The notes under the pieces are model-generated. The model ran no database searches. It was not told the origin of the DNA and saw only the letters and a program-made list of their open reading frames with translations. The translations under genes and the position numbers were made by a program. Below are positions 1-64,000 of a DNA stretch of 64,000 nucleotides, one piece after another; positions within the stretch are counted from its first letter, which is position 1; every line of letters starts with the position of its first letter. Origin of the DNA: Streptacidiphilus melanogenes (GTDB taxonomy: Bacteria; Actinomycetota; Actinomycetes; Streptomycetales; Streptomycetaceae); NCBI RefSeq assembly GCF_000787835.1, contig NZ_BBPP01000004.1:19428-83427 (forward strand). The letters are read 5' to 3'.

Positions 1-28
1 GGGGCGGCCTCCGGGGGAGGCCCGCCCC
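1..28. terminator. Hairpin terminator downstream of the FtsX/ABC operon
   Basis: The first 28 bases fold into a GC-rich stem: GGGGCGG pairs with CCGCCCC and CCTCC with GGAGG, with a one-base bulge and a short G loop. It lies just past the stop codon of the leftward ATPase gene, where a factor-independent terminator of that operon would sit. There is no T-tract, which is common in high-GC actinobacteria. Confidence 0.6.
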
Positions 29-41
29 GCCGTCCACCCGT

Positions 42-989
42 TCACCGCGCGTGGTCGTCCGGGCGGACCTCGATGTGGTCTTGCGCGAGGTCGACGGCGA
101 CGCGGTGCTCCATGCCGAGCGCCTGGAGGAACTTGGCCGGCAGCTGGACCCGGCCGGTGCGGTCGAGCATGACGTACTCGCGCTCGCTGACCGACTCCTC
201 GCCGTGCTCGTCGACGACGGTCCGGCGCAGCACCTCGCTGCTGGTGCGCCCGTCGCGGACGGCGACGGTGCGGCGGACCTCCCCGGCGACCATCGGGTCG
301 TGCGTGACGATGACCACGGTCGCGCCGAGCTCGCGGTTGACGGTGCGGAAGGCCTCGAAGATGCCCGCCCCGGTCTCCGAGTCGAGCTCGCCCGTCGGCT
401 CGTCCGCGAGCAGCACCGCGGGCCGGTTGGCCATCGCCACGGCGATGGCGACGCGCTGCTGCTGGCCGCCGGAGAGCTCGGCGGGGAGCCGGTCGGCGAG
501 GTCGCCGATGCCGAGCGCGTCCAGCAGTTCGCCCACCCGCGACAGGTGGGCCTTCGCCCTGCGCCCGTGGGCGAGCTGCAGCGGCAGCGCGACGTTCTGC
601 GCGGCGGTCAGGAAGGGCAGCAGGTTGCGGGCGGTCTGCTGCCAGACGAAGCCCACCACCTCGCGCCGGTAGCGCAGGCGCTCCTTCGCGGTCATCGTGA
701 GCAGGTCGCAGCCGGCGACGGTGGCGCCCCCGGCGGAGGGCAGGTCGAGCCCGGCGAGGATGTTCAGCAGCGTGGACTTGCCGCTGCCGGACGCGCCGAC
801 CAGGGCCACCAGGTCACCCTGGTCGACCACGAGGTCCAGCCCCTGGAGGGCCTGGACCTCGATCCGGTCCGCGCGGAAGATGCGCACCAGCCGGTCGCAG
901 GCGATCGCGGCGCCCGCGCCGTAGCGTCCGGGGGCGGCGGCGTCGAGGGCGCGGCCGCGCAGTTCGTCGAAGGTCGGGGTGCTGCTCAA
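42..989 (-). CDS. ABC transporter ATP-binding protein with C-terminal AbrB-like domain
   Basis: ATPase of an export-type (MacB/LolD-like) ABC system, 315 residues. Walker A GASGSGKS is at residues 65-72, the LSGGQQQR signature at 172-179 and Walker B LLADEP near 193-198. The TTG start is chosen because it overlaps the permease stop (TTGA) and has AGGAGA upstream. After the ATPase core, residues about 272-310 read like a SpoVT/AbrB-type swapped-hairpin domain (LDRTGRVQLPAKFL followed by a hydrophobic strand), which is not part of a normal ABC ATPase. It is the last gene of a leftward operon with two FtsX permeases, so it most likely energises them. Family assignment is firm; the substrate is unknown. 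Confidence 0.9.
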   Translation of the reverse strand: MSSTPTFDELRGRALDAAAPGRYGAGAAIACDRLVRIFRADRIEVQALQGLDLVVDQGDLVALVGASGSGKSTLLNILAGLDLPSAGGATVAGCDLLTMTAKERLRYRREVVGFVWQQTARNLLPFLTAAQNVALPLQLAHGRRAKAHLSRVGELLDALGIGDLADRLPAELSGGQQQRVAIAVAMANRPAVLLADEPTGELDSETGAGIFEAFRTVNRELGATVVIVTHDPMVAGEVRRTVAVRDGRTSSEVLRRTVVDEHGEESVSEREYVMLDRTGRVQLPAKFLQALGMEHRVAVDLAQDHIEVRPDDHAR

Positions 990-3685
990 CGGCCGTCTCC
1001 TGCTCGCAACTCGATGGTGATCTGCCGTCTTCCCGCGACGGCCGCCTCCGCCAGCACCGCCGTGACCGCCAGCGCAGCGACGATCAGGGTCTGTTCGAGG
1101 ATCGGCGCGGCGGTGGGCGTCAGGCCCGTCGGCACGCTCGCGCCCACCAACGGCGAGAGGTCGACGGTGGGTCCGAGCAGCAGCACCGTGGCGGTCGCCG
1201 CCAGCCCGCCGCCGAGCGCCGCGGTGAGGGTCTGCGGCAGCGACTCGGCCAGGATCAGTCGCAGGCCCTGCCGCGGCCGCAGGCCCATGGTCCGCAGCCG
1301 GGCCAGCAGCGCGGCGCGTTCCGGGCCCGCCCGCACCAGGGCCAGCAGCACGGCCAGCAGCGCGAAGCACCAGGTGGCGACGGTGCAGGCCCAGAACATC
1401 CGGACGGCCGACGCCTGGAGGGGATCGTCGGCGAGCGCGGCGACGTGTGCCGCGCTGGTGTCCGTCCCGTATCCGGAGGGGACGCTCGCGCGCAGGCGTG
1501 CGTCGCTCACGTCGCCGAGACCGAGCCAGCGGTTCGGCCGGCCGGTCCCGGGCGCCCGCACGGCGGTCTCCGCCGCCGGAATCACGATCACCGGCGTCGC
1601 GGAGTCCGGGACGGCGGGGGTCCCGTCGACCACGCCGACGCCGGTGATCGGCAGCAGCGTTCCGCCGTCGAGGTGCAGCCGGTAGCCCTGGTCCGCCGAG
1701 GTGCCGGCGGCCAGGTCCGCGGTGACGAGTGCGGGGACCGCGGCCGCGGATCCGGCGGGGCGGGTCAGCAGGGCGGGGTCGAACGCCCCGATGCCGACCG
1801 ACCGTGCCACCCGCGCGTAGGCCTGCGGGTCCACCGCGACCACGGAGGCCTGCAGGGTGACGTCCGCGGAGGAGGTGACGGCGACGTCGTCCTCCTCCCA
1901 CAGGGCCGTGCCGAGGGTGAGTCCGGGCAGGGCGGCGAGGGCGTGAGTGACGGCGGGCGAGAGAGAGGTCCCCGGGGGCGCGACCACCGAGGCGTCGCCG
2001 CCGACGGTGAGACGTGCGAGCGTCGCCCGGTCGTCCGTCACGGACCGTAGTGTCGCGGCGCCGAAGGCGGCGGTGGTGACGGCCAGCGTCAGCGCGAGCA
2101 GCGGCAGCACGGAGGGACGCCGGGCGCCGCCGGTGCCGCGCGCGGCCCGGGCCAGCCCCAGGAAGCCGACCGCCCCGCTGCCCCGCGACGCCGCGCGGGC
2201 CAGGAGGCCCACCAGCAGCGGCTGGCAGCGCGCCAGCAGCACCGCCCCGACCGCGGCGAGCAGCAGCGGAGCCGCCACCTGCAACAGGTCGAGCCCGCCC
2301 ACACCGCGGCGGCGTACCTCCACGACCGCGCCCACCGCGGCGGCGAGCAGTGCGAGTTCGGCGACCGATCGGCGGGCCGGCACACGGCGTGCGCTCCGCA
2401 TCGCGAGCGGGTCGCGGAGCGACATGCGCACCGGCACGGCGAGCAGCGCGAACAGCCCGGTGCTCACGGCGGCCACCAGCGCGGGGAACAGACGCGGCGT
2501 CGGCAGGAGCGTCAACGCGAGGACGGCCGCGAGCAGGCAGGCCGGGAACACCGTGGCGAGGCCCTCGGCGAGCAGACGCAGCAGCAGGGCGCCCCGGGAG
2601 CCGCCGCGGGCCCGCAGCAGGTGGAGTTCCGCGGAGCGCCGCTCCGCGGTCAGCCCGGCCGCCAGACACAGCACGACGGCGACGACCCCGGCGAGGCCCG
2701 CCGGGCCGACGGCCGTGAGCGGCCTGACCGCCGCCTGGCGCGCGGCGGCCTGGTCGAGCAGGTCCGGCAGCGAGGAGTCGACGAGCAGGTTGTCCCTGCC
2801 GGTGGCCTCCGCCGCGGCCTGCTGGGTCGGTCCGCTGATCCAGGAGGCGAGTTCGGCGCGGGTGAGCGCCAGCGTGTCGCTGCGCAGCTGCTGGTAGTCC
2901 ACCGGCAGCCACCAGAAGTCCTGGCTCGGGGCGCTGCTCCAGGCGTCGGTGGCCGTCAGCGAGGCCGGGCCCACGAGCGCCGAGGCTCGCCAGTACTTCG
3001 GCGGGTCGTTCTGGCCCGGCAGCGGCAGCAGACAGGCGCGGGTGGCGCAGGACAGGCCCGCCCAGTAGCGGGCCGCCGGATCGTCCGGCACGTAGAGGCC
3101 GACCACCTGCAGACTCACGGCGGCGCTCACGGCGGCGGTGGTGTGCAGCAGTTGACCGACGTGCACGCCGATCGTGCGGGCGGCGGCCTGCGACAGGACG
3201 ATCTGGACGACGCCGCCCGCAGGCGCGGCGTCCGGCCAGCGGCCGCTGACCAGCCGTACGTGGTCGGCGAGGTGAGCCAGGTAGAGCAGGTCGAGCCGGG
3301 GGTTCACCCCGTCGGGCCGGGCCAGGCCGGGATCCGGGAGCTCCCGGGGCTGCCCGCTCTGCTCTCCGTAGGCCACGTCGCCCGCGTCGAGCGGGAGGTG
3401 GGGGCCGAGCTGTGCGCGCAGCGCGGCGAAGGCGGCGTCGAGGTCCTCGGCACGCGCGTCCCCGGTCTCCTCGCGCGGAGCGGCCACCAGCTGGAGCTGG
3501 GTGTCCTGCTGGTCGACGCGGCGCAGGTCGGCGCGGAGCGCCTGGTCGGCGGACCGGTCCAGCTGTCTGGGCAGCGCCGTCGCCAGGAAGACGGCGCCGA
3601 AGGCGAGGACGGCGGCGAGCAGCGAGGCCAGCGGCGCGGTGCGCAGCCGGGTGCGCACCCACGGCGACCGGACGGGCGCGGTCAC
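986..3685 (-). CDS. FtsX-like ABC transporter permease (899 aa)
   Basis: Large membrane protein of the FtsX/MacB permease type. It has an N-terminal membrane segment at about residues 16-38, a long polar extracytoplasmic region, then clusters of hydrophobic helices rich in Ala/Leu/Val and a C-terminal permease block. The GTG start overlaps the upstream permease stop (GTGA) and follows GAGGAG, so the two permeases are translationally coupled. The gene ends in a TTGA overlap with the ATPase gene. The three genes look like one transport complex exporting or extracting a lipid, peptide or lipoprotein; nothing in the sequence gives the substrate. Confidence 0.88.
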   Translation of the reverse strand: MTAPVRSPWVRTRLRTAPLASLLAAVLAFGAVFLATALPRQLDRSADQALRADLRRVDQQDTQLQLVAAPREETGDARAEDLDAAFAALRAQLGPHLPLDAGDVAYGEQSGQPRELPDPGLARPDGVNPRLDLLYLAHLADHVRLVSGRWPDAAPAGGVVQIVLSQAAARTIGVHVGQLLHTTAAVSAAVSLQVVGLYVPDDPAARYWAGLSCATRACLLPLPGQNDPPKYWRASALVGPASLTATDAWSSAPSQDFWWLPVDYQQLRSDTLALTRAELASWISGPTQQAAAEATGRDNLLVDSSLPDLLDQAAARQAAVRPLTAVGPAGLAGVVAVVLCLAAGLTAERRSAELHLLRARGGSRGALLLRLLAEGLATVFPACLLAAVLALTLLPTPRLFPALVAAVSTGLFALLAVPVRMSLRDPLAMRSARRVPARRSVAELALLAAAVGAVVEVRRRGVGGLDLLQVAAPLLLAAVGAVLLARCQPLLVGLLARAASRGSGAVGFLGLARAARGTGGARRPSVLPLLALTLAVTTAAFGAATLRSVTDDRATLARLTVGGDASVVAPPGTSLSPAVTHALAALPGLTLGTALWEEDDVAVTSSADVTLQASVVAVDPQAYARVARSVGIGAFDPALLTRPAGSAAAVPALVTADLAAGTSADQGYRLHLDGGTLLPITGVGVVDGTPAVPDSATPVIVIPAAETAVRAPGTGRPNRWLGLGDVSDARLRASVPSGYGTDTSAAHVAALADDPLQASAVRMFWACTVATWCFALLAVLLALVRAGPERAALLARLRTMGLRPRQGLRLILAESLPQTLTAALGGGLAATATVLLLGPTVDLSPLVGASVPTGLTPTAAPILEQTLIVAALAVTAVLAEAAVAGRRQITIELRAGDGR

Positions 3686-6600
3686 AGCTCCTCCAGCGGA
3701 CGCGGGCGGGCGGTCGCGCTGCGACGCCCGCTCAGGAAGGCGGTGAGCACCGGCACCACGACGATCGCGGCGATCAGGGCGACGGTCCGGTCGAGCGGCA
3801 GCACCACCCGGACCGGCGGCACCGGTTGCTGCGCCGTCGGGGTCAGCACCACCAGCGGCACCACCAGATGGACGATCAGCGTGCCGACGGCGAGGCCCAC
3901 CGCCGCACCGAGCGCGATGAGCAGGGCCGGCTCGGCTGCGGCGGTCCGGGCGAGCCGGCGCGGCGGGCAGCCGAGCGCGCGCAGGATCGCGCTCTCGCGG
4001 CTGCGCTCGGCCGCCGCTGCGGCGGTCGCCGCGCCGAAGCCGATCGCGGCCAGGACCGCCGCCACGCCCGCCAGCACCAGCAGGGTCACCTGCGGCCCGG
4101 CGCTCAGGGGGTCGTCCGTCAGCTGGGCGGCGACCTCCTCGCGCAGCTCCAGGTTCTGCGTCCCCGGCAGGGCCCGCAGCGCCGCGGCCGCCCGGGCGGG
4201 CGTGGGGTCGCCGGGGGAGGCGGCGGGCAGCCACCACTCGGTCGGCTCCGGGCAGGCCGCTCCGATCGCGGCCAACTGCCGTGTCAGCGTCGCGAGATCG
4301 ACGACCACGGTGTCGTCCCCCGCCGTCGGCACGGCGTCCACCGCGGCGGTGATCCGGAGTTTCACGGTGGTGTCGCCGACGGGGAACGGCACGACGTCGC
4401 CCACCTTCGCGCCGACCGCGTCGAGGTAGGCGTGCGTGGCCAGGGCGGGCAGCGCGTCCGCCTGGCCCGGCGTCAGACCGGGTGCCGTGGGCGTGAGCAC
4501 CGTGTCGAGGACGCCCTGGGAGGCGCTGTAGTCGACGGCCGGCAGGCCGCCCGGGCCGTTGCCGACGGTCGCCGTCTGTGCGTCCGCGTCGGAGGAGGCC
4601 TGCGGCACGCTGTAGGCCGACCAGGCCAGGCCGGAGGGCGCGGCGACGGCGGTGGCCGGGCCGCTCGGGGACGGTGCGACGGCGATCCCGCGCACCGTCA
4701 GCCCGCCGCTGAGGGTGGCCCCGGGCAACGGCTGCACCTGGAGCTGCACCCCGGCGAGGGTGAGCGGCCAGGCGATCGCGCCGAGCGGCGCGCCCGCCGG
4801 TGCGGTCAGGTTCACCGACACCGTCATGTCCCCCGACAGGGGAATGTTCGGGGTCTCCAGCACATGGACGGCGCCGAACCGGTCGCGCAGTTGCAGCTGC
4901 AGGGTGGGGCCGCTCTGGCCGCTCGCCTTCGCCACGGAGCCGTCCGGCTGCGGGAAGGCGGTGAAGCCGGTCAGCCGCGTGCTCACCCGGAGGTCCAGAC
5001 GCTGTGGCCGTCCCGGCAGCGCGACTCCGGCGGCGGCCCCGCTCGGCGCCGGGCGGACGAGCGGTGCGAACAGCTGCGACACCGTGTGCCCGCCGAGCAG
5101 GTCCGACCGGATCGGGACGCGTGCCGCGACGCCCGCGGCGTCGAGGGCGAGCAGGTCGCCCTCGTTCCCGTCGGGCAGCGTCGTCTGGGCGTGGGCCACC
5201 GCGACGATCCGGTCCCCGCCCGGCAGCGAGGCGAACCGCCCGCCCTGGCCGAGCGCGGGCAGCGTCGAGCCCCAGACGCGCAGCCCGTCGGCGGTGGCGA
5301 AGGAGGCCTGGTCGGACTGCGAGGCCGACCAGGAGGCATGCTGACCGAGCGCCAGCACGCCGGTGGCGACGGCCAGGACGAGCAGCAGCGTCGGCCCGGT
5401 GGTCCGCCCCGGTCTTCGCGCCAGCTGCCAGCCGACCAGCGCCGCGGACAGTCCGCTGCCACGGGCGGCGAGCGCACCGCCGAGGCGGGCCGCGTAGGGG
5501 AGCAGCCGCAGCACCACGACGGTGCCCGCGCACAGCGCGAGGCTGGGGGCCGCCACGGCGACGGGGTCGACGCCGAGGCCGCCGCTCGCGTCCGCGCCGG
5601 AGTGCCCGAGTTCCTGGTAGGCCAGCACGGCCAGGGCGATCAGCGCCAGGTCGGCGCCGGAGCGTGCGGCGGCGCCGACCACCGCCTGCCGCCGTCCGGC
5701 CCGCTGCTGCACCAGCCCGACCGCGCCGCGCAGCAGCGACGGCGCAGCGGCCAGTGCCGCGCACGCGAGCGCGCACAGCCCCGCCACCAGCCAGGAGCTC
5801 CAGCGCAGGGAGGTGTCCAGCGGGACGTGCGCGAGCGGCCCGTAGCCGTGGGCCAGCAGGCGCAGCAGCAGCGGTGTCAGCGGCGGCGCGAGCACGGCCG
5901 CGGGCAGGGCGAGCAGCAGTGCCTGACCGGCCGTCAGCAGGGCAAGCCGTCGCCGGGTCGCGCCGCGCGCGACCAGCAGCGCGTCCTCGGGCGTCTGCCG
6001 GGCGTCGATCAGCTGGACGACCAGCAGCAGCGCCACCGCCGCCAGCAGCGCGAGCTGCAGCGAGCCGATCAGCTCGTCGGACCTGGACGCCTGCGCGCCC
6101 GCGCGCACCGCGTCGAGCTCCGCGCCGAGCTGTGTCTGCACGGTGAGCGAGGTGGCCTGTTCCACGGCGGCGGTCGCGCCGTCCACACGGGCGCGCAGGG
6201 CGTCCGCGTCGCTCTGGCGGACCGTCGACAGGTCGGGGCTGATCAGCCAGGAGCGGCCGTCCTGCGGCAGGGTGCGGGCGGTGAAGACGGTGTCGTCCAC
6301 CAGCATCGGCCCGTAGTTCGCGAAGCCGTTCAGCTGCACCTCGCGTCCGCCGTACGGGTCGAGCTGCCAGTAGGGCGCGGAGGCGTCGAGAGCGCGGTAG
6401 ACGCCGGTCACGGTGACCGTGGTCGGCCCGCCGCCGTAGCGGTCCGCGAGCCGGACCCTGGCCGGCAGCGCCCCCTCGGTCAGCCGCAGCCGGGTCAGTT
6501 CCGCGCGCGGGACCGCCACCTCGATCGTCCCGCCACGGCCGCCCACCGGCCCGTGCGCCGGCGCCGGCCAGCGGCCGGAGAGCAGTTGCACCTGGCTGCG

Positions 6601-6969
6601 GTCGAGCGCGGCGAGCTTGGTCAGGTCAGGATCGGTGCCGCCGGTGCTGGACGCCCCGGGCAGACCGTAGGAGCGGCTGTGCGAGACCGCGTCGATCGTC
6701 ACCGGGAAGCGTCCGAACAGCGCGTGCGCGAACGCCTGGACGGCCGCGTTCTCCGCCCCGCGCCGGTCCTCGCCGGCGGTGCCCTGGACCAGCACGGTGG
6801 TGCGGTCGTGTCCCGGCCCTTGCAGCGCACGCCGCACGCCGGCCTCGCCGACGGAGCGACCGAAGGCCTGCAGGCACGTCAGCACCGTGGTGGTGATCAG
6901 CACCGTGAGCACCATCGCGACGGTCAGCGGCAGTCGGCCGCGTGCCCGGCGTACGACGAAGCCGAACAA
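3682..6969 (-). CDS. FtsX-like ABC transporter permease (about 1095 aa)
   Basis: First gene of the leftward operon and the larger of two FtsX-like permeases. The start is taken as TTG, giving a protein that opens with a short basic stretch and then a membrane helix (about residues 12-35), preceded by GGGGAGG with 9-nt spacing. A GTG nine codons upstream (6996) is the alternative. The long extracytoplasmic domains are rich in Ala, Gly and Thr; several transmembrane clusters follow, including the C-terminal FtsX block near residues 960-1080. The divergent ATPase gene at 7150 may belong to the same system. Substrate unknown. Confidence 0.85.
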   Translation of the reverse strand: MFGFVVRRARGRLPLTVAMVLTVLITTTVLTCLQAFGRSVGEAGVRRALQGPGHDRTTVLVQGTAGEDRRGAENAAVQAFAHALFGRFPVTIDAVSHSRSYGLPGASSTGGTDPDLTKLAALDRSQVQLLSGRWPAPAHGPVGGRGGTIEVAVPRAELTRLRLTEGALPARVRLADRYGGGPTTVTVTGVYRALDASAPYWQLDPYGGREVQLNGFANYGPMLVDDTVFTARTLPQDGRSWLISPDLSTVRQSDADALRARVDGATAAVEQATSLTVQTQLGAELDAVRAGAQASRSDELIGSLQLALLAAVALLLVVQLIDARQTPEDALLVARGATRRRLALLTAGQALLLALPAAVLAPPLTPLLLRLLAHGYGPLAHVPLDTSLRWSSWLVAGLCALACAALAAAPSLLRGAVGLVQQRAGRRQAVVGAAARSGADLALIALAVLAYQELGHSGADASGGLGVDPVAVAAPSLALCAGTVVVLRLLPYAARLGGALAARGSGLSAALVGWQLARRPGRTTGPTLLLVLAVATGVLALGQHASWSASQSDQASFATADGLRVWGSTLPALGQGGRFASLPGGDRIVAVAHAQTTLPDGNEGDLLALDAAGVAARVPIRSDLLGGHTVSQLFAPLVRPAPSGAAAGVALPGRPQRLDLRVSTRLTGFTAFPQPDGSVAKASGQSGPTLQLQLRDRFGAVHVLETPNIPLSGDMTVSVNLTAPAGAPLGAIAWPLTLAGVQLQVQPLPGATLSGGLTVRGIAVAPSPSGPATAVAAPSGLAWSAYSVPQASSDADAQTATVGNGPGGLPAVDYSASQGVLDTVLTPTAPGLTPGQADALPALATHAYLDAVGAKVGDVVPFPVGDTTVKLRITAAVDAVPTAGDDTVVVDLATLTRQLAAIGAACPEPTEWWLPAASPGDPTPARAAAALRALPGTQNLELREEVAAQLTDDPLSAGPQVTLLVLAGVAAVLAAIGFGAATAAAAAERSRESAILRALGCPPRRLARTAAAEPALLIALGAAVGLAVGTLIVHLVVPLVVLTPTAQQPVPPVRVVLPLDRTVALIAAIVVVPVLTAFLSGRRSATARPRPLEEL

Positions 6970-7048
6970 TCCCCTGTCCCTCCCCGTACGTGCCACAGGG
7001 GCGAGGCGACGCTCCCGTGCGGCACAGCGGCCGATCCTGGCAGACGCG

Positions 7049-7062
7049 TTCCGTGCACGGAA
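7049..7062. promoter_or_regulatory. Perfect 14-bp palindrome in the divergent ABC promoter region
   Basis: TTCCGTGCACGGAA is a perfect palindrome midway between the divergent FtsX operon and the ATPase gene. A second inverted repeat, TTGCGC (7071-7076) with GCGCAA (7093-7098), lies beside it. The position suits an operator controlling both directions. No regulator gene is adjacent. Confidence 0.45.
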
Positions 7063-7149
7063 GAGGGGACTTGCGCGAGGGCGGCAACCGATGCGCAAAT
7101 GTGAGCACCAACAGGGGTGGCACGGGTGGCACAGGTCGGGGGTGGCCGG

Positions 7150-7833
7150 ATGACGGCGGCGCGGGCGATGGTGGCGGTCGAGGATCTGCACCGCAGCTTC
7201 GGCAGCGGATCACGCGCGGTGCACGCGCTGCGTGGCGTCTCCTTCGAGGCACGGCAGGGTGAACTCACCGCCCTCAAGGGCCGGTCCGGCTCCGGCAAGA
7301 CGACGCTGCTGAACCTGGTCGGCGGTCTCGACACGCCGACCTCGGGCCGCGTCGAGCTCGACGGCACCGATCTGGCCGCTCTCGACGAGGACGCCCGGCT
7401 GGCCCTGCGCCGCGACCGGATCGGGTTCGTGTTCCAGTCCTTCGGCCTGATCCCGGTCCTCTCGGCGGCGGAGAACGTCGGCGTGCCGATGCGGCTGCGC
7501 CGCGTCCCCGCCAAGGCGCGCGAGGAACGCGCCCGCCTGCTCCTCGCCCTGGTCGGCCTCGCCGACCACGCCGCGCAGCGCCCCGGCGAGCTCTCCGGCG
7601 GTCAGCAGCAGCGCGTCGCCATCGCCCGCGCGCTGGCCAACGAGCCCGGCCTGATCATCGCCGACGAGCCCACCGGCCAGCTGGACTCCGAGACCGGCCG
7701 CTCGGTGATGGAACTGCTGCGCGCGGTGGTCCGCAGCGAGGGCGTCACCGTCCTGGTGGCCACGCACGATCCGAACCTGATGGAACTGGCGGATCGGGTC
7801 GTGGAGTTGCGCGACGGCCGTCTGGTCGAGTGA
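7150..7833 (+). CDS. ABC transporter ATP-binding protein (MacB/LolD-like)
   Basis: A 227-residue ATPase with Walker A (GRSGSGKT, about residues 44-51), the LSGGQQQR signature, Walker B (IIADEP) and the H-loop (ATHDP). The ATG is chosen because GGGGGTGG precedes it; an in-frame GTG 33 bp upstream has poorer spacing. It is divergent from two FtsX permeases that already have their own ATPase, so the locus has two ATPases for two permeases. That fits either two transporters or one heteromeric one. No AbrB-like tail is present here. Confidence 0.92.
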   Translation: MTAARAMVAVEDLHRSFGSGSRAVHALRGVSFEARQGELTALKGRSGSGKTTLLNLVGGLDTPTSGRVELDGTDLAALDEDARLALRRDRIGFVFQSFGLIPVLSAAENVGVPMRLRRVPAKAREERARLLLALVGLADHAAQRPGELSGGQQQRVAIARALANEPGLIIADEPTGQLDSETGRSVMELLRAVVRSEGVTVLVATHDPNLMELADRVVELRDGRLVE

Positions 7834-7866
7834 CCCGGCGGGGGTCCACGAACGAAGGCCGAAGGG

Positions 7867-9117
7867 TCAGGACGGGAACCCCGGCAGGGACTCCAGATAC
7901 CGCATGGTCGCCTCCGGGCTGCCGAGCCAGCGGGGGAAGTCCGTGGGGTCGGCGTAGGTCTGGGCCAGGCGGGCGGCGACCGCCGGGTGGGCCGCGGCCT
8001 GGGCGAAGGCGAGGCCGATGTGGTCGGGGAGCGGGCCGAGCATGGTCGTGGTGAAGTCCACCGTGTGGCGGGCCTCCCCCCAGTACGCCGCGAACAGCTC
8101 CCGCATCCACGGCTCGTCGAAGGGCAGTTCGCCGCGCTCGGTGACGGCCGCGGTGTAACGGGCCGCGCAGCGCGTGGCGTTGTTCGCGCCCTGGGCGGTG
8201 ATCGGGTCGTTGAGGACCAGCGTGTCGGCCATCCCGAGGACGGCCGGTCCGGCCGCGCCGCCCGGGTGTGCGACGGGGTGCCGCACGGTCGGCGTGATCG
8301 CGCCGACCAGCGACGCCCCGCCGTCGGTCGGCTCGGCGGCGGCCAGTGCCTCGTACTCCCAAGGAACATGGCGGCGGATCAGTTCCCGCGTGCGGGCCAG
8401 CAGTTCCTTCGGATCAGGATCGTCGCCGAAGACGTCCAGCGGACCGCCGGGCACGGCCTCCCAGAGCAGGATCATGCAGGGGCCGCTCAGCGTCACCCCG
8501 GGCTGCAGCACGAGCTCGCCCGCGCCCGCGACGATGTGGATCCGCGCCGGATCGCCCGGCTCCGGCCCGAGATCCGCCGCCGGGCCCACACCGTGCAGGT
8601 AGACCGCGGCCAGCGTGCGCTGCGGCGCGTCGAAGCGGCTGCGCGCCGCATCGCGGGCGAAGAGGCCGCCGAGCGGGCCGCGTCCGGCCGCGACGACGGT
8701 CAGGTCGTTCCGCTCCGCCAGCCGGGCGACGTCCTCGGCGCCCGCCCTGCGGTACTCCACCCGGCCGCCGCGCTCCTCGAACAGCTCCAGCCAGGCAGCG
8801 GTCTTGAGCCGCTGGTCCACCGAGTGGGCCGACTCCTCGGGCGCGGCGTCGAACGTCAGCGCCGGCTGCCCGTCCACGCCGACCACGACGTACAGCGCAC
8901 CGGTGTCCGGCGCGAGGCCGTCCCACAGGGCCAGCCCGGCGGCGCGTTCCAGCGCCCGCGCGGGGCCGAACATCGCCTGCGTGGACAGCACCCGTCCGGC
9001 CCGGACCTGCTGCGGCGTGCGCTCGGCGACGACCGTCACCCGATGCCCGGCCGACTGCAGCGCCAGTGCCAGATGCAGTCCGGACTGCCCGGCCCCGACG
9101 ACCGCCACCTCACGCAT
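7867..9117 (-). CDS. Styrene/indole monooxygenase (StyA)-like FAD oxidoreductase
   Basis: A 416-residue flavoprotein with the FAD dinucleotide motif GAGQSG at residues 8-13 and the RTPQQVRAGRVLSTQ segment that I associate with the StyA/SMOA group. These enzymes use reduced FAD to epoxidise styrene or indole, and normally need a separate flavin reductase (StyB). No reductase gene is visible nearby. The ATG follows GAAGGGG at good spacing. It is divergent from a PadR regulator, which could control it. Substrate is not predictable; family confidence is moderate to high. Confidence 0.8.
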   Translation of the reverse strand: MREVAVVGAGQSGLHLALALQSAGHRVTVVAERTPQQVRAGRVLSTQAMFGPARALERAAGLALWDGLAPDTGALYVVVGVDGQPALTFDAAPEESAHSVDQRLKTAAWLELFEERGGRVEYRRAGAEDVARLAERNDLTVVAAGRGPLGGLFARDAARSRFDAPQRTLAAVYLHGVGPAADLGPEPGDPARIHIVAGAGELVLQPGVTLSGPCMILLWEAVPGGPLDVFGDDPDPKELLARTRELIRRHVPWEYEALAAAEPTDGGASLVGAITPTVRHPVAHPGGAAGPAVLGMADTLVLNDPITAQGANNATRCAARYTAAVTERGELPFDEPWMRELFAAYWGEARHTVDFTTTMLGPLPDHIGLAFAQAAAHPAVAARLAQTYADPTDFPRWLGSPEATMRYLESLPGFPS

Positions 9118-9227
9118 CCGTCCACCCCTTCCGTCGCCGACGACGGCTCCCCGCATGGCCGTCGGACTCATGCTCGCCGCGACGAGGGCCGGAGGCAAGG
9201 TGGCCCGTCCTTGCGGCGATAGGCCGC

Positions 9228-9247
9228 TCGCCGATATATGTAGGCGA
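9228..9247. promoter_or_regulatory. Probable PadR operator overlapping the -10 region and start
   Basis: A 20-bp imperfect palindrome (TCGCC, ten bases, GGCGA; 8 of 10 base pairs match). It ends one base before the PadR start codon and contains TATATG at 9235-9240, a possible -10 element giving a leaderless transcript. A regulator bound here would directly block padR transcription and could affect the divergent StyA-like gene. Confidence 0.55.
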
Positions 9248-9248
9248 C

Positions 9249-9599
9249 ATGACTCCCAGCCCGAGGTCCATGCAGGAGCCCACCCTGCTGCTGCTCACCG
9301 CCTTGGCCGACGAGCCCAGGCACGGCTACGCGCTCATGCAGCAGGTCGCCGAGATCTCGCACGGACGAGTGCGGCTGCGCACCGGCACGCTCTACGGCGC
9401 GCTGGAGCGGCTGCAACGCGAGGGCATGGTCCGGGTGGAGCGGGAGGAGGTCGTCGACGGCCGCGCGCGCAAGGTCTACGCGCTCGCCGAGCCCGGCGTG
9501 ACCGCGCTCGCGGAGGAGACGGAACGGCTGCGAGCGGTGGCGGCGGAGGCCCGGCGACGTCTTGCGCTGCGGCCCCGCCCGAGGGGGGCGACGGCATGA
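9249..9599 (+). CDS. PadR-family transcriptional regulator
   Basis: A 116-residue winged-helix regulator with the typical PadR text: an EPTLLLLTALADEPRHGYAL opening, a TLYGALERLQREGMV recognition region and a basic dimerisation helix. The start has little Shine-Dalgarno sequence and lies at the edge of a palindrome, so it may be leaderless and autoregulated. Its stop overlaps the next start (ATGA), coupling it to a membrane protein. Such PadR/membrane-protein pairs often respond to envelope or drug stress (general knowledge). The ligand is unknown. Confidence 0.9.
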   Translation: MTPSPRSMQEPTLLLLTALADEPRHGYALMQQVAEISHGRVRLRTGTLYGALERLQREGMVRVEREEVVDGRARKVYALAEPGVTALAEETERLRAVAAEARRRLALRPRPRGATA

Positions 9600-10540
9600 C
9601 GGAGAAGCAGACGGACGACAGGCCACGGCTGCTGCGAGCGGCCCTGCGCGCCTACCCGAGGGCGTCCCGGGCGGTCCACGGGCAGGAGCTCGCCGCCATC
9701 TACGTCGAGGCCACGACCGGTGCGGGCCGGATCACCACGCTGCGCGAGGCCGTGGACGTCGCCGGACACGGACTGCGGCTGCGTTTCGGGCTCGGCGGCC
9801 GGGGCCGCGTCGAGGAGATCGTGACCCGCGCGGCCCCTGCGGCGGCCGCTCTCTGCGCGACCCAGGGTGTCGTCTACGTCGTGGCGTTGGCGGCCATGCT
9901 GCTCAACCCGCCCCAGTTCCAGGAGCTCGGCACGGCGAACGCGCTGATGCTGGGCGACGCCGCCGGCGCGACCGCCGTCTGGGTGGCCGTCGTCGCGCTG
10001 CTGCTGACCGGGCGGTGGAGCGCCGCACGGATCCTGGGCGCGTTCGGCACGGCTGCGCAGGTGCCCGTGGTGCTCGCAGCGCTGCCGGGCCTGGAGATGG
10101 AGCGCGCCTACGCGGTGTGCCAGGCGCTGCTTCCGTCGCTTTTCGTCTCGCTGCTGCTCCTCGCCGTGCCGCGCGACCTGGCCGGGCCGCTGGAGGCGCG
10201 GGACCGTTCGGCGATGGGGTGGGCGGTCGTGTTCGCGCTCGTTCCCTACGTGTTCATGCCGCTGGTTCATGTCCCGTACGTGATGCAGCTGTTCCTCAGC
10301 TTCGTCTGGTTCCTCCCGGGCGGGTGGGCGCTGCTGCGCGCCCGCCGCGGGGACGCCACGGGTCCGGCCGCCTTCGCCCTGGCGGGGGGCGTCGGCGTGC
10401 TGCGGTTGAGCCTGCCGATGCTGGTCGAGCTGTCCTCGTCACGGGAGCTCGCGGCGGCCGCCCTGGTGCTGGCCGCGGCGGCGTTCGGATGGCGGCGCCG
10501 ATCCCGCCGCGCCACGGAAGATCGGGCCGCGCGCTCCTGA
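9596..10540 (+). CDS. Integral membrane protein coupled to PadR
   Basis: A 314-residue protein. It has a soluble N-terminus (residues about 1-60) with the LLRAALRAYPRASRAVHGQE pattern often seen in proteins paired with PadR regulators, then about seven to eight hydrophobic helices, and a short basic C-terminus. Start ATG follows GAGGGGGG and overlaps the padR stop by 4 bp, so the two are cotranscribed. I do not recognise a specific function; a PadR-controlled envelope or stress membrane protein is the most that can be said. Confidence 0.75.
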   Translation: MTEKQTDDRPRLLRAALRAYPRASRAVHGQELAAIYVEATTGAGRITTLREAVDVAGHGLRLRFGLGGRGRVEEIVTRAAPAAAALCATQGVVYVVALAAMLLNPPQFQELGTANALMLGDAAGATAVWVAVVALLLTGRWSAARILGAFGTAAQVPVVLAALPGLEMERAYAVCQALLPSLFVSLLLLAVPRDLAGPLEARDRSAMGWAVVFALVPYVFMPLVHVPYVMQLFLSFVWFLPGGWALLRARRGDATGPAAFALAGGVGVLRLSLPMLVELSSSRELAAAALVLAAAAFGWRRRSRRATEDRAARS

Positions 10541-10739
10541 GCACGTGACGGCGGGGCTCCCGCCTCCTGGCCGTGCCGAGCCAGGCGCGCCTCTCCTCTG
10601 ATCGCTGGGCCACGCCGACGATCCACTCGGCGCCCGCGCCGCCACCCTATGCTGGCCGCGCAGGCAGCAGGCAGCAGGCAGCGGCACGGGGCAGTGGGCA
10701 CAGGTCAGCGGGCCGAGCGGGCGGACGGAGGCGGCACGG

Positions 10740-12167
10740 GTGGACGGCACGGCGGGCACGGCGGGCGAGCCGCCGGAAGAGATCCGGATCCTGGCCGCGA
10801 CGGCGATCCTCGGTTATGGCTTTCCCGACGCGTCGTTCGAGGCAGGCCTCGCGCGCCGACCGCACGTGATCGCGGCGGACGCCGGGTCGTCCGACCCCGG
10901 GCCCTACTACCTCGGCGCGGGCGAGTCGTTCACCGACCGGGCCGCCGTCCGGCGGGACCTGGAGCGGATGCTGACGGCAGCCAGGCGGCTCGGCGTCCCC
11001 GTCGTCATCGGCTCGGCGGGTGGCGCCGGGGCCGCCCCGCACCTCGAGTGGCTGCGCGCGATCGCCGACGAGATCGCCGCCGCGCAGGGCCTGCGGCTGC
11101 GCACCGCGGTCATCCCGGCCGACGTGCCGCAGCAGACGGTGCTCGACGCGCTGCACGCCGACCGGATCGCCGCCGTCCCGTACGGGCCGGAGCTGACCGC
11201 GGCGGACGTGCGCGCGAGCACCCGGCTGGTGGCCCAGCTCGGTGCCGAGCCGCTGGTCGAGGCGCTGCGCGCGGGCGCCGACCTGGTGCTGGCCGGACGC
11301 GCCTACGACCCGGCGGTCTTCGCCGCGCTGCCCCTGCTCCACGGATTCGACGAGGGCCTCGCGCTGCACCTCGGCAAGATCCTGGAGTGCGCGGCCATCG
11401 CCGCCGTGCCCGGCAGCGGCAGCGACTGCATGCTCGGCACGCTGCGCCGCGACCACTTCGTCGTCGAGCCGCTCTCCCCGGAGCGCCGCTGCACGCCCAC
11501 CTCCGTGGCCGCGCACACGCTCTACGAGAAGAGCGATCCGTACCACCTGCCCGGACCGGGTGGCCACCTCGACCTCACCGACTGCGCGTTCACGCCCGAG
11601 GGGGAGCGCGGCGTCCGTGTCACCGGCTCGCGCCACGTGCCCGCGCCGTACACGCTCAAGCTCGAGGGCGCGCGCCTTCGCGGCTACCGCACGGTCTCGC
11701 TGGCCGGCGCCCGCGACCCGGTGTTCGTCCGCGAGCTGGACGCGATCGTCGCGGGCGTGCGCGAGCGCGTCGCGGACAACTTCCCCGACCTGAAGCCCGG
11801 CGACTACGAGCTCCTGGTCCGCGTCTACGGCCGTGACGGCTGCATGGGTCCGCTGGAACCGCATCCCGTGGTCGCGGGACACGAGGTGGGCCTGGTCATC
11901 GAGGCGGTCGCGCGGACCCAGGCGCTCGCCGACACGCTGTGCGCCTTCGCCCGCTCCACGATGCTGCACTACGGCTACGCCGGCCGTCTCTCGACCGCGG
12001 GGAACCTCGCCTTCCCGTACTCGCCGTCCGACTTCCACGCGGGCGCGGTCTACGAGTGGAGCGTCTACCACCTCATGCGTGTCGACGACCCGGCCGCCTC
12101 CTTCCCGATCCGCTGGACCGAGCTGCCCACCGAGTCGCCCACCGAGCTGCCCGAGGGGGCGTCATGA
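10740..12167 (+). CDS. Acyclic terpene utilization AtuA-like (DUF1446) protein
   Basis: A 475-residue protein of the AtuA/DUF1446 family. It opens with ILAATAILGYGFPDASFEAG, and contains GSAGGAGAAPHLEWL and ADLVLAGRAYDPAVFAALP, which fit the conserved core. AtuA belongs to the citronellol/geraniol degradation cluster of pseudomonads, but its exact reaction is poorly defined. GTG start with GGAGG at 8-nt spacing. The stop overlaps the next gene (ATGA), which encodes DUF4387; these two families commonly travel together and probably act as one enzyme on an acyl-CoA-like substrate (inference). Confidence 0.85.
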   Translation: MDGTAGTAGEPPEEIRILAATAILGYGFPDASFEAGLARRPHVIAADAGSSDPGPYYLGAGESFTDRAAVRRDLERMLTAARRLGVPVVIGSAGGAGAAPHLEWLRAIADEIAAAQGLRLRTAVIPADVPQQTVLDALHADRIAAVPYGPELTAADVRASTRLVAQLGAEPLVEALRAGADLVLAGRAYDPAVFAALPLLHGFDEGLALHLGKILECAAIAAVPGSGSDCMLGTLRRDHFVVEPLSPERRCTPTSVAAHTLYEKSDPYHLPGPGGHLDLTDCAFTPEGERGVRVTGSRHVPAPYTLKLEGARLRGYRTVSLAGARDPVFVRELDAIVAGVRERVADNFPDLKPGDYELLVRVYGRDGCMGPLEPHPVVAGHEVGLVIEAVARTQALADTLCAFARSTMLHYGYAGRLSTAGNLAFPYSPSDFHAGAVYEWSVYHLMRVDDPAASFPIRWTELPTESPTELPEGAS

Positions 12168-12508
12168 CCACGGCACCGCTCACCGACCTTGCCGATGTGG
12201 TGCGCAGCAAGAACGCGGGTCCCTACGAGCTGACCCTCGACGTGATCTTCAGCACCCGCGAGCAGTACGAACTGGTCAAGCGGGACCGCCTGATCAGCCG
12301 TCAGGTCGTGGCGGAGCTGTACGGCCTCCCGGTGGCCGACGTGGGCGAGCCGATCTTCTACGACCCGGCCCGCGCCGTGAAGGTCAACCTGCGTCGGCCG
12401 CTGCCGTCCGGAAACGTCGGCGAGACCGACGTCTACGGCGCGCAGCAGCACGGACCGTTGCTGGCTCTGCGCCTGCCGCTCCCCGAGGAGGGCGCGTCCG
12501 CGACGTAG
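12164..12508 (+). CDS. DUF4387 domain protein, partner of AtuA-like protein
   Basis: A 114-residue soluble protein with the DUF4387 pattern: LADVVRSKNAGPYELTLDVIF near the N-terminus, a DRLISRQVVAELY helix and a C-terminal DVYGAQQHGPLL segment. It overlaps the AtuA-like gene by 4 bp, so the two are made together and probably form a complex; in some organisms the two domains are fused (from memory). No catalytic residues are assigned for this family. Confidence 0.82.
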   Translation: MTTAPLTDLADVVRSKNAGPYELTLDVIFSTREQYELVKRDRLISRQVVAELYGLPVADVGEPIFYDPARAVKVNLRRPLPSGNVGETDVYGAQQHGPLLALRLPLPEEGASAT

Positions 12509-12551
12509 GGTGGGCCGGGTGAGTGCACGAACCGGCTCAGGGGTGGTAGGG

Positions 12552-13511
12552 ATGCGGATACGACGGACGGGGGCGGCCGTGGTCGCCGCCCTGCTCTGCG
12601 CGGGCCTGGCCGCGTGCGGCGGCTCCGACCGGCCCGCGGCGGCGGATTCGTCGAACCGCGCCGCCATGGTCGCACCGAGCGGCTCACCCTCGGCCTTGCC
12701 GTCGCACGCGCCGAAGCCGCTCGCGTCGGGCCCCTATGTCGCCCTCGGCGACTCGTACACGGCCGGGCCGGGCATTCCCGTGCGGACCGGCGTCCCGCTC
12801 GGCTGTGACCGGTCCAGCCACGCCTATCCGGCCCTGCTCGCCGCGCGCCTGCACCTGGCCACGGCCCAGTTCCACGACGTGAGCTGCAGCGGCGCGCGGA
12901 TCGCGGACCTGGGCGGCGAGCAGTCCACCTCCGAGGGAGTCAACCCGGCGCAGCTCTCCGCGCTCTCGTCGTCCACCCGGCTGGTCACCCTCGGGATCGG
13001 CGGCAACGACATCGGCTTCGCCAACCTCGTCGAGCGCTGCGTCACCGCAGGTCTGCTGCGGCAGACGCCCTGCCGCGACCAGCTGACCGCGGGCGGCGAC
13101 AGCGTCGAGGCGCGGATCCGCACGGCAGGGGAGCAGTTGGCGGTCGCCCTGGCCGCGATCCACCGCCGCGCCCCGCACGCGCGCGTCTACGTGGTCGGCT
13201 ACCCGGCGATCCTCCCCGCCGACGGCGGGGCCTGCGCGTCCGGGCTCGCGATGACGCCCGGGGACGTCGCCTACCTGCGGGTCAAGGAGCAGCACCTGAA
13301 CACGATGCTGCGGCAGCGGGCCCAGGCGGGCGGAGCGCGCTTCGTGGACACCTGGACGCCCTCACTCGGCCACGACGCCTGTGAGACGGCCGCGACCCGC
13401 TGGATCGAACCGCTGCTGCCGGCTGCGCAGGCGGCCTCGCTCCACCCCAACGCGCGCGGCGAGCAGGGCATGGCGGAGGCGGTCATGGCGACGCTGGGTG
13501 ACGAATCCTGA
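12552..13511 (+). CDS. Secreted SGNH/GDSL-type lipoprotein hydrolase
   Basis: A 319-residue lipoprotein. The basic start and hydrophobic stretch end in lipobox LAAC (Cys22), then a Ser/Pro/Ala-rich linker. The SGNH blocks are all present: GDS with nucleophile Ser68, the SCSGA glycine block, GGND and the C-terminal SLHPN histidine. Several cysteines suggest disulfides, as in Streptomyces secreted esterases. ATG chosen for the signal peptide and the GGTAGG upstream; a start 42 bp earlier would put extra polar residues in front. Likely a cell-surface esterase or lipase of unknown substrate. Confidence 0.9.
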   Translation: MRIRRTGAAVVAALLCAGLAACGGSDRPAAADSSNRAAMVAPSGSPSALPSHAPKPLASGPYVALGDSYTAGPGIPVRTGVPLGCDRSSHAYPALLAARLHLATAQFHDVSCSGARIADLGGEQSTSEGVNPAQLSALSSSTRLVTLGIGGNDIGFANLVERCVTAGLLRQTPCRDQLTAGGDSVEARIRTAGEQLAVALAAIHRRAPHARVYVVGYPAILPADGGACASGLAMTPGDVAYLRVKEQHLNTMLRQRAQAGGARFVDTWTPSLGHDACETAATRWIEPLLPAAQAASLHPNARGEQGMAEAVMATLGDES

Positions 13512-13801
13512 AAATCCGCTGGGAGCGGTCGTACTGATGAACGGTCTCTCAGCAGGGGTTTTACGTACAAGTGACCGAGTTGTGCGCGTCTCCTCTGAAT
13601 ATCCGCAGAACTTCTGTTGACGCGTCAGATGACGCGCTGCTTGTCTTGGGCACAGCAAGGTACACCCCTACCTTGTGGTGTCATATCCCTATCCGCCCTG
13701 GTTTCGACATGCCTGTCAGTGGGTCCTCACTTGGCATGTTCACGACACTCTGCTGCCTACCGGCGACAGGGCGGCCAACCCCGAAAGGACCCCGCAACCC
13801 C
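13512..13801. promoter_or_regulatory. Leader region of the S53 peptidase with a perfect 7-bp inverted repeat
   Basis: No gene fits this 290-bp stretch, which is less GC-rich than its surroundings. CAAGGTA (13656-13662) and TACCTTG (13669-13675) form a perfect inverted repeat around CACCCC. TGACGCGTCA at 13618-13627 is a perfect 10-bp palindrome, and TGACGCG recurs at 13630. TTGACG near 13617 could serve as a -35 element, but no convincing -10 follows. GAAAGGA precedes the ATG. Confidence 0.45.
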
Positions 13802-15073
13802 ATGGGCAAGGGATCTGTTTCGCATCGGAAGACCACCGCCATCGGCATAGCCGTGGTCGCCCTCATCGGCGGCGCCGCCGCCATCGCCGCACCCGCGACC
13901 GCGAGCTCGGTGGCGACGCCCCCCGCGGCCGCGAGCGCCGCCGCGCACCACGCGCACTCCCGGCACCTCTGCGGCGCCCCCAAGCACGCCCGCATGATGT
14001 CCTGCCTCGCGGAGGTGCGCACCGACGTCACCCAGCCGCACGCCTTCGCCGCGCACGCCGTCTCCGCCGCCGCCACCCCCTCCGGCTACGGCCCCGGCGA
14101 CCTGGTCAGCGCCTACAACCTGCCCGCCGACGGCGGCGCCGGGCAGACCGTCGCCATCGTCGACGCGCAGGACGACCCCAACGCGGAGGCCGACCTGGCC
14201 ACCTACCGCAGCCAGTACGGCCTGCCCGCGTGCACCACCGACAACGGCTGCTTCAAGAAGGTCGACGAGAACGGCGGCACCAACTACCCGAGCGCCGACT
14301 CGGGCTGGGCCGGGGAGATCTCCCTCGATCTCGACATGGTCTCCGCGATCGCGCCGAAGGCGAACATCATCCTGGTCGAGGCCGACTCCGCGAACATGAC
14401 CGACCTGGGCACGGCGGTCAACCAGGCGGTCTCGCTCGGCGCGAAGTTCGTCTCCAACAGCTACGGCGGCTCCGAGGACCCGTCCGACCTGAACGCCGAC
14501 AGCAGTTACTTCAACCACCCCGGCGTCGCCATCACCGTCTCCGCCGGCGACTCGGCCTACGGGGCGGAGTACCCGGCGTCCAGCCAGTACGTGACCTCGG
14601 TGGGCGGCACCTCCCTCACCAAGGACTCCAGCAGCCGCGGTTGGAGCGAGAGCGTCTGGTCGACCTCCAGCACCGAGGGCACCGGCTCCGGCTGCTCCGC
14701 GGACGAGCCCAAGCCCAGCTGGCAGACCGACACGGGCTGCGCCAACCGCACCGTCTCCGACGTCTCCGCCGTCGCCGACCCGGCCACCGGCGTCGCGGTC
14801 TACGACACCTACGGCGCCTCCGGCTGGCAGGTCTACGGCGGCACCAGCGCCGCCTCCCCGATCATCGCGGGCGTCTACGCCGACGCGGGCGCCCCGGGCG
14901 CCAACGACTACCCGGCGCAGTACCCCTACCAGCACACCGACGCCCTCAACGACGTCACCTCGGGCAGCAACGGCAGCTGCGACCCGACCTACCTGTGCAC
15001 CGCCGGTCCCGGCTACGACGGCCCGACCGGCCTCGGCACCCCGAACGGCCTGACGGCCTTCACCGCGGGCTGA
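13802..15073 (+). CDS. Secreted S53 (sedolisin) family serine peptidase
   Basis: A 423-residue exported protease. The signal peptide has a basic start and Ala-rich core (residues 1-35), and a short His/Ala-rich segment leads to the catalytic domain near residue 93. Sedolisin residues are visible: Glu172 and Asp176 in GEISLDLD, the oxyanion Asp250 in SAGDSA and nucleophile Ser349 in GGTSAASP; NDVTSG near 383-388 resembles the calcium site. The pro-region is only about 60 residues, against roughly 150-200 in classical sedolisins, marking a compact subfamily. Such enzymes are acid-active endopeptidases. Followed by a strong hairpin, so monocistronic. Confidence 0.92.
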   Translation: MGKGSVSHRKTTAIGIAVVALIGGAAAIAAPATASSVATPPAAASAAAHHAHSRHLCGAPKHARMMSCLAEVRTDVTQPHAFAAHAVSAAATPSGYGPGDLVSAYNLPADGGAGQTVAIVDAQDDPNAEADLATYRSQYGLPACTTDNGCFKKVDENGGTNYPSADSGWAGEISLDLDMVSAIAPKANIILVEADSANMTDLGTAVNQAVSLGAKFVSNSYGGSEDPSDLNADSSYFNHPGVAITVSAGDSAYGAEYPASSQYVTSVGGTSLTKDSSSRGWSESVWSTSSTEGTGSGCSADEPKPSWQTDTGCANRTVSDVSAVADPATGVAVYDTYGASGWQVYGGTSAASPIIAGVYADAGAPGANDYPAQYPYQHTDALNDVTSGSNGSCDPTYLCTAGPGYDGPTGLGTPNGLTAFTAG

Positions 15074-15099
15074 CCACCCGCAACCCGGCTCGCCCGGGA

Positions 15100-15135
15100 C
15101 GAACGGCCCGCGGCCTCCACGCCGCGGGCCGTTCG
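15100..15135. terminator. Perfect 14-bp stem-loop terminator after the S53 peptidase
   Basis: CGAACGGCCCGCGG (15100-15113) pairs exactly with CCGCGGGCCGTTCG (15122-15135) around an 8-base loop. It lies 27 bases after the peptidase stop codon. Confidence 0.85.
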
Positions 15136-15224
15136 CGGTTGAGGTGCCGCTATACCTGGCCCGGCTCGGCGAAGAGGAGCTCCGCCGAGGGGGCGCAGGC
15201 GCAGGGTGCCGCCCCGGCAGCGAG

Positions 15225-15238
15225 TTGAACGTGTTCAA
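15225..15238. promoter_or_regulatory. TetR-type operator TTGAACGTGTTCAA
   Basis: Inverted repeat TTGAAC/GTTCAA around two bases, just upstream of the small membrane-protein start. It matches the TNNAACNNGTTNNA pattern known for KstR-like TetR regulators of lipid and sterol genes. The regulator is not encoded nearby, so the assignment rests on the motif alone. Confidence 0.5.
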
Positions 15239-15248
15239 AAATGGGTCC

Positions 15249-15809
15249 ATGATGGTGCGCATGAGCGAAGGGGAGCGCCTTCGGCGCGCACGCGTGTGGA
15301 TCGTCCTGTTCGTGTTCGGGCTGGTACTGGCGGGGCTGACGGCCTTTCCGCTCGTCAGCGAGTCCGGGTGGCTGGTCTGGTGGGCGACCGACCGCGGCTC
15401 CCCGCTCGCCGGGTTCGCGGGGCACTTCCCCGCCGGGGTGGCCTGGGCCAGGCACGTGCACGCCGGGCTGGCCGACACCGCCCGCAGCTACCCGTTCCTC
15501 GCCTACGGCACCGACTGGCTCGCCTTCGCGCACCTGGTCATCGCCGTGGCCTTCGTCGGGCCGCTGCGTGATCCCGTCCGCAACGTGTGGGTGTTGGACT
15601 TCGGGCTGATCGCCTGCGCCGGGATCGTCCCGCTCGCCGCGATCTGCGGGCCGTTGCGCGGACTGCCGCTGTGGTGGCTGCCGATCGACATGTCCTTCGG
15701 CGTCTTCGGCGCCCTCCCGCTCTGGCTGGCCCGGCGTCATGTCAAGGCCGTCGAGCGCGGGCGGACCGCGACCGTGGCCGCGGCGCCCGCGGTTGTCAGT
15801 GGCCTGTGA
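15249..15809 (+). CDS. Small integral membrane protein of unknown function
   Basis: About 186 residues with roughly four hydrophobic helices (near residues 20-40, 95-110, 120-140 and 145-165) and a basic C-terminus. Three ATGs (15249, 15252, 15261) are possible; the first is used, though the third fits the conserved-looking MSEGERLRR opening and no clear ribosome site distinguishes them. A palindromic TetR-type site lies 11 bases upstream. The 3' end overlaps the convergent desD gene by 14 bp. I do not recognise the family. Confidence 0.7.
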   Translation: MMVRMSEGERLRRARVWIVLFVFGLVLAGLTAFPLVSESGWLVWWATDRGSPLAGFAGHFPAGVAWARHVHAGLADTARSYPFLAYGTDWLAFAHLVIAVAFVGPLRDPVRNVWVLDFGLIACAGIVPLAAICGPLRGLPLWWLPIDMSFGVFGALPLWLARRHVKAVERGRTATVAAAPAVVSGL

Positions 15810-17427
15810 TGGGATTGGGCAGTGTCCCGGCGAACTGCAGGGCGCCGGCCGGGTCGGTCAGGTCGACCATCTGCCGGTTGTTGCGCAGTTGGAGCCGGTT
15901 GAGGCAGGAGAGCGCGAAGCGCTCCGTGAAGAGGTCCAGCTCGGAGAACCGCTCGGCCAGTTCGGGGTGGGCGGTCCCGTAGTCGCGCAGCACGCGGGCC
16001 ACCACGGCCCAGAAGGCGTCCTGGTGCAGGGTGCCGCCCGTGTGCAGCTCGGCGGAGAGGAAGCGGAGGAAGCAGTCGAAGACGTCCGTGTGGAGGGAGA
16101 GCGCCCACTGCTCCTTCGGCACCCGAGCACGGATCCGCGCGACCTCCGGCGGCAGCGGCGTGTCCGGGTCCAGCACGGCGATCTCCTCGGCTATGTCCTT
16201 GAAGAAGACGCGCACCGGCGTTCCCTCGGAGGTGAGCACGAGGATCACGTTCTCTCCGTGCGGCATGAAGGTCAGGCCGTAGGCGCAGAGCCCGTGCACG
16301 ACGGGGGTCAGGTAGGCGGTGAGGTAGCGGCGCAGCCACTCCTCGGGGGCCAGGCCCGAGGAGGCGATCAGCGCCGCTGCGAGGGAGGCGCCGTCGCGGT
16401 CGGTGTGCAGCAGTGCCGCCATCGTCGCGGTGCGCTCGCCCTCGCGCAGGAACGGGACGGGGCTCTCCCGCCACAGCGCTGCGAGCTGCTTCTGCTGCGC
16501 CGTGCCCTTGGGGTAGCGCGGGTGCCGGTAGCCGACGGCCGTGTGCTCGCGCAGGATCGAGAAGCCGCAGCCGGTCAGCGTCGCATCGGCGGCGACGAGG
16601 TCGGCGAGCCAGTCGTTGACGGCGGGCGTGTGCTCCATGTAGTCGGCCGACAGACCGCGCGTGAAGCCCATGTTCAGCACGGACAGCGCCGTCTTCACGT
16701 ACGGCCGCTCCGGCGCGGCCGCGTTGAAGAACGTCCGGATCGACTGCTGGGCCAGGTGGCTGTCGCGCCCCTCCCCGAGCAGCACGATGCGACCACGCGC
16801 GATCTCGTCCGCGTAGGACACGGAGAGCCGGTGCCGCCACTGCCACGGATGGACGGGGATCGGCACGAAGCCGGCCAGCTCGGGCGGCAGCGGCGGCGCG
16901 CCCGGCAACCCGGGATCGGGATCGACGGACCGCCCCCGTGCCCGCACGGCGTCGTCGGGGTGGACGGCGACCCACAGCAGTCGCACCGGCGCGCCCGCCT
17001 CCGGCGCGTAGCGCAGCTGGTCGACGGCGTCGAAGCCGAGCCGGCCGCTGTTGGCGAGGAAGCAGGGGTGGCCCTCCGTCATGCCCGCCTCGATCGACTG
17101 GAAGTCGGACGCGGCGAGCTCGTCCGCGCCGACGAAGGGGAGGGAGAGCTTGAACGCGGTCGCGGCCAGGGTGCTGGTGATCTCCTCCAGGTAGAGCGGC
17201 AGCACCTCGTCCGACACGCCGAGGCTGCGCCGCAGCTCCAGCACCAGCCCGCCCGCGTCGAGGGGCAGTTCGACGCCGTCGTCCGCACGCAGCCGCAGGA
17301 TGCTGTCCGCCTCGATCTGCCAGTGGTCCAGCGCCAGCAGCTCGGCGCGGAAGCGGTACGCGACGGCGTCGTCGTCGCTGGCGACGCCGTTACCAGCCGC
17401 CGCTCTCCGGCAGCGGCACAGGCGTGA
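15796..17427 (-). CDS. desD: DesD-like NIS siderophore synthetase (IucA/IucC), 5' end frameshifted
   Basis: Desferrioxamine synthetase of the IucA/IucC family, which joins hydroxamate units with ATP. Visible blocks include SIEAGMTEGHPCF, PIPVHPWQW, KTALSVLNMGFTRGLSA, PHGENVILVL and CLNRLQLRNNRQMVDL. The open frame has no start codon until GTG at 17244, far too late: residues matching DesD up to position about 115 lie upstream of it. The true N-terminus ([17 protein letters not shown]) is in another frame, at the end of the desC reading frame. One base change in length near 17393 would join them. The range given is the whole open stretch; the gene is either a pseudogene, a sequencing error or needs a frameshift. 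Confidence 0.85.
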   Translation of the reverse strand, partial: SRLCRCRRAAAGNGVASDDDAVAYRFRAELLALDHWQIEADSILRLRADDGVELPLDAGGLVLELRRSLGVSDEVLPLYLEEITSTLAATAFKLSLPFVGADELAASDFQSIEAGMTEGHPCFLANSGRLGFDAVDQLRYAPEAGAPVRLLWVAVHPDDAVRARGRSVDPDPGLPGAPPLPPELAGFVPIPVHPWQWRHRLSVSYADEIARGRIVLLGEGRDSHLAQQSIRTFFNAAAPERPYVKTALSVLNMGFTRGLSADYMEHTPAVNDWLADLVAADATLTGCGFSILREHTAVGYRHPRYPKGTAQQKQLAALWRESPVPFLREGERTATMAALLHTDRDGASLAAALIASSGLAPEEWLRRYLTAYLTPVVHGLCAYGLTFMPHGENVILVLTSEGTPVRVFFKDIAEEIAVLDPDTPLPPEVARIRARVPKEQWALSLHTDVFDCFLRFLSAELHTGGTLHQDAFWAVVARVLRDYGTAHPELAERFSELDLFTERFALSCLNRLQLRNNRQMVDLTDPAGALQFAGTLPNPITGH

Positions 17428-18061
17428 TCAGCCGCTCGTGGGCGAACTCGGCCAGCGCCTTGCGCACCAGCCGCCGGTTGGCCTCCGCCCACAGCTCCGG
17501 TGTCAGGTGGGCGAGCGGATCCCGCTCGCGTTCGCCGCTCGCGGCCCGGAACTGTTCCCGCGTGCAGGTGCTGAGCAAGGCCCGCTTGCCGGACTCCGGC
17601 AGCGTCACCGCCCGAACCGGCCGGAAGCCGACGGCGGCGTTGATCCGGTGCACGGCCCGGTTGCGCACGTCGGGCTCGACGACGACGCGGCGCACCGCCG
17701 GGTCGGCGAACAGCTCCTGCATCACCGCGGCGAGGGCGGCCCGGGTGAAACCGGCGACCGGCCGCTCGGTGGGCGCGGTCAGGAAGTGCATGCCGACCTC
17801 CCCGTCGGCGCCGCGGTGCACGGCGCCGACCTCGGTCGAGGCCGGGTCGTACCGCTCCATCAGCACCGCCGGTTCGCCGCGGAAGCAGCCGATCCAGGCG
17901 TCCAGCTTCGCGTACTCCTCGGCCACCCGGTCGACCGTCGCGTCCTGCATCAGCCAGAAGACGGCCTTGGAGTGGGTCACCCAGCCGTGCAGCAGGACGG
18001 CGTCCGCGCCCGGGTCGACGCGGCGGAAGGTGAAGTCGTCGGGGGAGGCTGTGTCGTTCAT
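17390..18061 (-). CDS. desC: DesC-like hydroxamate N-acyltransferase (GNAT), running into DesD N-terminus
   Basis: GNAT acyltransferase that acylates N-hydroxycadaverine in desferrioxamine assembly. Residues about 15-180 match Des[40 protein letters not shown] and [21 protein letters not shown]. Instead of stopping after the DesC end ([10 protein letters not shown]), the frame continues without a stop into [20 protein letters not shown], which is the start of DesD, and then meets TAA at 17390-17392. Start ATG overlaps the desB stop (ATGA). In S. coelicolor desC and desD are separate genes (from memory), so the fused arrangement deserves resequencing. Confidence 0.85.
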
Positions 18062-19338
18062 GCGGCTGAGAACTCCTGGAAGGCGATGCGGCGCTCGATC
18101 GGGTAGACCTCGCGCCCGGTGAGGGAACGGAGCAGGACGGAGTTGCGGTGGGCGCCCATGCCGAGATCCGGATCGGAGAGGCTGTGGGTGTGCAGGGCGG
18201 CGTTCTGCACGAAGATCTCGCCGCGCCCGGCCGCGTCCACCGACCAGTCGCGGCGCACGGCCAGCCGGCCCTGCTCGTCGCGGGCGATCCGGTCCGCGAT
18301 CCCGGCGAGGAACGCGGGCTCGCGGTAGCGGTAGCCGGTGGCGAGGACGAGCGCGTCCGTGCGCAGCGTGTGCGTCACGTCCTGCTCGCGCTGGTGCAGC
18401 GTCAGCTCGTAGGCGTCGGCGGCGTCGTCGTAGCGCGCCGCGGTGAGTGCGGTGTTGGTCAGCAGCCGCGTCGGCACCGGCCCGCGCAGGGACTTGACGT
18501 AGAGCAGCTCGTGGACGGCGTTGACGGTGTCGGCGCTGATGCCCTTGTAGAGGGCCTTCTGCGCCGCGCCCAGCCGGTCGCGCACGGGCGTGGGCAGGGC
18601 GTGGAAGTAGTCGATGTACTCCGGGGAGGTCAGCTCCAGCGTCAGCTTGGTGTACTCCAGCGGGAAGAACCGGGGCGAGCGCGTCGCCCAGACGAGCTCG
18701 TAGCCGTATCGGTCGATGTCCCCGAGCAGGTCGAGGTAGATCTCCGCCGCGCTCTGCCCGCTGCCGACGACGGTGATCCGCTCGCGCTTGCGCAGCTCCT
18801 CGGCGTGGTCGAGGTAGCGGGAGCTGTGCACGGCGGGCCCGCCGACCCCGTCGAGGGCGGTCGGCCGGTGGGGCGGCGTCCCGGTCCCCAGGACCAGCCG
18901 ACGGGCCCGGTACGTCTCGCCGTTCGCACAGCGGACGGTGTACGCGTCGTCGGCTTCGTCGTGCCCCACGGCCGTCACCTCCCGTCCGAAGCGCACCGAA
19001 CGCAGCCGGCACGCGGCCCAGCGGCAGTAGTCGACGTACTCGCTGCGCAGCGGGAAGAAGTTCTCGCGGATGTAGAAGGAGTAGAGGCGGCCCTGCTGCT
19101 TGAGGTAGTTGAGGAAGGAGTATGGCGAGGCCGGGTCGGCGAGCGTCACCAGGTCGGCGAGGAAGGGCGTCTGCAGGCTCGCCTGCTCCAGCATCATGCC
19201 GGGGTGCCAGTCGAACTCCGGCTTGCGCTCCAGGAAGACGCCGTTCAGTTCCGCGAGGGGCTCGCTCAGGCAGGCGAGTCCCAGGTTGAACGGGCCGAGG
19301 CCGATGGCGACGAAGTCGTGGATCCCGTTGTCCGTCAT
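18058..19338 (-). CDS. desB: DesB-like cadaverine/lysine N-hydroxylase
   Basis: A 426-residue FAD- and NADPH-dependent N-hydroxylating monooxygenase. The FAD motif is GLGPFNL (residues 13-19), the NADPH motif GSGQSAAE (192-199), and the C-terminal ATGY block ([10 protein letters not shown]) is present. It hydroxylates the terminal amine of cadaverine made by DesA. ATG start follows GGGGAG. It lies 11 bp after desA and overlaps desC by 4 bp, giving the usual desABC order. Confidence 0.93.
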
Positions 19339-19349
19339 GGGAGCTCCCC

Positions 19350-20813
19350 TCAGGCGGCCTGGTCGGCGGCGAGGTAGGCGGTGGCGTGGGCGTCGAGCAG
19401 GTCGAGGACGGCGGCGAGGTCGGCGACGGTGGTCTCGGGGTTGAGCAGCGTGAACTTCAGGTGGTGGCGCCCGTCCACGACCGTGCCCGCGACGACGGCC
19501 GCGCCGCTCGCCGCGAGCGCCTCCCGGGCATGCAGGTTGGCGGCGTCGACCAGCGACGCGTCGCCCGGCGCGTGCGGCGGCTGCCAGCGGAAGACGAGCG
19601 TGCTGAGCTGCGGTTCCACCACGACGCGGAAGCGCGGGTCCCGGGCCAGCAGCGCGTGGCCCTCGGCGGCCAGGTCGAGCACGGAGTCGAAGAGCGCGCC
19701 GACGCCGTCCGCGCCCGTCACGCGCAGCGTGAGCCAGAGCTTGAGCGCGTCGAAGCGGCGTGTGGTCTGCAGGCTCTTGTCGACCTGGTTGGGAATGCCG
19801 CGCTCGGCCATCCGGCGGGGGTTGAGGTAGTCGGCGTGATGCCCGGCGTGGCGCAGCACAGCCGTGTCACGGACCAGCAGCGCGCTCGAACTGATCGGCT
19901 GGAAGAAGGACTTGTGGAAGTCGACGGTCACCGAGTCGGCCCGTTCGATCCCGTCCAGCCGGTGGCGGCGGGTGGACGAGACCAGCAGCCCGCAGCCGTA
20001 CGCGGCGTCGACGTGCAGCCGCACGCCGTGGCGGGCGCAGACGTCGGCGATCGCGGGCAGTGGGTCGATGCTGCCGAAGTCGGTGGTGCCGGCCGTTGCC
20101 ACCACGGCCGCGGGCAGCTCGCCCGCGCGGCGGCAGCGTTCCAAGGCGCGCTCCAGGGCGGCCGGGTCCATGCGCCGCCGGTCGTCCGTGTCGACGGCGA
20201 TCGCCGCGCCCGTGCCCATGCCGAGCAGGCGTGCGGACTTCACGACGCTGAAGTGCGCGGCGTCGGAGGCGAGGATCCGCAGCCGGGGGAGGGGGGTGAG
20301 GTCGCCGCCGAGCGCCTCGTCGCGGGCGATCAGCAGCGCCTGCAGGTTGGACTGCGTCCCGCCGCTGGTGAACACCCCGTCCGCGTGCGGCCCGAGACCG
20401 ATGCGTCCCGCCGTCCACTCGATCAGCCGACGCTCGACCAGGGTGGCCCCGGCGCTCTGGTCCCAGGTGTCGAGGGAGGAGTTGACGGCGGCGAGCACCG
20501 TCTCGCCGAGCAGGGCGGGCAGCACCACCGGGCAGTTGAGATGGGCGAGGTAGCGGGGGTGATGGAACCACACCGCGTCGCGCAGGTAGACGCGCGACAG
20601 CTCGTCGAGTGCGGCGTCGGCGTCCCCGAGCGGCGCGTCGAGGTCGATCGGCGCGAACTCGCGCTCCAGCGCACGCGGTTCGACGCCGGTGAACGGCCCC
20701 CGCACGGCGGCGACATGACGCGCGACGAGGGCGGCGCCGTCGCCGACGAGCCTGCGGTAGGCGTCGGCGGAGGCGGAGTTGAACAGCTGAGCCTGCGGGT
20801 GCGGCGGGTTCAT
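19350..20813 (-). CDS. desA: DesA-like PLP-dependent lysine decarboxylase
   Basis: A 487-residue group II PLP decarboxylase that makes cadaverine from lysine, the first step of desferrioxamine synthesis. Lys301 in [10 protein letters not shown] should bind PLP; His187 (DAAHFS) stacks on the ring and Asp269 (VDAAYG) holds the pyridine nitrogen. It is first of the desABCD set, on the minus strand. No iron box was found in the 514 bp upstream, unlike what is expected for a des operon, so transcription may come from the iron box at 23233 through the siderophore-binding and flavoprotein genes. Confidence 0.93.
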
Positions 20814-21327
20814 GGGGTCCTTTCGGGGGTGAGCTCTCGGGAGGACGGGACTGTGGGGGTGCGCGCGATCTGTGGAGGCCGGAGCGCGGGGCGCGGGGCA
20901 CGTCGGGTGGCGGTTGCGGCGGGAGGCCGGCCCGCCGCCCCGGGCCCGGGTCGGAGACCGGGGGCCCGTGCGCCTGGGCCGTGGTGCCCCGGGCCCGAGG
21001 CCGGTGGCCTGTGTGCCTGGGCCGTGACCCGTGGCCTAAGGCCTACGCCCGAGACGGGTGACGCGTGGTGGGTGCCCGCCACCGGGCCGCGCGGGGCCTG
21101 CGGTGTGGGCTTGGCCCAGGTGGAGGTCCTGGTCTCGGACGGTGGAACGGCTGGGGGCAAAGCCGCGTGGTTCGGGCGGCGCTCGATCGGGACGCCGGGC
21201 GATGTGGTCCGGGGCGGTCGCAGCTCGTCCACGTGAGTTGGCGACCACGGCCTGCCCCGCGTGGCGGTGGGCCGATCAGGGCGTGTCTGCGGCTCAGCGA
21301 CTCTGCGGCTCGTCCCGGGGCGGTGCG
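20814..21327. other. 514-bp GC-rich gap between desA and the siderophore-interacting protein
   Basis: I see no gene here. Short open frames exist on both strands but have Pro/Arg/Ala-rich, family-less translations. The sequence contains imperfect direct repeats built on GCCTGGGCCGTG (about 20970 and 21018) and several GGGCCC-rich palindromes that could terminate transcription. No iron box is visible. The gap separates iron-uptake genes from the biosynthesis genes in the same orientation. Confidence 0.6.
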
Positions 21328-22140
21328 CTACGCGGCCTCGGCGAGGAGGTCCTCCTCGGTCGCGCCGCGGCGCCAGTAGCCAGTGAAGGTGATGCGGGAG
21401 CGGTCGAAGCCGCGTTCCCGCAGCAGGTGGCGCCGCAGGGTGCGGACGCAGCCCGCCTCGCCCGCGAGCCAGGCGTACGGAGTGCCGGGCGGGAGCGCGC
21501 CCGCCTTCAGGACCGCGGACGGCAGGCCACCGCGGGCGACCCAGCGCACGTCCACGTCCCCGCCCGCGCCCGCCACGGACAACTCCTGGCGGTCCCGCTC
21601 GAACGGCACCTCGATCCAGGCCCGCACCGGAAGTTCGGGCCGTTCGGCGCGGAGCCAGGCCATGATGCCCACGACGGCGGGCAGCGCCGTCAGGTCGGCC
21701 GTCAGCAGGACCCAGTTCGTGCCGTCCGGCGGCCGGAAGTCGATTCCGGCGTTGTCCGGGTCCGTCGGCCCGAGCGCGAGGACCCGGTCCCCGGGTGAGG
21801 TTGCCGCCGCCCACCGGCCCGCCGGGCCGGTGCCGTCGTGGAGGGCGAAGTCGACGGCGAGCTCGCCCGGCCGCTGCGCGCGCACGGTGTAGGTGCGCAT
21901 GACCGCACGCCGGGCGGGGTCGAGTCGGCGCCAGTGCGCGTACCAGTCCGCGCCCGCCGAGGTCGGCACCAGGGGCGTGGACTCGCCCGGCTGCGGCAGG
22001 AACAGCTTGAACCGCTGGTCCCGGCCGCCCGAGCGGAAGCGGTCGACCTCGGGGCCGCCGAAGACGATCCGGCGCATGGACGGGCCGAGCGCCTGCGCCC
22101 GCAGCACGCGCAGGTCGAAGAACTCCCATGCGGTCGCCAT
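21328..22140 (-). CDS. Siderophore-interacting protein (FAD-dependent ferric reductase)
   Basis: A 270-residue SIP-family flavoprotein that reduces and releases iron from imported ferric siderophores. The FAD-binding RTYTVR motif is at residues 82-87, followed by a short beta-barrel linker and the C-terminal NAD(P)H-like domain (WLAGEAGCVRTLRRHLL). ATG overlaps the stop of the binding-protein gene by one base (TGATG), so they are cotranscribed from the iron box upstream. Order and partner match the desE-desF part of Streptomyces des loci as I recall it. Confidence 0.9.
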   Translation of the reverse strand: MATAWEFFDLRVLRAQALGPSMRRIVFGGPEVDRFRSGGRDQRFKLFLPQPGESTPLVPTSAGADWYAHWRRLDPARRAVMRTYTVRAQRPGELAVDFALHDGTGPAGRWAAATSPGDRVLALGPTDPDNAGIDFRPPDGTNWVLLTADLTALPAVVGIMAWLRAERPELPVRAWIEVPFERDRQELSVAGAGGDVDVRWVARGGLPSAVLKAGALPPGTPYAWLAGEAGCVRTLRRHLLRERGFDRSRITFTGYWRRGATEEDLLAEAA

Positions 22141-23174
22141 CAGCTGACCTTCTTCGCGTGGTCCAGCGCACCGGCCAGCTGCTCGACCAGCGGCGCGCAA
22201 CCGGCGTACGAGAACCGCACCTCGCTGAGCCACGGCACCACCTGCCCGGCCCTGACGGCCGGGAGCCGCTGCCACGTGGGCTTTCCGGTCAGGTCCTTCG
22301 GCTGGAGCGCCGAGCTGCGGCTGTCGAGCAGGATCAGATCCGCACCGTACTTGTCGGCGTTCTCCCAGCTGAGCGGCTCGAAGAAGCCACCCTGCACCTT
22401 GTCGGGCGTGACCAGGTCGACGCCGAGGCCGCGGTAGTAGGCGAGGTCGGGGTAGACCGCCGGGTCGGAGACGTACAGCAGGTCCGCACTGGCGGAGGCG
22501 GCCAGCACCTTCAGCCCGCCGCGCGCCTTCGCTGTGCGACGCAGCGTCTCGACCGCCCGCTGGAAGCGCTGCTTGGCGGCGACGACGGATGCGGCGGCGA
22601 GGTCCGCACCCAACAGTCCGGCCAATTCCTCGTGACGGCGCAGCGGTTCCGGCAGCTGGACGTTGGCGATGGTGATCCCGGCCGTCGGCGCAAGAGCGGC
22701 GATCCTGTCCTTGCTCGCGTCCGGCACGTACCAGAGCTGCTGCGGCTGCCACATGTCGGTGACGAGCAGCTGCGGGCGCAGCTCGGCGTACTTCTCCAGG
22801 TCGAACTCGCCCCAGGCGTTGCCGAGCACGGTCACCTTGGAGACGTCGAGCTGTCCGGCCATCGGGTCGGCCTTGCCGTCGGCGAGCTTGGTCGGACCGA
22901 AGACGCCGACCAATCGGTCGGCGGCGCCGAAGTCGTGCAGGGCGGCGGCGGTGCCGGTGTAGGCGACGACGCGGGCGGGGGCCTGGGGGAGCGAGACCGT
23001 GGCACCGCGGTCGTCGGTGAAACGCCACGGTCCGCGCGAGGCGGAGCCGGACGCGGCGGCGTCGCCGCTGCGCGATCCGGAGCTTGGTCCTGCGCCGCAG
23101 GCGGCGAGGAGCGCGCCGAGACCGGCGACGCCGCCGGCGGCGAGCAGGGTACGGCGGGAGGGCTGAACAGGCAT
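22140..23174 (-). CDS. Ferric-siderophore ABC transporter substrate-binding lipoprotein (DesE-like)
   Basis: A 344-residue FecB/FepB-like binding protein. It has a twin-arginine signal (Arg7-Arg8) and lipobox LLAAC (Cys26), then a periplasmic-binding fold: RVVAYTGTAAALHDFG, PQLLVTDMW and LILLDSRSS. The position next to desABCD suggests it binds ferrioxamine, as DesE does. An iron box lies about 57 bp upstream, and the permease genes for import start divergently from it. Start ATG chosen because it places the RR motif correctly. Confidence 0.9.
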   Translation of the reverse strand: MPVQPSRRTLLAAGGVAGLGALLAACGAGPSSGSRSGDAAASGSASRGPWRFTDDRGATVSLPQAPARVVAYTGTAAALHDFGAADRLVGVFGPTKLADGKADPMAGQLDVSKVTVLGNAWGEFDLEKYAELRPQLLVTDMWQPQQLWYVPDASKDRIAALAPTAGITIANVQLPEPLRRHEELAGLLGADLAAASVVAAKQRFQRAVETLRRTAKARGGLKVLAASASADLLYVSDPAVYPDLAYYRGLGVDLVTPDKVQGGFFEPLSWENADKYGADLILLDSRSSALQPKDLTGKPTWQRLPAVRAGQVVPWLSEVRFSYAGCAPLVEQLAGALDHAKKVS

Positions 23175-23232
23175 GGCGCAGAACGCTTTCTTGGAGGAAG
23201 GCGGGGAGGGGAACCATGGGCTCAAGGTCAAC

Positions 23233-23251
23233 TTAGGGTAGCCTAACCTAA
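23233..23251. promoter_or_regulatory. Iron box (IdeR/DmdR site) between the binding protein and permeases
   Basis: TTAGGGTAGCCTAACCTAA fits the 19-bp actinobacterial iron box (TTAGGTTAGGCTAACCTAA) with few mismatches, and the dyad extends outwards by ACT/AGT. Its position between divergent genes implies iron-dependent repression of both the binding-protein/SIP operon (minus) and the FecCD permease operon (plus). Confidence 0.9.
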
Positions 23252-23330
23252 GTTTTGTTGCCCTTGTCCACCCCGCCGCTCGCCCCGCCGTTCGCTCGTG
23301 CCGTCCACACCCGCCGGAGGCTCTCCGCCC

Positions 23331-24344
23331 ATGACCGCGCTCACCGTTGATCCCCCGTCACTCACGCTCCGGAGGTGGCGGCTGCCGCTGGCCTCGGCCG
23401 CGCTGCTCCTCGCCGTCCTCGTGCTCTCCCTCGCACTCGGCGCGCGGCCGCTGTCGCCCGCCGCCGTCTGGCAGGGCCTCACCGACCCGGCCGCGCCCGC
23501 CTACGACGTCGTCCACGGCCTGCGGCTGCCGCGTACCCTGCTCGGCCTGCAGGCCGGAGCCGCGCTGGGCCTCGCGGGCGGCGTCATGCGGGCGCTCACC
23601 CGCAATCCGCTCGCCGACCCCGGCCTGCTCGGCGTCAACGCGGGCGCCTCCGCCGCCGTGGTCACCGCCTCCGCCGTTCTCGGGCTCTCCGGCTTCGGCG
23701 GGGCGGTCTGGTTCGCCTTCGCGGGGGCCGCGCTCGTGGCTGTGCTGGTGCACGCCGTCGGCGGGGGGCGCAGGGCCACCCCCGCGCGCCTGGTCCTCGC
23801 CGGAACCGCCGTCAACGCGGCGCTGTTCTCCTATGTCAGCGCGATCGAGCTGGTCGACACGGACGCACTCGACCGCATGCGGTTCTGGACCGTCGGCTCC
23901 CTCACCTCCGCGCAGCTCGGCACCGTCGCCCTGATGACGCCGTTCGTCGTCGCCGGACTCGTCCTCGCGCTGGCGCTCGCCCGCCCGCTCGGCGCGCTGG
24001 CCCTCGGCGAGGACTCCGCCCGCGCCCTCGGCTCCCGCCTCCCCGCGACCCGGGCGGCCGCCACCGTCGCCGTGACGCTCCTGTGCGGCGCGGCGACGGC
24101 GGCCTGCGGGCCGCTGGTCTTCGTCGGCCTGCTCACGCCGCACCTCGTCGCCCGGTTCACCGGGCCCGACCCGCGCCGCCAACTGCCCTACTGCGCGCTG
24201 CTCGGACCGGTCCTGCTGCTCGGCGCGGACGTCCTCGGCCGCCTGGTCGCCCGTCCGGGCGAGGTGCAGGTCGGCGTCGTCACGGCGGTCGCCGGCGGGC
24301 TGCTGCTGCTCGCGCTGGTCGGCCGACGGGGAGGGGCCGTATGA
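23331..24344 (+). CDS. FecCD-family ferric-siderophore permease, subunit 1
   Basis: A 337-residue integral membrane protein with about nine hydrophobic segments and the FecCD hallmarks: RLPRTLLGLQAGAALGLAGG, ALTRNPLADPGLLGVNAGA and a FVGLLTPHLVARF cytoplasmic loop that contacts the ATPase. ATG preceded by GGAGG at 10-nt spacing, about 80 bp after an iron box. Its stop overlaps the start of the second permease (ATGA). Together they form the membrane channel for ferric siderophore import. Confidence 0.93.
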   Translation: MTALTVDPPSLTLRRWRLPLASAALLLAVLVLSLALGARPLSPAAVWQGLTDPAAPAYDVVHGLRLPRTLLGLQAGAALGLAGGVMRALTRNPLADPGLLGVNAGASAAVVTASAVLGLSGFGGAVWFAFAGAALVAVLVHAVGGGRRATPARLVLAGTAVNAALFSYVSAIELVDTDALDRMRFWTVGSLTSAQLGTVALMTPFVVAGLVLALALARPLGALALGEDSARALGSRLPATRAAATVAVTLLCGAATAACGPLVFVGLLTPHLVARFTGPDPRRQLPYCALLGPVLLLGADVLGRLVARPGEVQVGVVTAVAGGLLLLALVGRRGGAV

Positions 24345-25396
24345 GCGCCGTGCTCCGCTCCCGCCCGGGCGACGCTGCCCCGGTCCGCTCGGTGGACCGC
24401 TCCGCCCGCCGTGCACGCCTGGTGACGACGCTGTTGCTGCTCGCTGCGCCGGTTGTCGCGGTGCTCGCCCTGGCGGGCGGTGGCGATCTGGCCCTCGCGC
24501 CCGCCGCCGTGGTCCGGGCCCTCGTGGACCCGGGTTCCGCGACCGCCGACCCGGCCACGCACTTCGTCGTCTGGGAGCTGCGGCTGCCACGGGTGACGAC
24601 CGGTCTGCTCGCGGGCGCGGCGCTCGCCTTGTCCGGCTCGGTGTTCCAGGCGCTGACCCGTAACCCGCTCGGCAGCCCCGACGTGCTCGGCTTCACCCAG
24701 GGCGCGGCCACCGGCGCCCTCACGGCGATCGTCCTGCTCGGCGGCGGCCCGCTCGCGCTTCCGTTCGGCGCGGTCCTGGGCGCGCTGGCGGCCGGGGGAG
24801 CGGTGCTGCTGCTCGCCCGGGGCGGACGGCAGCAGCTGGTGCTCGTCGGCATCGCCGTCTGCGCGGTACTCACCGGTGTCAACGGATACCTGCTGACACG
24901 CGGCCAACTGACGGACGCCGTCCGTGCGGTGCTCTGGCTGACCGGCAGCCTCGACGGCAGCGACGGGACGGACGCGACGGTGATCGCTTTCGCGCTCGCC
25001 CTGCTCGGACCCCTGGTGTGCGGCCTGGGGCGCTCGCTGCGCCTGCTCGAACTCGGCGACGACGCCGGCACGGCACTCGGCGTCCCGGTGGCCCGCACGC
25101 GGCGCGTCCTGCTGCTCGCCGCCCTGCTGCTGGCCGCCGCGGCGGCTGCCGCCGTCGGGCCGGTGGCGTTCGTCGCGCTGACCGCGCCCCAGCTGGCGCG
25201 ACGCCTGACCCGCGCACCCGGCCCGAATCTGCTGCCCTCGGCGGCGACGGGCGCACTGCTGCTGGTCACGGCGGACTGGGCCGCGCAGCGGGCCGTGCCG
25301 GGACACCAGCTTCCGGTGGGCGTGGTCACGGGCCTGCTCGGCGGCGGCTACCTGGTCCGACTGCTCGTCAAGGAGCGCCGTTCGGCGACGGTGTGA
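24341..25396 (+). CDS. FecCD-family ferric-siderophore permease, subunit 2
   Basis: A 351-residue partner of the preceding permease, with the same signatures: [39 protein letters not shown] and [15 protein letters not shown]. Its start overlaps the previous stop by 4 bp, so a heterodimer made in equal amounts is likely. The 3' end overlaps the convergent ATPase gene by 29 bp. Confidence 0.93.
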
Positions 25397-26264
25397 CGGC
25401 GGTGTCGCCACTGTGCACGGCACCGCTGTGCACGGCGCCGCCGGTCCGGGCGGCGCTGCCGTGGCGGGCGGACGGGATGACGAGCGGGGTGCCGGTCTCC
25501 GGGTCCGGCACGACCCGGCATTCCACCCCGAAGACCTCCGCGACCAGCTCGGCGTCCAGTACCTCGCGCGGCGGTCCCGCCGCGACGAGGCGGCCGTCGT
25601 GCAGCACCACCAGGTGGTCCGCGTAGCGGGCGGCCTGGCCGAGGTCGTGCAGCACCATGACGACGGTCCGGCCGGACTCGCGCTGCAGGCGCACGACCAG
25701 GTCCAGCACGTCGAGCTGGTGGCGCAGGTCGAGGAACGTGGTCGGCTCGTCCAGCAGCAGCAGCTCCGTCTCCTGTGCGAGCGTCAGCGCGATCCAGGCC
25801 CGCTGGCGCTGCCCGCCGCTGAGCCGGTCCACGAGCCGGTCGCGCAGCCCTGCCGTCCCGGTGCGGTCGAGTGCGCGCTCGACGGCGTCCTGGTCGGCCG
25901 CGCTCCAGGTCCCGAACAGCCCCTGGTGCGGGTGCCGTCCGAGGCGGACCAGCCCCTCGACGGTGATCCCCTCCGGCGCGACGGGCTGCTGCGGCAGCAG
26001 CCCGAGCCGCCGGGCCACCTCGCGCGAGGGCAACCGGTGCAGGTCGGCGCCGTCCAGCAGCACCGTCCCAGCGGTCGGCTTCAGCAGGCGCGCGAGCCCG
26101 CGCAGCAGCGTCGACTTGCCACAGCCGTTGGGGCCGACGATCGCGGTCACGGTGCCACGCGGCAGCTCGACGTCGAGGTCGGCGACGACGGGCGCGGACC
26201 TGGCAGCGGCCGAGGCCGAGCGGGCGCGGTCGTAGGAGAGGCGGAGGGCGCGGGTCTCAAGCAT
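25368..26264 (-). CDS. Ferric-siderophore ABC transporter ATPase (FecE/FepC-like)
   Basis: A 298-residue ATPase with Walker A GPNGCGKS (44-51), LSGGQ signature (148-152), Walker B LLLLDEP (168-174) and an HDL switch. The Ala/Gly/His-rich C-terminal tail contains a short GAVHS repeat (encoded by a tandem repeat near 25400-25440). Unusually it faces the permeases instead of following them, and has its own iron box ending only 7 bases before the ATG. There is no Shine-Dalgarno sequence between, so the transcript is probably leaderless. Confidence 0.92.
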
Positions 26265-26273
26265 GCGATCAAC

Positions 26274-26292
26274 TTAGGGTTGCCTAACCTAA
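26274..26292. promoter_or_regulatory. Iron box (IdeR/DmdR site) ahead of the ATPase gene
   Basis: TTAGGGTTGCCTAACCTAA is a near-consensus iron box, extended by flanking AC/GT. It sits 9 bp before the ATPase start and about 110 bp before the divergent methyltransferase, so iron-loaded repressor would cover the -10 region of the ATPase promoter. Confidence 0.88.
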
Positions 26293-26400
26293 GTATGTCA
26301 AGCTCGACGCACGCGCCGCCGCTGCGGACGGTCGTTGTCAGTCATGGCTGGTAGGACGGAACCGAGCTGGGCACGGCTCGGAACTCCTGGGGGTGGACGC

Positions 26401-27057
26401 ATGAGGACGACGCTGTCGGAGCGTGAGGCCGAGGCGCGGCGCGCGTACGACGCGGTCGCGGAGACGTACGCGGCGACGGTGCCCGCGCTGTTCGCGCAGG
26501 ACGTGTGCGGGCGCGCGATCATCGCGGCCTTCGCCGAGCTCGTGGTCGCGGGCGGCGGCGGTCCCGTCGCCGATCTCGGCTGCGGTCCCGGCCACGTCGC
26601 GGCCCACCTGCGCGGGCTCGGCGTTCCCGTGTTCGGCGTCGACATCTCACCCGCGACGGTGGCGGCCGCCCGTATCGCCCACCCGGACGTCCGCTTCGAG
26701 CTCGGGTCGCTCTCGTCCCTCGACCAGGCCGACGGCACGCTCGGCGGTGTGCTGTCCTGGTGGTCTTTGCTGCACACGCCGCCGGCCGAGCGGCCCGCCG
26801 TCTTCGCCGAGTGGCACCGCGCGCTCGCTCCGGGCGGGCATGCGCTGCTCGGCTTCCACGTCGGCGAGGGGCAGTCGCACGTCCGGGACGCCTACGGGCA
26901 CGAGGGGGTCGACTACACCATCGACCTGATAGAGCCCGAGGAGGTCGCCGCCGAGCTGACGGCGGCGGGCTTCGAGCGTGAGGCGCTGATGCGCCGGCCC
27001 GGCGCCCGTCGCGAGCAGGCCTGCCTCCTGGTCCGGAAGCCCCGCAGGCGCCCCTGA
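26401..27057 (+). CDS. Class I SAM-dependent methyltransferase
   Basis: A 218-residue Rossmann-fold methyltransferase with motif I VADLGCGPGH (57-66), the acidic residue after strand 2 (FGVDIS), and the HALLGFHVGEG motif III region. ATG is preceded by GGGGGTGG; an in-frame ATG 57 bp upstream lacks a ribosome site. The iron box at 26274 lies upstream, so iron control is possible but unproven. Substrate unknown. Confidence 0.85.
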   Translation: MRTTLSEREAEARRAYDAVAETYAATVPALFAQDVCGRAIIAAFAELVVAGGGGPVADLGCGPGHVAAHLRGLGVPVFGVDISPATVAAARIAHPDVRFELGSLSSLDQADGTLGGVLSWWSLLHTPPAERPAVFAEWHRALAPGGHALLGFHVGEGQSHVRDAYGHEGVDYTIDLIEPEEVAAELTAAGFEREALMRRPGARREQACLLVRKPRRRP

Positions 27058-27091
27058 GGTCTTCGTCGGGTCTCCGCCTTGCGCGGTGTCT

Positions 27092-27115
27092 GTTACCGAC
27101 GGGTAGCGCTACAGT
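27092..27115 (+). promoter_or_regulatory. Leaderless promoter with GTTACC-GACG-GGTAGC near-palindrome
   Basis: TACAGT (27110-27115) looks like a -10 element and ends 7 bases before the ATG at 27123, which predicts a leaderless mRNA. Just upstream GTTACC and GGTAGC form an inverted repeat with one mismatch, a likely repressor site. Confidence 0.45.
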
Positions 27116-27122
27116 GCTGCCC

Positions 27123-28349
27123 ATGGTGTCTGATCGAGCGTCGGAACGTGCCTACGACCTGGTCCTCTTCGGTGCCACCGGCTTCACCGGCGGGCTGACT
27201 GCCGAGTATCTCGCCGGACACGCCCCGGAGGGCTGCCGCTGGGCGGTGGCCGGTCGCAACCGCGCCAAGCTCGAGGCGTTGCGGGAACGGCTCGGCCTGC
27301 CCGAGCTGCCCGTGCTCGTCGCCGACAGTGCGGACGCCGAGGCGCTCGCCGAGGTGGCCCGCTCGGCCCGGGTCGTGGTGACGACGGTCGGGCCCTACCA
27401 GCGCTACGGCGAGCCCCTGGTCAAGGCGTGCGCCGAGGCGGGGACCGACTACGTCGACCTCACCGGCGAGCCGGAGTTCGCCGACACCATGTACACCCGC
27501 TACCACGCCCGCGCGGTGGAGAGCGGCGCCCGCATGCTGCACGCCTGCGGCTTCGACTCCGTCCCGCACGACCTCGGGGTCCTCTTCACCGTCGGTGAAC
27601 TGGCCCGCGCGGCGGGCCGGGAGGAACTCGACGGCCCGGTGGTCGTCGAGGGCTACGTCCGCGTCTCCGGCACCTTCTCCGGCGGCACCTTCGCCTCGAC
27701 GCTGACGGCGTTCTCCCGCCCGGTCCAGATGGGCCAGGCGGCGAAGGCGCGCCGCGCCGTCGAGCAGCGACCGGTGGGACGCAAGGTGCGCGGCGTTGCC
27801 GTCGGTCCGCGCTGGTCGAAGGACGCGCACGCATGGGTCGTGCCCATGCCCGCCATCGACCAGCAGGTCATCGTGCGCAGCGCGGCCGCGCTGCCCCTCT
27901 ACGGTCCGGACTTCCGCTACGGCCACTACGCCGCGGTCAAGCGCCTGCCGATCGCGCTCGCCGGGATCGCGGGCGTGGTCGGCATCGCCGTCGGCGCGCA
28001 GATTCCGCCGCTGCGCCGCAAGCTGGAGGAGCTCCGCCCCTCCGGTGCCGGCCCCGACGAGGCGCAGCGCGCCCGCAGCTGGTTCACCGTCAGGTTCTCC
28101 GGCACGGCCGGAGACCGCCACATCTGGACCGAGGTCTCCGGCGGCGACCCTGGCTACGGCGAGACGGCCAAGATGCTGGCCGAGACCGCGCTCTGCCTCG
28201 CCTACGACGACCTGCCCAAGACATCCGGCCAGCAGACCACGGCGTCCGCCTGCGGCACCGCCCTCATCGACCGCCTTCGGGCGGCGGGCCTCACCTTCCG
28301 CGTCCTCGACGCCCAGCCGACCGAGGCCCCGGGCCGCTTCCGCGGCTGA
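27123..28349 (+). CDS. Trans-acting enoyl reductase-like / saccharopine dehydrogenase family protein
   Basis: A 408-residue NAD(P)-binding protein of the saccharopine-dehydrogenase-like group that includes mycobacterial trans-acting enoyl reductases. The nucleotide motif FGATGFTGGLTAEYLA comes near residue 15, followed by TTVGPYQRYGEPLVKACAEAG and DLTGEPEF, and a later hydrophobic stretch (about 280-300) that may contact lipid. Likely reduces a lipid or polyketide intermediate. The neighbourhood gives no pathway. Confidence 0.82.
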   Translation: MVSDRASERAYDLVLFGATGFTGGLTAEYLAGHAPEGCRWAVAGRNRAKLEALRERLGLPELPVLVADSADAEALAEVARSARVVVTTVGPYQRYGEPLVKACAEAGTDYVDLTGEPEFADTMYTRYHARAVESGARMLHACGFDSVPHDLGVLFTVGELARAAGREELDGPVVVEGYVRVSGTFSGGTFASTLTAFSRPVQMGQAAKARRAVEQRPVGRKVRGVAVGPRWSKDAHAWVVPMPAIDQQVIVRSAAALPLYGPDFRYGHYAAVKRLPIALAGIAGVVGIAVGAQIPPLRRKLEELRPSGAGPDEAQRARSWFTVRFSGTAGDRHIWTEVSGGDPGYGETAKMLAETALCLAYDDLPKTSGQQTTASACGTALIDRLRAAGLTFRVLDAQPTEAPGRFRG

Positions 28350-28399
28350 CGCCGCGAGCGGCGACCCGGCCACCGCGCAGATCCACCGCGCCGATCCGC

Positions 28400-29137
28400 T
28401 CAGCCGATGATGATCACCGGGTGGGCGGAGGGGTCGAGCCACTGCAGGAAGTGGCGCATCACGCTCGCGGGGACGGCCACACAGCCGGCCGTCGGGCCCG
28501 CGGAGACGCTGAGGTCGTGGAGGAAGATGCCCGCGCCGCGCCCCGGCACGGCCGGGTGCATGTTGAAGTCGATGACCAGCGCGTTGTCGTACTGGACCGG
28601 GTAGTTCACCAGGTGCTCGCTGCCCCGGTCGCCCGCCTCCGTCAGCGGGAAGCCGCCCTGCCGGGCCGTGCGCATCGAGTTGTAGTACGGCGACTGCGGG
28701 TCCTCCACCCACCAGTCGTCCGGCGTCACCCGGTGGTACGGCATCCGGGTCTCGCGTGGAGCCGGGCCGTTGCCGAAGCCCTGCGTGATCGTGTAGACGC
28801 CGGTGGGGGTGGTCAGCGTGCCCTGCTTGCGCGTCGCCCCGTTCGTCAGCCCGTGCGCGCCGATCCGGGCCGCCGACGTGGCGAAGACCTGCTGCCATCC
28901 GACCGGGCTCAGCTGCCATGCCGTCACCGTCGCGTAGGTGCCCTGCGCGTGCACGGTGATCACCTGCCGCGGGTTCCCCAGCCGGGCCGAGGCCGCGAGG
29001 TGGGGCGGCGCCGTGCGGCCGCCCGCCGCGACGGCCGGTGAGACCAGCAGCGCGACCGCTCCGAGCAGTGCGACGGCGCCGGCGAGGACGGACCGCATGC
29101 CCAAGCGGTGGTGACGGTGGTGGGACGCGTGCGACAT
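28400..29137 (-). CDS. Secreted L,D-transpeptidase (YkuD family)
   Basis: A 245-residue exported protein: His-rich N-terminus, hydrophobic signal helix (about 15-38) with AVAAG cleavage region, then a YkuD catalytic domain. His207 (FLHDLS) and Cys219 (GPTAGCVAV) form the active site that cross-links or anchors peptidoglycan 3-3 peptides. ATG follows a strong AGGAGG at 9-nt spacing. It stands alone between convergent and divergent neighbours. Confidence 0.88.
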
Positions 29138-29275
29138 GGCGGCATGCCTCCTGAGGTGGCATCACAATTCGAATCCCGCACTGCCTATGGTGTTGATCAC
29201 GGCCCCCGGCGCGTGAGCGACACGGCGGTTCGTCCCCCGGAAGCGGTAGCGTTGTGGATCAACGGGAGGAGCTGC

Positions 29276-30049
29276 ATGACGCAGGGGTTCAACGAGGACG
29301 AACAGCGCTCGACGGGCCGGATCGCCCTCGTGACGGGGGCGGGTTCGGGCATCGGCCGGATCACGGCGCGGGCGCTGGGCCGCGCCGGATGGACGGTGGT
29401 GCTCACCGGCCGTCGTGAGGACGCGCTCAGGGAGACCGCCGCGGAGATCGCCCAGGCCTGGGTGCAGCCCGCGGACGTCGCCGACGAGGCCGCGGTCGCC
29501 GCACTCTTCGACCGGATCGCCGACCGCTACGGCCGGTTGGACCTGCTGTTCAACAACGCCGGGGCCTTCGGCACGTCCGCCCCCGCGGCCGAGCTGCCCG
29601 CGGACCGCTGGCGTGCGGTCGTCGACGTCAACCTGACCGGCGCCTTCCTCGTCGCCCAACGCGCCTTCGTCCTGATGCGCGACCAGACCCCCTCCGGTGG
29701 CCGCATCATCAACAACGGCTCCATCTCGGCCCAGGTCCCGCGCCCCAACAGCGTCGCCTACACCGCGACCAAGCACGCGATGACCGGCCTCACCAAGGCG
29801 CTCGCCCTGGAAGGCCGCGCCCACCGCATCCCCGTCGGCCAGATCGACATCGGCAACGCCGCGACCGAGATGACCGAACGGATGGCCCAGGGCATCCTGC
29901 AGGCCGACGGCCGCATCGCCGTGGAGCCGGTCATGGACGCGGCCCATGTCGCGTCGACGGTGGTGCACCTCGCCGCGCTGCCGCTGGACGTGAACGTCCC
30001 CTTCATGACGATCATGGCCACGGGCATGCCGTTCCTCGGCCGGGGATGA
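29276..30049 (+). CDS. Short-chain dehydrogenase/reductase
   Basis: A 257-residue classical SDR: cofactor motif TGAGSGIG (20-27), NNAG (93-96), catalytic Ser149, Tyr162 and Lys166 (YTATK). GGGAGGAG precedes the ATG by 5 nt. The C-terminal part ([33 protein letters not shown]) matches a large group of actinobacterial SDRs without a defined substrate. Ends at a hairpin shared with the convergent isochorismatase-like gene. Confidence 0.9.
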
Positions 30050-30058
30050 CCGTACGCC

Positions 30059-30097
30059 ACGTGCGTCGTGGGGCCAGGCCGAACCCACGACACACGT
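30059..30097. terminator. Bidirectional stem-loop between SDR and isochorismatase-like genes
   Basis: ACGTG-C-GTCGTGGG (30059-30072) pairs with CCCACGAC-A-CACGT (30084-30097), 13 pairs with one mismatch, in the 73-bp gap between two convergent stop codons. Confidence 0.7.
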
Positions 30098-30122
30098 GAC
30101 GTCAGATCAACGGATCAGTGCT

Positions 30123-30668
30123 TCAGCCCAGAAGGGCGATCAGCTCCGCCGTCGTCCCCGTCTCGCCGAGCTTCGGGAAGACGCGGGCGAGGCTGTGCTC
30201 GTGCGAGACCGGGTCCATGTCGGTGACGGCGTCGGACGCGATGGTGACGTGGTAGCCGTGCTCGTGGGCGGCGCGGGCGGTGGACTCGACGCCCATGCTG
30301 GTCGCGACGCCGGTGATGACGACCTGGGTGACGCCGCGCTCGCGCAGGGCCGCGTCGAGGTCGGTGCCGTGGAACGCGCCCCAGGTCTGCTTGGTGACGG
30401 TGACGTCGCCGTCCTGGACGGGCAGGACCAGCTCGGCCCAGTCGGCCGGGAGCTCGCGCGGCGGGCGGGAGAAGGACGTGCGACCCGGGGCGCCGCCCGT
30501 GACGTTGACGTGAACGACGAGGAGGCCGCGCTCGCGGAACGCGATGGCGAGCTTCTCCGCGTTGGCGAGCACCTCGTCCACGCCGTGGTCGGCCGCGAAG
30601 GCGGTGATGCCCTTCTGCAGGTCGATCATGATCAGCGCGGTGGTGGGGTCGAGCGTGGTGGCGGTCAT
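30123..30668 (-). CDS. Isochorismatase-family hydrolase-like protein lacking the catalytic Cys
   Basis: A 181-residue cysteine-hydrolase fold. Asp16 (MIDLQ) and Lys93 (TKQTWGAF) match the usual triad, but the third residue, Cys in GVATSxCVEST, is Gly126 here (GVATSMGVEST). Such members are common in actinobacteria; they may not be amidases and could bind a small molecule or use another mechanism. It lies 37 bp after an MFS transporter gene on the same strand, so all three genes with the MarR may form one transcript. Confidence 0.85.
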   Translation of the reverse strand: MTATTLDPTTALIMIDLQKGITAFAADHGVDEVLANAEKLAIAFRERGLLVVHVNVTGGAPGRTSFSRPPRELPADWAELVLPVQDGDVTVTKQTWGAFHGTDLDAALRERGVTQVVITGVATSMGVESTARAAHEHGYHVTIASDAVTDMDPVSHEHSLARVFPKLGETGTTAELIALLG

Positions 30669-30705
30669 CAGGAACCTTTCGGATTCTCGGGCTTTTCGGG
30701 AAGGG

Positions 30706-32109
30706 TCAGCGGCCGGCGCGCAGGGCGCGGTCTGCGACGGTGAAGACCAGGAGTGCGGCGCACAGGGCGATCATCACGGCCGCGATGTCGTGCAGCCCGC
30801 CGTCGGTGGCGCGGGAGCCGTAGAGCAGCGCCAGCACCGAGGACGACAGGATCGCGCCCAGGTAGATGGACGTCCGCTGGAGGCCGGCCGCCGAGCCGGT
30901 GCCGTCGGCGGGCGCCTGGGCGTAGACGGCGGCCTGGTTGCAACTGGAGGCGAGGCCCTGGCCGACGCCGAAGACGGTGCTGGCGAACACCAGGACGGCG
31001 ATGGAGGTGTGCCCGTCGAGGAGCATCAGCATCGCCGAGCCGGCGCCGAGCAGCAGCGTGAGCGCCACCAGCGGCGTGCGCAGCGTCTTCGTGCGCGCCC
31101 CGAGCAGGGAGAAGAGCGCGGCGGTGAGCGACATCGGCAGCGCGATCAGGCCCGCGTGGAACGAGCTGAGGCCGTGCGACTCCTGGAGCCACTGCGAGAA
31201 GCCGTAGAGCATGCAGTAGAGCACCAGGTAGGTCAGGCCGCTGCGGATGAACGTCCGGGTCAGGCCGGGGCTGCGGCCCAGCAGACGCAGGTCGAGGAAG
31301 GGCTGCCCGGCCCGCAGCTCCCAGGCCACCAGCGCGACACCGAGCAGCACCGCCAGGGCCAGCAGCAGCCAGTCCGGGTGGGACAGGTCCATCAGGAAGA
31401 GCATCATCGTGGCGATGGTCGCCGCGAAGAGCAGCAGGCCCGGCGGGTCCAGGCTGATCCGCTTCCGCTCGGCCGGGCGCGGCGGATCGGCCGGAGCCCA
31501 GCGAAGCGCCAGCAGCAGGCCGACGACGGCCGCCGGGATGTTGACGGCGAACACCGCCCGCCAGCCGAGGGTCGCCGCGAGCGCGCCGCCGAGGACCGGC
31601 CCGACGGCCGCGCTGGCGAGCGAGGCCAGCGAGAGCCGGCCGAGCACGGTGCGCGGAGCCTCCACGCCCGTGCGGCGGGACTCGGCGCGCAGCATCGCCA
31701 TCGCGGAGGGGTAGGCGGCGGAGGTGCCGACGCCGAGCAGCACGCGCGAGGCGATCAGCCAGCCGAAGGCCGGGGCGAGGGCCCCGACCAGCCCTGCGGC
31801 CAGGACGACCACGAGCCCGCTGAGGAAGACCTTGCGCGGCCCGATCAGGTCCGCAAGCCGCCCCATGGTCGGCTGCCCCACCGAACTGGCCAGATAGAGG
31901 CTCGCCACCAGCCAGGCCGTCTGCGCGACGCCGACGCCGAAGGCGTGGCCGACGGCGACGAGCGCCGTGGCGATCATCGTGGAGTTGATCGGGTTCAGCG
32001 CCACGCCCAGCAGCAGCGGCGCCATCATCGCGCCGCTGAACGGCTTCCGTGTGCCCGGCGCCCCGATCTGGATGGAGCGGGCCGTGCGCGGCTCGGCCTC
32101 GGTACTCAC
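30706..32109 (-). CDS. MFS drug/metabolite exporter
   Basis: A 467-residue permease with about 12-14 hydrophobic helices. The motif-A loop GRLADLIGPRKVFLSG lies after helix 2, and a motif-C-like GPVLGGALA in helix 5 marks DHA-type antiporters. GTG start overlaps the marR stop (GTGA), so the regulator and pump are made together; this is the typical arrangement of a MarR-controlled efflux pump. Substrate unknown. Confidence 0.9.
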   Translation of the reverse strand: MSTEAEPRTARSIQIGAPGTRKPFSGAMMAPLLLGVALNPINSTMIATALVAVGHAFGVGVAQTAWLVASLYLASSVGQPTMGRLADLIGPRKVFLSGLVVVLAAGLVGALAPAFGWLIASRVLLGVGTSAAYPSAMAMLRAESRRTGVEAPRTVLGRLSLASLASAAVGPVLGGALAATLGWRAVFAVNIPAAVVGLLLALRWAPADPPRPAERKRISLDPPGLLLFAATIATMMLFLMDLSHPDWLLLALAVLLGVALVAWELRAGQPFLDLRLLGRSPGLTRTFIRSGLTYLVLYCMLYGFSQWLQESHGLSSFHAGLIALPMSLTAALFSLLGARTKTLRTPLVALTLLLGAGSAMLMLLDGHTSIAVLVFASTVFGVGQGLASSCNQAAVYAQAPADGTGSAAGLQRTSIYLGAILSSSVLALLYGSRATDGGLHDIAAVMIALCAALLVFTVADRALRAGR

Positions 32110-32828
32110 GCGTCGGCCCCCGACGCCCCTGCTGCGCCCGCCGAGCCCGCCCCGCCGACCGCGCCGGAAGTGCCCGCCGGGTTCGCCGCGCCCACGTCGC
32201 CCGCGCCGACGGCGACAGAGGTGCCGGTCGTGACCGACGCCTCCGCTGCGCGAACCGCGCCGGAGGGATCCCCAGCGCTTGCGGTGCCCGCCGCGCCCGC
32301 GGCGCTTGCGGTGCCGACCGCGCCGGAAGTGCTCGCCTTGATCGTCGCTGGAGCGGGGCCATCGCCGTCGGCGTCCGCGGCTGTGGCGTCCGCGCCGGCG
32401 AGTGTGCGCAGCACGGGGAGCGCCCCGGCCAGTGCTGCGCGCTCAGTGGAGTCGAGGTCGCCCGCGATCGCGGAGCTGAGCCAGTCGCGCTTGGCCGTGA
32501 TGATGCCGGCGATGGTCGCCCGGCCCTCCTCGGACAGCTGGACCAGGACCTGGCGGCCGTCGGTGGGGTGGGGCGTGCGGACGATCAGCCCGCGCTCCTC
32601 CAGGGCGCCGAGCGTCATCCGCATCGACTGGGGGCGCACGAACTCGGCCCGTGCCAGGTCGGCCGTGGTGGCCGGTCCCTCGCGCAGCAGTCGCGCCGCG
32701 ACGGACCGCTGCGAGGCGGTCAGCTCGGTCGCCGCGCTGGCGGCGCGGGCCCTGCGGGCGATCAGTCCGAGCACGGCGTGCAGTTCCGCCGCCAGTTGGG
32801 CGGCGTCGGCGGATCCTGTCGGTGGCAT
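32106..32828 (-). CDS. MarR-family regulator with long low-complexity tail
   Basis: A 240-residue protein whose first 145 residues are a normal MarR fold (helix-turn-helix AATELTASQRSVAARLL, wing region LIVRTPHPTDGRQVLVQLSE). Residues 146-240 are almost entirely Ala, Gly, Ser, Thr with short SGAVG/GTASA repeats and no recognisable fold; MarR proteins normally end near residue 150. It probably represses itself and the downstream MFS pump through the inverted repeat at 32853-32874. Confidence 0.88.
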   Translation of the reverse strand: MPPTGSADAAQLAAELHAVLGLIARRARAASAATELTASQRSVAARLLREGPATTADLARAEFVRPQSMRMTLGALEERGLIVRTPHPTDGRQVLVQLSEEGRATIAGIITAKRDWLSSAIAGDLDSTERAALAGALPVLRTLAGADATAADADGDGPAPATIKASTSGAVGTASAAGAAGTASAGDPSGAVRAAEASVTTGTSVAVGAGDVGAANPAGTSGAVGGAGSAGAAGASGADA

Positions 32829-32852
32829 ACCTCGACCGTAGGACTTCGACAG

Positions 32853-32874
32853 ACAGTATTGCAAGTTTGCCTGT
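32853..32874. promoter_or_regulatory. Probable MarR operator
   Basis: ACAG...CTGT outer arms and GCAA/TTGC inner arms (GCAAGTTTGC at 32861-32870) form a dyad about 25 bp upstream of the marR start, in a locally AT-rich pocket. The site suits autoregulation of the marR-MFS operon. Confidence 0.5.
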
Positions 32875-32957
32875 TGAGTTTCCCTGTCGATGTGCGGCCG
32901 AGGCGACCGCGGCCCGTCGCGCCGGGCAGAAGGTCCGGCTATGGGAAGCTCAGCACC

Positions 32958-34058
32958 ATGAGTGATCGTTTGCGCCGGTTCGCCCGACTCTGGACCGTCT
33001 TCGTCCCGGCGCTCGCATTGCTCCTGCTGGTGACCACCTGGGGACGCTCCCTGCCCGGCGCGCTCGTCGCCCTCGTCGCGGTCTTCCTCGCCGGCGCGGT
33101 GCTCGCGGCCGTCCACCATGCCGAGGTCATCGCCCACAGGGTCGGCGAACCCTTCGGCTCCCTCGTCCTCGCCGTCGCCGTCACCGCGATCGAGGTGGCG
33201 CTGATCCTCACGTTGATGGCGAGCGGACCGGTGAAGAACGCCAGCCTCGCCCGCGACACCGTCTTCGCCGCCGTGATGATCTCCTGCAACGGCATCGTCG
33301 GTGCCTGCCTGCTGGTCGCCTCGCTGCGGCACCGGTTCGCGATCTACAACAGCGAGGGCACCGGCGCGGCTCTCGCTACCGTCGCGACCCTGGCCACCCT
33401 CAGCCTGGTCCTGCCGCGCTTCACCACCAGCACGCCGGGTCCGCAGTTCAACACCACCCAGCTGATCTTCGCCGCGCTCGCCTCGGTCACCCTCTACGGC
33501 CTCTTCGTGCTGACCCAGACCGTGCGGCACCGCGACTACTTCCTGCCGATGACGCGCGGCGGCGTCATCATCGAGTCGGAGGAGCACGCCGACCCGCCGA
33601 GCACCCGCGAGGCCTACACCAGCCTCGGCCTGCTGGCGGTCGCGCTGGTCGCCGTCGTCGGCCTGGCGAAGGTCGTGTCGCCCACGATCGAGAAGGGCGT
33701 CGCCGCGGCGGGCCTGCCGGCCTCCGCCGTCGGCGTCGTGATCGCGCTGCTGGTGCTCATGCCGGAGACCATCGCCGCGGTCCGCGCCGCGAGTCGCGAC
33801 CGCGTGCAGACCAGCCTCAACCTGGCCCTGGGCTCCGCGATGGCCAGCATCGGCCTCACGGTCCCGGCCGTCGCCATCGCCTCGTTCTGGATGAGCGGCC
33901 CCCTCGTGCTCGGACTCGACCCCAGTCTCATGGTGCTGCTGGCTCTCACGGTGATCGTCGGCACCCTGACGGTCGTCCCCGGCCGCGCCACGCCGCTTCA
34001 AGGCGGAGTCCACCTGTCGATCCTGGCCGCGTACCTGGTGCTGGCCGCGAATCCGTGA
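32958..34058 (+). CDS. Ca2+/H+ (cation/proton) exchanger, ChaA/CaCA-like
   Basis: A 366-residue membrane protein with about 11 hydrophobic segments. Two related repeats carry acidic cores: AVAVTAIEVALILTLM in the first half and VLMPETIAAVRAA in the second, as in CaCA-type exchangers such as ChaA. It likely exports Ca2+ or Na+/K+ in exchange for protons. Start ATG is the first in frame after the divergent marR promoter; the spacing leaves about 130 bp for both promoters. Confidence 0.85.
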   Translation: MSDRLRRFARLWTVFVPALALLLLVTTWGRSLPGALVALVAVFLAGAVLAAVHHAEVIAHRVGEPFGSLVLAVAVTAIEVALILTLMASGPVKNASLARDTVFAAVMISCNGIVGACLLVASLRHRFAIYNSEGTGAALATVATLATLSLVLPRFTTSTPGPQFNTTQLIFAALASVTLYGLFVLTQTVRHRDYFLPMTRGGVIIESEEHADPPSTREAYTSLGLLAVALVAVVGLAKVVSPTIEKGVAAAGLPASAVGVVIALLVLMPETIAAVRAASRDRVQTSLNLALGSAMASIGLTVPAVAIASFWMSGPLVLGLDPSLMVLLALTVIVGTLTVVPGRATPLQGGVHLSILAAYLVLAANP

Positions 34059-34225
34059 CGCACCTCACGTTCCGGCGTCCGTCGTTTCGGGCGTCATCAA
34101 ATCGTTTGCCGTCGGGGGGCCCTGACGCGAACACTGAAAGCGCGGCGGTCGCCGGGCGCACTCGGGGGAGTGCCCGGAGCCGCCGCACACCAGGCGAGGC
34201 TTCACGCGACACGAGCAACAAGCAA

Positions 34226-34254
34226 GCCCCGGTCCGCGCGGTGCGGGCCGGGGC
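34226..34254. terminator. Stem-loop terminator between exchanger and idi
   Basis: GCCCCGG-T-CCGC (34226-34237) pairs with GCGG-G-CCGGGGC (34243-34254) around a five-base loop. It lies in the 221-bp gap between convergent genes, where nothing else was found. Confidence 0.75.
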
Positions 34255-34279
34255 GCGTGCGCGTCGACGCGCGAAAGGA

Positions 34280-34846
34280 CTACCAGCCCGCGCCCGGGAA
34301 CGCCGTGCGGATCGTCGGCAGCGCCGCGTCCAGCACCGTGCCGAACCACACCGAGAACGGCTTCTCCGCGCGCAGCGCGGCCAGCTCCGCGGGAGTGACG
34401 AAGGCGGTGTCCCCGACCTCCTCGGGGTTCGGGGTGAAGGCGGCCGCGGCCAGGCCGACGAACAGGTGGTTGTACTCCTTCTCCACCAGCCCGGAGGCCT
34501 CGTCCGGCAGGTCGTACGTCACTGTCCCGGCCGCCTCCAGGCGGACCGGCGCCTCGCCCAGCTCCTCGGCCGTGCGGCGGGCGGCGGCGACGAACGGCGG
34601 CTCGTCCGGGTAGGGGTGCCCGCAGCAGGTGTTGGACCAGACCCCGGGGGAGTGGTACTTGCCGAGCGCGCGCTGCTGCAGCAGCATCCGGCCCTGCGCG
34701 TCGAAGAGGAACACGGAGAAGGCCCGGTGCAGCCGGCCGGGGGCCTGGTGCGCGGAGAGCTTCTCGGCCGTGCCGATCGTCCGGCCCTGCTCGTCGACAA
34801 GTTCGAGCAGGATCTCGTCCGTCGTCGTCACGGTGGTGGTGGTCAT
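34280..34846 (-). CDS. idi: Isopentenyl-diphosphate delta-isomerase, type 1
   Basis: A 188-residue Nudix-fold isomerase interconverting IPP and DMAPP. The active-site cysteine is Cys75 in SNTCCGHP, the Nudix-like helix is AAARRTAEELG, and the EYNHLF block near residues 124-129 holds the catalytic glutamate region. The protein starts with a Thr-rich run. It is divergent from the glycerol-phosphate operon at 35052, which may be a functional link through isoprenoid lipid carriers, but the shared region has no clear operator. Confidence 0.93.
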   Translation of the reverse strand: MTTTTVTTTDEILLELVDEQGRTIGTAEKLSAHQAPGRLHRAFSVFLFDAQGRMLLQQRALGKYHSPGVWSNTCCGHPYPDEPPFVAAARRTAEELGEAPVRLEAAGTVTYDLPDEASGLVEKEYNHLFVGLAAAAFTPNPEEVGDTAFVTPAELAALRAEKPFSVWFGTVLDAALPTIRTAFPGAGW

Positions 34847-35051
34847 GGATCACCTTTCGCGTCGGTCGCGCGGTTCTGTGCCAGCAACAGCGCCCTCTCG
34901 GGCCAGGTACAGTCTGCCCCAAAAGGCCCCCGCATCTGCTGCGGCTTGTCCCGCGACGTCGAGGTCCGCAATGATGATCGGCACGATGGGGTGGGGGCGA
35001 ACCCTTCGTGAACGTACGTGAAACCGCACTGGCAATCCCTGGAGAATCCAC

Positions 35052-35807
35052 ATGATCGGCCTTGTTCCGGCCGCAGGCGCGGGCAGCCGCCTCCGTCCCT
35101 ACACCGACACCCTGCCCAAGGCGCTGGTGCCGGTCGACGACGAGCGGACCATCCTCGACATCACCCTGCGCAACTTCGCCGAGGTGGAGATGCGCGACGT
35201 GGCGATCATCGTGGGCTACTGCGCCGACGCGATCCGTGAGCGCAAGACGGCGCTGGAGCGCCGCCACGGCGTCACCCTGCACCTGGTGGACAACCCCAAG
35301 GCCGAGACCTGGAACAACTGCTACACGGTGTGGTGCGCACGCGACCTCTTCAAGGAGGGTGTGATCCTCGCCAACAGCGACACCATCCACCCGGCCTCGG
35401 TCGAGCGGACCCTGCTGGAGGCCAACGCCAAGCTCGCTGCCGAAGGCCGCCAGCCCGGCATCCTGCTCGCCCTCGACACGGTGAAGAAGCTGGCCGACGA
35501 GGAGATGAAGGTCACGGTCGACCCGGAGCTGGGCGCCCGCCGCATCACCAAGCTGATGGACCCCGCCGACGCCACCGGCGAGTACATCGGCGTCACGCTG
35601 ATCAACCCCTCAGCCGCCGACGACCTCGCCTCCGCGCTGCAGGCCACCTTCGAGCGCGACCCGCAGCTGTACTACGAGGACGGCTACCAGGAGATGATCG
35701 ACCGCGGCCTGCGGATCGACGTCCAGCCCATCGGACAGGTCGACTGGGTCGAGGTGGACAACCACGACGACCTCGCGCGCGGCCGGGAGATCGCGTGCCG
35801 GTACTGA
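35052..35807 (+). CDS. Sugar-phosphate/alcohol-phosphate nucleotidyltransferase (NTP transferase)
   Basis: A 251-residue Rossmann-like nucleotidyltransferase with the signature GLVPAAGAGSRLRPYTDTLPKAL (residues 3-25 region) and a later ILANSDTIHP acidic metal site. It resembles LicC/phosphocholine cytidylyltransferase-like proteins, so CTP is the likely nucleotide. First gene of a four-gene operon; the next gene starts 13 bp before this one stops. It may activate the glycerol phosphate or alcohol made by the next enzyme for the CDP-alcohol transferase that follows. Confidence 0.88.
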   Translation: MIGLVPAAGAGSRLRPYTDTLPKALVPVDDERTILDITLRNFAEVEMRDVAIIVGYCADAIRERKTALERRHGVTLHLVDNPKAETWNNCYTVWCARDLFKEGVILANSDTIHPASVERTLLEANAKLAAEGRQPGILLALDTVKKLADEEMKVTVDPELGARRITKLMDPADATGEYIGVTLINPSAADDLASALQATFERDPQLYYEDGYQEMIDRGLRIDVQPIGQVDWVEVDNHDDLARGREIACRY

Positions 35808-36856
35808 CCCGACTGGTCCCCTCGCCGCTGGTGGTCGATGTGCGCTGTGGCGCGCTCGACCACCTCGGCCAGGTGCTGGCCAACCCCGGCATCGCCTCCA
35901 CCGGCCGGATCGCCGTCGCCGTCAGCAACGGCTCCGGCGCCGCCATGCGGGAACGCCTCGCGCCGCAGCTGCCGGGTGCGGCCTGGTTCACGGTCGCGGA
36001 CGGCACGCTCGACGCGGCGGTCAAGCTGGCCGACCAGATCAAGGGCGGCCACTACGACGCGCTGGTCGGCCTCGGCGGTGGCAAGATCATCGACGTGGCG
36101 AAGTACGCCGCGGCCCGCGTCGGCCTGCCCGTCGTGGCCGTCGCGACCAACCTCGCCCACGACGGCCTGTGCTCGCCGGTCTCCACCCTCGACAACGACG
36201 CCGGCCGCGGCTCCTACGGCGTGCCCAGCCCGATCGCGATGATCGTCGACCTCGACGTCATCCGGCAGGCCCCGGCCCGCTACGTCGCCGCCGGCATCGG
36301 CGACGCTGTCTCCAACATCTCCTGCATCGCGGACTGGGAGCTGTCGCAGCGCGAGACGGGCGAGGTCGTGGACGGTCTCGCGGCCGCCATGTCCCGCACC
36401 GCAGGGGAGACGATCCTGCGCCACCCGGGCACGATCGCCGACAACGACTTCCTGGTCGCGCTCGCCGAGGCGCTGGTGCTCACCGGCATCTCCATGAACG
36501 TCGCGGGCAGCAGCCGCCCCGCCAGCGGCGCGTGCCACGAGATCAACCACGCGCTCGACATCCTCTACCCGGACCGCAAGGCGCAGCACGGCGAGCAGTG
36601 CGGCCTCGGCGCCGCGTTCGCCACCTACCTGCGCGGCGACCTGCCCGTGGCCGGGCAGATGGTCGACGCCCTGCGGCGCCACGGCCTGCCGGTGACGGCC
36701 GACCAGATCGGCTTCTCCGAGGAGGAGTTCGTCCAGGCCGTCCACTTCGCGCCGCAGACCCGCCCGGGCCGCTACACCATCCTGGAACACCTCGATCTCT
36801 CCCCCTCCGCCATCCGGGACGCGTACTTCTCCTATGTCAAAGACGTCTGCTCCTGA
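35795..36856 (+). CDS. sn-glycerol-1-phosphate dehydrogenase-like iron/zinc alcohol dehydrogenase
   Basis: A 353-residue group III metal-dependent dehydrogenase resembling AraM/EgsA glycerol-1-phosphate dehydrogenases. The nucleotide motif is GLGGGKIIDVAK (92-103); probable metal ligands are Asp170 (GIGDAVSN), His248 (GACHEIN) and His265 (AQHGEQ). It would reduce dihydroxyacetone phosphate to sn-glycerol 1-phosphate, the archaeal-type stereoisomer. GTG start with GGGAGA upstream and 13-bp overlap with the previous gene. Family is fairly clear; the exact substrate is inferred. Confidence 0.87.
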   Translation: MPVLTRLVPSPLVVDVRCGALDHLGQVLANPGIASTGRIAVAVSNGSGAAMRERLAPQLPGAAWFTVADGTLDAAVKLADQIKGGHYDALVGLGGGKIIDVAKYAAARVGLPVVAVATNLAHDGLCSPVSTLDNDAGRGSYGVPSPIAMIVDLDVIRQAPARYVAAGIGDAVSNISCIADWELSQRETGEVVDGLAAAMSRTAGETILRHPGTIADNDFLVALAEALVLTGISMNVAGSSRPASGACHEINHALDILYPDRKAQHGEQCGLGAAFATYLRGDLPVAGQMVDALRRHGLPVTADQIGFSEEEFVQAVHFAPQTRPGRYTILEHLDLSPSAIRDAYFSYVKDVCS

Positions 36857-36869
36857 GCGGGGCACCGCC

Positions 36870-37658
36870 ATGAACACGAGCAAGCCGACCCTCGCCGAGT
36901 TCCGCGCCGTCGCGCACCCGGAGGGGCTGCTGGACCGCCGTTCCGGCGAGCACTGGGCCGGTCGCCTCTACATGCGGCGGATCTCCTCACGGGTGACCCG
37001 CCACCTGATCGACGCGCCGGTCACGCCCAACCAGCTGACCTGGCTGATGATGGTCGCAGGCGTGCTGGCCGGGGCCGTGCTGCTGGTCCCCGGGCTGTGG
37101 GGCGCCGTCCTGGGCGCGCTGCTGATCCAGGTCTACCTGGGTCTGGACTGCGTCGACGGCGAGCTCGCCCGCTGGCGCAAGCAGACCTCCACGACCGGCG
37201 TCTACCTCGACCGCATCGGCCACTACCTCTCCGAGGCGGCCCTGCTGACCGGCTTCGGCCTGCGCGCGGCGGACCTCTTCCAGCAGCAGGGCGCGCGCGC
37301 CTGGCTCTGGGCCTTCCTCGGCACGCTGGCGGCGCTCGGCGCGATCCTGATCAAGGCGGAGACGGACCTCGTCGACGTCGCCCGGATCCGCCGCGGCCTG
37401 ACGGCCGTCGACGACTCGGCGTCGGTCCCGCGCGCGGCGGGCGTTGCCAAGGCGCGGAAGGTCGCGTCGGCGCTGAAGTTCCACCGCCTGATCGGCGGCG
37501 TCGAGGCGTCGCTGGTCATCCTGGCGGCGGGCATCGCGGACGCGATCCAGGGCGACCTGTTCTTCAGCCGTCTCGCGGTGGCGGTCCTCGCCGCGATCGC
37601 GCTGCTGCAGACCGCGCTGCACCTGCTCAGCATCGTCCTCTCCAGCCGACTGCGGTGA
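36870..37658 (+). CDS. CDP-alcohol phosphatidyltransferase family protein with altered motif
   Basis: A 262-residue membrane enzyme transferring a phospho-alcohol from a CDP-activated donor. The family motif DxxDGxxAR(x)8GxxxDxxxD is seen as Asp93, Asp96, Gly97, Ala100, Arg101, Gly110, Asp114, but the last Asp is His118 (DRIGHYL). About six hydrophobic helices. An ATG 36 bp upstream inside the previous gene is possible, but the GCGGGG before this ATG is better. The context suggests it uses a CDP-linked glycerol phosphate or similar. Confidence 0.85.
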   Translation: MNTSKPTLAEFRAVAHPEGLLDRRSGEHWAGRLYMRRISSRVTRHLIDAPVTPNQLTWLMMVAGVLAGAVLLVPGLWGAVLGALLIQVYLGLDCVDGELARWRKQTSTTGVYLDRIGHYLSEAALLTGFGLRAADLFQQQGARAWLWAFLGTLAALGAILIKAETDLVDVARIRRGLTAVDDSASVPRAAGVAKARKVASALKFHRLIGGVEASLVILAAGIADAIQGDLFFSRLAVAVLAAIALLQTALHLLSIVLSSRLR

Positions 37659-37663
37659 GTGTC

Positions 37664-38551
37664 ATGACAGACTCCAAGGAACTGAAGCTCGGCGCGGTGG
37701 TCATCACCCAGGGCACACGCCCGGTCGAACTCAAGGCTCTGCTCGACTCCGTGGCCGCGCAGCGCGGCCCCGTGGTCGAGGTCGCGGTCGTCGCCAACGG
37801 CGCGCCGCTGCCCGAACTCCCCGAGGGCGTGCGCGGCGTCGCCCTGCCGGAGAACCTCGGGATCCCCGGCGGCCGCAATGTCGGCATCGAGGCCTTCGGT
37901 CCCGACGGCCGCGAGGTCGACGTGGTGCTCTTCCTCGACGACGACGGCCTGCTGCCGCTGGAGGACACGGCCGAGAAGCTGCGGGAGGCCTTCGCCGCCG
38001 ACCCGAAGCTCGGCATCGTCTCCTTCCGCATCGTCGACGAGGAGGGCCTGTCGCAGCGCCGCCACGTGCCGCGCCTGCGTGCCGCGGACCCGATGCGCTC
38101 CTCGCGGGTGACGACCTTCCTCGGCGGCGCGAGCGCGGTGCGCTCGCAGGTCTTCGCGACCGCCGGGCAGCTGCCGGACGTGTTCTTCTACGGCCACGAG
38201 GAGACCGACCTGGCCTGGCGCGCGCTGGACGCGGGTTGGGAGATCGAGTACCGCTCGGACGTCGTGCTGCGCCACCCGCGCACGCTGCCCTCGCGGCATG
38301 CGACGTACAACCACAACATCGCGCGCAACCGTGTCTGGCTCGCCCGCCGCAACCTGCCGGCGATCCTGGTCCCGGTCTACCTCGGCGTCTGGCTCCTGCT
38401 GACGCTGGCGCGCCGCCCCTCGGGCGAGGCCCTGCGCGCCTGGCTCGGCGGCTTCGCCGCGGGCTGGCGCCAGCCCGCGGGTCCGCGTCGTCCCATCCGC
38501 TGGTCGACGGTGTGGCGCATGACGAGGCTCGGCCGGCCGCCGGTCATCTGA
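37664..38551 (+). CDS. Family 2 glycosyltransferase
   Basis: A 295-residue GT-A fold transferase: VVITQGTRPVELKALLDSV at the N-terminus, ENLGIPGGRNVGIE and the acidic metal motif LFLDDDG (residues 92-94), then ETDLAWRALDAGW in the acceptor half and a C-terminal hydrophobic helix near 225-245. It ends the glycerol-phosphate operon, 5 bp after the CDP-alcohol transferase, so it probably adds a sugar to the lipid or polymer made there. GTG at 37658 is an alternative start. Confidence 0.88.
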   Translation: MTDSKELKLGAVVITQGTRPVELKALLDSVAAQRGPVVEVAVVANGAPLPELPEGVRGVALPENLGIPGGRNVGIEAFGPDGREVDVVLFLDDDGLLPLEDTAEKLREAFAADPKLGIVSFRIVDEEGLSQRRHVPRLRAADPMRSSRVTTFLGGASAVRSQVFATAGQLPDVFFYGHEETDLAWRALDAGWEIEYRSDVVLRHPRTLPSRHATYNHNIARNRVWLARRNLPAILVPVYLGVWLLLTLARRPSGEALRAWLGGFAAGWRQPAGPRRPIRWSTVWRMTRLGRPPVI

Positions 38552-38576
38552 CCCGGCTGTCCGCCGTCGAACCGCG

Positions 38577-38608
38577 CCCCCGGTCTCCCCGCACAAGGAG
38601 GCCGGGGG
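38577..38608. terminator. Stem-loop terminator of the glycerol-phosphate operon
   Basis: CCCCCGG-T-CTCC (38577-38588) pairs with GGAG-G-CCGGGGG (38597-38608), followed by TTCG. It lies 26 bp after the glycosyltransferase stop. Confidence 0.75.
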
Positions 38609-38636
38609 TTCGTCGTCTCCGTGGCACAGTGGCGTC

Positions 38637-39185
38637 GTGGTGACGCTGACGACCGATCGACTTCTGCTCCGTCCTCCGGCCGAGGACGACGTCGAGCCTC
38701 TGCTGGGGATGAACTCCGACCCCGAGGTCATGCGGTACATCGGAGACGGTTCCATCGGCCCGGTGGATCGGGCGTCGACCGTCGCGATCGTGACACGGGC
38801 GCGGCAGGCGTGGGCCGAGCAGGGGTTCGGCATGCTGTCGGTGATCACCCGGGACGGCGGGGAGTACGCCGGGTGGGTCACCCTCGCGGTGCCCCGGTTC
38901 CTGCCGCAGATCCTGCCCTCCGTCGAGATCGGCTGGCGGTTCCGGCGCGCCTCGTGGGGCCGCGGCTACGCCACCGAGGCGGCGGCGCCCCTGCTGGCGT
39001 TCGCCTTTGCGGAGGTGGGGCTCGACAGGGTCGTGAGCATTCGTCACCCGGACAACGACCGGTCCGGTCGGGTGATGGAGAAGCTCGGCCTGCACTTCGT
39101 CGAGGAGGCGGTCGTGCCGGGGCACGGCACGCGCGTCGTCGTGAATGCCGTCACGCGCGAGGAGTATGCCGCCGCCCGCGGGTGA
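38637..39185 (+). CDS. GNAT-family N-acetyltransferase (RimJ/RimL-like)
   Basis: A 182-residue acetyltransferase opening with LTTDRLLLRPPAEDDVEPLL, with the acetyl-CoA loop RRASWGRGYATEA near residue 105-117 and PDNDRSGRVMEKLGL in the C-terminal part, as in RimJ/RimL-type enzymes. The substrate could be a protein N-terminus or a small amine. Two GTG codons (38637, 38640) can start it. Solitary gene. Confidence 0.88.
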   Translation: MVTLTTDRLLLRPPAEDDVEPLLGMNSDPEVMRYIGDGSIGPVDRASTVAIVTRARQAWAEQGFGMLSVITRDGGEYAGWVTLAVPRFLPQILPSVEIGWRFRRASWGRGYATEAAAPLLAFAFAEVGLDRVVSIRHPDNDRSGRVMEKLGLHFVEEAVVPGHGTRVVVNAVTREEYAAARG

Positions 39186-39229
39186 CCCCCTTCCCACCGG
39201 TGCTTCCGGCTTGTGCTTCCCGGTTGTGC

Positions 39230-39988
39230 TCAGACGAGGACCGAGCCCCCGGCGACGTCGAGCACGACGCCGCTGATCCAGGCGGCCGAATCCGCCGCCA
39301 GGAAGAGGGCGGCCAGGGCGACGTCCTCCGGGGTGCCGAGGCGGCGGACCGGGTGGGCGTCGACCATCGTGCGCTGTATCTCCTCGGGAATCCGGCGCTG
39401 GTTGCGCTCCGTCAGGATCGTCTCGGGGGCGATGCAGTTGACCCGCACCCCCTGCGGGCCCGCCTGGACGGCGAGCTCCTTGGTGAGCAGCTCGACGCCC
39501 GCTTTGGCCGCCGCATAGGCGGCGGGGGTGTGCTGGGTCGGGCGGCGGGCCGCGGCGGAGGAGAGGGTGACGATGCTGCCGTGGCCGCGCTCCTTCATGC
39601 CCGGCAGGAAGCTCTTCACCGTCAGGAAGGTGCTGGTCAGGTTGGTGTCGACGGTGGCGCGCCAGCCCTCCTCGCTGATCTCCTCGATGGGCCCGGGACG
39701 CACCGGGTTGCCGCCCGCGTTCGCGACCAGGACCTCGACCGGGCCGAACTCCGCCTCCACCCGGCCCCGCAGGGCCTCGATCTGCTCGAAGCCGGTCAGC
39801 TCGGCGGGCACGGCCAGCACGTCCGCGCCCGTCGCGGCGATCTTCGCCCGGACGGACTCGAGCGCCTCGACGTCGCGGCCGTGTACGACGACCCGTGCAC
39901 CCTCGGCGGCGAAGAGCTCGGCGATGGCGGCGCCGATCCCGCGGGAGCTGCCGGTGACCAGCGCGACCAGGTTCTGAAGGGCGTTCAT
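39230..39988 (-). CDS. SDR-family oxidoreductase (FabG-like)
   Basis: A 252-residue classical SDR with TGSSRGIG (13-20), NAGG and the YAAAK catalytic pair (Tyr/Lys near 158/162). ATG preceded by AGGAGA. It lies downstream of an NTF2-like gene on the same strand, 37 bp apart; both face a divergent MarR regulator, suggesting one small regulon. Substrate unknown. Confidence 0.9.
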   Translation of the reverse strand: MNALQNLVALVTGSSRGIGAAIAELFAAEGARVVVHGRDVEALESVRAKIAATGADVLAVPAELTGFEQIEALRGRVEAEFGPVEVLVANAGGNPVRPGPIEEISEEGWRATVDTNLTSTFLTVKSFLPGMKERGHGSIVTLSSAAARRPTQHTPAAYAAAKAGVELLTKELAVQAGPQGVRVNCIAPETILTERNQRRIPEEIQRTMVDAHPVRRLGTPEDVALAALFLAADSAAWISGVVLDVAGGSVLV

Positions 39989-40025
39989 GGCTCTCCTGAC
40001 GATGAGGGATCCGGGGGAGTGAGTG

Positions 40026-40433
40026 TCAGGCCGCGGGCGGCGTCGGTGGCGCGGGCGGCGTGCGCAGGCTCAGGTGTATCCCGACCAGCCGCCGTCCGGG
40101 GCCGCCGGTCAGGAGGAGCGTGGCGCGGAACGCGCCGTCGGTCGGCCGGCCCTGGTATGTCCCGGCCTGCTCCTGGGTGCCGATGATCAGGGCTGTGCCC
40201 GCGACCTCCCGGACCTCCTCGTCCGGCGCGAAAGTGAACGCGGAGTAGTGCAGGCCGTCGGCGAAGCGCCGCAGCCACTGCTCGCGGTCGAGCACGAACC
40301 CGAAGGGGCCGACGCCGCGGAACTCCTCGTGCAGCAGGCCGCCCAGCGCGGCGGAATCGCCCTCGCGCTCGGCCGCGGCCCAGGTGGTGAGCCAACCGGC
40401 GACCGTGTCGGCGCCGGAGAGAGTGCTGCTCAT
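40026..40433 (-). CDS. SnoaL/NTF2-like (DUF4440-type) small protein
   Basis: A 135-residue protein with the NTF2/SnoaL cone fold pattern: WLTTWAAAEREGDSAALGGLL, EFRGVGPFGFVLDREQWLRRF and a beta-rich C-terminus ending in a Pro/Ala tail. Members bind hydrophobic small molecules or act as isomerases or hydrolases. ATG at 40433, with the MarR operator region about 60 bp upstream. No catalytic role can be assigned. Confidence 0.8.
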   Translation of the reverse strand: MSSTLSGADTVAGWLTTWAAAEREGDSAALGGLLHEEFRGVGPFGFVLDREQWLRRFADGLHYSAFTFAPDEEVREVAGTALIIGTQEQAGTYQGRPTDGAFRATLLLTGGPGRRLVGIHLSLRTPPAPPTPPAA

Positions 40434-40492
40434 GATCGGTCTCCTGTCCCTCGCTGTCCGCTGTCCTGCAACGGCTGTCCCGCTACCAGAAA

Positions 40493-40536
40493 CGTAGACC
40501 TCGAATGCTTAGATGTCAAAGGATTAGGCGTCTACG
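40493..40536. promoter_or_regulatory. MarR operator region (nested inverted repeats)
   Basis: CGTAGAC (40493-40499) and GTCTACG (40530-40536) are perfect arms, and between them TTAGATGTCAAA (40509-40520) is a MarR-type dyad (one mismatch per arm). The region lies between the divergent NTF2-like/SDR operon and marR, in an AT-richer stretch. Confidence 0.5.
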
Positions 40537-40556
40537 CATCCTGGTACCCTCCCGGT

Positions 40557-41045
40557 ATGCAGACGCCGCAGCCCCCGATGCGCCCGCCCACCGGTCTCCA
40601 GCTGGGCCAGGCCGCCCGCGTGGTGAGCCGGGCGTTCGACGACGCCCTGGAGCGGGCCGGAGGTTCGCTGCCGGTCTGGCTGATCCTGCTCAACCTGAAG
40701 ATCGGGCGCCCGGGCACCCAGCGTGAGCTGGCCCAGGCCGTCGGCGTGCGCGAGGCCACGCTGACCCACCATCTCAACGCGCTCGACAAGCGCGGTCTGA
40801 TCTCCCGTCACCGCGACCCGGACAATCGGCGCATCCACGTGGTCACCCTCACGGAGGAGGGCGAGGCCGCCTTCCTGCGCATGCGCGAGGCGGCCATGGC
40901 CTTCGACGAGCAGCTCAACGACGGCCTGACCGACGTGGAGCGCGCCCTCCTCGCCGACCTGCTGAAACGCCTCGCGGCCAATGTCGGCCCGGAGGGCGAG
41001 GGCGCTCCGCCCTGGGCCGGTCTCGCGGAGCGTCCCGCGGGCTGA
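40557..41045 (+). CDS. MarR-family transcriptional regulator
   Basis: A 162-residue winged-helix regulator: HTH TQRELAQAVGVREATLTHHLNALDKRGLI (residues about 59-87) and wing RHRDPDNRRIHVVTLTEEG. ATG start; no strong ribosome site, so possibly leaderless. It faces the NTF2-like and SDR genes across the paired inverted repeats and probably controls them and itself. Ligand unknown. Confidence 0.92.
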   Translation: MQTPQPPMRPPTGLQLGQAARVVSRAFDDALERAGGSLPVWLILLNLKIGRPGTQRELAQAVGVREATLTHHLNALDKRGLISRHRDPDNRRIHVVTLTEEGEAAFLRMREAAMAFDEQLNDGLTDVERALLADLLKRLAANVGPEGEGAPPWAGLAERPAG

Positions 41046-41054
41046 GCCGCTTCC

Positions 41055-41115
41055 TCAACTCATCGGTTGACAATGCTCGGGATCGGCGTAGCGTTGTTAT
41101 CAACCAATCGGTTGA
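41055..41115 (+). promoter_or_regulatory. ArsR promoter flanked by two operators
   Basis: TCAACT-CATC-GGTTGA (41055-41070) and TCAACC-AATC-GGTTGA (41100-41115) are two copies of one inverted repeat, 45 bp apart. Between them TTGACA (41067-41072), 16 bp, then TAGCGT (41089-41094) make a good promoter; the first operator overlaps the -35 and the second the start point. A textbook autoregulation layout for the ArsR gene that follows. Confidence 0.7.
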
Positions 41116-41139
41116 GAAAGGGGCCGGGAAAGGACGACG

Positions 41140-41535
41140 GTGGCCGACGACCAGCTCTCCCGGGCGTTCACCGCGCTCGCCGATCCGACCAGGCGGGACA
41201 TCGTCGCCCGCTTGTCACTCGCGGACGCCACGCCCGGCCAGCTGGCCGAGCCGTTCGCGATGTCGCTCCAGGCGGTCTCCAAGCACCTCAAGGTGCTGGA
41301 GGAGGCCGGGCTGATCAGCCGGACCCGCGACGCGCAGCGTCGCCCGTGCCATCTGGAGACGGCCGTGCTCGACGAGATGACCGCCTGGGTCGACCGCTAC
41401 CGGCGCAGCGCCGAGGAGCGGTTCCGGCGCCTGGACGCCGTGCTGGCGGCCATGGACGACGACGTGCAGGACGACGAGCTCCAGGACAACCACGAGGACC
41501 AGCAGGACGAGGACGAAGGAGCGCCATCACCATGA
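41140..41535 (+). CDS. ArsR-family regulator with acidic tail
   Basis: A 131-residue winged-helix protein: AFTALADPTRRDIVARLSL, HTH MSLQAVSKHLKVLEEAGLI and RPCHLETAVLDEMTAWVDRYR, as in ArsR proteins paired with AHSA1/SRPBCC genes. No metal-binding cysteine motif is seen. The last 25 residues are almost all Asp, Glu and Gln (DDDVQDDELQDNHEDQQDEDE). GTG start after GGAAAGGA. Overlaps the SRPBCC gene by 4 bp (ATGA). Confidence 0.9.
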   Translation: MADDQLSRAFTALADPTRRDIVARLSLADATPGQLAEPFAMSLQAVSKHLKVLEEAGLISRTRDAQRRPCHLETAVLDEMTAWVDRYRRSAEERFRRLDAVLAAMDDDVQDDELQDNHEDQQDEDEGAPSP

Positions 41536-42023
41536 CCACGCGACCGGTCCACGAGACCGCCATCGAGGCCGACCCCCAGCTGCCGACCATCCGCATCACC
41601 CGCGAGTTCGACGCGCCCGTCGCCAAGGTCTTCCGCGCCTGGATCGACCCGGAGCTGGTCGGCCGCTGGCTCGGGCCCAAGGACCTCACCACCGAGTTCG
41701 ACACCTGGGAGCTGCGCACCGGTGGCCACTACCGCTACCGTCAGCTGCGCGGGGGCGAGCAGGTCGCCGCCTTCTACGGCTCCTTCCACGAGGTCCGCCC
41801 CGACAGCCGCGTGGTGCAGACCTTCACCTACGAGGGCGTTCCGGACGGCGTCGCCCTGGACACCGCCACCTTCGAGGACCTCGGCGACGGCCGCACCAGG
41901 GTCACCGTCCTCTCGCTCGTGGAGTCCCTGGTGAACCGCGACATGATCCTGGCCAGCGGCATGGACCGCGGCGTGATCGAGGGCTACGAGCAGCTGGACG
42001 AGGTGCTCGCCGGGCTCGACTGA
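41532..42023 (+). CDS. AHSA1/SRPBCC-domain protein
   Basis: A 163-residue START-like fold protein: ITREFDAPVAKVFRAWIDPELVGRWLGP at the N-terminus, a central beta-sheet (GGHYRYRQ, FYGSFHEV) and a long C-terminal helix ending in YEQLDEVLAGLD. ArsR-AHSA1 pairs are common; the protein probably binds a hydrophobic ligand, and the ArsR senses related stress. Cotranscribed with arsR. Confidence 0.9.
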   Translation: MTTRPVHETAIEADPQLPTIRITREFDAPVAKVFRAWIDPELVGRWLGPKDLTTEFDTWELRTGGHYRYRQLRGGEQVAAFYGSFHEVRPDSRVVQTFTYEGVPDGVALDTATFEDLGDGRTRVTVLSLVESLVNRDMILASGMDRGVIEGYEQLDEVLAGLD

Positions 42024-42047
42024 CGGGGTGCGGGGTGCGGGGGTGTC

Positions 42048-42082
42048 CGGCCGGGCCGGGGCGGGGCGCCCCGGCCCGGCCG
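42048..42082. terminator. Perfect 16-bp bidirectional terminator hairpin
   Basis: CGGCCGGGCCGGGGCG (42048-42063) pairs base for base with CGCCCCGGCCCGGCCG (42067-42082) around a GGG loop, in the 64-bp gap between the convergent SRPBCC and binding-protein genes. Confidence 0.9.
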
Positions 42083-42087
42083 CCGGA

Positions 42088-43053
42088 TCAGCCGTTGTTG
42101 GCGAGGTCGGCGATCGAGACCAGGTGGTACTTGTCCGCCGTGGCCTTGGTGACCACGATCGCGTCCTTGTCCTGCGCGGAGGACTGGTCGAGGACCGTGA
42201 GCGGCGCGGGCACGGCCTTCTGCAGCGCCGCGTACACGTCCGCGGAGGAGACCGCGGTGGTCTTGGGGTCGAAGTACACCAGCAGCGCGCCGCTGTACTC
42301 GGGGATCAGGTCGATCGACCCGTCCTTCAGCCCCGGGACGTAGGTCTCGCGACTGCCGATGTTCAACCGCGTGGTGACGTTGGCGCCCTGCGCCTGCAGG
42401 GCCTTCGCGTAGATCTCCGCGAGCAGGACGCTCTCCTGGAAGTTCGCCGAGCCGATCTTGATCGAGACGCCCTGGGCCGCCGTGCCGGTCTTGTTCAGGC
42501 CCTCGGAGGCCAGCCAGCCCTCGGCGACGGCCGCCGGGTCCTGCTTGTCGGTGATGACGTGGACGTCCAGCTGGGCGAGCGTGTTGGTGTCGAGCTTGTC
42601 CGAGACCGACTTGAGCGTCGAGGTCACACCCGGGGTCGCCTTCGCCTTGTTGATCAGCGGCAGCACGTTCTGCGCGGCGTAGAGGTTCTTCGGGTCCTGC
42701 AGGACGACGAAGCCGTTCGCCTGGATCGAGGGGTCGGTGGTGAAGATGTCGCCCGCGTCGATCTGACCGTTCTTCAGCGCGTTGATGGTCAGCGGCCCTC
42801 CGGCGTCGAGGGTCTTGTAGGAGCCGAAGGTCACCCCGTAGACGCGCGCGAGGCCGGGGATCCCGTCCGTGCGGGTCTTGAACTCCGGCGAGCCGCCCAG
42901 GACCAGCTTCGACGCGATCGTCGTGCCGCCGCCTGACGCGCTGCTGCCACCGCTGGCCGAGAGCCCGTTCGCACCGCTGCTGCCACTGCTGCCGCAGGCG
43001 GCGAGCGCCATGGCGCAGACCGCGACGAGGGCCGACGTGAGTGCCTTCTTCAT
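42088..43053 (-). CDS. Glycine betaine/choline-type substrate-binding lipoprotein, circularly permuted
   Basis: A 321-residue binding lipoprotein (lipobox LAAC, Cys20, then Ser/Gly linker). It has both halves of the OpuBC/ProX-type fold but in reverse order. Residues 49-187 (LVLGGSPEFKTRTDGIPGL through DAGGPLTINALKNGQ to AVAEGWLASEGL) normally form the second half; residues 197-319 (IKIGSANFQESVLLAEIYAKAL through NIGSRETY, PEYSGALL and VTKATADKY to IADLA) normally come first. The new ends are where the halves usually join. ATG follows AGGAG. It lies last in the transporter operon (ATPase, permease, permease, binding protein). Ligand probably glycine betaine, choline or a related solute. Confidence 0.88.
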   Translation of the reverse strand: MKKALTSALVAVCAMALAACGSSGSSGANGLSASGGSSASGGGTTIASKLVLGGSPEFKTRTDGIPGLARVYGVTFGSYKTLDAGGPLTINALKNGQIDAGDIFTTDPSIQANGFVVLQDPKNLYAAQNVLPLINKAKATPGVTSTLKSVSDKLDTNTLAQLDVHVITDKQDPAAVAEGWLASEGLNKTGTAAQGVSIKIGSANFQESVLLAEIYAKALQAQGANVTTRLNIGSRETYVPGLKDGSIDLIPEYSGALLVYFDPKTTAVSSADVYAALQKAVPAPLTVLDQSSAQDKDAIVVTKATADKYHLVSIADLANNG

Positions 43054-43124
43054 CGTTCGTTCTCCTGGGAGATGGGGGCGGGGAGTTGGGGGAGACGGGG
43101 GAGTCGGGCGCAGGCGACCCGGCC

Positions 43125-43865
43125 TCATGCGGTGTGCGTCGAAGGCGGCGCGTCGGCCGTGGCCACCGGGTCGCCGACCAGCGTCCGCCGCGGGAATCGG
43201 CCCGAGACGCCGCGCGAGACCGTGTAGCGCTGGGCCAGGGCGAGCACCAGGTCCGCGGCGACCGCGAGCAGCGCGACCAGCAGCGCGCCCGCGTCCCGCT
43301 CGGCGAAGTTCTGGCTGGCCTGGCCGTCGTAGACGAAACGCCCGAGGCCGCCGAGACCGAGGTAGGCGGCGACCGTCGCCGTCGCGATGACCTGCAGCGT
43401 CGCGCTGCGCACGCCGGAGAAGACCAGCGGCAGCGCGTTCGGCAGCTCGACCCGGCGCACCACCTGGCCGCCGCGCATGCCCATCCCGGCCGCCGCGTCG
43501 CGCACGGCCGGGTCCACGTTCTCGACACCGGCGACGGTGCTGGCCAGGATCGGCGGGATTGCCAGCAGGATCAGCACGATCTCCGTGGGCAGCAGGTAGA
43601 CGGTGTCGCCCCGGCCGTGGATGTGCGGGGCCAGCATCACGTAGAGCAGGATCAGCAGGCCGACGACGGGTAGCGCGCGCACCGCGTTGGCGACGGTGAC
43701 CAGCCACCGACCGCGCCCGGCGTGCCCGATCAGCAGTCCGACCGGCAGGGCCAGCGCCGCGGCGACGACCAGCGCGATCAGCGCGTACTGGAGGTGCGAC
43801 CAGAGCTGGTCGAAGATGCCGCCCGGGGCGGTCCAGTTGCCGGGGTCGTTGAGCCACGCGATCAC
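43125..43865 (-). CDS. Compatible-solute ABC transporter permease (OpuB/ProW-like), second
   Basis: A 246-residue permease with five to six hydrophobic helices and the coupling loop AAAGMGMRGGQVVRRVELPNALPLVFSG, typical of ProW/OpuBB. The C-terminus is a polar Pro/Thr-rich tail. GTG start overlaps the preceding permease stop (GTGA); the binding protein follows 71 bp later. It is the likely partner of the 43862 permease. Confidence 0.9.
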   Translation of the reverse strand: MIAWLNDPGNWTAPGGIFDQLWSHLQYALIALVVAAALALPVGLLIGHAGRGRWLVTVANAVRALPVVGLLILLYVMLAPHIHGRGDTVYLLPTEIVLILLAIPPILASTVAGVENVDPAVRDAAAGMGMRGGQVVRRVELPNALPLVFSGVRSATLQVIATATVAAYLGLGGLGRFVYDGQASQNFAERDAGALLVALLAVAADLVLALAQRYTVSRGVSGRFPRRTLVGDPVATADAPPSTHTA

Positions 43866-44569
43866 GAGCCGCTCACCGCCCGCCGCCACGGGGTCGCCAG
43901 CCGGGTCCCGCCGACCACCAGCAGGTCCAGCGCCAGCGCCAGCAGCACGCACAGCACGATGCCGAGCGTGATCGGCGGGTAGTAGGGGCTGCCGACCGAG
44001 AGCTGGAAGCCGGTGGTGAACAGCTGCCCGAGGTTCGGGACGCCGATCGTGCCGGCCACGGCCACCAGGCTGACGTTGGCGACGACGGCGACGCGGACGC
44101 CCGCCGCGATCACCGGAACGGCCAGCGGCAGTTCCACCTTCAACAGCCGCTGACGCCGGGTCAGGCCCATCGCCGTCGCCGCCTGCGCGACGTCCTCCGG
44201 CACCGCGCCGAGCCCGTCGGCGACGACGCGGACCAGCAGGGCGACGCTGTAGACGGTGAGGGCGACCGCGACGTTGATCGGGTCGAGGATCTGGGTGCCG
44301 ATGATGTCGGGCATCGCCACGAACAGGGCGATGGAGGGGATGGTGTAGAGCAGCCCGGCCGTGGTGACCAGGGGCGGGTAGGTCCACCGGTAGCGGCGCG
44401 CCACCCAGCCGAGGGGGAGCGCGATCAGCAGCCCGGCCACGACCGGGACCGCGGACAGCCAGGTGTGGTACCAGAGCCAGTTGAGCACCTCGTCACGGTG
44501 GTCGCTGAAGTACCCGAACATGCCGAACGGCGAGGAGTCCTGGGCGAGCAGCGAGTCGTGGAGCGGCAT
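43862..44569 (-). CDS. Compatible-solute ABC transporter permease (OpuB/ProW-like), first
   Basis: A 235-residue permease with about six helices, the coupling loop AATAMGLTRRQRLLKVELPLAVPVIAAG and GTIGVPNLGQLFTTG near the end, as in OpuBB/OpuBD. ATG overlaps the ATPase stop by one base (TGATG). With the downstream permease it would make a heterodimeric pore. Confidence 0.9.
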   Translation of the reverse strand: MPLHDSLLAQDSSPFGMFGYFSDHRDEVLNWLWYHTWLSAVPVVAGLLIALPLGWVARRYRWTYPPLVTTAGLLYTIPSIALFVAMPDIIGTQILDPINVAVALTVYSVALLVRVVADGLGAVPEDVAQAATAMGLTRRQRLLKVELPLAVPVIAAGVRVAVVANVSLVAVAGTIGVPNLGQLFTTGFQLSVGSPYYPPITLGIVLCVLLALALDLLVVGGTRLATPWRRAVSGS

Positions 44570-45732
44570 CAGGAGGCCTCACTCTCTGCTCCGCCGGGCC
44601 CGACGTCGCCCGTGAACGGCGGGTCGGCCGCGGCGCGCTGCTGCTCGATCCGGGTGAGCACCTCCGAGGCGGTGACGGTCCCGAGCAGCCGTCCCGCGCC
44701 GTCGACGATCACGCCGCGGCCGCTGGGGGAGGAGAGCGCGGAGTCCAGCGCTTCGCGCAGGGTCGCCGTCTCGGAGGCGAGCGTGCCGCCGAGGTTCAGC
44801 TCCGGCGCGGTGACCGGGCCCGTCGGCTCCGCCTCCGCGAGCCGGTCGGTGCGCAGCCAGCCCTGTGGCCGGTCCTCGGCGTCGGTCACCAGCACCCAGC
44901 CGTCCTCGGCGGCGTCGTGGGCCTCACCCCGGCCGCTGCCGAGACGGACGGCGTGCTCCTTGCGGACCGGCAACAGGCCCGCCTCGGCGAAGCCCAGCGC
45001 GCGGTAGCCGCGGTCACGCCCGACGAACCCGGCCACGAAGGTGTCCGCCGGATCCGACAGCAGCTCGGCGGGCGGCGCCAACTGCGCCAGGTGACCGCCG
45101 ACCTGGAGCACGGCGACCCGGTCGCCGAGCTTGATGGCCTCGTCGATGTCGTGGGTGACGAAGACGATGGTCTTGCCGAGCTCGCCCTGGAGCCGCAGGA
45201 ACTCGTTCTGCAGCTGTGCGCGCACCACCGGGTCGACGGCGCTGAACGGCTCGTCCATCAGCATCACCGGCGGGTCCGCGGCCAGCGCCCGCGCGACACC
45301 GACGCGCTGCTGCTGCCCGCCGGACAGCTGGGCGGGATACCGCTTGGCGAAGTGCGCCGGCAGGCCGACCCGCTCCATCAGCTCCAGCGCCCGGCGGCGG
45401 GCCTGCTTCTTGTCGGTGCCGAGCAGCTCGGGCACGGTCGTGATGTTGTCCACCACGGTCCGGTGCGGGAACAGCCCGGCGTGCTGGATGACGTAGCCGA
45501 TGCCGCGCCGCAGCTCGTGGGTGGGGACGGTCGCGGTGTCACGGTCGTCGAGCCAGATCCGGCCGCTCGTCGGCTCGATCATCCGGTTGATCATCCGCAA
45601 ACTGGTGGTCTTCCCGCAGCCCGAGGGCCCGACGAGCACGGTGATCTCCCCCGAGGGCGCGACCAGCTCGAGGCGGTCGACTGCGAGCGTGCCGTCGGGG
45701 TACTTCTTGCTGACGGACTCGAACCGGATCAC
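44569..45732 (-). CDS. Glycine betaine/proline-type ABC ATPase with CBS domain region
   Basis: A 387-residue OpuAA/ProV-like ATPase: Walker A GPSGCGKT (about 34-41), signature LSGGQQQR, Walker B VMLMDEPFSAVDP and the H-loop THDIDEA. After residue 240 comes a regulatory region with CBS-like segments (DGWVLVTDAEDRPQGWL, RGVIVDGAGRLLGTVTASEVL), which in OpuA senses ionic strength. GTG start with AAAGGGGG upstream. First gene of a four-gene solute importer. Confidence 0.93.
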   Translation of the reverse strand: MIRFESVSKKYPDGTLAVDRLELVAPSGEITVLVGPSGCGKTTSLRMINRMIEPTSGRIWLDDRDTATVPTHELRRGIGYVIQHAGLFPHRTVVDNITTVPELLGTDKKQARRRALELMERVGLPAHFAKRYPAQLSGGQQQRVGVARALAADPPVMLMDEPFSAVDPVVRAQLQNEFLRLQGELGKTIVFVTHDIDEAIKLGDRVAVLQVGGHLAQLAPPAELLSDPADTFVAGFVGRDRGYRALGFAEAGLLPVRKEHAVRLGSGRGEAHDAAEDGWVLVTDAEDRPQGWLRTDRLAEAEPTGPVTAPELNLGGTLASETATLREALDSALSSPSGRGVIVDGAGRLLGTVTASEVLTRIEQQRAAADPPFTGDVGPGGAESEAS

Positions 45733-45890
45733 GAGGCCGCCCCCTTTCCCTTTCGGCCGGAGACAGGTGCGGACACCATCGAACTGTCCGCGACGTCGTC
45801 AGCGCGGGCGGCGCGCTGGAGGCTGTAGGCCGTCCGGGTGAAGCGCGCGGCCGGAAAACCGGAGGAGGGCGCGCGGTCGCCTGCGGCACC

Positions 45891-47411
45891 ATGGCGCCTG
45901 TGAACCCCGCCCTGCTCGGCCTCGCCGAGAACCCGTCCCTCCCGGCCGACCTGCTCGACCGTCTGGTCCTGACGGCGGACGACGAGCTCGCGAGCACGCT
46001 GGCGCAGCGTCCCGACCTGAGCGACGAGCAGGTCCGCGCCCTGGCGGCCCGCTCGGAATCCGCCGCCGTCGCGCTCGCCTACGCGGGGCGGCTGACGGCG
46101 GAGGACGTCGACCCGGCCGTGCAGCCCTTGGCGGCACTCGCCCTGCTCGACGAGGGAAGAGGGCTTCCGCAGTGGGCGCGCCGCCTCGCCGTGGACCCGG
46201 CGGTCGAGCATCGGGAGAAGCTGGCCGACTGCCCCGGGCTTCCGGCGGACGTGGCCCGCAGGCTCGCCGACGACCCCGAGGTCCGGGTCGTCTCCGCACT
46301 CGCCTACCGTGCTTCGGGACTCCTCGCGGCGGAGCTGGCGCGGCATCCGCACGCGGAGGTCAGACGCTTGGTGGCCGCCAACGAGGAGACACCGCCGGAG
46401 CTGCTGCACGCTCTGCTGACGGGGGACGGCTTGCCGCCCGCGCGTTCCTGCCACGTCTGTGACCGGGAAGCCGTTCCTTTCGTCCATGCCCCGGACTGTC
46501 CGCGCGACGACTGCGAACTGCTGCCCGGCGACGCCTGTGACGGCTCCCACCAGTCGACCGTGCACGCGACGCAGTGGCAGGCCCTGCACAACCCGGCGAC
46601 GCCTCCGAAGGCGGTGGCCGTTTTCGCGGACCACCCGTCAGCGCTGCTGCGAGAGCTCGTGGCCGCCCGCGAGGGCCTGCCGAGCGAGGTCTACGAGCGG
46701 CTGGCCGCGGACCCGATCCCCGTGGTCCGAGCGGCCTTGGCCGGGAATCCGTCGATCGACGACGCCCTGATCCGGCGCATGGCCGACGACGACGGTCACG
46801 ACGTTCGGCGGTCCCTGGCTCACCACCCACGGCTTCCGCTGGACCTCCTGGCCGACCTCGCCCGCTCGACGAAGCTCGGGTCCCCGCTGCTTCCACGCGT
46901 CGAGGCGGCGACCCCGACGGAGGTCGCCGCGCTCGCCCCGGCGGCCGACCCGACCGTGCGCATGCTCGTGGCGCTCCGCCGCGACCTGCCCGATCCGATC
47001 CGGGACGCGCTCGCGTGCGACCCGGACGCGAAGGTCGTCAAGGCCATCGCCCCGCACCCGGGTCTCTCCGAGGCTCAACTGATGGCCGTGATCGACCGTC
47101 ACGGGCCCCGGGTGGCAGCCAAGGCGGCCACGAACCCGGACGCGACCCCCGCCGTGCTGGAGCGTCTGAGCCGGCAGCCCGCCTCCGCGCGAAAGGCACT
47201 GCGTGCGATCGCCCGGCACCCGCGCGCGACCCTGCCCGCCCTCCTCGCCTGCCTCGCGGACCGCGACGCCCGCTCCGTCGCCGCCGGTCGCCCCGAACTC
47301 CCGCTGGACGTCGTCGCCGGGCTCGTGAACGACGAAGCCTGGGGCGTCGCGCACGCGGCCGCCGCGAATCCGTCCCTCCCGGTCGAGGTGATGCGGTCCC
47401 TCGTGGCCTGA
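45891..47411 (+). CDS. LRV/HEAT-like repeat protein with central cysteine cluster
   Basis: A 506-residue soluble protein built from many 22-24-residue helical repeats of the form NPSLPADLLDRLV / DPEVRVVSALAYR, like leucine-rich-repeat-variant (LRV) proteins. In the middle it carries a cluster Cys187, Cys190, Cys203, Cys208, Cys216 with nearby His200 and His220, suggesting a metal or Fe-S site; the Azotobacter LRV protein has a 4Fe-4S cluster at its N-terminus (from memory). No enzymatic domain, no export signal. Likely a protein-binding scaffold. Start ATG lacks a ribosome site, so may be leaderless. Confidence 0.75.
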   Translation: MAPVNPALLGLAENPSLPADLLDRLVLTADDELASTLAQRPDLSDEQVRALAARSESAAVALAYAGRLTAEDVDPAVQPLAALALLDEGRGLPQWARRLAVDPAVEHREKLADCPGLPADVARRLADDPEVRVVSALAYRASGLLAAELARHPHAEVRRLVAANEETPPELLHALLTGDGLPPARSCHVCDREAVPFVHAPDCPRDDCELLPGDACDGSHQSTVHATQWQALHNPATPPKAVAVFADHPSALLRELVAAREGLPSEVYERLAADPIPVVRAALAGNPSIDDALIRRMADDDGHDVRRSLAHHPRLPLDLLADLARSTKLGSPLLPRVEAATPTEVAALAPAADPTVRMLVALRRDLPDPIRDALACDPDAKVVKAIAPHPGLSEAQLMAVIDRHGPRVAAKAATNPDATPAVLERLSRQPASARKALRAIARHPRATLPALLACLADRDARSVAAGRPELPLDVVAGLVNDEAWGVAHAAAANPSLPVEVMRSLVA

Positions 47412-47450
47412 GACCCGGGCGCTCGACCTGGAGGGCGGATCCGGACCGGC

Positions 47451-48665
47451 TCAGTTGATCGGCTGCTCGGGCGCGAGCAGGTGGGAGAGGTCCTGGACGA
47501 TGTTGTTGCCCAGGTTCTGCGCGTTGAGGTCGGTGGTGGGCGAGTTGGTCACGGACACCGCGATCGACAGGTGCTTGCGCGGTAGGTAGGCCATCACGGC
47601 CGCGTAGCCGGAGAAGGAGGGGTTCTGGATGACCCAGCCGTTCACCACCAGCACGGACACCCCGAAGTGGTTCTCCTCGGTCTGCGGCAGGCAGACCGTG
47701 GCCGGGCACCTCTTCGTCGGCGTGCCCAGCCCGATGGTGCCCGGGTCGAGCAGGGTCTTGTAGCCCTTCTTCGACAGGGTCTGCCCCGAGCCGATGCCGG
47801 CGCCCGAACGGGCCAGGTCGCAGATGTTCTGGTTGATGACCGCACCCGGGGCCGTCGTCCAGGAGGGGTTCCAGAAGGTCGACTCCTCGTACTCCCCCCG
47901 CTCCGCGGTGAAGGCGTGCAGCACGGGCCTGGGGATGTCGGGGGTGTAGCTGTTCGACGTCGCCCGAAGCCCCAGCGGGCGGTAGATGCGCTGCTCCAGC
48001 AGGTGGTCGAGGCGGGTGTGCGTGATCCGCTCCAGCGCCTCACCCAGCAGCAGGAAGTTGGCGTGCGAGTAGCTGAAGTTGGTGCCGGGCTTGTAGAGCA
48101 GCACCCTCGGGTTCGCGTAGTGGAGCAGCTCCGCGGGCGTCCAGTGCTTGAACGGCTTCGCCTCCAGCACCGCGAGGAAGCGCGGATCGGTGACGTAGTC
48201 CCGGAAGCCGGAGGTGGTGGTGGCGAGCATCCGCAGCGTGATCTCTCGCGAGTGCGGGATCTCGGGCATCCAGCGTGACAGCGGGTCGTCCAGGCGGACC
48301 CGGTGCTCGTCGACGAGCTGCAGCAGGATCGTGCCCATGAAGGCGATGCCCACGGAGCCCGTGCGGAAGCGCATGTCGGGGCGGGCCGGGACGGAGGTCA
48401 TCGACGGGCCGATCGCGCCGGTCCACAGGTCGCGGCCGTGCTCGGTCACCCGGGCCACCACTGCCCGCAGCTTCAGCTCGCGCCGGTCCTTCCTGATGAC
48501 CTCCTCGATGGCGCGGCCCTGGCCACGGGCCGGCGTCGGGGAGGCGACGCAGTCGGGCCCGCGACGCGGGGCGGCGTCGGCGGAGCCGACGGTCCCGGCC
48601 AGGAACGGGGTGGAGGACAGCAGCACAGTGGCGGCGCACAGCAGTGCGGTTCGTTTGCGAGTCAT
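47451..48665 (-). CDS. Secreted beta-lactamase/DD-peptidase-fold protein, catalytic motifs degenerate
   Basis: A 404-residue exported protein (signal about residues 1-32, ADAA cleavage) of the class C beta-lactamase-like fold: RTGSVGIAFMGTILLQLVDE, LRMLATTTSGFRDY, YKPGTNFSYSHANFLLLGEALE and PLGLRATS. The SxxK motif reads Ser104-Val-Gly-Ile107 (no Lys), the YxN motif reads Tyr199-Ser-His201, and no HxG/KTG box is visible. It keeps the serine but should not work as a normal peptidase or beta-lactamase. Several cysteines (39, 281, 318, 323 region) may form disulfides. Confidence 0.82.
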   Translation of the reverse strand: MTRKRTALLCAATVLLSSTPFLAGTVGSADAAPRRGPDCVASPTPARGQGRAIEEVIRKDRRELKLRAVVARVTEHGRDLWTGAIGPSMTSVPARPDMRFRTGSVGIAFMGTILLQLVDEHRVRLDDPLSRWMPEIPHSREITLRMLATTTSGFRDYVTDPRFLAVLEAKPFKHWTPAELLHYANPRVLLYKPGTNFSYSHANFLLLGEALERITHTRLDHLLEQRIYRPLGLRATSNSYTPDIPRPVLHAFTAERGEYEESTFWNPSWTTAPGAVINQNICDLARSGAGIGSGQTLSKKGYKTLLDPGTIGLGTPTKRCPATVCLPQTEENHFGVSVLVVNGWVIQNPSFSGYAAVMAYLPRKHLSIAVSVTNSPTTDLNAQNLGNNIVQDLSHLLAPEQPIN

Positions 48666-48888
48666 GACTCACCATGTCCGCACCGTGTTCGAAAATCGGT
48701 GCAGGACACATCGGCATGCACTCCGACGGCGGAACCTGCGGACGGCGGGACACAGCTCTGGCTTCGGCGGGCCGAGGCGGACCGGGGCGGACAGTGGCGG
48801 GGCTCGCCCCGGGCCCTCCGGCGCGGCATGATGTGCCGCGGTACCAGTCCTCCGTCGTAGTCCTCCGTCCCCGGCAAGGGGGAACAGC

Positions 48889-49908
48889 ATGACCCGCCAG
48901 ACCCTCCGACCAAAGGTGTGGACCCCGCCCCGACGAGGCGGGCGGGCACGCGCGTGGCGGGGGTATCGCTCACTGCCCGAACTGACGCTCGTTCCGCTGT
49001 CGGGGCTGGGGCCCGAGGACGTGGTCGTGGACGCGCAGGGGCGCGTCCTGTGCGGGGTGGACGACGGGCGGCTGCTGCGGCTGAGCCCGGACGGCAAGGA
49101 GGCCGTGACCCTCGCGGACATCGCACCGGGACGCCCGGCCGGCCTGGAGGTCCTGGCGGACGGGCGGGTGCTCGTCTGCGACGCGCGCGCCGGGCGGCTG
49201 CTCCGCGTCGACCCGGACACCGGCGCCGTCGAGACGCTCGCGGACCGGGTGGGCGGCGAGCGCCTGCGGCTGGTCAGCAACGTCGTCGCCGCGGCCGACG
49301 GCACGGTGTACTTCACCGAGTCCAGCCGCCGCTTCGGCATCGACGAGTGGCGGGCCGACATCCTGGAGCACTCCGGCACGGGCCGACTGCTGCGCCTGAA
49401 GCACGACGGTGCGGAGCCCGAGGTCCTGCTCGACGGGCTGCAGTTCGCCAACGGACTCGCCCTCGGCCCCGACGGCTCCTACCTGGCGATCGCGGAGACC
49501 GGCAGCTACCGAGTCATCCGCTACCACCTGACCGGCGAGCAGGCCGGTCGGCGGGAGACCTTCGTCGACCTGCCCGGCTTCCCGGACAACCTCGGAGCGG
49601 GCGCCCACGGGCTGCTCTGGATCGCGATGGTCGCCCCGCGCGACCCCCTGCTCGATCTGCTGCACCGCAGTCACCCGCTCGCGCGGCAGGCGCTGTGGCG
49701 GGTTCCGCCGCCGTTGCTGCCCGGGCCCAAACCGACGGTGTGGGTCATCGCCGTCGACACGGCCGGACGCGTCGTCCACGACCTGCAGGGGCCGAGCCCG
49801 GCCTTCCGCGCGGTCACCGGCGTCGCCGAGCACGACGGGCGGCTCTGGCTCGGCACACTCACCGAACCGGCCGTCGCCTCCTTCGACCTGGCGGCCGTTC
49901 GCATCTGA
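48889..49908 (+). CDS. SMP-30/strictosidine-synthase-like beta-propeller protein
   Basis: A 339-residue six-bladed propeller of the SMP-30/gluconolactonase-like group: PEDVVVDAQGRVLCG, GRPAGLEVLADGRVLVCDA, SNVVAAADGTVYFTESS and FANGLALGPDGSYLAIAET, one or two per blade, with Asn/Glu/Asp residues positioned for the metal site. No clear signal peptide. ATG after AAGGGGGA. Likely a lactonase or esterase-like hydrolase with unknown substrate. Confidence 0.85.
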   Translation: MTRQTLRPKVWTPPRRGGRARAWRGYRSLPELTLVPLSGLGPEDVVVDAQGRVLCGVDDGRLLRLSPDGKEAVTLADIAPGRPAGLEVLADGRVLVCDARAGRLLRVDPDTGAVETLADRVGGERLRLVSNVVAAADGTVYFTESSRRFGIDEWRADILEHSGTGRLLRLKHDGAEPEVLLDGLQFANGLALGPDGSYLAIAETGSYRVIRYHLTGEQAGRRETFVDLPGFPDNLGAGAHGLLWIAMVAPRDPLLDLLHRSHPLARQALWRVPPPLLPGPKPTVWVIAVDTAGRVVHDLQGPSPAFRAVTGVAEHDGRLWLGTLTEPAVASFDLAAVRI

Positions 49909-49998
49909 CGTGTGCGAACCACTCGGCCCGCCACCCGTCAGGGTGAGTCGGAGCCCGTGCCGCGCGCGGGCCGGGAGCGTGCGTGAGAACGTCGGGGG

Positions 49999-50904
49999 GT
50001 GACCGGTGCAGTCGCTGACGTGACGGAGCGCGCCGACGAGGGCCTCGCCCCGGCCGAGCTCGCCGCCAAGTACGGCCTGACCCTGAGCGGCCGTCGCCCG
50101 TCGCTGCCCCGGTACACGGCGGAGCTGTGGGCGCGCCGCCACTTCATCCTGGCCTTCGCCACCGCCCGCCTCACCGCCAACTACAGCTCGGCGCGGCTCG
50201 GCCAGATCTGGCAGGTGATGACGCCGCTGCTCAACGCGGCCGTCTACTACCTCGTCTTCGGCTTGCTGCTGGAGCAGAACCGCGGCATCCCGAACTACAT
50301 CGCGTACCTGTGCACGGGCATCTTCACCTTCCAGTTCACGCAGTCCGCGGTGCTGGCCGGCACCCGCTCGATCTCCGGCAACCTCGGGCTGATCCGCGCG
50401 CTGCACTTCCCGCGCGCGTGCCTGCCGGTGTCGATGACGATCCTGCAGCTGCAGGAGCTGCTGGTGTCGATGTCGGTGCTGGGCGCGATCATCCTGCTCA
50501 CCGGGGAGCCGCTGACCTTCAAGTGGCTGCTCGTCATCCCCACGCTGTTCCTGCAGACGGTCTTCAATGCGGGCCTGGCCATGCTGTTGGCGCGCTGGGG
50601 TGCGAAGACGACGGACCTCGCCCAGCTGATGCCCTTCATCATCCGCACCTGGATGTACATGTCCGGGGTCTTCTGGAGCGTCCAGTCCCTCAGCGCCCAC
50701 ATCCCGGCGTCCATCCGCACCCTGCTCTACCTCAACCCGGCCCTGATCTTCAACGAGCTGATGCGCTACGCCCTGATGGCCTCGGTCCCGGCGAGCAGCC
50801 TCAGCCCCCACATCTGGGCCACCGCCCTGGGCTGGGCGATCGTCGCCGGCGGCGTCGGCTACGTCCACTTCTGGCGCGCCGAGGAGGAGTACGGCCGCGG
50901 CTGA
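49999..50904 (+). CDS. ABC-2 type transporter permease (TagG/Wzm-like), orphan
   Basis: A 301-residue membrane protein of the polysaccharide/teichoic acid export permease group: RHFILAFATARLTANYSSARLGQIWQV before helix 1, six hydrophobic helices, YLVFGLLL and YLNPALIFNELMRYALM near the end. These permeases need a TagH/Wzt-type ATPase, but no such gene is adjacent or elsewhere in the window. GTG start. It may serve the glycerol-phosphate operon at 35-38.5 kb, but that is only a guess. Confidence 0.88.
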   Translation: MTGAVADVTERADEGLAPAELAAKYGLTLSGRRPSLPRYTAELWARRHFILAFATARLTANYSSARLGQIWQVMTPLLNAAVYYLVFGLLLEQNRGIPNYIAYLCTGIFTFQFTQSAVLAGTRSISGNLGLIRALHFPRACLPVSMTILQLQELLVSMSVLGAIILLTGEPLTFKWLLVIPTLFLQTVFNAGLAMLLARWGAKTTDLAQLMPFIIRTWMYMSGVFWSVQSLSAHIPASIRTLLYLNPALIFNELMRYALMASVPASSLSPHIWATALGWAIVAGGVGYVHFWRAEEEYGRG

Positions 50905-50931
50905 CCGTCGTCCGTACCGAGGAGCCCCCCG

Positions 50932-51993
50932 CTACGCGTCCTTCGTGCCGCCGAAGCGGTGGGCGAGGTTGGGGTCGTCGAGCCACCAGGGGCGGAGCAT
51001 CTCCGGGTCGTCGTCCGTCGCGACGACCGACGCACCTGACCGGGCCGGGGCGTCCGCCTCGGCCTCCGGGGTGGCGGCCTTGCGGGTGGCGGCCTCCTCG
51101 CGCTGGCGGGCGATCTGGGCGTCGATCGCGGCGTCGACCGCCGCCGTCTCGGCGCGGCCCTTGACCATCCAGCGGCGGACCAGGGCGGCGATGAAGGGCA
51201 GACCGGCCATGTCACCGAGAGCCCAGACCGTGCAGCCGCCCCACACCTGGTCCTCACGGATCGACGGCCCCCAGGGGCGGCCCAGTGCGGTGTAGTAGTG
51301 CTCGGCGATGGTCGCGTGGCCGTAGACCAGCATGATGCCCAGGCCCGCGTCGAAGATCACCTCGGCCATGGTGATGAAGAGGCCGACGAGCGCCGGGTAC
51401 TCGTGCGCCACCGGGTCGATCTGCAGGCGGGGCCAGAAGTAGGCGAGGCCCAGGACGACCAGGATCACGTGCAGACCCGTGTTCCAGCCCGCGCTGGTCA
51501 TGGTGTGCTCGTACCAGGGAGTGAAGTAGTAGAGCCACGGCGGCAGCATCAGCAGGGCCGTCGAGACCGCCGGGAACATCAGGATCCGTGACGGCCAGCT
51601 GCGCAGCACCTTCATCAGCCGCGCGCGCCCGCGCTCGCCCACCGTGTCCGCGATCAGGGAGACCGGGCCGCCGAGGCCCAGCAGCAGCGGGACGATCATC
51701 AGCAGGGTGACGACCTGCGCGGCGCGGTCGGTGAACAGGACCCGCTCGTAGACGCCGACGCCGGACATGGTCGACCAGATCCACAGCGCGCAGCCGCCGA
51801 ACCAGGCGGCGCTGCGGCCCAGCGGCCAGCTGCCGCCCCTGCGGCGGAGCCGGACCAGCCCGACGGCGTAGAGCGCGGCGAGGACGACGGAGACCGTGAG
51901 GACGACCGGCTCGAGCTGCCAACTGGTGACCACGTCCGACCACTGCCAGGCCGGGGGACCGGTGTAGCCCGCCGCGAGTGTCGTTCCCGCCAT
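50932..51993 (-). CDS. Cytochrome c oxidase assembly protein CtaG-like (caa3_CtaG)
   Basis: A 353-residue membrane protein with about seven helices; the motifs SMSGVGVYERVLF-like stretch, LLIVPLLLGLGGPVSL, PWYEHTMTS and DAGLGIMLVYGHATIAEHYY match caa3_CtaG proteins that deliver copper to cytochrome oxidase or belong to copper handling. The C-terminal 80 residues are charged and cytoplasmic. ATG at 51993. It is a solitary gene here. Confidence 0.85.
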   Translation of the reverse strand: MAGTTLAAGYTGPPAWQWSDVVTSWQLEPVVLTVSVVLAALYAVGLVRLRRRGGSWPLGRSAAWFGGCALWIWSTMSGVGVYERVLFTDRAAQVVTLLMIVPLLLGLGGPVSLIADTVGERGRARLMKVLRSWPSRILMFPAVSTALLMLPPWLYYFTPWYEHTMTSAGWNTGLHVILVVLGLAYFWPRLQIDPVAHEYPALVGLFITMAEVIFDAGLGIMLVYGHATIAEHYYTALGRPWGPSIREDQVWGGCTVWALGDMAGLPFIAALVRRWMVKGRAETAAVDAAIDAQIARQREEAATRKAATPEAEADAPARSGASVVATDDDPEMLRPWWLDDPNLAHRFGGTKDA

Positions 51994-52130
51994 GCTCCTC
52001 GCCTGCCTCTGCCGCGTCTCGCCTATCTAGCGCTGACCATCATGACGGACGGCGCACGAACCGGACGCACCGACCCCCCGAAGGTGTGAGGGGCGCGTCG
52101 CTGTCGGTGGCGGGCGGTAGGTTGGGGCGC

Positions 52131-52958
52131 ATGACGGTTCGCATCGCCACCTGGAACATCAACTCCGTGAACGCCCGGCTGGAGAAGCTGCTGGAGTGGC
52201 TTCGCTCGGCGCAGCCGGACGTCGTCTGCCTGCAGGAGCTGAAGACCACCTCGGACGCGTTCCCCTTCGAGGCCGTCCGGGAGCTGGGCTACGAGACCGC
52301 CGCGCACGGCACCGGCCGGTGGAACGGCGTGGCGATCCTGTCCAAGCTCGGCCTGGAGGACGTGGTCCGCGATCTGCCGGGCCAGCCCGGGTATCTCGAC
52401 CCGGCCGTCGCGGGCGAGGAGACCCTGCTGCCGGCCGAGCCGGAGATCGAGCCGCGCGCCGTCGCGGCGACGTGCGGGCCGGTGCGGGTCTGGTCCGTGT
52501 ACGTGCCCAACGGGCGCGAGGTCGCCCACGCGCACTACGCCTACAAGCTGCAGTGGCTCTCGACGCTGCGGGACGCGGTGGCCGCCGACGCGGCCGGCGA
52601 GCGGCCGTTCGCCGTCCTCGGCGACTTCAACATCGCGCCCACGGACACGGACGTCTGGGACATCGCCAAGTTCGACGGCGCCACGCACGTGACGGCGGCC
52701 GAGCGCGCGGCGCTCGCGGACCTGCAGGCGGCGGGTCTCGCGGACGTCTTCCCGCGCCCGCTCAAGTACGACCACCCGTACACCTACTGGGACTACCGCC
52801 AGCTCAGCTTCCCGAAGAACTACGGCATGCGGATCGACCTCGTCTACGGCAACAAGCCGTTCACCGAGGCCGTCTCCGACTCCTACGTGGACCGCGAGGC
52901 CCGCAAGGGCAAGGGCACCTCGGACCACGCCCCGGTCGTGGTCGACCTGGCGCTCTGA
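52131..52958 (+). CDS. xth: Exodeoxyribonuclease III (AP endonuclease family)
   Basis: A 275-residue Mg2+-dependent nuclease: MTVRIATWNINSVNAR, DVVCLQELKT (Glu metal ligand), VYVPNGREV, VLGDFNIAP (Asp-Asn) and the C-terminal SDHAPV histidine. It repairs abasic sites and trims 3' ends of DNA. ATG directly follows GGTTGGGGCGC. Its last 76 bp overlap the convergent YhhN-like gene. Confidence 0.93.
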   Translation: MTVRIATWNINSVNARLEKLLEWLRSAQPDVVCLQELKTTSDAFPFEAVRELGYETAAHGTGRWNGVAILSKLGLEDVVRDLPGQPGYLDPAVAGEETLLPAEPEIEPRAVAATCGPVRVWSVYVPNGREVAHAHYAYKLQWLSTLRDAVAADAAGERPFAVLGDFNIAPTDTDVWDIAKFDGATHVTAAERAALADLQAAGLADVFPRPLKYDHPYTYWDYRQLSFPKNYGMRIDLVYGNKPFTEAVSDSYVDREARKGKGTSDHAPVVVDLAL

Positions 52959-53616
52959 CCTGAGGCGTCGGCGGCTCCCGTCGCCAGCAGGTACTGGCCG
53001 GCCAGATAGGTCAGCATGATCCAGAAGTCGGCGGCGGGCAGCTGCGGCCAGTGGGCGAGGCCCGTGGCGATCAGCGAGTCCGAGAGCAGGAAGAGTGCGC
53101 CGCCCAGCGCCTTGCGGGGGAGTCCCGTGGGCGGGCCCGACGCCAGGGAGGTGGCGGCGGTGCCGGCCAGCAGCAGGCTGTAGCAGGCGACGGGGATCCG
53201 CAGCCCGGCCGGGAGGTCCGGCCAGAGCAGGGTGATCAGCGCCGCCCAGACGACGGCGTACCCGCCGAGCGCGAACCGGGCCCGGCGGGTGAGCGGCCGC
53301 AGCGCGCCGCCGCGTGTGAACAGCGTGATGTAGCAGACGTGCGCGGCGGCGAAGCCGCCCATCCCGACGAGGAACCAGGCGCCGCCGAAGAGCAGTGCGG
53401 TGTCCCCGACACAGGACGCGAGCAGAGCGCCGAACAGCAGCCCCGGCGCGCGGCGCGGCACGAAGGCGAGTGCGAGCGCGGGCATGAGCAGCGGCTTGAG
53501 CAGCGCCGTCGCCAGCGGCAGGCCGACGAGGGTCAGCGCGAGGTAGACGCCGGACAGGACCAGATAGCCCGTGAGCCGGCGGTTCGGGGCGGGGGCGGGG
53601 GCAGGGGCCGCCGGGG

Positions 53617-53620
<4 letters not shown>
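52883..53620 (-). CDS. YhhN/TMEM86-family lysoplasmalogenase-like membrane protein
   Basis: A 245-residue protein with about eight hydrophobic helices; LLKPLLMPALALAFV, GALLASCVGDTALLFGG and GGALFLLSDSLIATG match the YhhN/TMEM86 family, which cleaves the vinyl-ether bond of lysoplasmalogens in animals. GTG start overlaps the sterol-desaturase-like stop (GTGA), so the two are cotranscribed. The hydrophilic 25-residue C-terminus is encoded antisense to the exonuclease gene and may be dispensable. Confidence 0.87.
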
Positions 53621-54498
<878 letters not shown>

Positions 54499-54528
54499 GG
54501 CCCGCAGCGTAGGCGCGCGCGCCCGCGC

Positions 54529-54558
54529 TGACTAGAGGTCGTTACCGGGAAGTAGTCA
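54529..54558. promoter_or_regulatory. Inverted repeat TGACTA...TAGTCA upstream of the desaturase-like gene
   Basis: Perfect 6-bp arms (54529-54534 and 54553-54558) separated by 18 bp, between the desaturase-like start and the stop of the secreted-protein gene. Candidate operator or promoter element; no factor identified. Confidence 0.3.
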
Positions 54559-54566
54559 CACGTCGG

Positions 54567-55355
54567 TCAGAGGGTGGCGCACTGGCCCAGCTTGAGGCCC
54601 TTCACCATGTTCGGGGCTCCGCCGGAGTCGCCGACCTGGGCGGCCGGCTTGTTGAGGTAGCAGCCGAGGTCGCCCCTGACGGTGTTGGTGACGACCTCGT
54701 TGCCGTCCGGGTCGAGGGTCCTGTCGTCGAGGACCAGGATGTTGGTGCCGACGTGGTTGCGGATCACGCCCATCCAGCAGGACCGCAGGTGGGCGGTGGT
54801 GATGTAGCCGCCGACGGTGTTGTCCTCGAAGTCGTCGTAGGCGGGGGTGCCGGTGCCCAGATTGGGGATGTTCGCGAGCTGCTTCGACGGCGCGCAGGTG
54901 AGGCCCGGGCCGTCGGCCACCGTGGTGATGTCGCCGTTGACCTTGTCGGCGTGCAGGATCACCGCGGTCGCACGGTCGCTGTTGATGTTGCCGCCCACCT
55001 CGTCCTTGGTGGGCGTCGCGCAGTTCGTCTCCGCGTTGCAGCCGAGGCCGAGCACGGCCCCGGGGCCGACCTGGACGTTCCCCTTGACGTGCACGTGGGC
55101 GGTGGTGACGGCGTTGAGCGTCGAGCCCGCGCGGACGTAGAGCTGGGTCTCCACCGTGACCTTCGCGCCGTCAGGGATGGTGCAGTCGCCGTGGACCACG
55201 AGCTCGTAGTAGTCGCCGGAGGCGATGTCGCCTCCGTGGCAGACCACGGTGGTGGCGCCGCGCGGGGCGGCGTGGGCGGCGGGGGCGCCCGCGAACGCGA
55301 GGGCGGACACGGCGGTGAGGGCCACGGGGGCCGACCGAAGGAAGGTACGGAACAA
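54567..55355 (-). CDS. Secreted protein of unknown function, cysteine-containing
   Basis: A 262-residue exported protein: Ala-rich signal helix (about 8-28) with AHAA cleavage, then a mature part rich in Gly, Thr, Asn and Val and six or more cysteines. The repeating pattern of short beta-strand-like segments (GDCTIPDGAKVTVETQLYV, GNVQVGPGAVLGLGCN) suggests a beta-helix or beta-solenoid. No catalytic motif is visible. I do not recognise a family. Confidence 0.7.
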   Translation of the reverse strand: MFRTFLRSAPVALTAVSALAFAGAPAAHAAPRGATTVVCHGGDIASGDYYELVVHGDCTIPDGAKVTVETQLYVRAGSTLNAVTTAHVHVKGNVQVGPGAVLGLGCNAETNCATPTKDEVGGNINSDRATAVILHADKVNGDITTVADGPGLTCAPSKQLANIPNLGTGTPAYDDFEDNTVGGYITTAHLRSCWMGVIRNHVGTNILVLDDRTLDPDGNEVVTNTVRGDLGCYLNKPAAQVGDSGGAPNMVKGLKLGQCATL

Positions 55356-55540
55356 CGTCGTTCTCCTCGAAGAGCCCCCCTGACTGGCTGACGCTGGTCA
55401 CGCTAGGCGGGGTCCAGGGGCCTCGCCACGCAGTCGGCGGCTGAAGTGACGGCCTGTGACCTGGGCGGGCCGGTCGCCACCGGCCGCGCACCCCCGGTTT
55501 CACCCGGACGGCGCGCGGCCGGTCGCGCCTTGTCGCAGCC

Positions 55541-56794
55541 TCACCAGACCCGGACCGACGAGCCCTTCGCGAAGACCGGACTGGTCGCCCCGGGCGGGGC
55601 CGCCTCCAGCGGTCGGTTGACCTCCTCGACCAGCGGGCCGGCCTTCGCCGCGACGGCGTCCAGCGCGTCGAGGTCGAACCCGTACACGCGCGCCGCGTTG
55701 CCGCCGACCATCGCGGCCACCTCCGCGTAGGGGACTCCGGCGAAGGAGGTCCGCAGCGCCTCGGTGGTGTACGGATAGGTGCCCTCGTCGTGCGGGAAGT
55801 CACTGCCCCACATGATCTTGTCGAGGCCGATCCGGTCGCGCAGCGGCACCTCGTGCGCGCGCATGAAGCTCGCGCCGACGTAGCAGTTGCGCTCCCATGC
55901 CGCACGCGGCCCGTCGCCCATCAGCTCCGCCAGCCCCGCGCCGAACTTCGACTCCGCCGTCACCGCCCGCGTCGCCGCGCCGACCAGGCGCTGGTGGTAG
56001 TAGTCCAGCATGTCCAGAACGCCCGGGATCCAGCCGGAGCCCTGCTCGGTGAGGACCAGCTTCAGCCCGGGGTGGCGGTGGAAGACCCCCGCGAAGGCCA
56101 GGTGCCACAGGGCCCGGTGGGAGAACCACGTCGTCTCCACCATGAACACCGCCCGCGCGGCCGGCTCCTCGCCGAGCTGCGGGCTCGCCGAGCCCGCGTG
56201 GTGGTTGACCGGCACGCCCAGCTCCGCGCAGACCGCCCACAGCGGCTCGTAGACGCTCGACCACAGCTCCGGCACCGGCGACCCGGGCGGCACGCCCGGC
56301 AGCACCAGACCCCCCGTCAGCCCGGCGGCGTGGCAGTGCCGGACCTCGGCGACGGCGGCGCCCACGTCGTTCAGCAGCACCTGGAACGTCCCGGCCCGAC
56401 GGCCGGGCGCCTTGGCGCAGAAGTCCGCCATCCAGCGGTTGTGCGCCTGCAGTCCCGCCCAGCGCAGCTCGAACTCCGCCGCCGTCGGCTGCGTGGCGCT
56501 CAGCGACGCGCTGGGGAAGAACGGCGGCACGGTGTTGGGGAAGACGACCTCGGCGACGATGCCGTCCTGCTCCAGCTCGGCCCGGCGCCGGTCGGAGTCC
56601 CAGTTACGGGCGGCCTCCGGCGCCATCAGGTCGGTGAACGGGTTGACGTAGGAGGCGGCCCAGGCGTCGAACGCCTCGTGGTGACGGGCGGCCAGATAGG
56701 GCCGGTACTCGAGCAGGTCCGCGCCCGCGTGGCAGTCGGCGGAGATCACGGTGTAGCGCTCGGGCCGCTCGGGCCGCTCGCTGGGGCGGGTCAC
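55541..56794 (-). CDS. Amidohydrolase-superfamily protein (amidohydrolase_2), second
   Basis: A 417-residue metal-dependent hydrolase/decarboxylase-like protein: VISADCHAGADLLEYRPYL at the N-terminus, PVNHHAGSAS and MWGSDFPHDEGTYPY near the end, as in gamma-resorcylate/ACMSD-like amidohydrolases. GTG start overlaps the stop of its paralogue (GTGA). The two are about equal in length and share domain order, so they came from a duplication and probably work together or on related substrates. Confidence 0.88.
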   Translation of the reverse strand: MTRPSERPERPERYTVISADCHAGADLLEYRPYLAARHHEAFDAWAASYVNPFTDLMAPEAARNWDSDRRRAELEQDGIVAEVVFPNTVPPFFPSASLSATQPTAAEFELRWAGLQAHNRWMADFCAKAPGRRAGTFQVLLNDVGAAVAEVRHCHAAGLTGGLVLPGVPPGSPVPELWSSVYEPLWAVCAELGVPVNHHAGSASPQLGEEPAARAVFMVETTWFSHRALWHLAFAGVFHRHPGLKLVLTEQGSGWIPGVLDMLDYYHQRLVGAATRAVTAESKFGAGLAELMGDGPRAAWERNCYVGASFMRAHEVPLRDRIGLDKIMWGSDFPHDEGTYPYTTEALRTSFAGVPYAEVAAMVGGNAARVYGFDLDALDAVAAKAGPLVEEVNRPLEAAPPGATSPVFAKGSSVRVW

Positions 56795-58101
56795 AGCGTC
56801 GTCCCTTCCGTCGGCGCGGCGGTCCCGATGTACGGGAAGTCGTGGCCGGTCAGCCAGTGCCGCCCCACCGCCTTCGCGGGCGCCCACGCCGCCTCGACCG
56901 CCGCCTGGTCCTGCGGCTGCCCGAGATCGGCCGGACGCGGCCCGATCCGTTCGGCGATCGGCGCGAGCTTCCCGGTGTCGAACCCGAAGACCTCCGCGCA
57001 GTTGAGGCCGAGCATCCGCCGGGTCTCCCCGATCGGGATGTCGCGGAAGGTGGTCGCCATCCACTGGCGGGTGGCGGGCCAGGTGCCCTCGGGGTGGGGG
57101 TAGTCGCTGCCCCAGCAGATGGTGCCGACGCCGATCTCGTAGCGGTGGGCGAGCTCGCGGCGCTTGGTGTTGGTGGCCGCGATGAAGCAGTTGCGGTCCA
57201 CGTACGAGCTGGGCGGCATCGTCAGCTCGCTGAACGGCGAGAGCTTCTTGCCGCCGTGCGCGCCGAGGTAGAGCCGGTCCATGAACCACAGCAGGTTCGG
57301 CAGCCACCAGCACCCGGATTCGGCGACGCCGAACCGCAGCCCGGGGAAGCGCTCGAACACCCCGGACCAGAGCAGGAACCACAGCGGCCGGGCCGGCCAG
57401 AACGTCACCTCGGTGACGTAGATACCGAGGTGGTCCCCGTACTCGTGTCGCGGCGCCGCACCGGAGTGCGTGACGACCGGCATCCGCAGCTCCTCGCACA
57501 CGGCCCACACCGGGTCGTAGCGGCGGTCGTGGTAGGGCGCCTTGTCCACCCACATCGACGGGATCATCACCGCCCCGAGCCCGTCCGCGTGCGCGCGCCG
57601 CACCTCGGCGACGACGAGCTCCGGCTCCGCCGTGATCGGCAGCAGGGCGACGCCACAGCGTCGCTCCGGGCTCCCGCCGGCGCGGATGAAGTCCGCGAGC
57701 CACCGGTTGTGCGCGCGGGCGCCCGCCATCCCGAGCACGGGATCCTGATCCCCGCTCAGCCCGAGGCCGACGCCGAACGGCGCGGCGGTGCGGGAGTCGA
57801 CGGCGTCGGCGTCCGGGAACACCACCTCGGCGGCGACGCCGTCCCCGTCCAGCTCCTTGTCGCGCTGGGCGGCGTCCCACCCACCGCGCAGGCCCTCCTC
57901 GTGGTCCTCGAACCACTTCTGCGCGAACGCTTCGTTCCGGACGCCGAGCCGGGTCGCCTCCTGCCGCCGCGCTTCGGCCTGCGCCAGGAACGCGTCGAAC
58001 GCGCGGTGGTGTGCGGCCTCCAGGTACGGGCGGTACTCCTCGGTCGGGAGACCGGCGTGGCAGTCGGAGGAGATGACGAGATAGGGATCTTCGTAGGACA
58101 T
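56791..58101 (-). CDS. Amidohydrolase-superfamily protein (amidohydrolase_2), first
   Basis: A 436-residue protein with VISSDCHAGLPTEEYRPYL, PVVTHSGAA and CWGSDYPHPEGTWP, the metal and catalytic positions of the ACMSD/amidohydrolase_2 group. Start ATG at 58101 gives 9-nt spacing to GGGGAG; ATG at 58107 is too close. It is separated from the SDR gene by 143 bp containing two inverted copies of a repeat, so the operon may be interrupted there. Confidence 0.88.
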   Translation of the reverse strand: MSYEDPYLVISSDCHAGLPTEEYRPYLEAAHHRAFDAFLAQAEARRQEATRLGVRNEAFAQKWFEDHEEGLRGGWDAAQRDKELDGDGVAAEVVFPDADAVDSRTAAPFGVGLGLSGDQDPVLGMAGARAHNRWLADFIRAGGSPERRCGVALLPITAEPELVVAEVRRAHADGLGAVMIPSMWVDKAPYHDRRYDPVWAVCEELRMPVVTHSGAAPRHEYGDHLGIYVTEVTFWPARPLWFLLWSGVFERFPGLRFGVAESGCWWLPNLLWFMDRLYLGAHGGKKLSPFSELTMPPSSYVDRNCFIAATNTKRRELAHRYEIGVGTICWGSDYPHPEGTWPATRQWMATTFRDIPIGETRRMLGLNCAEVFGFDTGKLAPIAERIGPRPADLGQPQDQAAVEAAWAPAKAVGRHWLTGHDFPYIGTAAPTEGTTL

Positions 58102-58133
58102 GATCATTTTCTCCCCTCGGAAGTTGCACGGTC

Positions 58134-58238
58134 CAGGGGCGCGGGGACCTGCGCGACAAGCCACCCGGCAGCTGAGTCCCCGAGCGCGCAGGGCCATCCG
58201 CACGCCAGTGGTTGATCGCGCGGTTCCCCGCGCCCCTG
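58134..58238. repeat. Two inverted copies of a Streptomyces-type intergenic repeat
   Basis: A 31-bp unit beginning CAGGGGCGCGGGGACCTGCG lies at 58134-58164, and a diverged copy lies on the opposite strand at 58208-58238 (its reverse complement begins CAGGGGCGCGGGGAACCGCG). Similar GGGGCGCGGGGAACTGCGCGA units recur in intergenic regions of many Streptomyces genomes (from memory). The pair can form a long hairpin between the SDR and amidohydrolase genes and may act as a terminator or processing site. Confidence 0.7.
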
Positions 58239-58244
58239 ACGGGG

Positions 58245-59132
58245 CTACTCGTCGAGAACGAACCGTTCGAGGTAGCCCGGGTTTTCCCGGCTGAGCATGG
58301 ACTGCGACCGCGCCCGGATCTGACGGTCGCTGTGCTCGCTCGGTGGCAGCAGCCAGAAGCGGTCGGCGCGGATCCCCTCGGCGACGAAGTCCGCGACCTC
58401 CTCCACCGGGGTGAAGTGGACCTCGTGGCCGGAGGCCTCCATCGCCGCCTCCCACTGGGCCAGCGAGCGGTACGGCGTGCGCCGTGGCCGCTGCTTCGCG
58501 AAGCGTTCGGGGCGGTTGCGGTGCGACTCCCACAGGCCGGTGCGGAGCATGTGGGGGCCGGGGAAGAGGACCGACGCGCCGATCGGCGCGTCCTCGGCGC
58601 GCAGGTGGGCGTAGAGGGACTCGGTCATGGTGACCACCGCGGCCTTGGTGACCGCGTACACGGATGCCGTGGGCAGCGGGGCGATGCCGCCGTCGCCGGA
58701 GGAGGTGTTGACGACGTGTCCGGGCTCGCCTCCCGCCAGCATGCGCGGCAGGAAGGCCTGGACGCCGTGGAAGACGCCCCAGACGTTGACGGCGAACGCC
58801 CACTTCCAGTCATTGGGCTCGTGCTCCCACATCCGGCCCTCGGCGCCGGAGCCGACGCCCGCGTTGTTGCACAGCACGTGGACGGCGCCGTACGCGCGGT
58901 ATGCCGCCTCGGCCAGCGCCTCGACGCTGTCGCGCTCGGAGACGTCCGTCAGTTGCCCGACGGCTTCCGCGCCCTGCTCGCGCAGTCCGGCGACGGCCTT
59001 GTCGAGCGCGGCCTCCTCGACGTCCGCGACGACGACCCGCAGGCCGTCCGCCGCGAAGCGGCGGGCCATCGCGAGGCCGATGCCGCTCGCGCCGCCGGTG
59101 ACGACGGCGACCTGTCCCTGTGTCAGTTCCAC
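58245..59132 (-). CDS. SDR-family oxidoreductase of the catabolic cluster
   Basis: A 295-residue SDR: VAVVTGGASGIG near residues 8-19, NNAGVGSG, and the YAVTK catalytic pair. GTG at 59132 is preferred over 59138 because GGAGG then has 7-nt spacing; both overlap or nearly overlap the decarboxylase-like stop. The C-terminal half (EVHFTPVEEVADFVAEGI) is typical of SDRs near acetoacetate-decarboxylase-like genes. Likely oxidises or reduces an intermediate of the same pathway. Confidence 0.88.
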   Translation of the reverse strand: MELTQGQVAVVTGGASGIGLAMARRFAADGLRVVVADVEEAALDKAVAGLREQGAEAVGQLTDVSERDSVEALAEAAYRAYGAVHVLCNNAGVGSGAEGRMWEHEPNDWKWAFAVNVWGVFHGVQAFLPRMLAGGEPGHVVNTSSGDGGIAPLPTASVYAVTKAAVVTMTESLYAHLRAEDAPIGASVLFPGPHMLRTGLWESHRNRPERFAKQRPRRTPYRSLAQWEAAMEASGHEVHFTPVEEVADFVAEGIRADRFWLLPPSEHSDRQIRARSQSMLSRENPGYLERFVLDE

Positions 59133-59134
59133 GC

Positions 59135-59935
59135 TCACCCCTCCTGCGGCGGCGTGACGGAGTCGAGGACCTGCGCCGCGTCGTCGTAGCGCTGGTGCAC
59201 GAACGGGAGCAGCGCCTGCGCGCTGACCCGTTCGACGACGCGGCCGCGCTGGTCGGAGGTCTTCTCGCCGACGGTGATCTCCAGCAGCCGCCGTACCGGC
59301 AGGTCCGCGACCGGGTCGAACGCGGACTCGCGCAGGATCACCTCGCCTGTCACGGCCTCCAGTCGGCGCACCCGCTCGACGCGGGTGCAGTGCACGAGGA
59401 CCGGGTCGAGGTCGAAGCCCTCGCCGTCGACGGCGGGGAGGAACTTGAAGTAGAAGTCGACCTTCTCGGCAGGCCCGGGCACCGGCAGCTCGCCGGAGAC
59501 ACGGCCCCGCACCTCGACGAAGTCGACGCCGTGCCGGCCGAGGCGGGCGGTGACCGTGTCGCCGTCCCGGGCGACGGACACCTCGCCGAGCTTCTTCGGC
59601 TCGCCGAAGACCTCCCGGCCGCCGATCAGCGCGCGCTCGGTGGTCATCGGCATGACCAGCGGATACCAGCCGCTCTGCGCGCCGTGCTGGGCGGCGACGG
59701 CAAAGGAGCCCGCGCCCAGCGGGCTTCCGAAGATGTCGACCTGACTGATGTTCACCCGCACCAGAGGCCGCTCGCCCGGCTTGAGCGGTGCGGGCAGCAC
59801 CTGGGCGACGGCGTCCGGATCGCTCTCCCAGACCGCCACCACCCCGGTGGACCAGATGTCCGGCAGGACCGAACGGGCCTGCTTCGCCGCGCTGATCTCC
59901 TCCTCGGTGCGCGGACCGTAACGTACGCGTGCCAT
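59135..59935 (-). CDS. Acetoacetate decarboxylase-family protein
   Basis: A 266-residue ADC-fold protein. The Schiff-base lysine pair is Lys114/Lys115 in GEPKKLG, and the fold markers VNISQVDIFG, YPLVMPMTTERALIGGREVFG and FYFKFLPAVDGEGFD are present. ADC-family members decarboxylate acetoacetate or act as aldolase-dehydratases or hydratases; this one belongs to a cluster with an SDR and two amidohydrolases, so a ring-fission or beta-keto acid intermediate is plausible. First gene of that set; an operator-like repeat lies 42 bp upstream. Confidence 0.88.
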   Translation of the reverse strand: MARVRYGPRTEEEISAAKQARSVLPDIWSTGVVAVWESDPDAVAQVLPAPLKPGERPLVRVNISQVDIFGSPLGAGSFAVAAQHGAQSGWYPLVMPMTTERALIGGREVFGEPKKLGEVSVARDGDTVTARLGRHGVDFVEVRGRVSGELPVPGPAEKVDFYFKFLPAVDGEGFDLDPVLVHCTRVERVRRLEAVTGEVILRESAFDPVADLPVRRLLEITVGEKTSDQRGRVVERVSAQALLPFVHQRYDDAAQVLDSVTPPQEG

Positions 59936-59976
59936 GGCGGTGCCGTCCCTTCGTTGGCGGATGCCGGTCGTTCTCT

Positions 59977-59989
59977 GTAACGGTGTTAC
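59977..59989. promoter_or_regulatory. Inverted repeat GTAACGGTGTTAC ahead of the decarboxylase operon
   Basis: Perfect 5-bp arms GTAAC/GTTAC around GGT, 42 bp upstream of the decarboxylase-like start. A TetR-type operator is the likely reading. Confidence 0.4.
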
Positions 59990-60031
59990 TTACTCCGAAC
60001 GGCGCGAAGGGTGAAGACTCATGACGATGAT

Positions 60032-60955
60032 TCAGTTCATGAGCGCGGCCCGCTGGGTGGCCGCGATGCAGGCGAGGACAAGCAGGGCCGCGACCGGCGC
60101 CGCGGCCGGGATGTGCTCGTGGAGCAGGAGCGCCGCCCACAGCAGGTTGAGCAGCGGCTGGGCGAGCTGGATCTGCGCGGCGCGCTGGACGCCGATCAGG
60201 GCCATCCCCTGGTACCAGGGGATGTAGCTGACGAACTGCGAGACGCCCAGGAACAGGACCCCGGTCAGTGCCGTCGCGCTCACGTGGACCGGCTCCCCGG
60301 TGACGGCCGGGGTCGCCAGCGTCGCGGTGACGGGCAGGACGGCGACCAGCGCCCAGGCGATCACCTGCCATCCCGGCATCTCACGTGCCAGCCTGCCGCC
60401 CTCCGCGTAACCGGCCGAGCAGAGCAGCAGGGCGGCGAACAGGTAGAGGTCCGCTCCGCTGGGCGCGCCGCCGTGTTCGAGCAGGGTGAAGGCGACCACG
60501 GTCGCGGCGCCGGTGACGGCCGCGGCCCAGAAGGCGCGTGGCTGCCGGCTGCGGGTGCGCGCGGCAGCGTAGCAGGAGGTCGCGAGCGGCATCAGGCCGA
60601 TCACGACGGCTGAGTGCGCGGTGGTCGTCGTCCGCAGGGCGAGGGTCGTCAGCGTCGGGAAGCCGACCACGCAGCCGAGCCCGACCGTGGCCAGCCCGGC
60701 CCAGTGCCGCCGTTCGGGACGCGGCACCCGGAACAGCGCGAGGCAGACGGCGGCGATGACGGCGGCGAGCGCCCCGCGCAGACCGACGACGGACCACGGG
60801 CCGAAGCCGCGCAGGGACCACTCGGTGGCCGCGAAGGAGAGCGAGAACAGGCCGACCCCGGAGCCCGCCAGCAGCATGCCGTGACCGCCCCGGCCCGGTG
60901 CGGCGGTGCCGACCGCTACCGGTCGCGGAAGAGTAGCGCTATCGTGTGTCTTCAT
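60032..60955 (-). CDS. EamA/DMT-family transporter
   Basis: A 307-residue membrane protein with about ten helices in two EamA repeats (LRGFGPWSVVGLRGALAAV; YIPWYQGMALIGVQRAAQIQ). DMT permeases export amino acids or related metabolites. The start codon overlaps the divergent MocR start codon. That regulator probably controls it. Confidence 0.87.
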   Translation of the reverse strand: MKTHDSATLPRPVAVGTAAPGRGGHGMLLAGSGVGLFSLSFAATEWSLRGFGPWSVVGLRGALAAVIAAVCLALFRVPRPERRHWAGLATVGLGCVVGFPTLTTLALRTTTTAHSAVVIGLMPLATSCYAAARTRSRQPRAFWAAAVTGAATVVAFTLLEHGGAPSGADLYLFAALLLCSAGYAEGGRLAREMPGWQVIAWALVAVLPVTATLATPAVTGEPVHVSATALTGVLFLGVSQFVSYIPWYQGMALIGVQRAAQIQLAQPLLNLLWAALLLHEHIPAAAPVAALLVLACIAATQRAALMN

Positions 60956-60978
60956 GAATGACGGTAGCAGTGTCACTG
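60934..60978. promoter_or_regulatory. Divergent promoter with overlapping start codons
   Basis: The plus-strand ATG (60954-60956) and minus-strand ATG (60955-60953) share two bases. TATCGT (60940-60945) would be a -10 for a leaderless mocR transcript, and on the minus strand TACCGT (60966-60961) for the transporter. Palindromes TAGCGCTA (60934-60941) and CAGTGTCACTG (60968-60978) flank the starts and may be MocR sites. Confidence 0.45.
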
Positions 60979-62405
60979 ATCTCGTGGAAACGCTGCGTCG
61001 GGAATGGGAGCGCTACCCGACCGGTGAGAAGCTGCCGTCCAGCCGTGCGCTCATGGAGCGCTACCGGGTCAGTCCCGTGACCGTCTCGCGGGTGATCGGC
61101 ACGCTCGCCGCGGAGGGGCTGGTCGTCAGCCGTCCCGGCGCCGGCGTCTACCGCGCCGAGCGGCGAGCGCAGCGCCGGCCCGGGGGAGACCTGTCCTGGC
61201 AGGAGGTCACGCTCGGCGCCCACGACGCGCTCGCCGCGCCCCGCGCGGACGCGAGCGGCCTGCTTGCCACGCTGACCGCACCGCCCGCCGACGTCGTCGA
61301 CCTGAGCAGCGGCTACCCGCACGCCTCCCTGCTGCCCGAGCGTGCCCTCGCCGACGCGCTGGCGCGCGCGGCGCGCCGCCCGGAGGCGTGGAGCCGCCCA
61401 CCCGTGGAGGGCCTGCCGGAGCTGCGCTCCTGGTTCGCGCGTGAGATCGGCGGCCCCGACGCCGCCCTGTCGGCCGCTGACGTGCTGGTCACCGCGGGAG
61501 GGCAGAGCGCGCTGACGGTGGCGCTGCGCGCCCTCGCGCCTGCGGGCGCGCCGGTGCTGGTCGAGTCCCCGACGTATCCGGGCATCCTCGCCGTCGCCCG
61601 TGCGGCGGGTCTGCGTCCCGTCCCCGTGCCGGTCGACGCGGACGGGCTGCGCACCGATCTGCTGGCTGACGCCTTCGCGGTGACCGGTGCGCGGCTGCTG
61701 GTGTGCCAGCCCCTGTTCCAGAACCCCACGGGCGCGACGCTCGCGGCGGGCCGCCGCGCCGAGGTGCTCCGACTGGCCCGCGCGGCGGGCGCGTTCGTCG
61801 TCGAGGACGACTACGCCCGCCTTCTCGCCCATGCCGACGCGCCCCCACTGCCGCGACCGCTCGCCGCGGACGATCCCGACGGAGTGGTCGTCCACGTCCG
61901 CTCGCTCACGAAGGCCGCGTCCCCGAGCCTGCGCATCGCCGCGCTGAGCGCGCGCGGCCCAGCGTTCGAACGCCTGCGCGCGACGCAGGCGGTGGACAGC
62001 TTCTTCGTCCCGCGCCCGCTCCAGGAGGCCACGCTCGAACTGGCCTCAGCTCCCGCCTGGGCACGCCATCTGCGCAGCCTGGCGGCCACGTTGAGCGAGC
62101 GGCGAAGCGCGCTCGGCGCGGCCCTGGCCCGCTGCCTCCCGGATCTTCCGCCCGCACCCCTGGCCCCGGGCGGCTACCTCGCCTGGCTTCCCCTCCCGTT
62201 CCGTGCGGACGAGGTCTCGGTCGCCACGGCGGCGCTGCGCGCCGGCGTCGCGGTCACCCCGGGCGCCGCGTACTTCGCGGCGGAGCCGCCCGCTCCGCAC
62301 CTGCGGCTCACCCACGTGGCCGCGGTGAGCCCCGCCCAACTCGCGGAGGGCGTCGCCCGGCTGGGCGAGGCGTGGGTCAACCTCCATGGGGCGAACGCTC
62401 GGTAG
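60954..62405 (+). CDS. MocR-type regulator (GntR HTH fused to aminotransferase-I domain)
   Basis: A 483-residue fusion: an N-terminal GntR winged helix (SSRALMERYRVSPVTVSRVIGTLAAEGLVV, about 28-58) and a type I aminotransferase domain with PLP lysine in SLTKAASPSLRIA. MocR proteins use PLP-bound amino acids as signals and usually control a neighbouring metabolism or transport gene, here the divergent EamA exporter. Probably leaderless. Confidence 0.92.
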   Translation: MNDGSSVTDLVETLRREWERYPTGEKLPSSRALMERYRVSPVTVSRVIGTLAAEGLVVSRPGAGVYRAERRAQRRPGGDLSWQEVTLGAHDALAAPRADASGLLATLTAPPADVVDLSSGYPHASLLPERALADALARAARRPEAWSRPPVEGLPELRSWFAREIGGPDAALSAADVLVTAGGQSALTVALRALAPAGAPVLVESPTYPGILAVARAAGLRPVPVPVDADGLRTDLLADAFAVTGARLLVCQPLFQNPTGATLAAGRRAEVLRLARAAGAFVVEDDYARLLAHADAPPLPRPLAADDPDGVVVHVRSLTKAASPSLRIAALSARGPAFERLRATQAVDSFFVPRPLQEATLELASAPAWARHLRSLAATLSERRSALGAALARCLPDLPPAPLAPGGYLAWLPLPFRADEVSVATAALRAGVAVTPGAAYFAAEPPAPHLRLTHVAAVSPAQLAEGVARLGEAWVNLHGANAR

Positions 62406-62433
62406 GGATGAGCCCGGGACGGTCCGGTGCGGG

Positions 62434-63105
62434 TCAGTAGGCGACGCCGACCACGGCCCGTTCGGTCTCGGGCATCGTGAGGCTGCGCAGCATCAGATCG
62501 GCCACGTCCGCGCGGGAGATCTTGGTGCCGCCGCGCAGGTTGCGGCCCAGCGCGGTGCGGTAGTGACCGGTGTGCGGCTTGTCGTTCAGCTGCGGCGGGC
62601 GGACGACCGTCCAGCTCAGGCCGCTGGCGCGGATCTCGTCCTCCATCACGGCCAGGTCCGCGTAGTGGTCGCGCAGGACGCGCTTGACGACGGGGCTGAG
62701 CAGGTGCCGCATGAGGAAGCCGTCGCCCTCGTCGTGCCGCGGCGGGTGCGGACGCGCGGGGGAGGGGAAGGTGCCGATCGGTGCGGCGCTGACGACGACC
62801 AGGCGCTCGCTGCCGACCGCGTTCATCGCCTCGATCAGGGCCCTGGTGCCGCGCGCGGCGACACCGTGGTCGGCCCTCGTACGCGCGCCCAGTCCGGAGA
62901 GGACCGCGTCGGCGCCGGCCATCGCCGAGCGCAGCGCGTCAGTTTGGGCGTCGGGTGCGGAGAGGTCCACGGCGACGGCGTCCACCTCGACGTCGAGCCG
63001 GGCCGGGTTGCGGACCACGGCGGTGACTTCGTGCCCGGCCGCGAGCGCCTGCGCGAGCAGTTGTCGGCCGATGCCGCCGGTGGCGGCCACGATGGTGAGC
63101 TTCAT
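62434..63105 (-). CDS. NAD(P)H-binding protein, NmrA/atypical SDR-like
   Basis: A 223-residue Rossmann protein: KLTIVAATGGIGRQLLAQALAAGH at the start (motif near residue 7-13), VVSAAP and WTVVRPPQLND later. Members act as NAD(P)-dependent reductases or redox sensors. It is divergent from a MarR gene with a palindrome between them, so the MarR probably controls it. Confidence 0.87.
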   Translation of the reverse strand: MKLTIVAATGGIGRQLLAQALAAGHEVTAVVRNPARLDVEVDAVAVDLSAPDAQTDALRSAMAGADAVLSGLGARTRADHGVAARGTRALIEAMNAVGSERLVVVSAAPIGTFPSPARPHPPRHDEGDGFLMRHLLSPVVKRVLRDHYADLAVMEDEIRASGLSWTVVRPPQLNDKPHTGHYRTALGRNLRGGTKISRADVADLMLRSLTMPETERAVVGVAY

Positions 63106-63153
63106 GGGAAATACCCCTGCCGATGCGTGGTGCGGGTAGTGTTCCTTTGTAAG

Positions 63154-63166
63154 CCATACTCTATGG
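63154..63166. promoter_or_regulatory. MarR operator CCATACTCTATGG
   Basis: Perfect 5-bp arms CCATA/TATGG around CTC, 12 bp before the marR start and about 49 bp before the divergent NAD(P)-binding gene, in the most AT-rich pocket of the region. Confidence 0.5.
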
Positions 63167-63178
63167 AGACCGTAACAT

Positions 63179-63667
63179 ATGACTTCCAAAGTATCCAGGG
63201 GCGAGGCCGCCCGTCGGGATGCCCGGCGCGAGGTCCGGGAGGGGCTGCGCGAGGTCGGCGTCCAGCTGGCCCAGTTGAACCGCCGGGTCAGCGGCCGGCT
63301 CGGGCTGCGGGACGCCGACATGGACTGCCTGGACCTGATCGGTCGGCTCGGCCCCATCGGCGCGGGGCCGCTCGCCAAGGCGGCCGGCCTCCACCCGGCG
63401 ACCCTCACCGGCGTGCTCGACCGCCTCGAACGCGCGGGCTGGATCGTCCGCGAGCGAGACGCCGAGGACCGGCGCGTGGTCCGGATCCGGGCGCTGCCCG
63501 AGCGCGGCAAGGAGGTGCTGGCGCAGTTCGCCGGGATGAACGGCGCGGTGCAGGAGATCTGCTCCCGCTACGACGAGCAGCAACTCTCCGTCATCGCCGA
63601 CTTCCTTGCGCGCGTCGCCGAGGCAGGCCGCGTCTCGACGCTGGCGCTGGACGAGGCGGAGCGGTAG
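63179..63667 (+). CDS. MarR-family transcriptional regulator
   Basis: A 162-residue regulator with a basic N-terminal helix (RRDARREVREGLREV) and winged-helix AKAAGLHPATLTGVLDRLERAGWIVRERDAEDRR. ATG start after GGAG at 11 nt. It probably controls the divergent NAD(P)-binding gene and itself. Ligand unknown. Confidence 0.92.
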   Translation: MTSKVSRGEAARRDARREVREGLREVGVQLAQLNRRVSGRLGLRDADMDCLDLIGRLGPIGAGPLAKAAGLHPATLTGVLDRLERAGWIVRERDAEDRRVVRIRALPERGKEVLAQFAGMNGAVQEICSRYDEQQLSVIADFLARVAEAGRVSTLALDEAER

Positions 63668-63753
63668 CGCTGCCCCTGAGGCGCCCATCTGTGGTATCCC
63701 GGGGCACAATTGGCGGCTCGACGACTCGGACGCGGTGGAGGAGTGGTGATCGG

Positions 63754-64000
63754 ATGGCCGTGCGGGACGCACTCAGCCGGGGCGCGGTGCTGGACGCCGC
63801 CGCCGAGCTCGTCCGCGCCCACGGGCCGGGCGCGCTGACGATGCGTCGACTCGCAGCCGAACTGGGCTGCGCTGTCACCGCGATCTACTGGCACGTCGGC
63901 AACCGCGAGGCGCTGCTGGACGAGCTGGTCGCGCGGACGGTCGAGGAGATGGGGGAGATCCGCGCCGAGGGGCGCACGCCGGCGGAGCGCGCCGAAGCCG
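63754..64000 (+). CDS. TetR-family regulator, 3' truncated by window end
   Basis: The first 82 residues are visible: an N-terminal TetR helix-turn-helix (VLDAAAELVRAHGPGALTMRRLAAELG, CAVTAIYWHVGNREALLDELV). ATG preceded by GGAGGAG. The ligand-binding part lies beyond the window. No target can be named. Confidence 0.88.
   Translation, partial: MAVRDALSRGAVLDAAAELVRAHGPGALTMRRLAAELGCAVTAIYWHVGNREALLDELVARTVEEMGEIRAEGRTPAERAEA

Follow-up and report, generated by a model that had tools for sequence, protein, structure and literature searches.

A fused desC-desD siderophore gene in Streptacidiphilus melanogenes and its probable interruption by a single-base insertion

Streptacidiphilus melanogenes carries a desA-desB-desC-desD locus in which the acyltransferase DesC runs in frame into the siderophore synthetase DesD, meets a stop codon and is followed by the rest of DesD in a different frame. 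The first-pass annotation of this locus had offered three options, namely a bifunctional DesC-DesD gene inactivated by an indel, a sequencing error, or a programmed +1 frameshift, and the question addressed here is which of these best accounts for the split. The analysis was centred on the window, a contiguous stretch of 64,000 nucleotides (G000:C104:19428-83427) from a genome assembly of 8.77 Mb in 107 contigs, and was extended to genus relatives, to the wider family and to known enzymes of the same architecture.

Two frames at the desC-desD junction

The first of the two frames lies on the minus strand at 17393..18061, opens with ATG 18061 and encodes 223 residues that comprise DesC, a GNAT acyltransferase, together with roughly 43 residues from the start of DesD. 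A family profile scan detected an Acetyltransf_8 domain in this product (E 6e-41). Its residues 10-216 align to residues 19-236 of DfoC (PDB 5o7o), i.e. across the domain junction, and its residues 181-222 align to residues 3-44 of the DesD chain 6nl2. It had been claimed that the DesC frame passes straight into DesD and then hits TAA, and this was borne out: no stop intervenes before the TAA at 17392-17390 (minus strand). The remaining DesD, an NIS synthetase, occupies the other frame at 15799..17385 on the minus strand (529 codons by ORF reading, with no start codon at its beginning) and is readable from 17385 (VASDDDAVAYRF...). The further claim that this part has no usable start before GTG 17244 agrees with the ORF reading, in which that GTG is the earliest ATG, GTG or TTG of the DesD frame. 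The longest DesD that could be translated from a start codon accordingly spans 15796..17244 on the minus strand (482 aa; the interval includes the stop at 15796) and contains IucA_IucC (E 1.3e-69) and FhuF (E 4e-38) domains; its residue 2 aligns to residue 96 of DesD 6nl2, so that about 95 N-terminal residues are missing.

Both pieces match the same 752-aa protein of a genus relative, G007, the first covering its residues 1-223 (87% identity) and the second 225-752 (92%), and since one single protein accounts for both, the split is not a matter of chance. In blocks of 60 codons, the GC fraction of third positions is 0.95-0.98 along the DesC frame (18061-17522) and 0.92-1.00 along the DesD frame (17341-15902); as the values are high on both sides, coding sequence continues across the junction and merely shifts phase there. 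With the stop and the phase change, the window's own desCD copy is not one open frame.

The same arrangement could be read as two working genes, DesC being made from the first frame and DesD restarted at GTG 17244, which is the first start codon available in the DesD frame; separate desC and desD genes are also the commoner form, accounting for 85 of the 110 loci classified below, the window aside. However, the restarted product would be without the roughly 95 residues present in solved Streptomyces-type DesD chains, and its start would sit roughly 145 bases past the stop, inside conserved sequence. We regard two working genes as very improbable.

The neighbouring genes have open frames. Homologues of desB (18058..19338, minus strand; lysine/ornithine monooxygenase family, PF13434, E 3.3e-121; a cadaverine N-hydroxylase by analogy) and desA (19350..20813, minus strand; PLP-dependent decarboxylase, PF00282, E 6.2e-59; a lysine decarboxylase by analogy) adjoin desCD, in the desA-desB-desC-desD order of Streptomyces. 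Upstream, in the same direction, lies a putative lipoprotein read from the sequence, perhaps siderophore-binding (22140..23231, minus strand), and next to it an iron-box-like palindrome (23233..23251) that departs from the consensus by one mismatch on the minus strand and two on the plus strand; 100 shuffles gave no iron-box match. A second iron-box-like palindrome, which on the minus strand differs from the consensus at two positions, occurs at 26274-26292, and putative iron uptake genes (lipoprotein, permease and ABC ATPase, as read from the sequence) lie near both palindromes.

The fused gene in relatives and known enzymes

When the 223-residue product was compared with 14 genus genomes, the window's genome and five others matched strongly (E 3.9e-107 or better) and the other eight only weakly (best E 1.9e-7 to 5.9e-5). 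DesC and DesD form one stop-free frame of about 750 aa in five of the 13 genus mates, i.e. G002 (apparently Streptacidiphilus anmyonensis NBRC 103185), G004 (apparently S. fuscans NEAU-YB345), G006, G007 and G008. Acetyltransf_8, IucA_IucC and FhuF all lie in one open frame of the intact G007 protein, and the other four genomes match that protein at 77-91%, nearly full length and stop-free. In the other eight genus genomes, one of them just 76% complete, the same protein had no match at E 1e-20 among the three candidates scored per genome; by this comparison these genomes therefore appear to be without DesC and DesD of the fused kind. The near relatives, to which the first-pass annotation had pointed for comparison, carry the genes fused where they possess them, and separate genes are absent among them. 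Given the uninterrupted frame in these five mates, sequence comparison indicates that the desC-desD fusion is real and ancestral in the Streptacidiphilus group.

A DNA alignment of the six genomes places the interruption at 17389..17392 on the minus strand. Compared with all five fused mates, the window's genome alone has exactly one surplus base, within the codon after the TGG of the GGW motif, which makes precise the earlier proposal that one base near 17393 separates the frames. Intact fused copies in the five mates, and an extra base in one of six aligned genomes, are what an indel-broken DesC-DesD gene predicts; in the assembly, the disabling change is unique to the window's lineage and sits in an otherwise conserved gene.

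The fused architecture has close counterparts among known enzymes. DfoC of Erwinia amylovora (PDB 5o7o) shares both domains, an acyltransferase and then an NIS synthetase, in identical order, and the intact G007 protein aligns to it over 9-750 of 752 (E 1.3e-204), which confirms DfoC as a DesC-DesD fusion; the separate DesD chains 7tgn, 6p63, 6xrc and 6nl2 match residues 180-751 of the G007 protein. Passages of PMC6391442 describe desferrioxamine E as made by three proteins, DfoJ, DfoA and DfoC. The window's copy differs from DfoC in its change of phase and in its actinomycete host, and the Streptacidiphilus copies stand apart from three Pantoea copies on a DesD tree from which Erwinia DfoC is absent. 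A further example, BsbCD1 of Tenacibaculum mesophilum, is presented in passages of PMC6164419 as a single chimeric ORF whose putatively bifunctional product joins an acyltransferase to an amide-forming enzyme; as depicted there it differs in its Bacteroidetes host, in its bisucaberin B cluster and in being accompanied by another set of C and D. Passages of PMC6164419, PMC5577590 and PMC6391442 make no mention of Streptacidiphilus. Streptomyces-type DesC and DesD are two genes, whereas the Streptacidiphilus group has one fused gene. We conclude that a DesC-DesD fusion is of an already known kind, and that the frameshift is an ordinary broken gene or a sequencing slip and no new mechanism.

Classification of 110 loci, a biased sample in that 80 of them are best matches to the fused query, gave 22 fused loci (20 distinct, S. 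anmyonensis and S. fuscans being counted twice), 86 that are not fused, the window's broken copy included, and two without DesC, both cut by contig ends. In the 85 separate loci the DesC match stops at or before residue 188, save in L073, L100 and L104, where both parts share the same phase with a stop between them; the match of the window's copy reaches 223. Among the matches listed in a sweep of 297 genomes of the family, only G208 and G216 outside the genus were fused and stop-free in one match, and G237 showed a DesC-DesD match with one stop between. The one-frame loci L071 (G208) and L072 (G216), which come from other genera, sit among separate-gene rows on the DesD tree.

That tree, a quick one with several long branches, has 94 rows, with the window's row scored as fused and 16 of the 30 family loci left out (two being the S. 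anmyonensis and S. fuscans repeats), and it needs six changes between fused and separate states, at least five of them forced by starred branches. A single origin of all fusions was rejected on this count. The Streptacidiphilus copies cluster with those of Actinoallomurus spadix and Streptomyces orinoci, which are likewise fused (SH-aLRT 89 and 96). From the six changes and this grouping, the tree indicates that the fusion has been gained or lost several times, and that in the Streptacidiphilus group it is older than the species compared.

Mutation, assembly error or recoding

The extra base may be a mutation of the strain or a sequencing or assembly error, in which case the strain's gene would be intact and fused like those of its relatives. 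In a frame-switch survey, 783,928 bases of the window's genome were compared with G007 genes (drawn from 599,500 bases) at a match threshold of at least 65%, a survey that covers conserved genes and is blind near gene ends. It matched 393 genes over 131,967 aligned amino acids, with desCD as the sole switch and no N within 100 bases of it; the reverse survey of 397 genes gave a single switch, which falls in another gene, one broken in G007. A first survey round had yielded one switch in 172 genes, and none in 178 genes in reverse. Near 84680 of G007:C184, a frame switch was seen in a 609-aa gene that is intact in the window's genome (G000:C107:32191-34020). An error-rich assembly was rejected, the 392 other genes compared being without a frame switch.

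The selective record of the gene was examined alongside. Against G007, dN/dS is 0.172 for the DesD piece and 0.439 for the DesC piece, and lineage-specific amino-acid and silent changes in the DesD piece number 20/21 in the window's genome, 6/21 in G007, 18/22 in G002 and 28/35 in G008. An old pseudogene was rejected, for there is no clear decay and the 20/21 of the window's genome exceeds the G007 value but is near those of G002 and G008. Since the dN/dS of 0.172 points to purifying selection on the DesD piece, the break, if real, is indicated to be recent.

A lone lesion, with purifying selection acting on the rest of the gene, is also what an error would leave, and desA, desB, the remaining gene and the upstream iron box look intact; moreover, the genome is a draft with N runs among its 107 contigs, and a strong GC-rich hairpin lies directly 3' of the site. 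Against an error stand the 392 switch-free genes, the affected run of just two A's and the distance of at least 100 bases to any N. An error is to our minds a possibility of some weight, though one that we doubt. With desCD as the sole switch among 393 genes, a real mutation is favoured, and the frameshift is more likely real than an error.

The hairpin itself (17360..17390, minus strand) follows right after the stop and has perfect 9-base, GC-rich arms. In a fold comparison of six genomes its region reached -16.5 kcal/mol over 35 bases, versus -8.3 to -13.4 in the five relatives, whose arms at the same place are 4-5 bases long; the 9-base hairpin occurs in the window's genome only. It could stimulate a ribosomal shift, or a slip in replication or sequencing. 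A programmed +1 frameshift, by which the gene would give both a short DesC and the full DesCD, would make use of this downstream structure, and the two frames do meet cleanly at the stop codon, a junction that resembles the bacterial prfB site. However, in none of the five fused genus mates is the frame stopped or shifted at this point, conservation of the hairpin does not extend to them, and no second case occurs among the 85 other separate loci. The fold of the 121 bases of 17310-17430 is of ordinary stability (z -1.14), 31 of 200 shuffles being as stable or more so. Presumably, moreover, TGG followed by T allows no re-pairing after a +1 slip, so that the codon is not slippery. We give a programmed frameshift hardly any credence. 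Just as faint is the prospect of a real extra base combined with a low-rate shift aided by the hairpin, which would yield mostly free DesC and little DesCD and would represent a newly born recoding site partly reversing the fusion. Among the three options first put forward, the indel-broken bifunctional gene is thus upheld, the programmed +1 frameshift lacks support, with the reservation of the hairpin behind the site, and a sequencing error is retained as the lesser possibility.

Consequences for siderophore biosynthesis

Overall, we consider it probable that the window holds a desA-desB-desCD locus whose fused desCD was interrupted by a real single-base insertion, with the loss of DesD. Like DfoC, the product of the ancestral desCD would have been one polypeptide, an acyltransferase in its N-terminal part and a siderophore synthetase in its C-terminal part. 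By the insertion, which affects the codon that follows the GGW motif, a stop would have arisen some 43 residues into the DesD domain. The cell would then make DesC with a short tail, which may still work as its domain is whole and is probably active, and no complete DesD, and would presumably form no oligomerised or cyclised desferrioxamine.

Such a loss may be tolerable, since the genome has further IucA/IucC-type siderophore genes that could compensate, located at L211:10958-19609 (G000:C79) and L210:1-1257. The C79 gene is accompanied by genes for a class-III aminotransferase, a decarboxylase and a monooxygenase, a set reminiscent of schizokinen or rhizobactin genes. An acyltransferase-like stretch adjoins it, matching DesC at 33% with a stop inside the match and an N gap next to it, and another IucA/IucC gene begins at the start of C79.

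For annotation, the locus should be described as one disrupted fused gene, and not as two genes of which one encodes a short DesC and the other a DesD truncated at its N-terminus. Provided that the break is real, desferrioxamine should be missing from the strain, in a genus where eight of 14 genomes have no DesCD match at E 1e-20. With desCD fused in part of Streptacidiphilus, an actinomycete group is, in addition, to be added to the known DfoC-type fusions.
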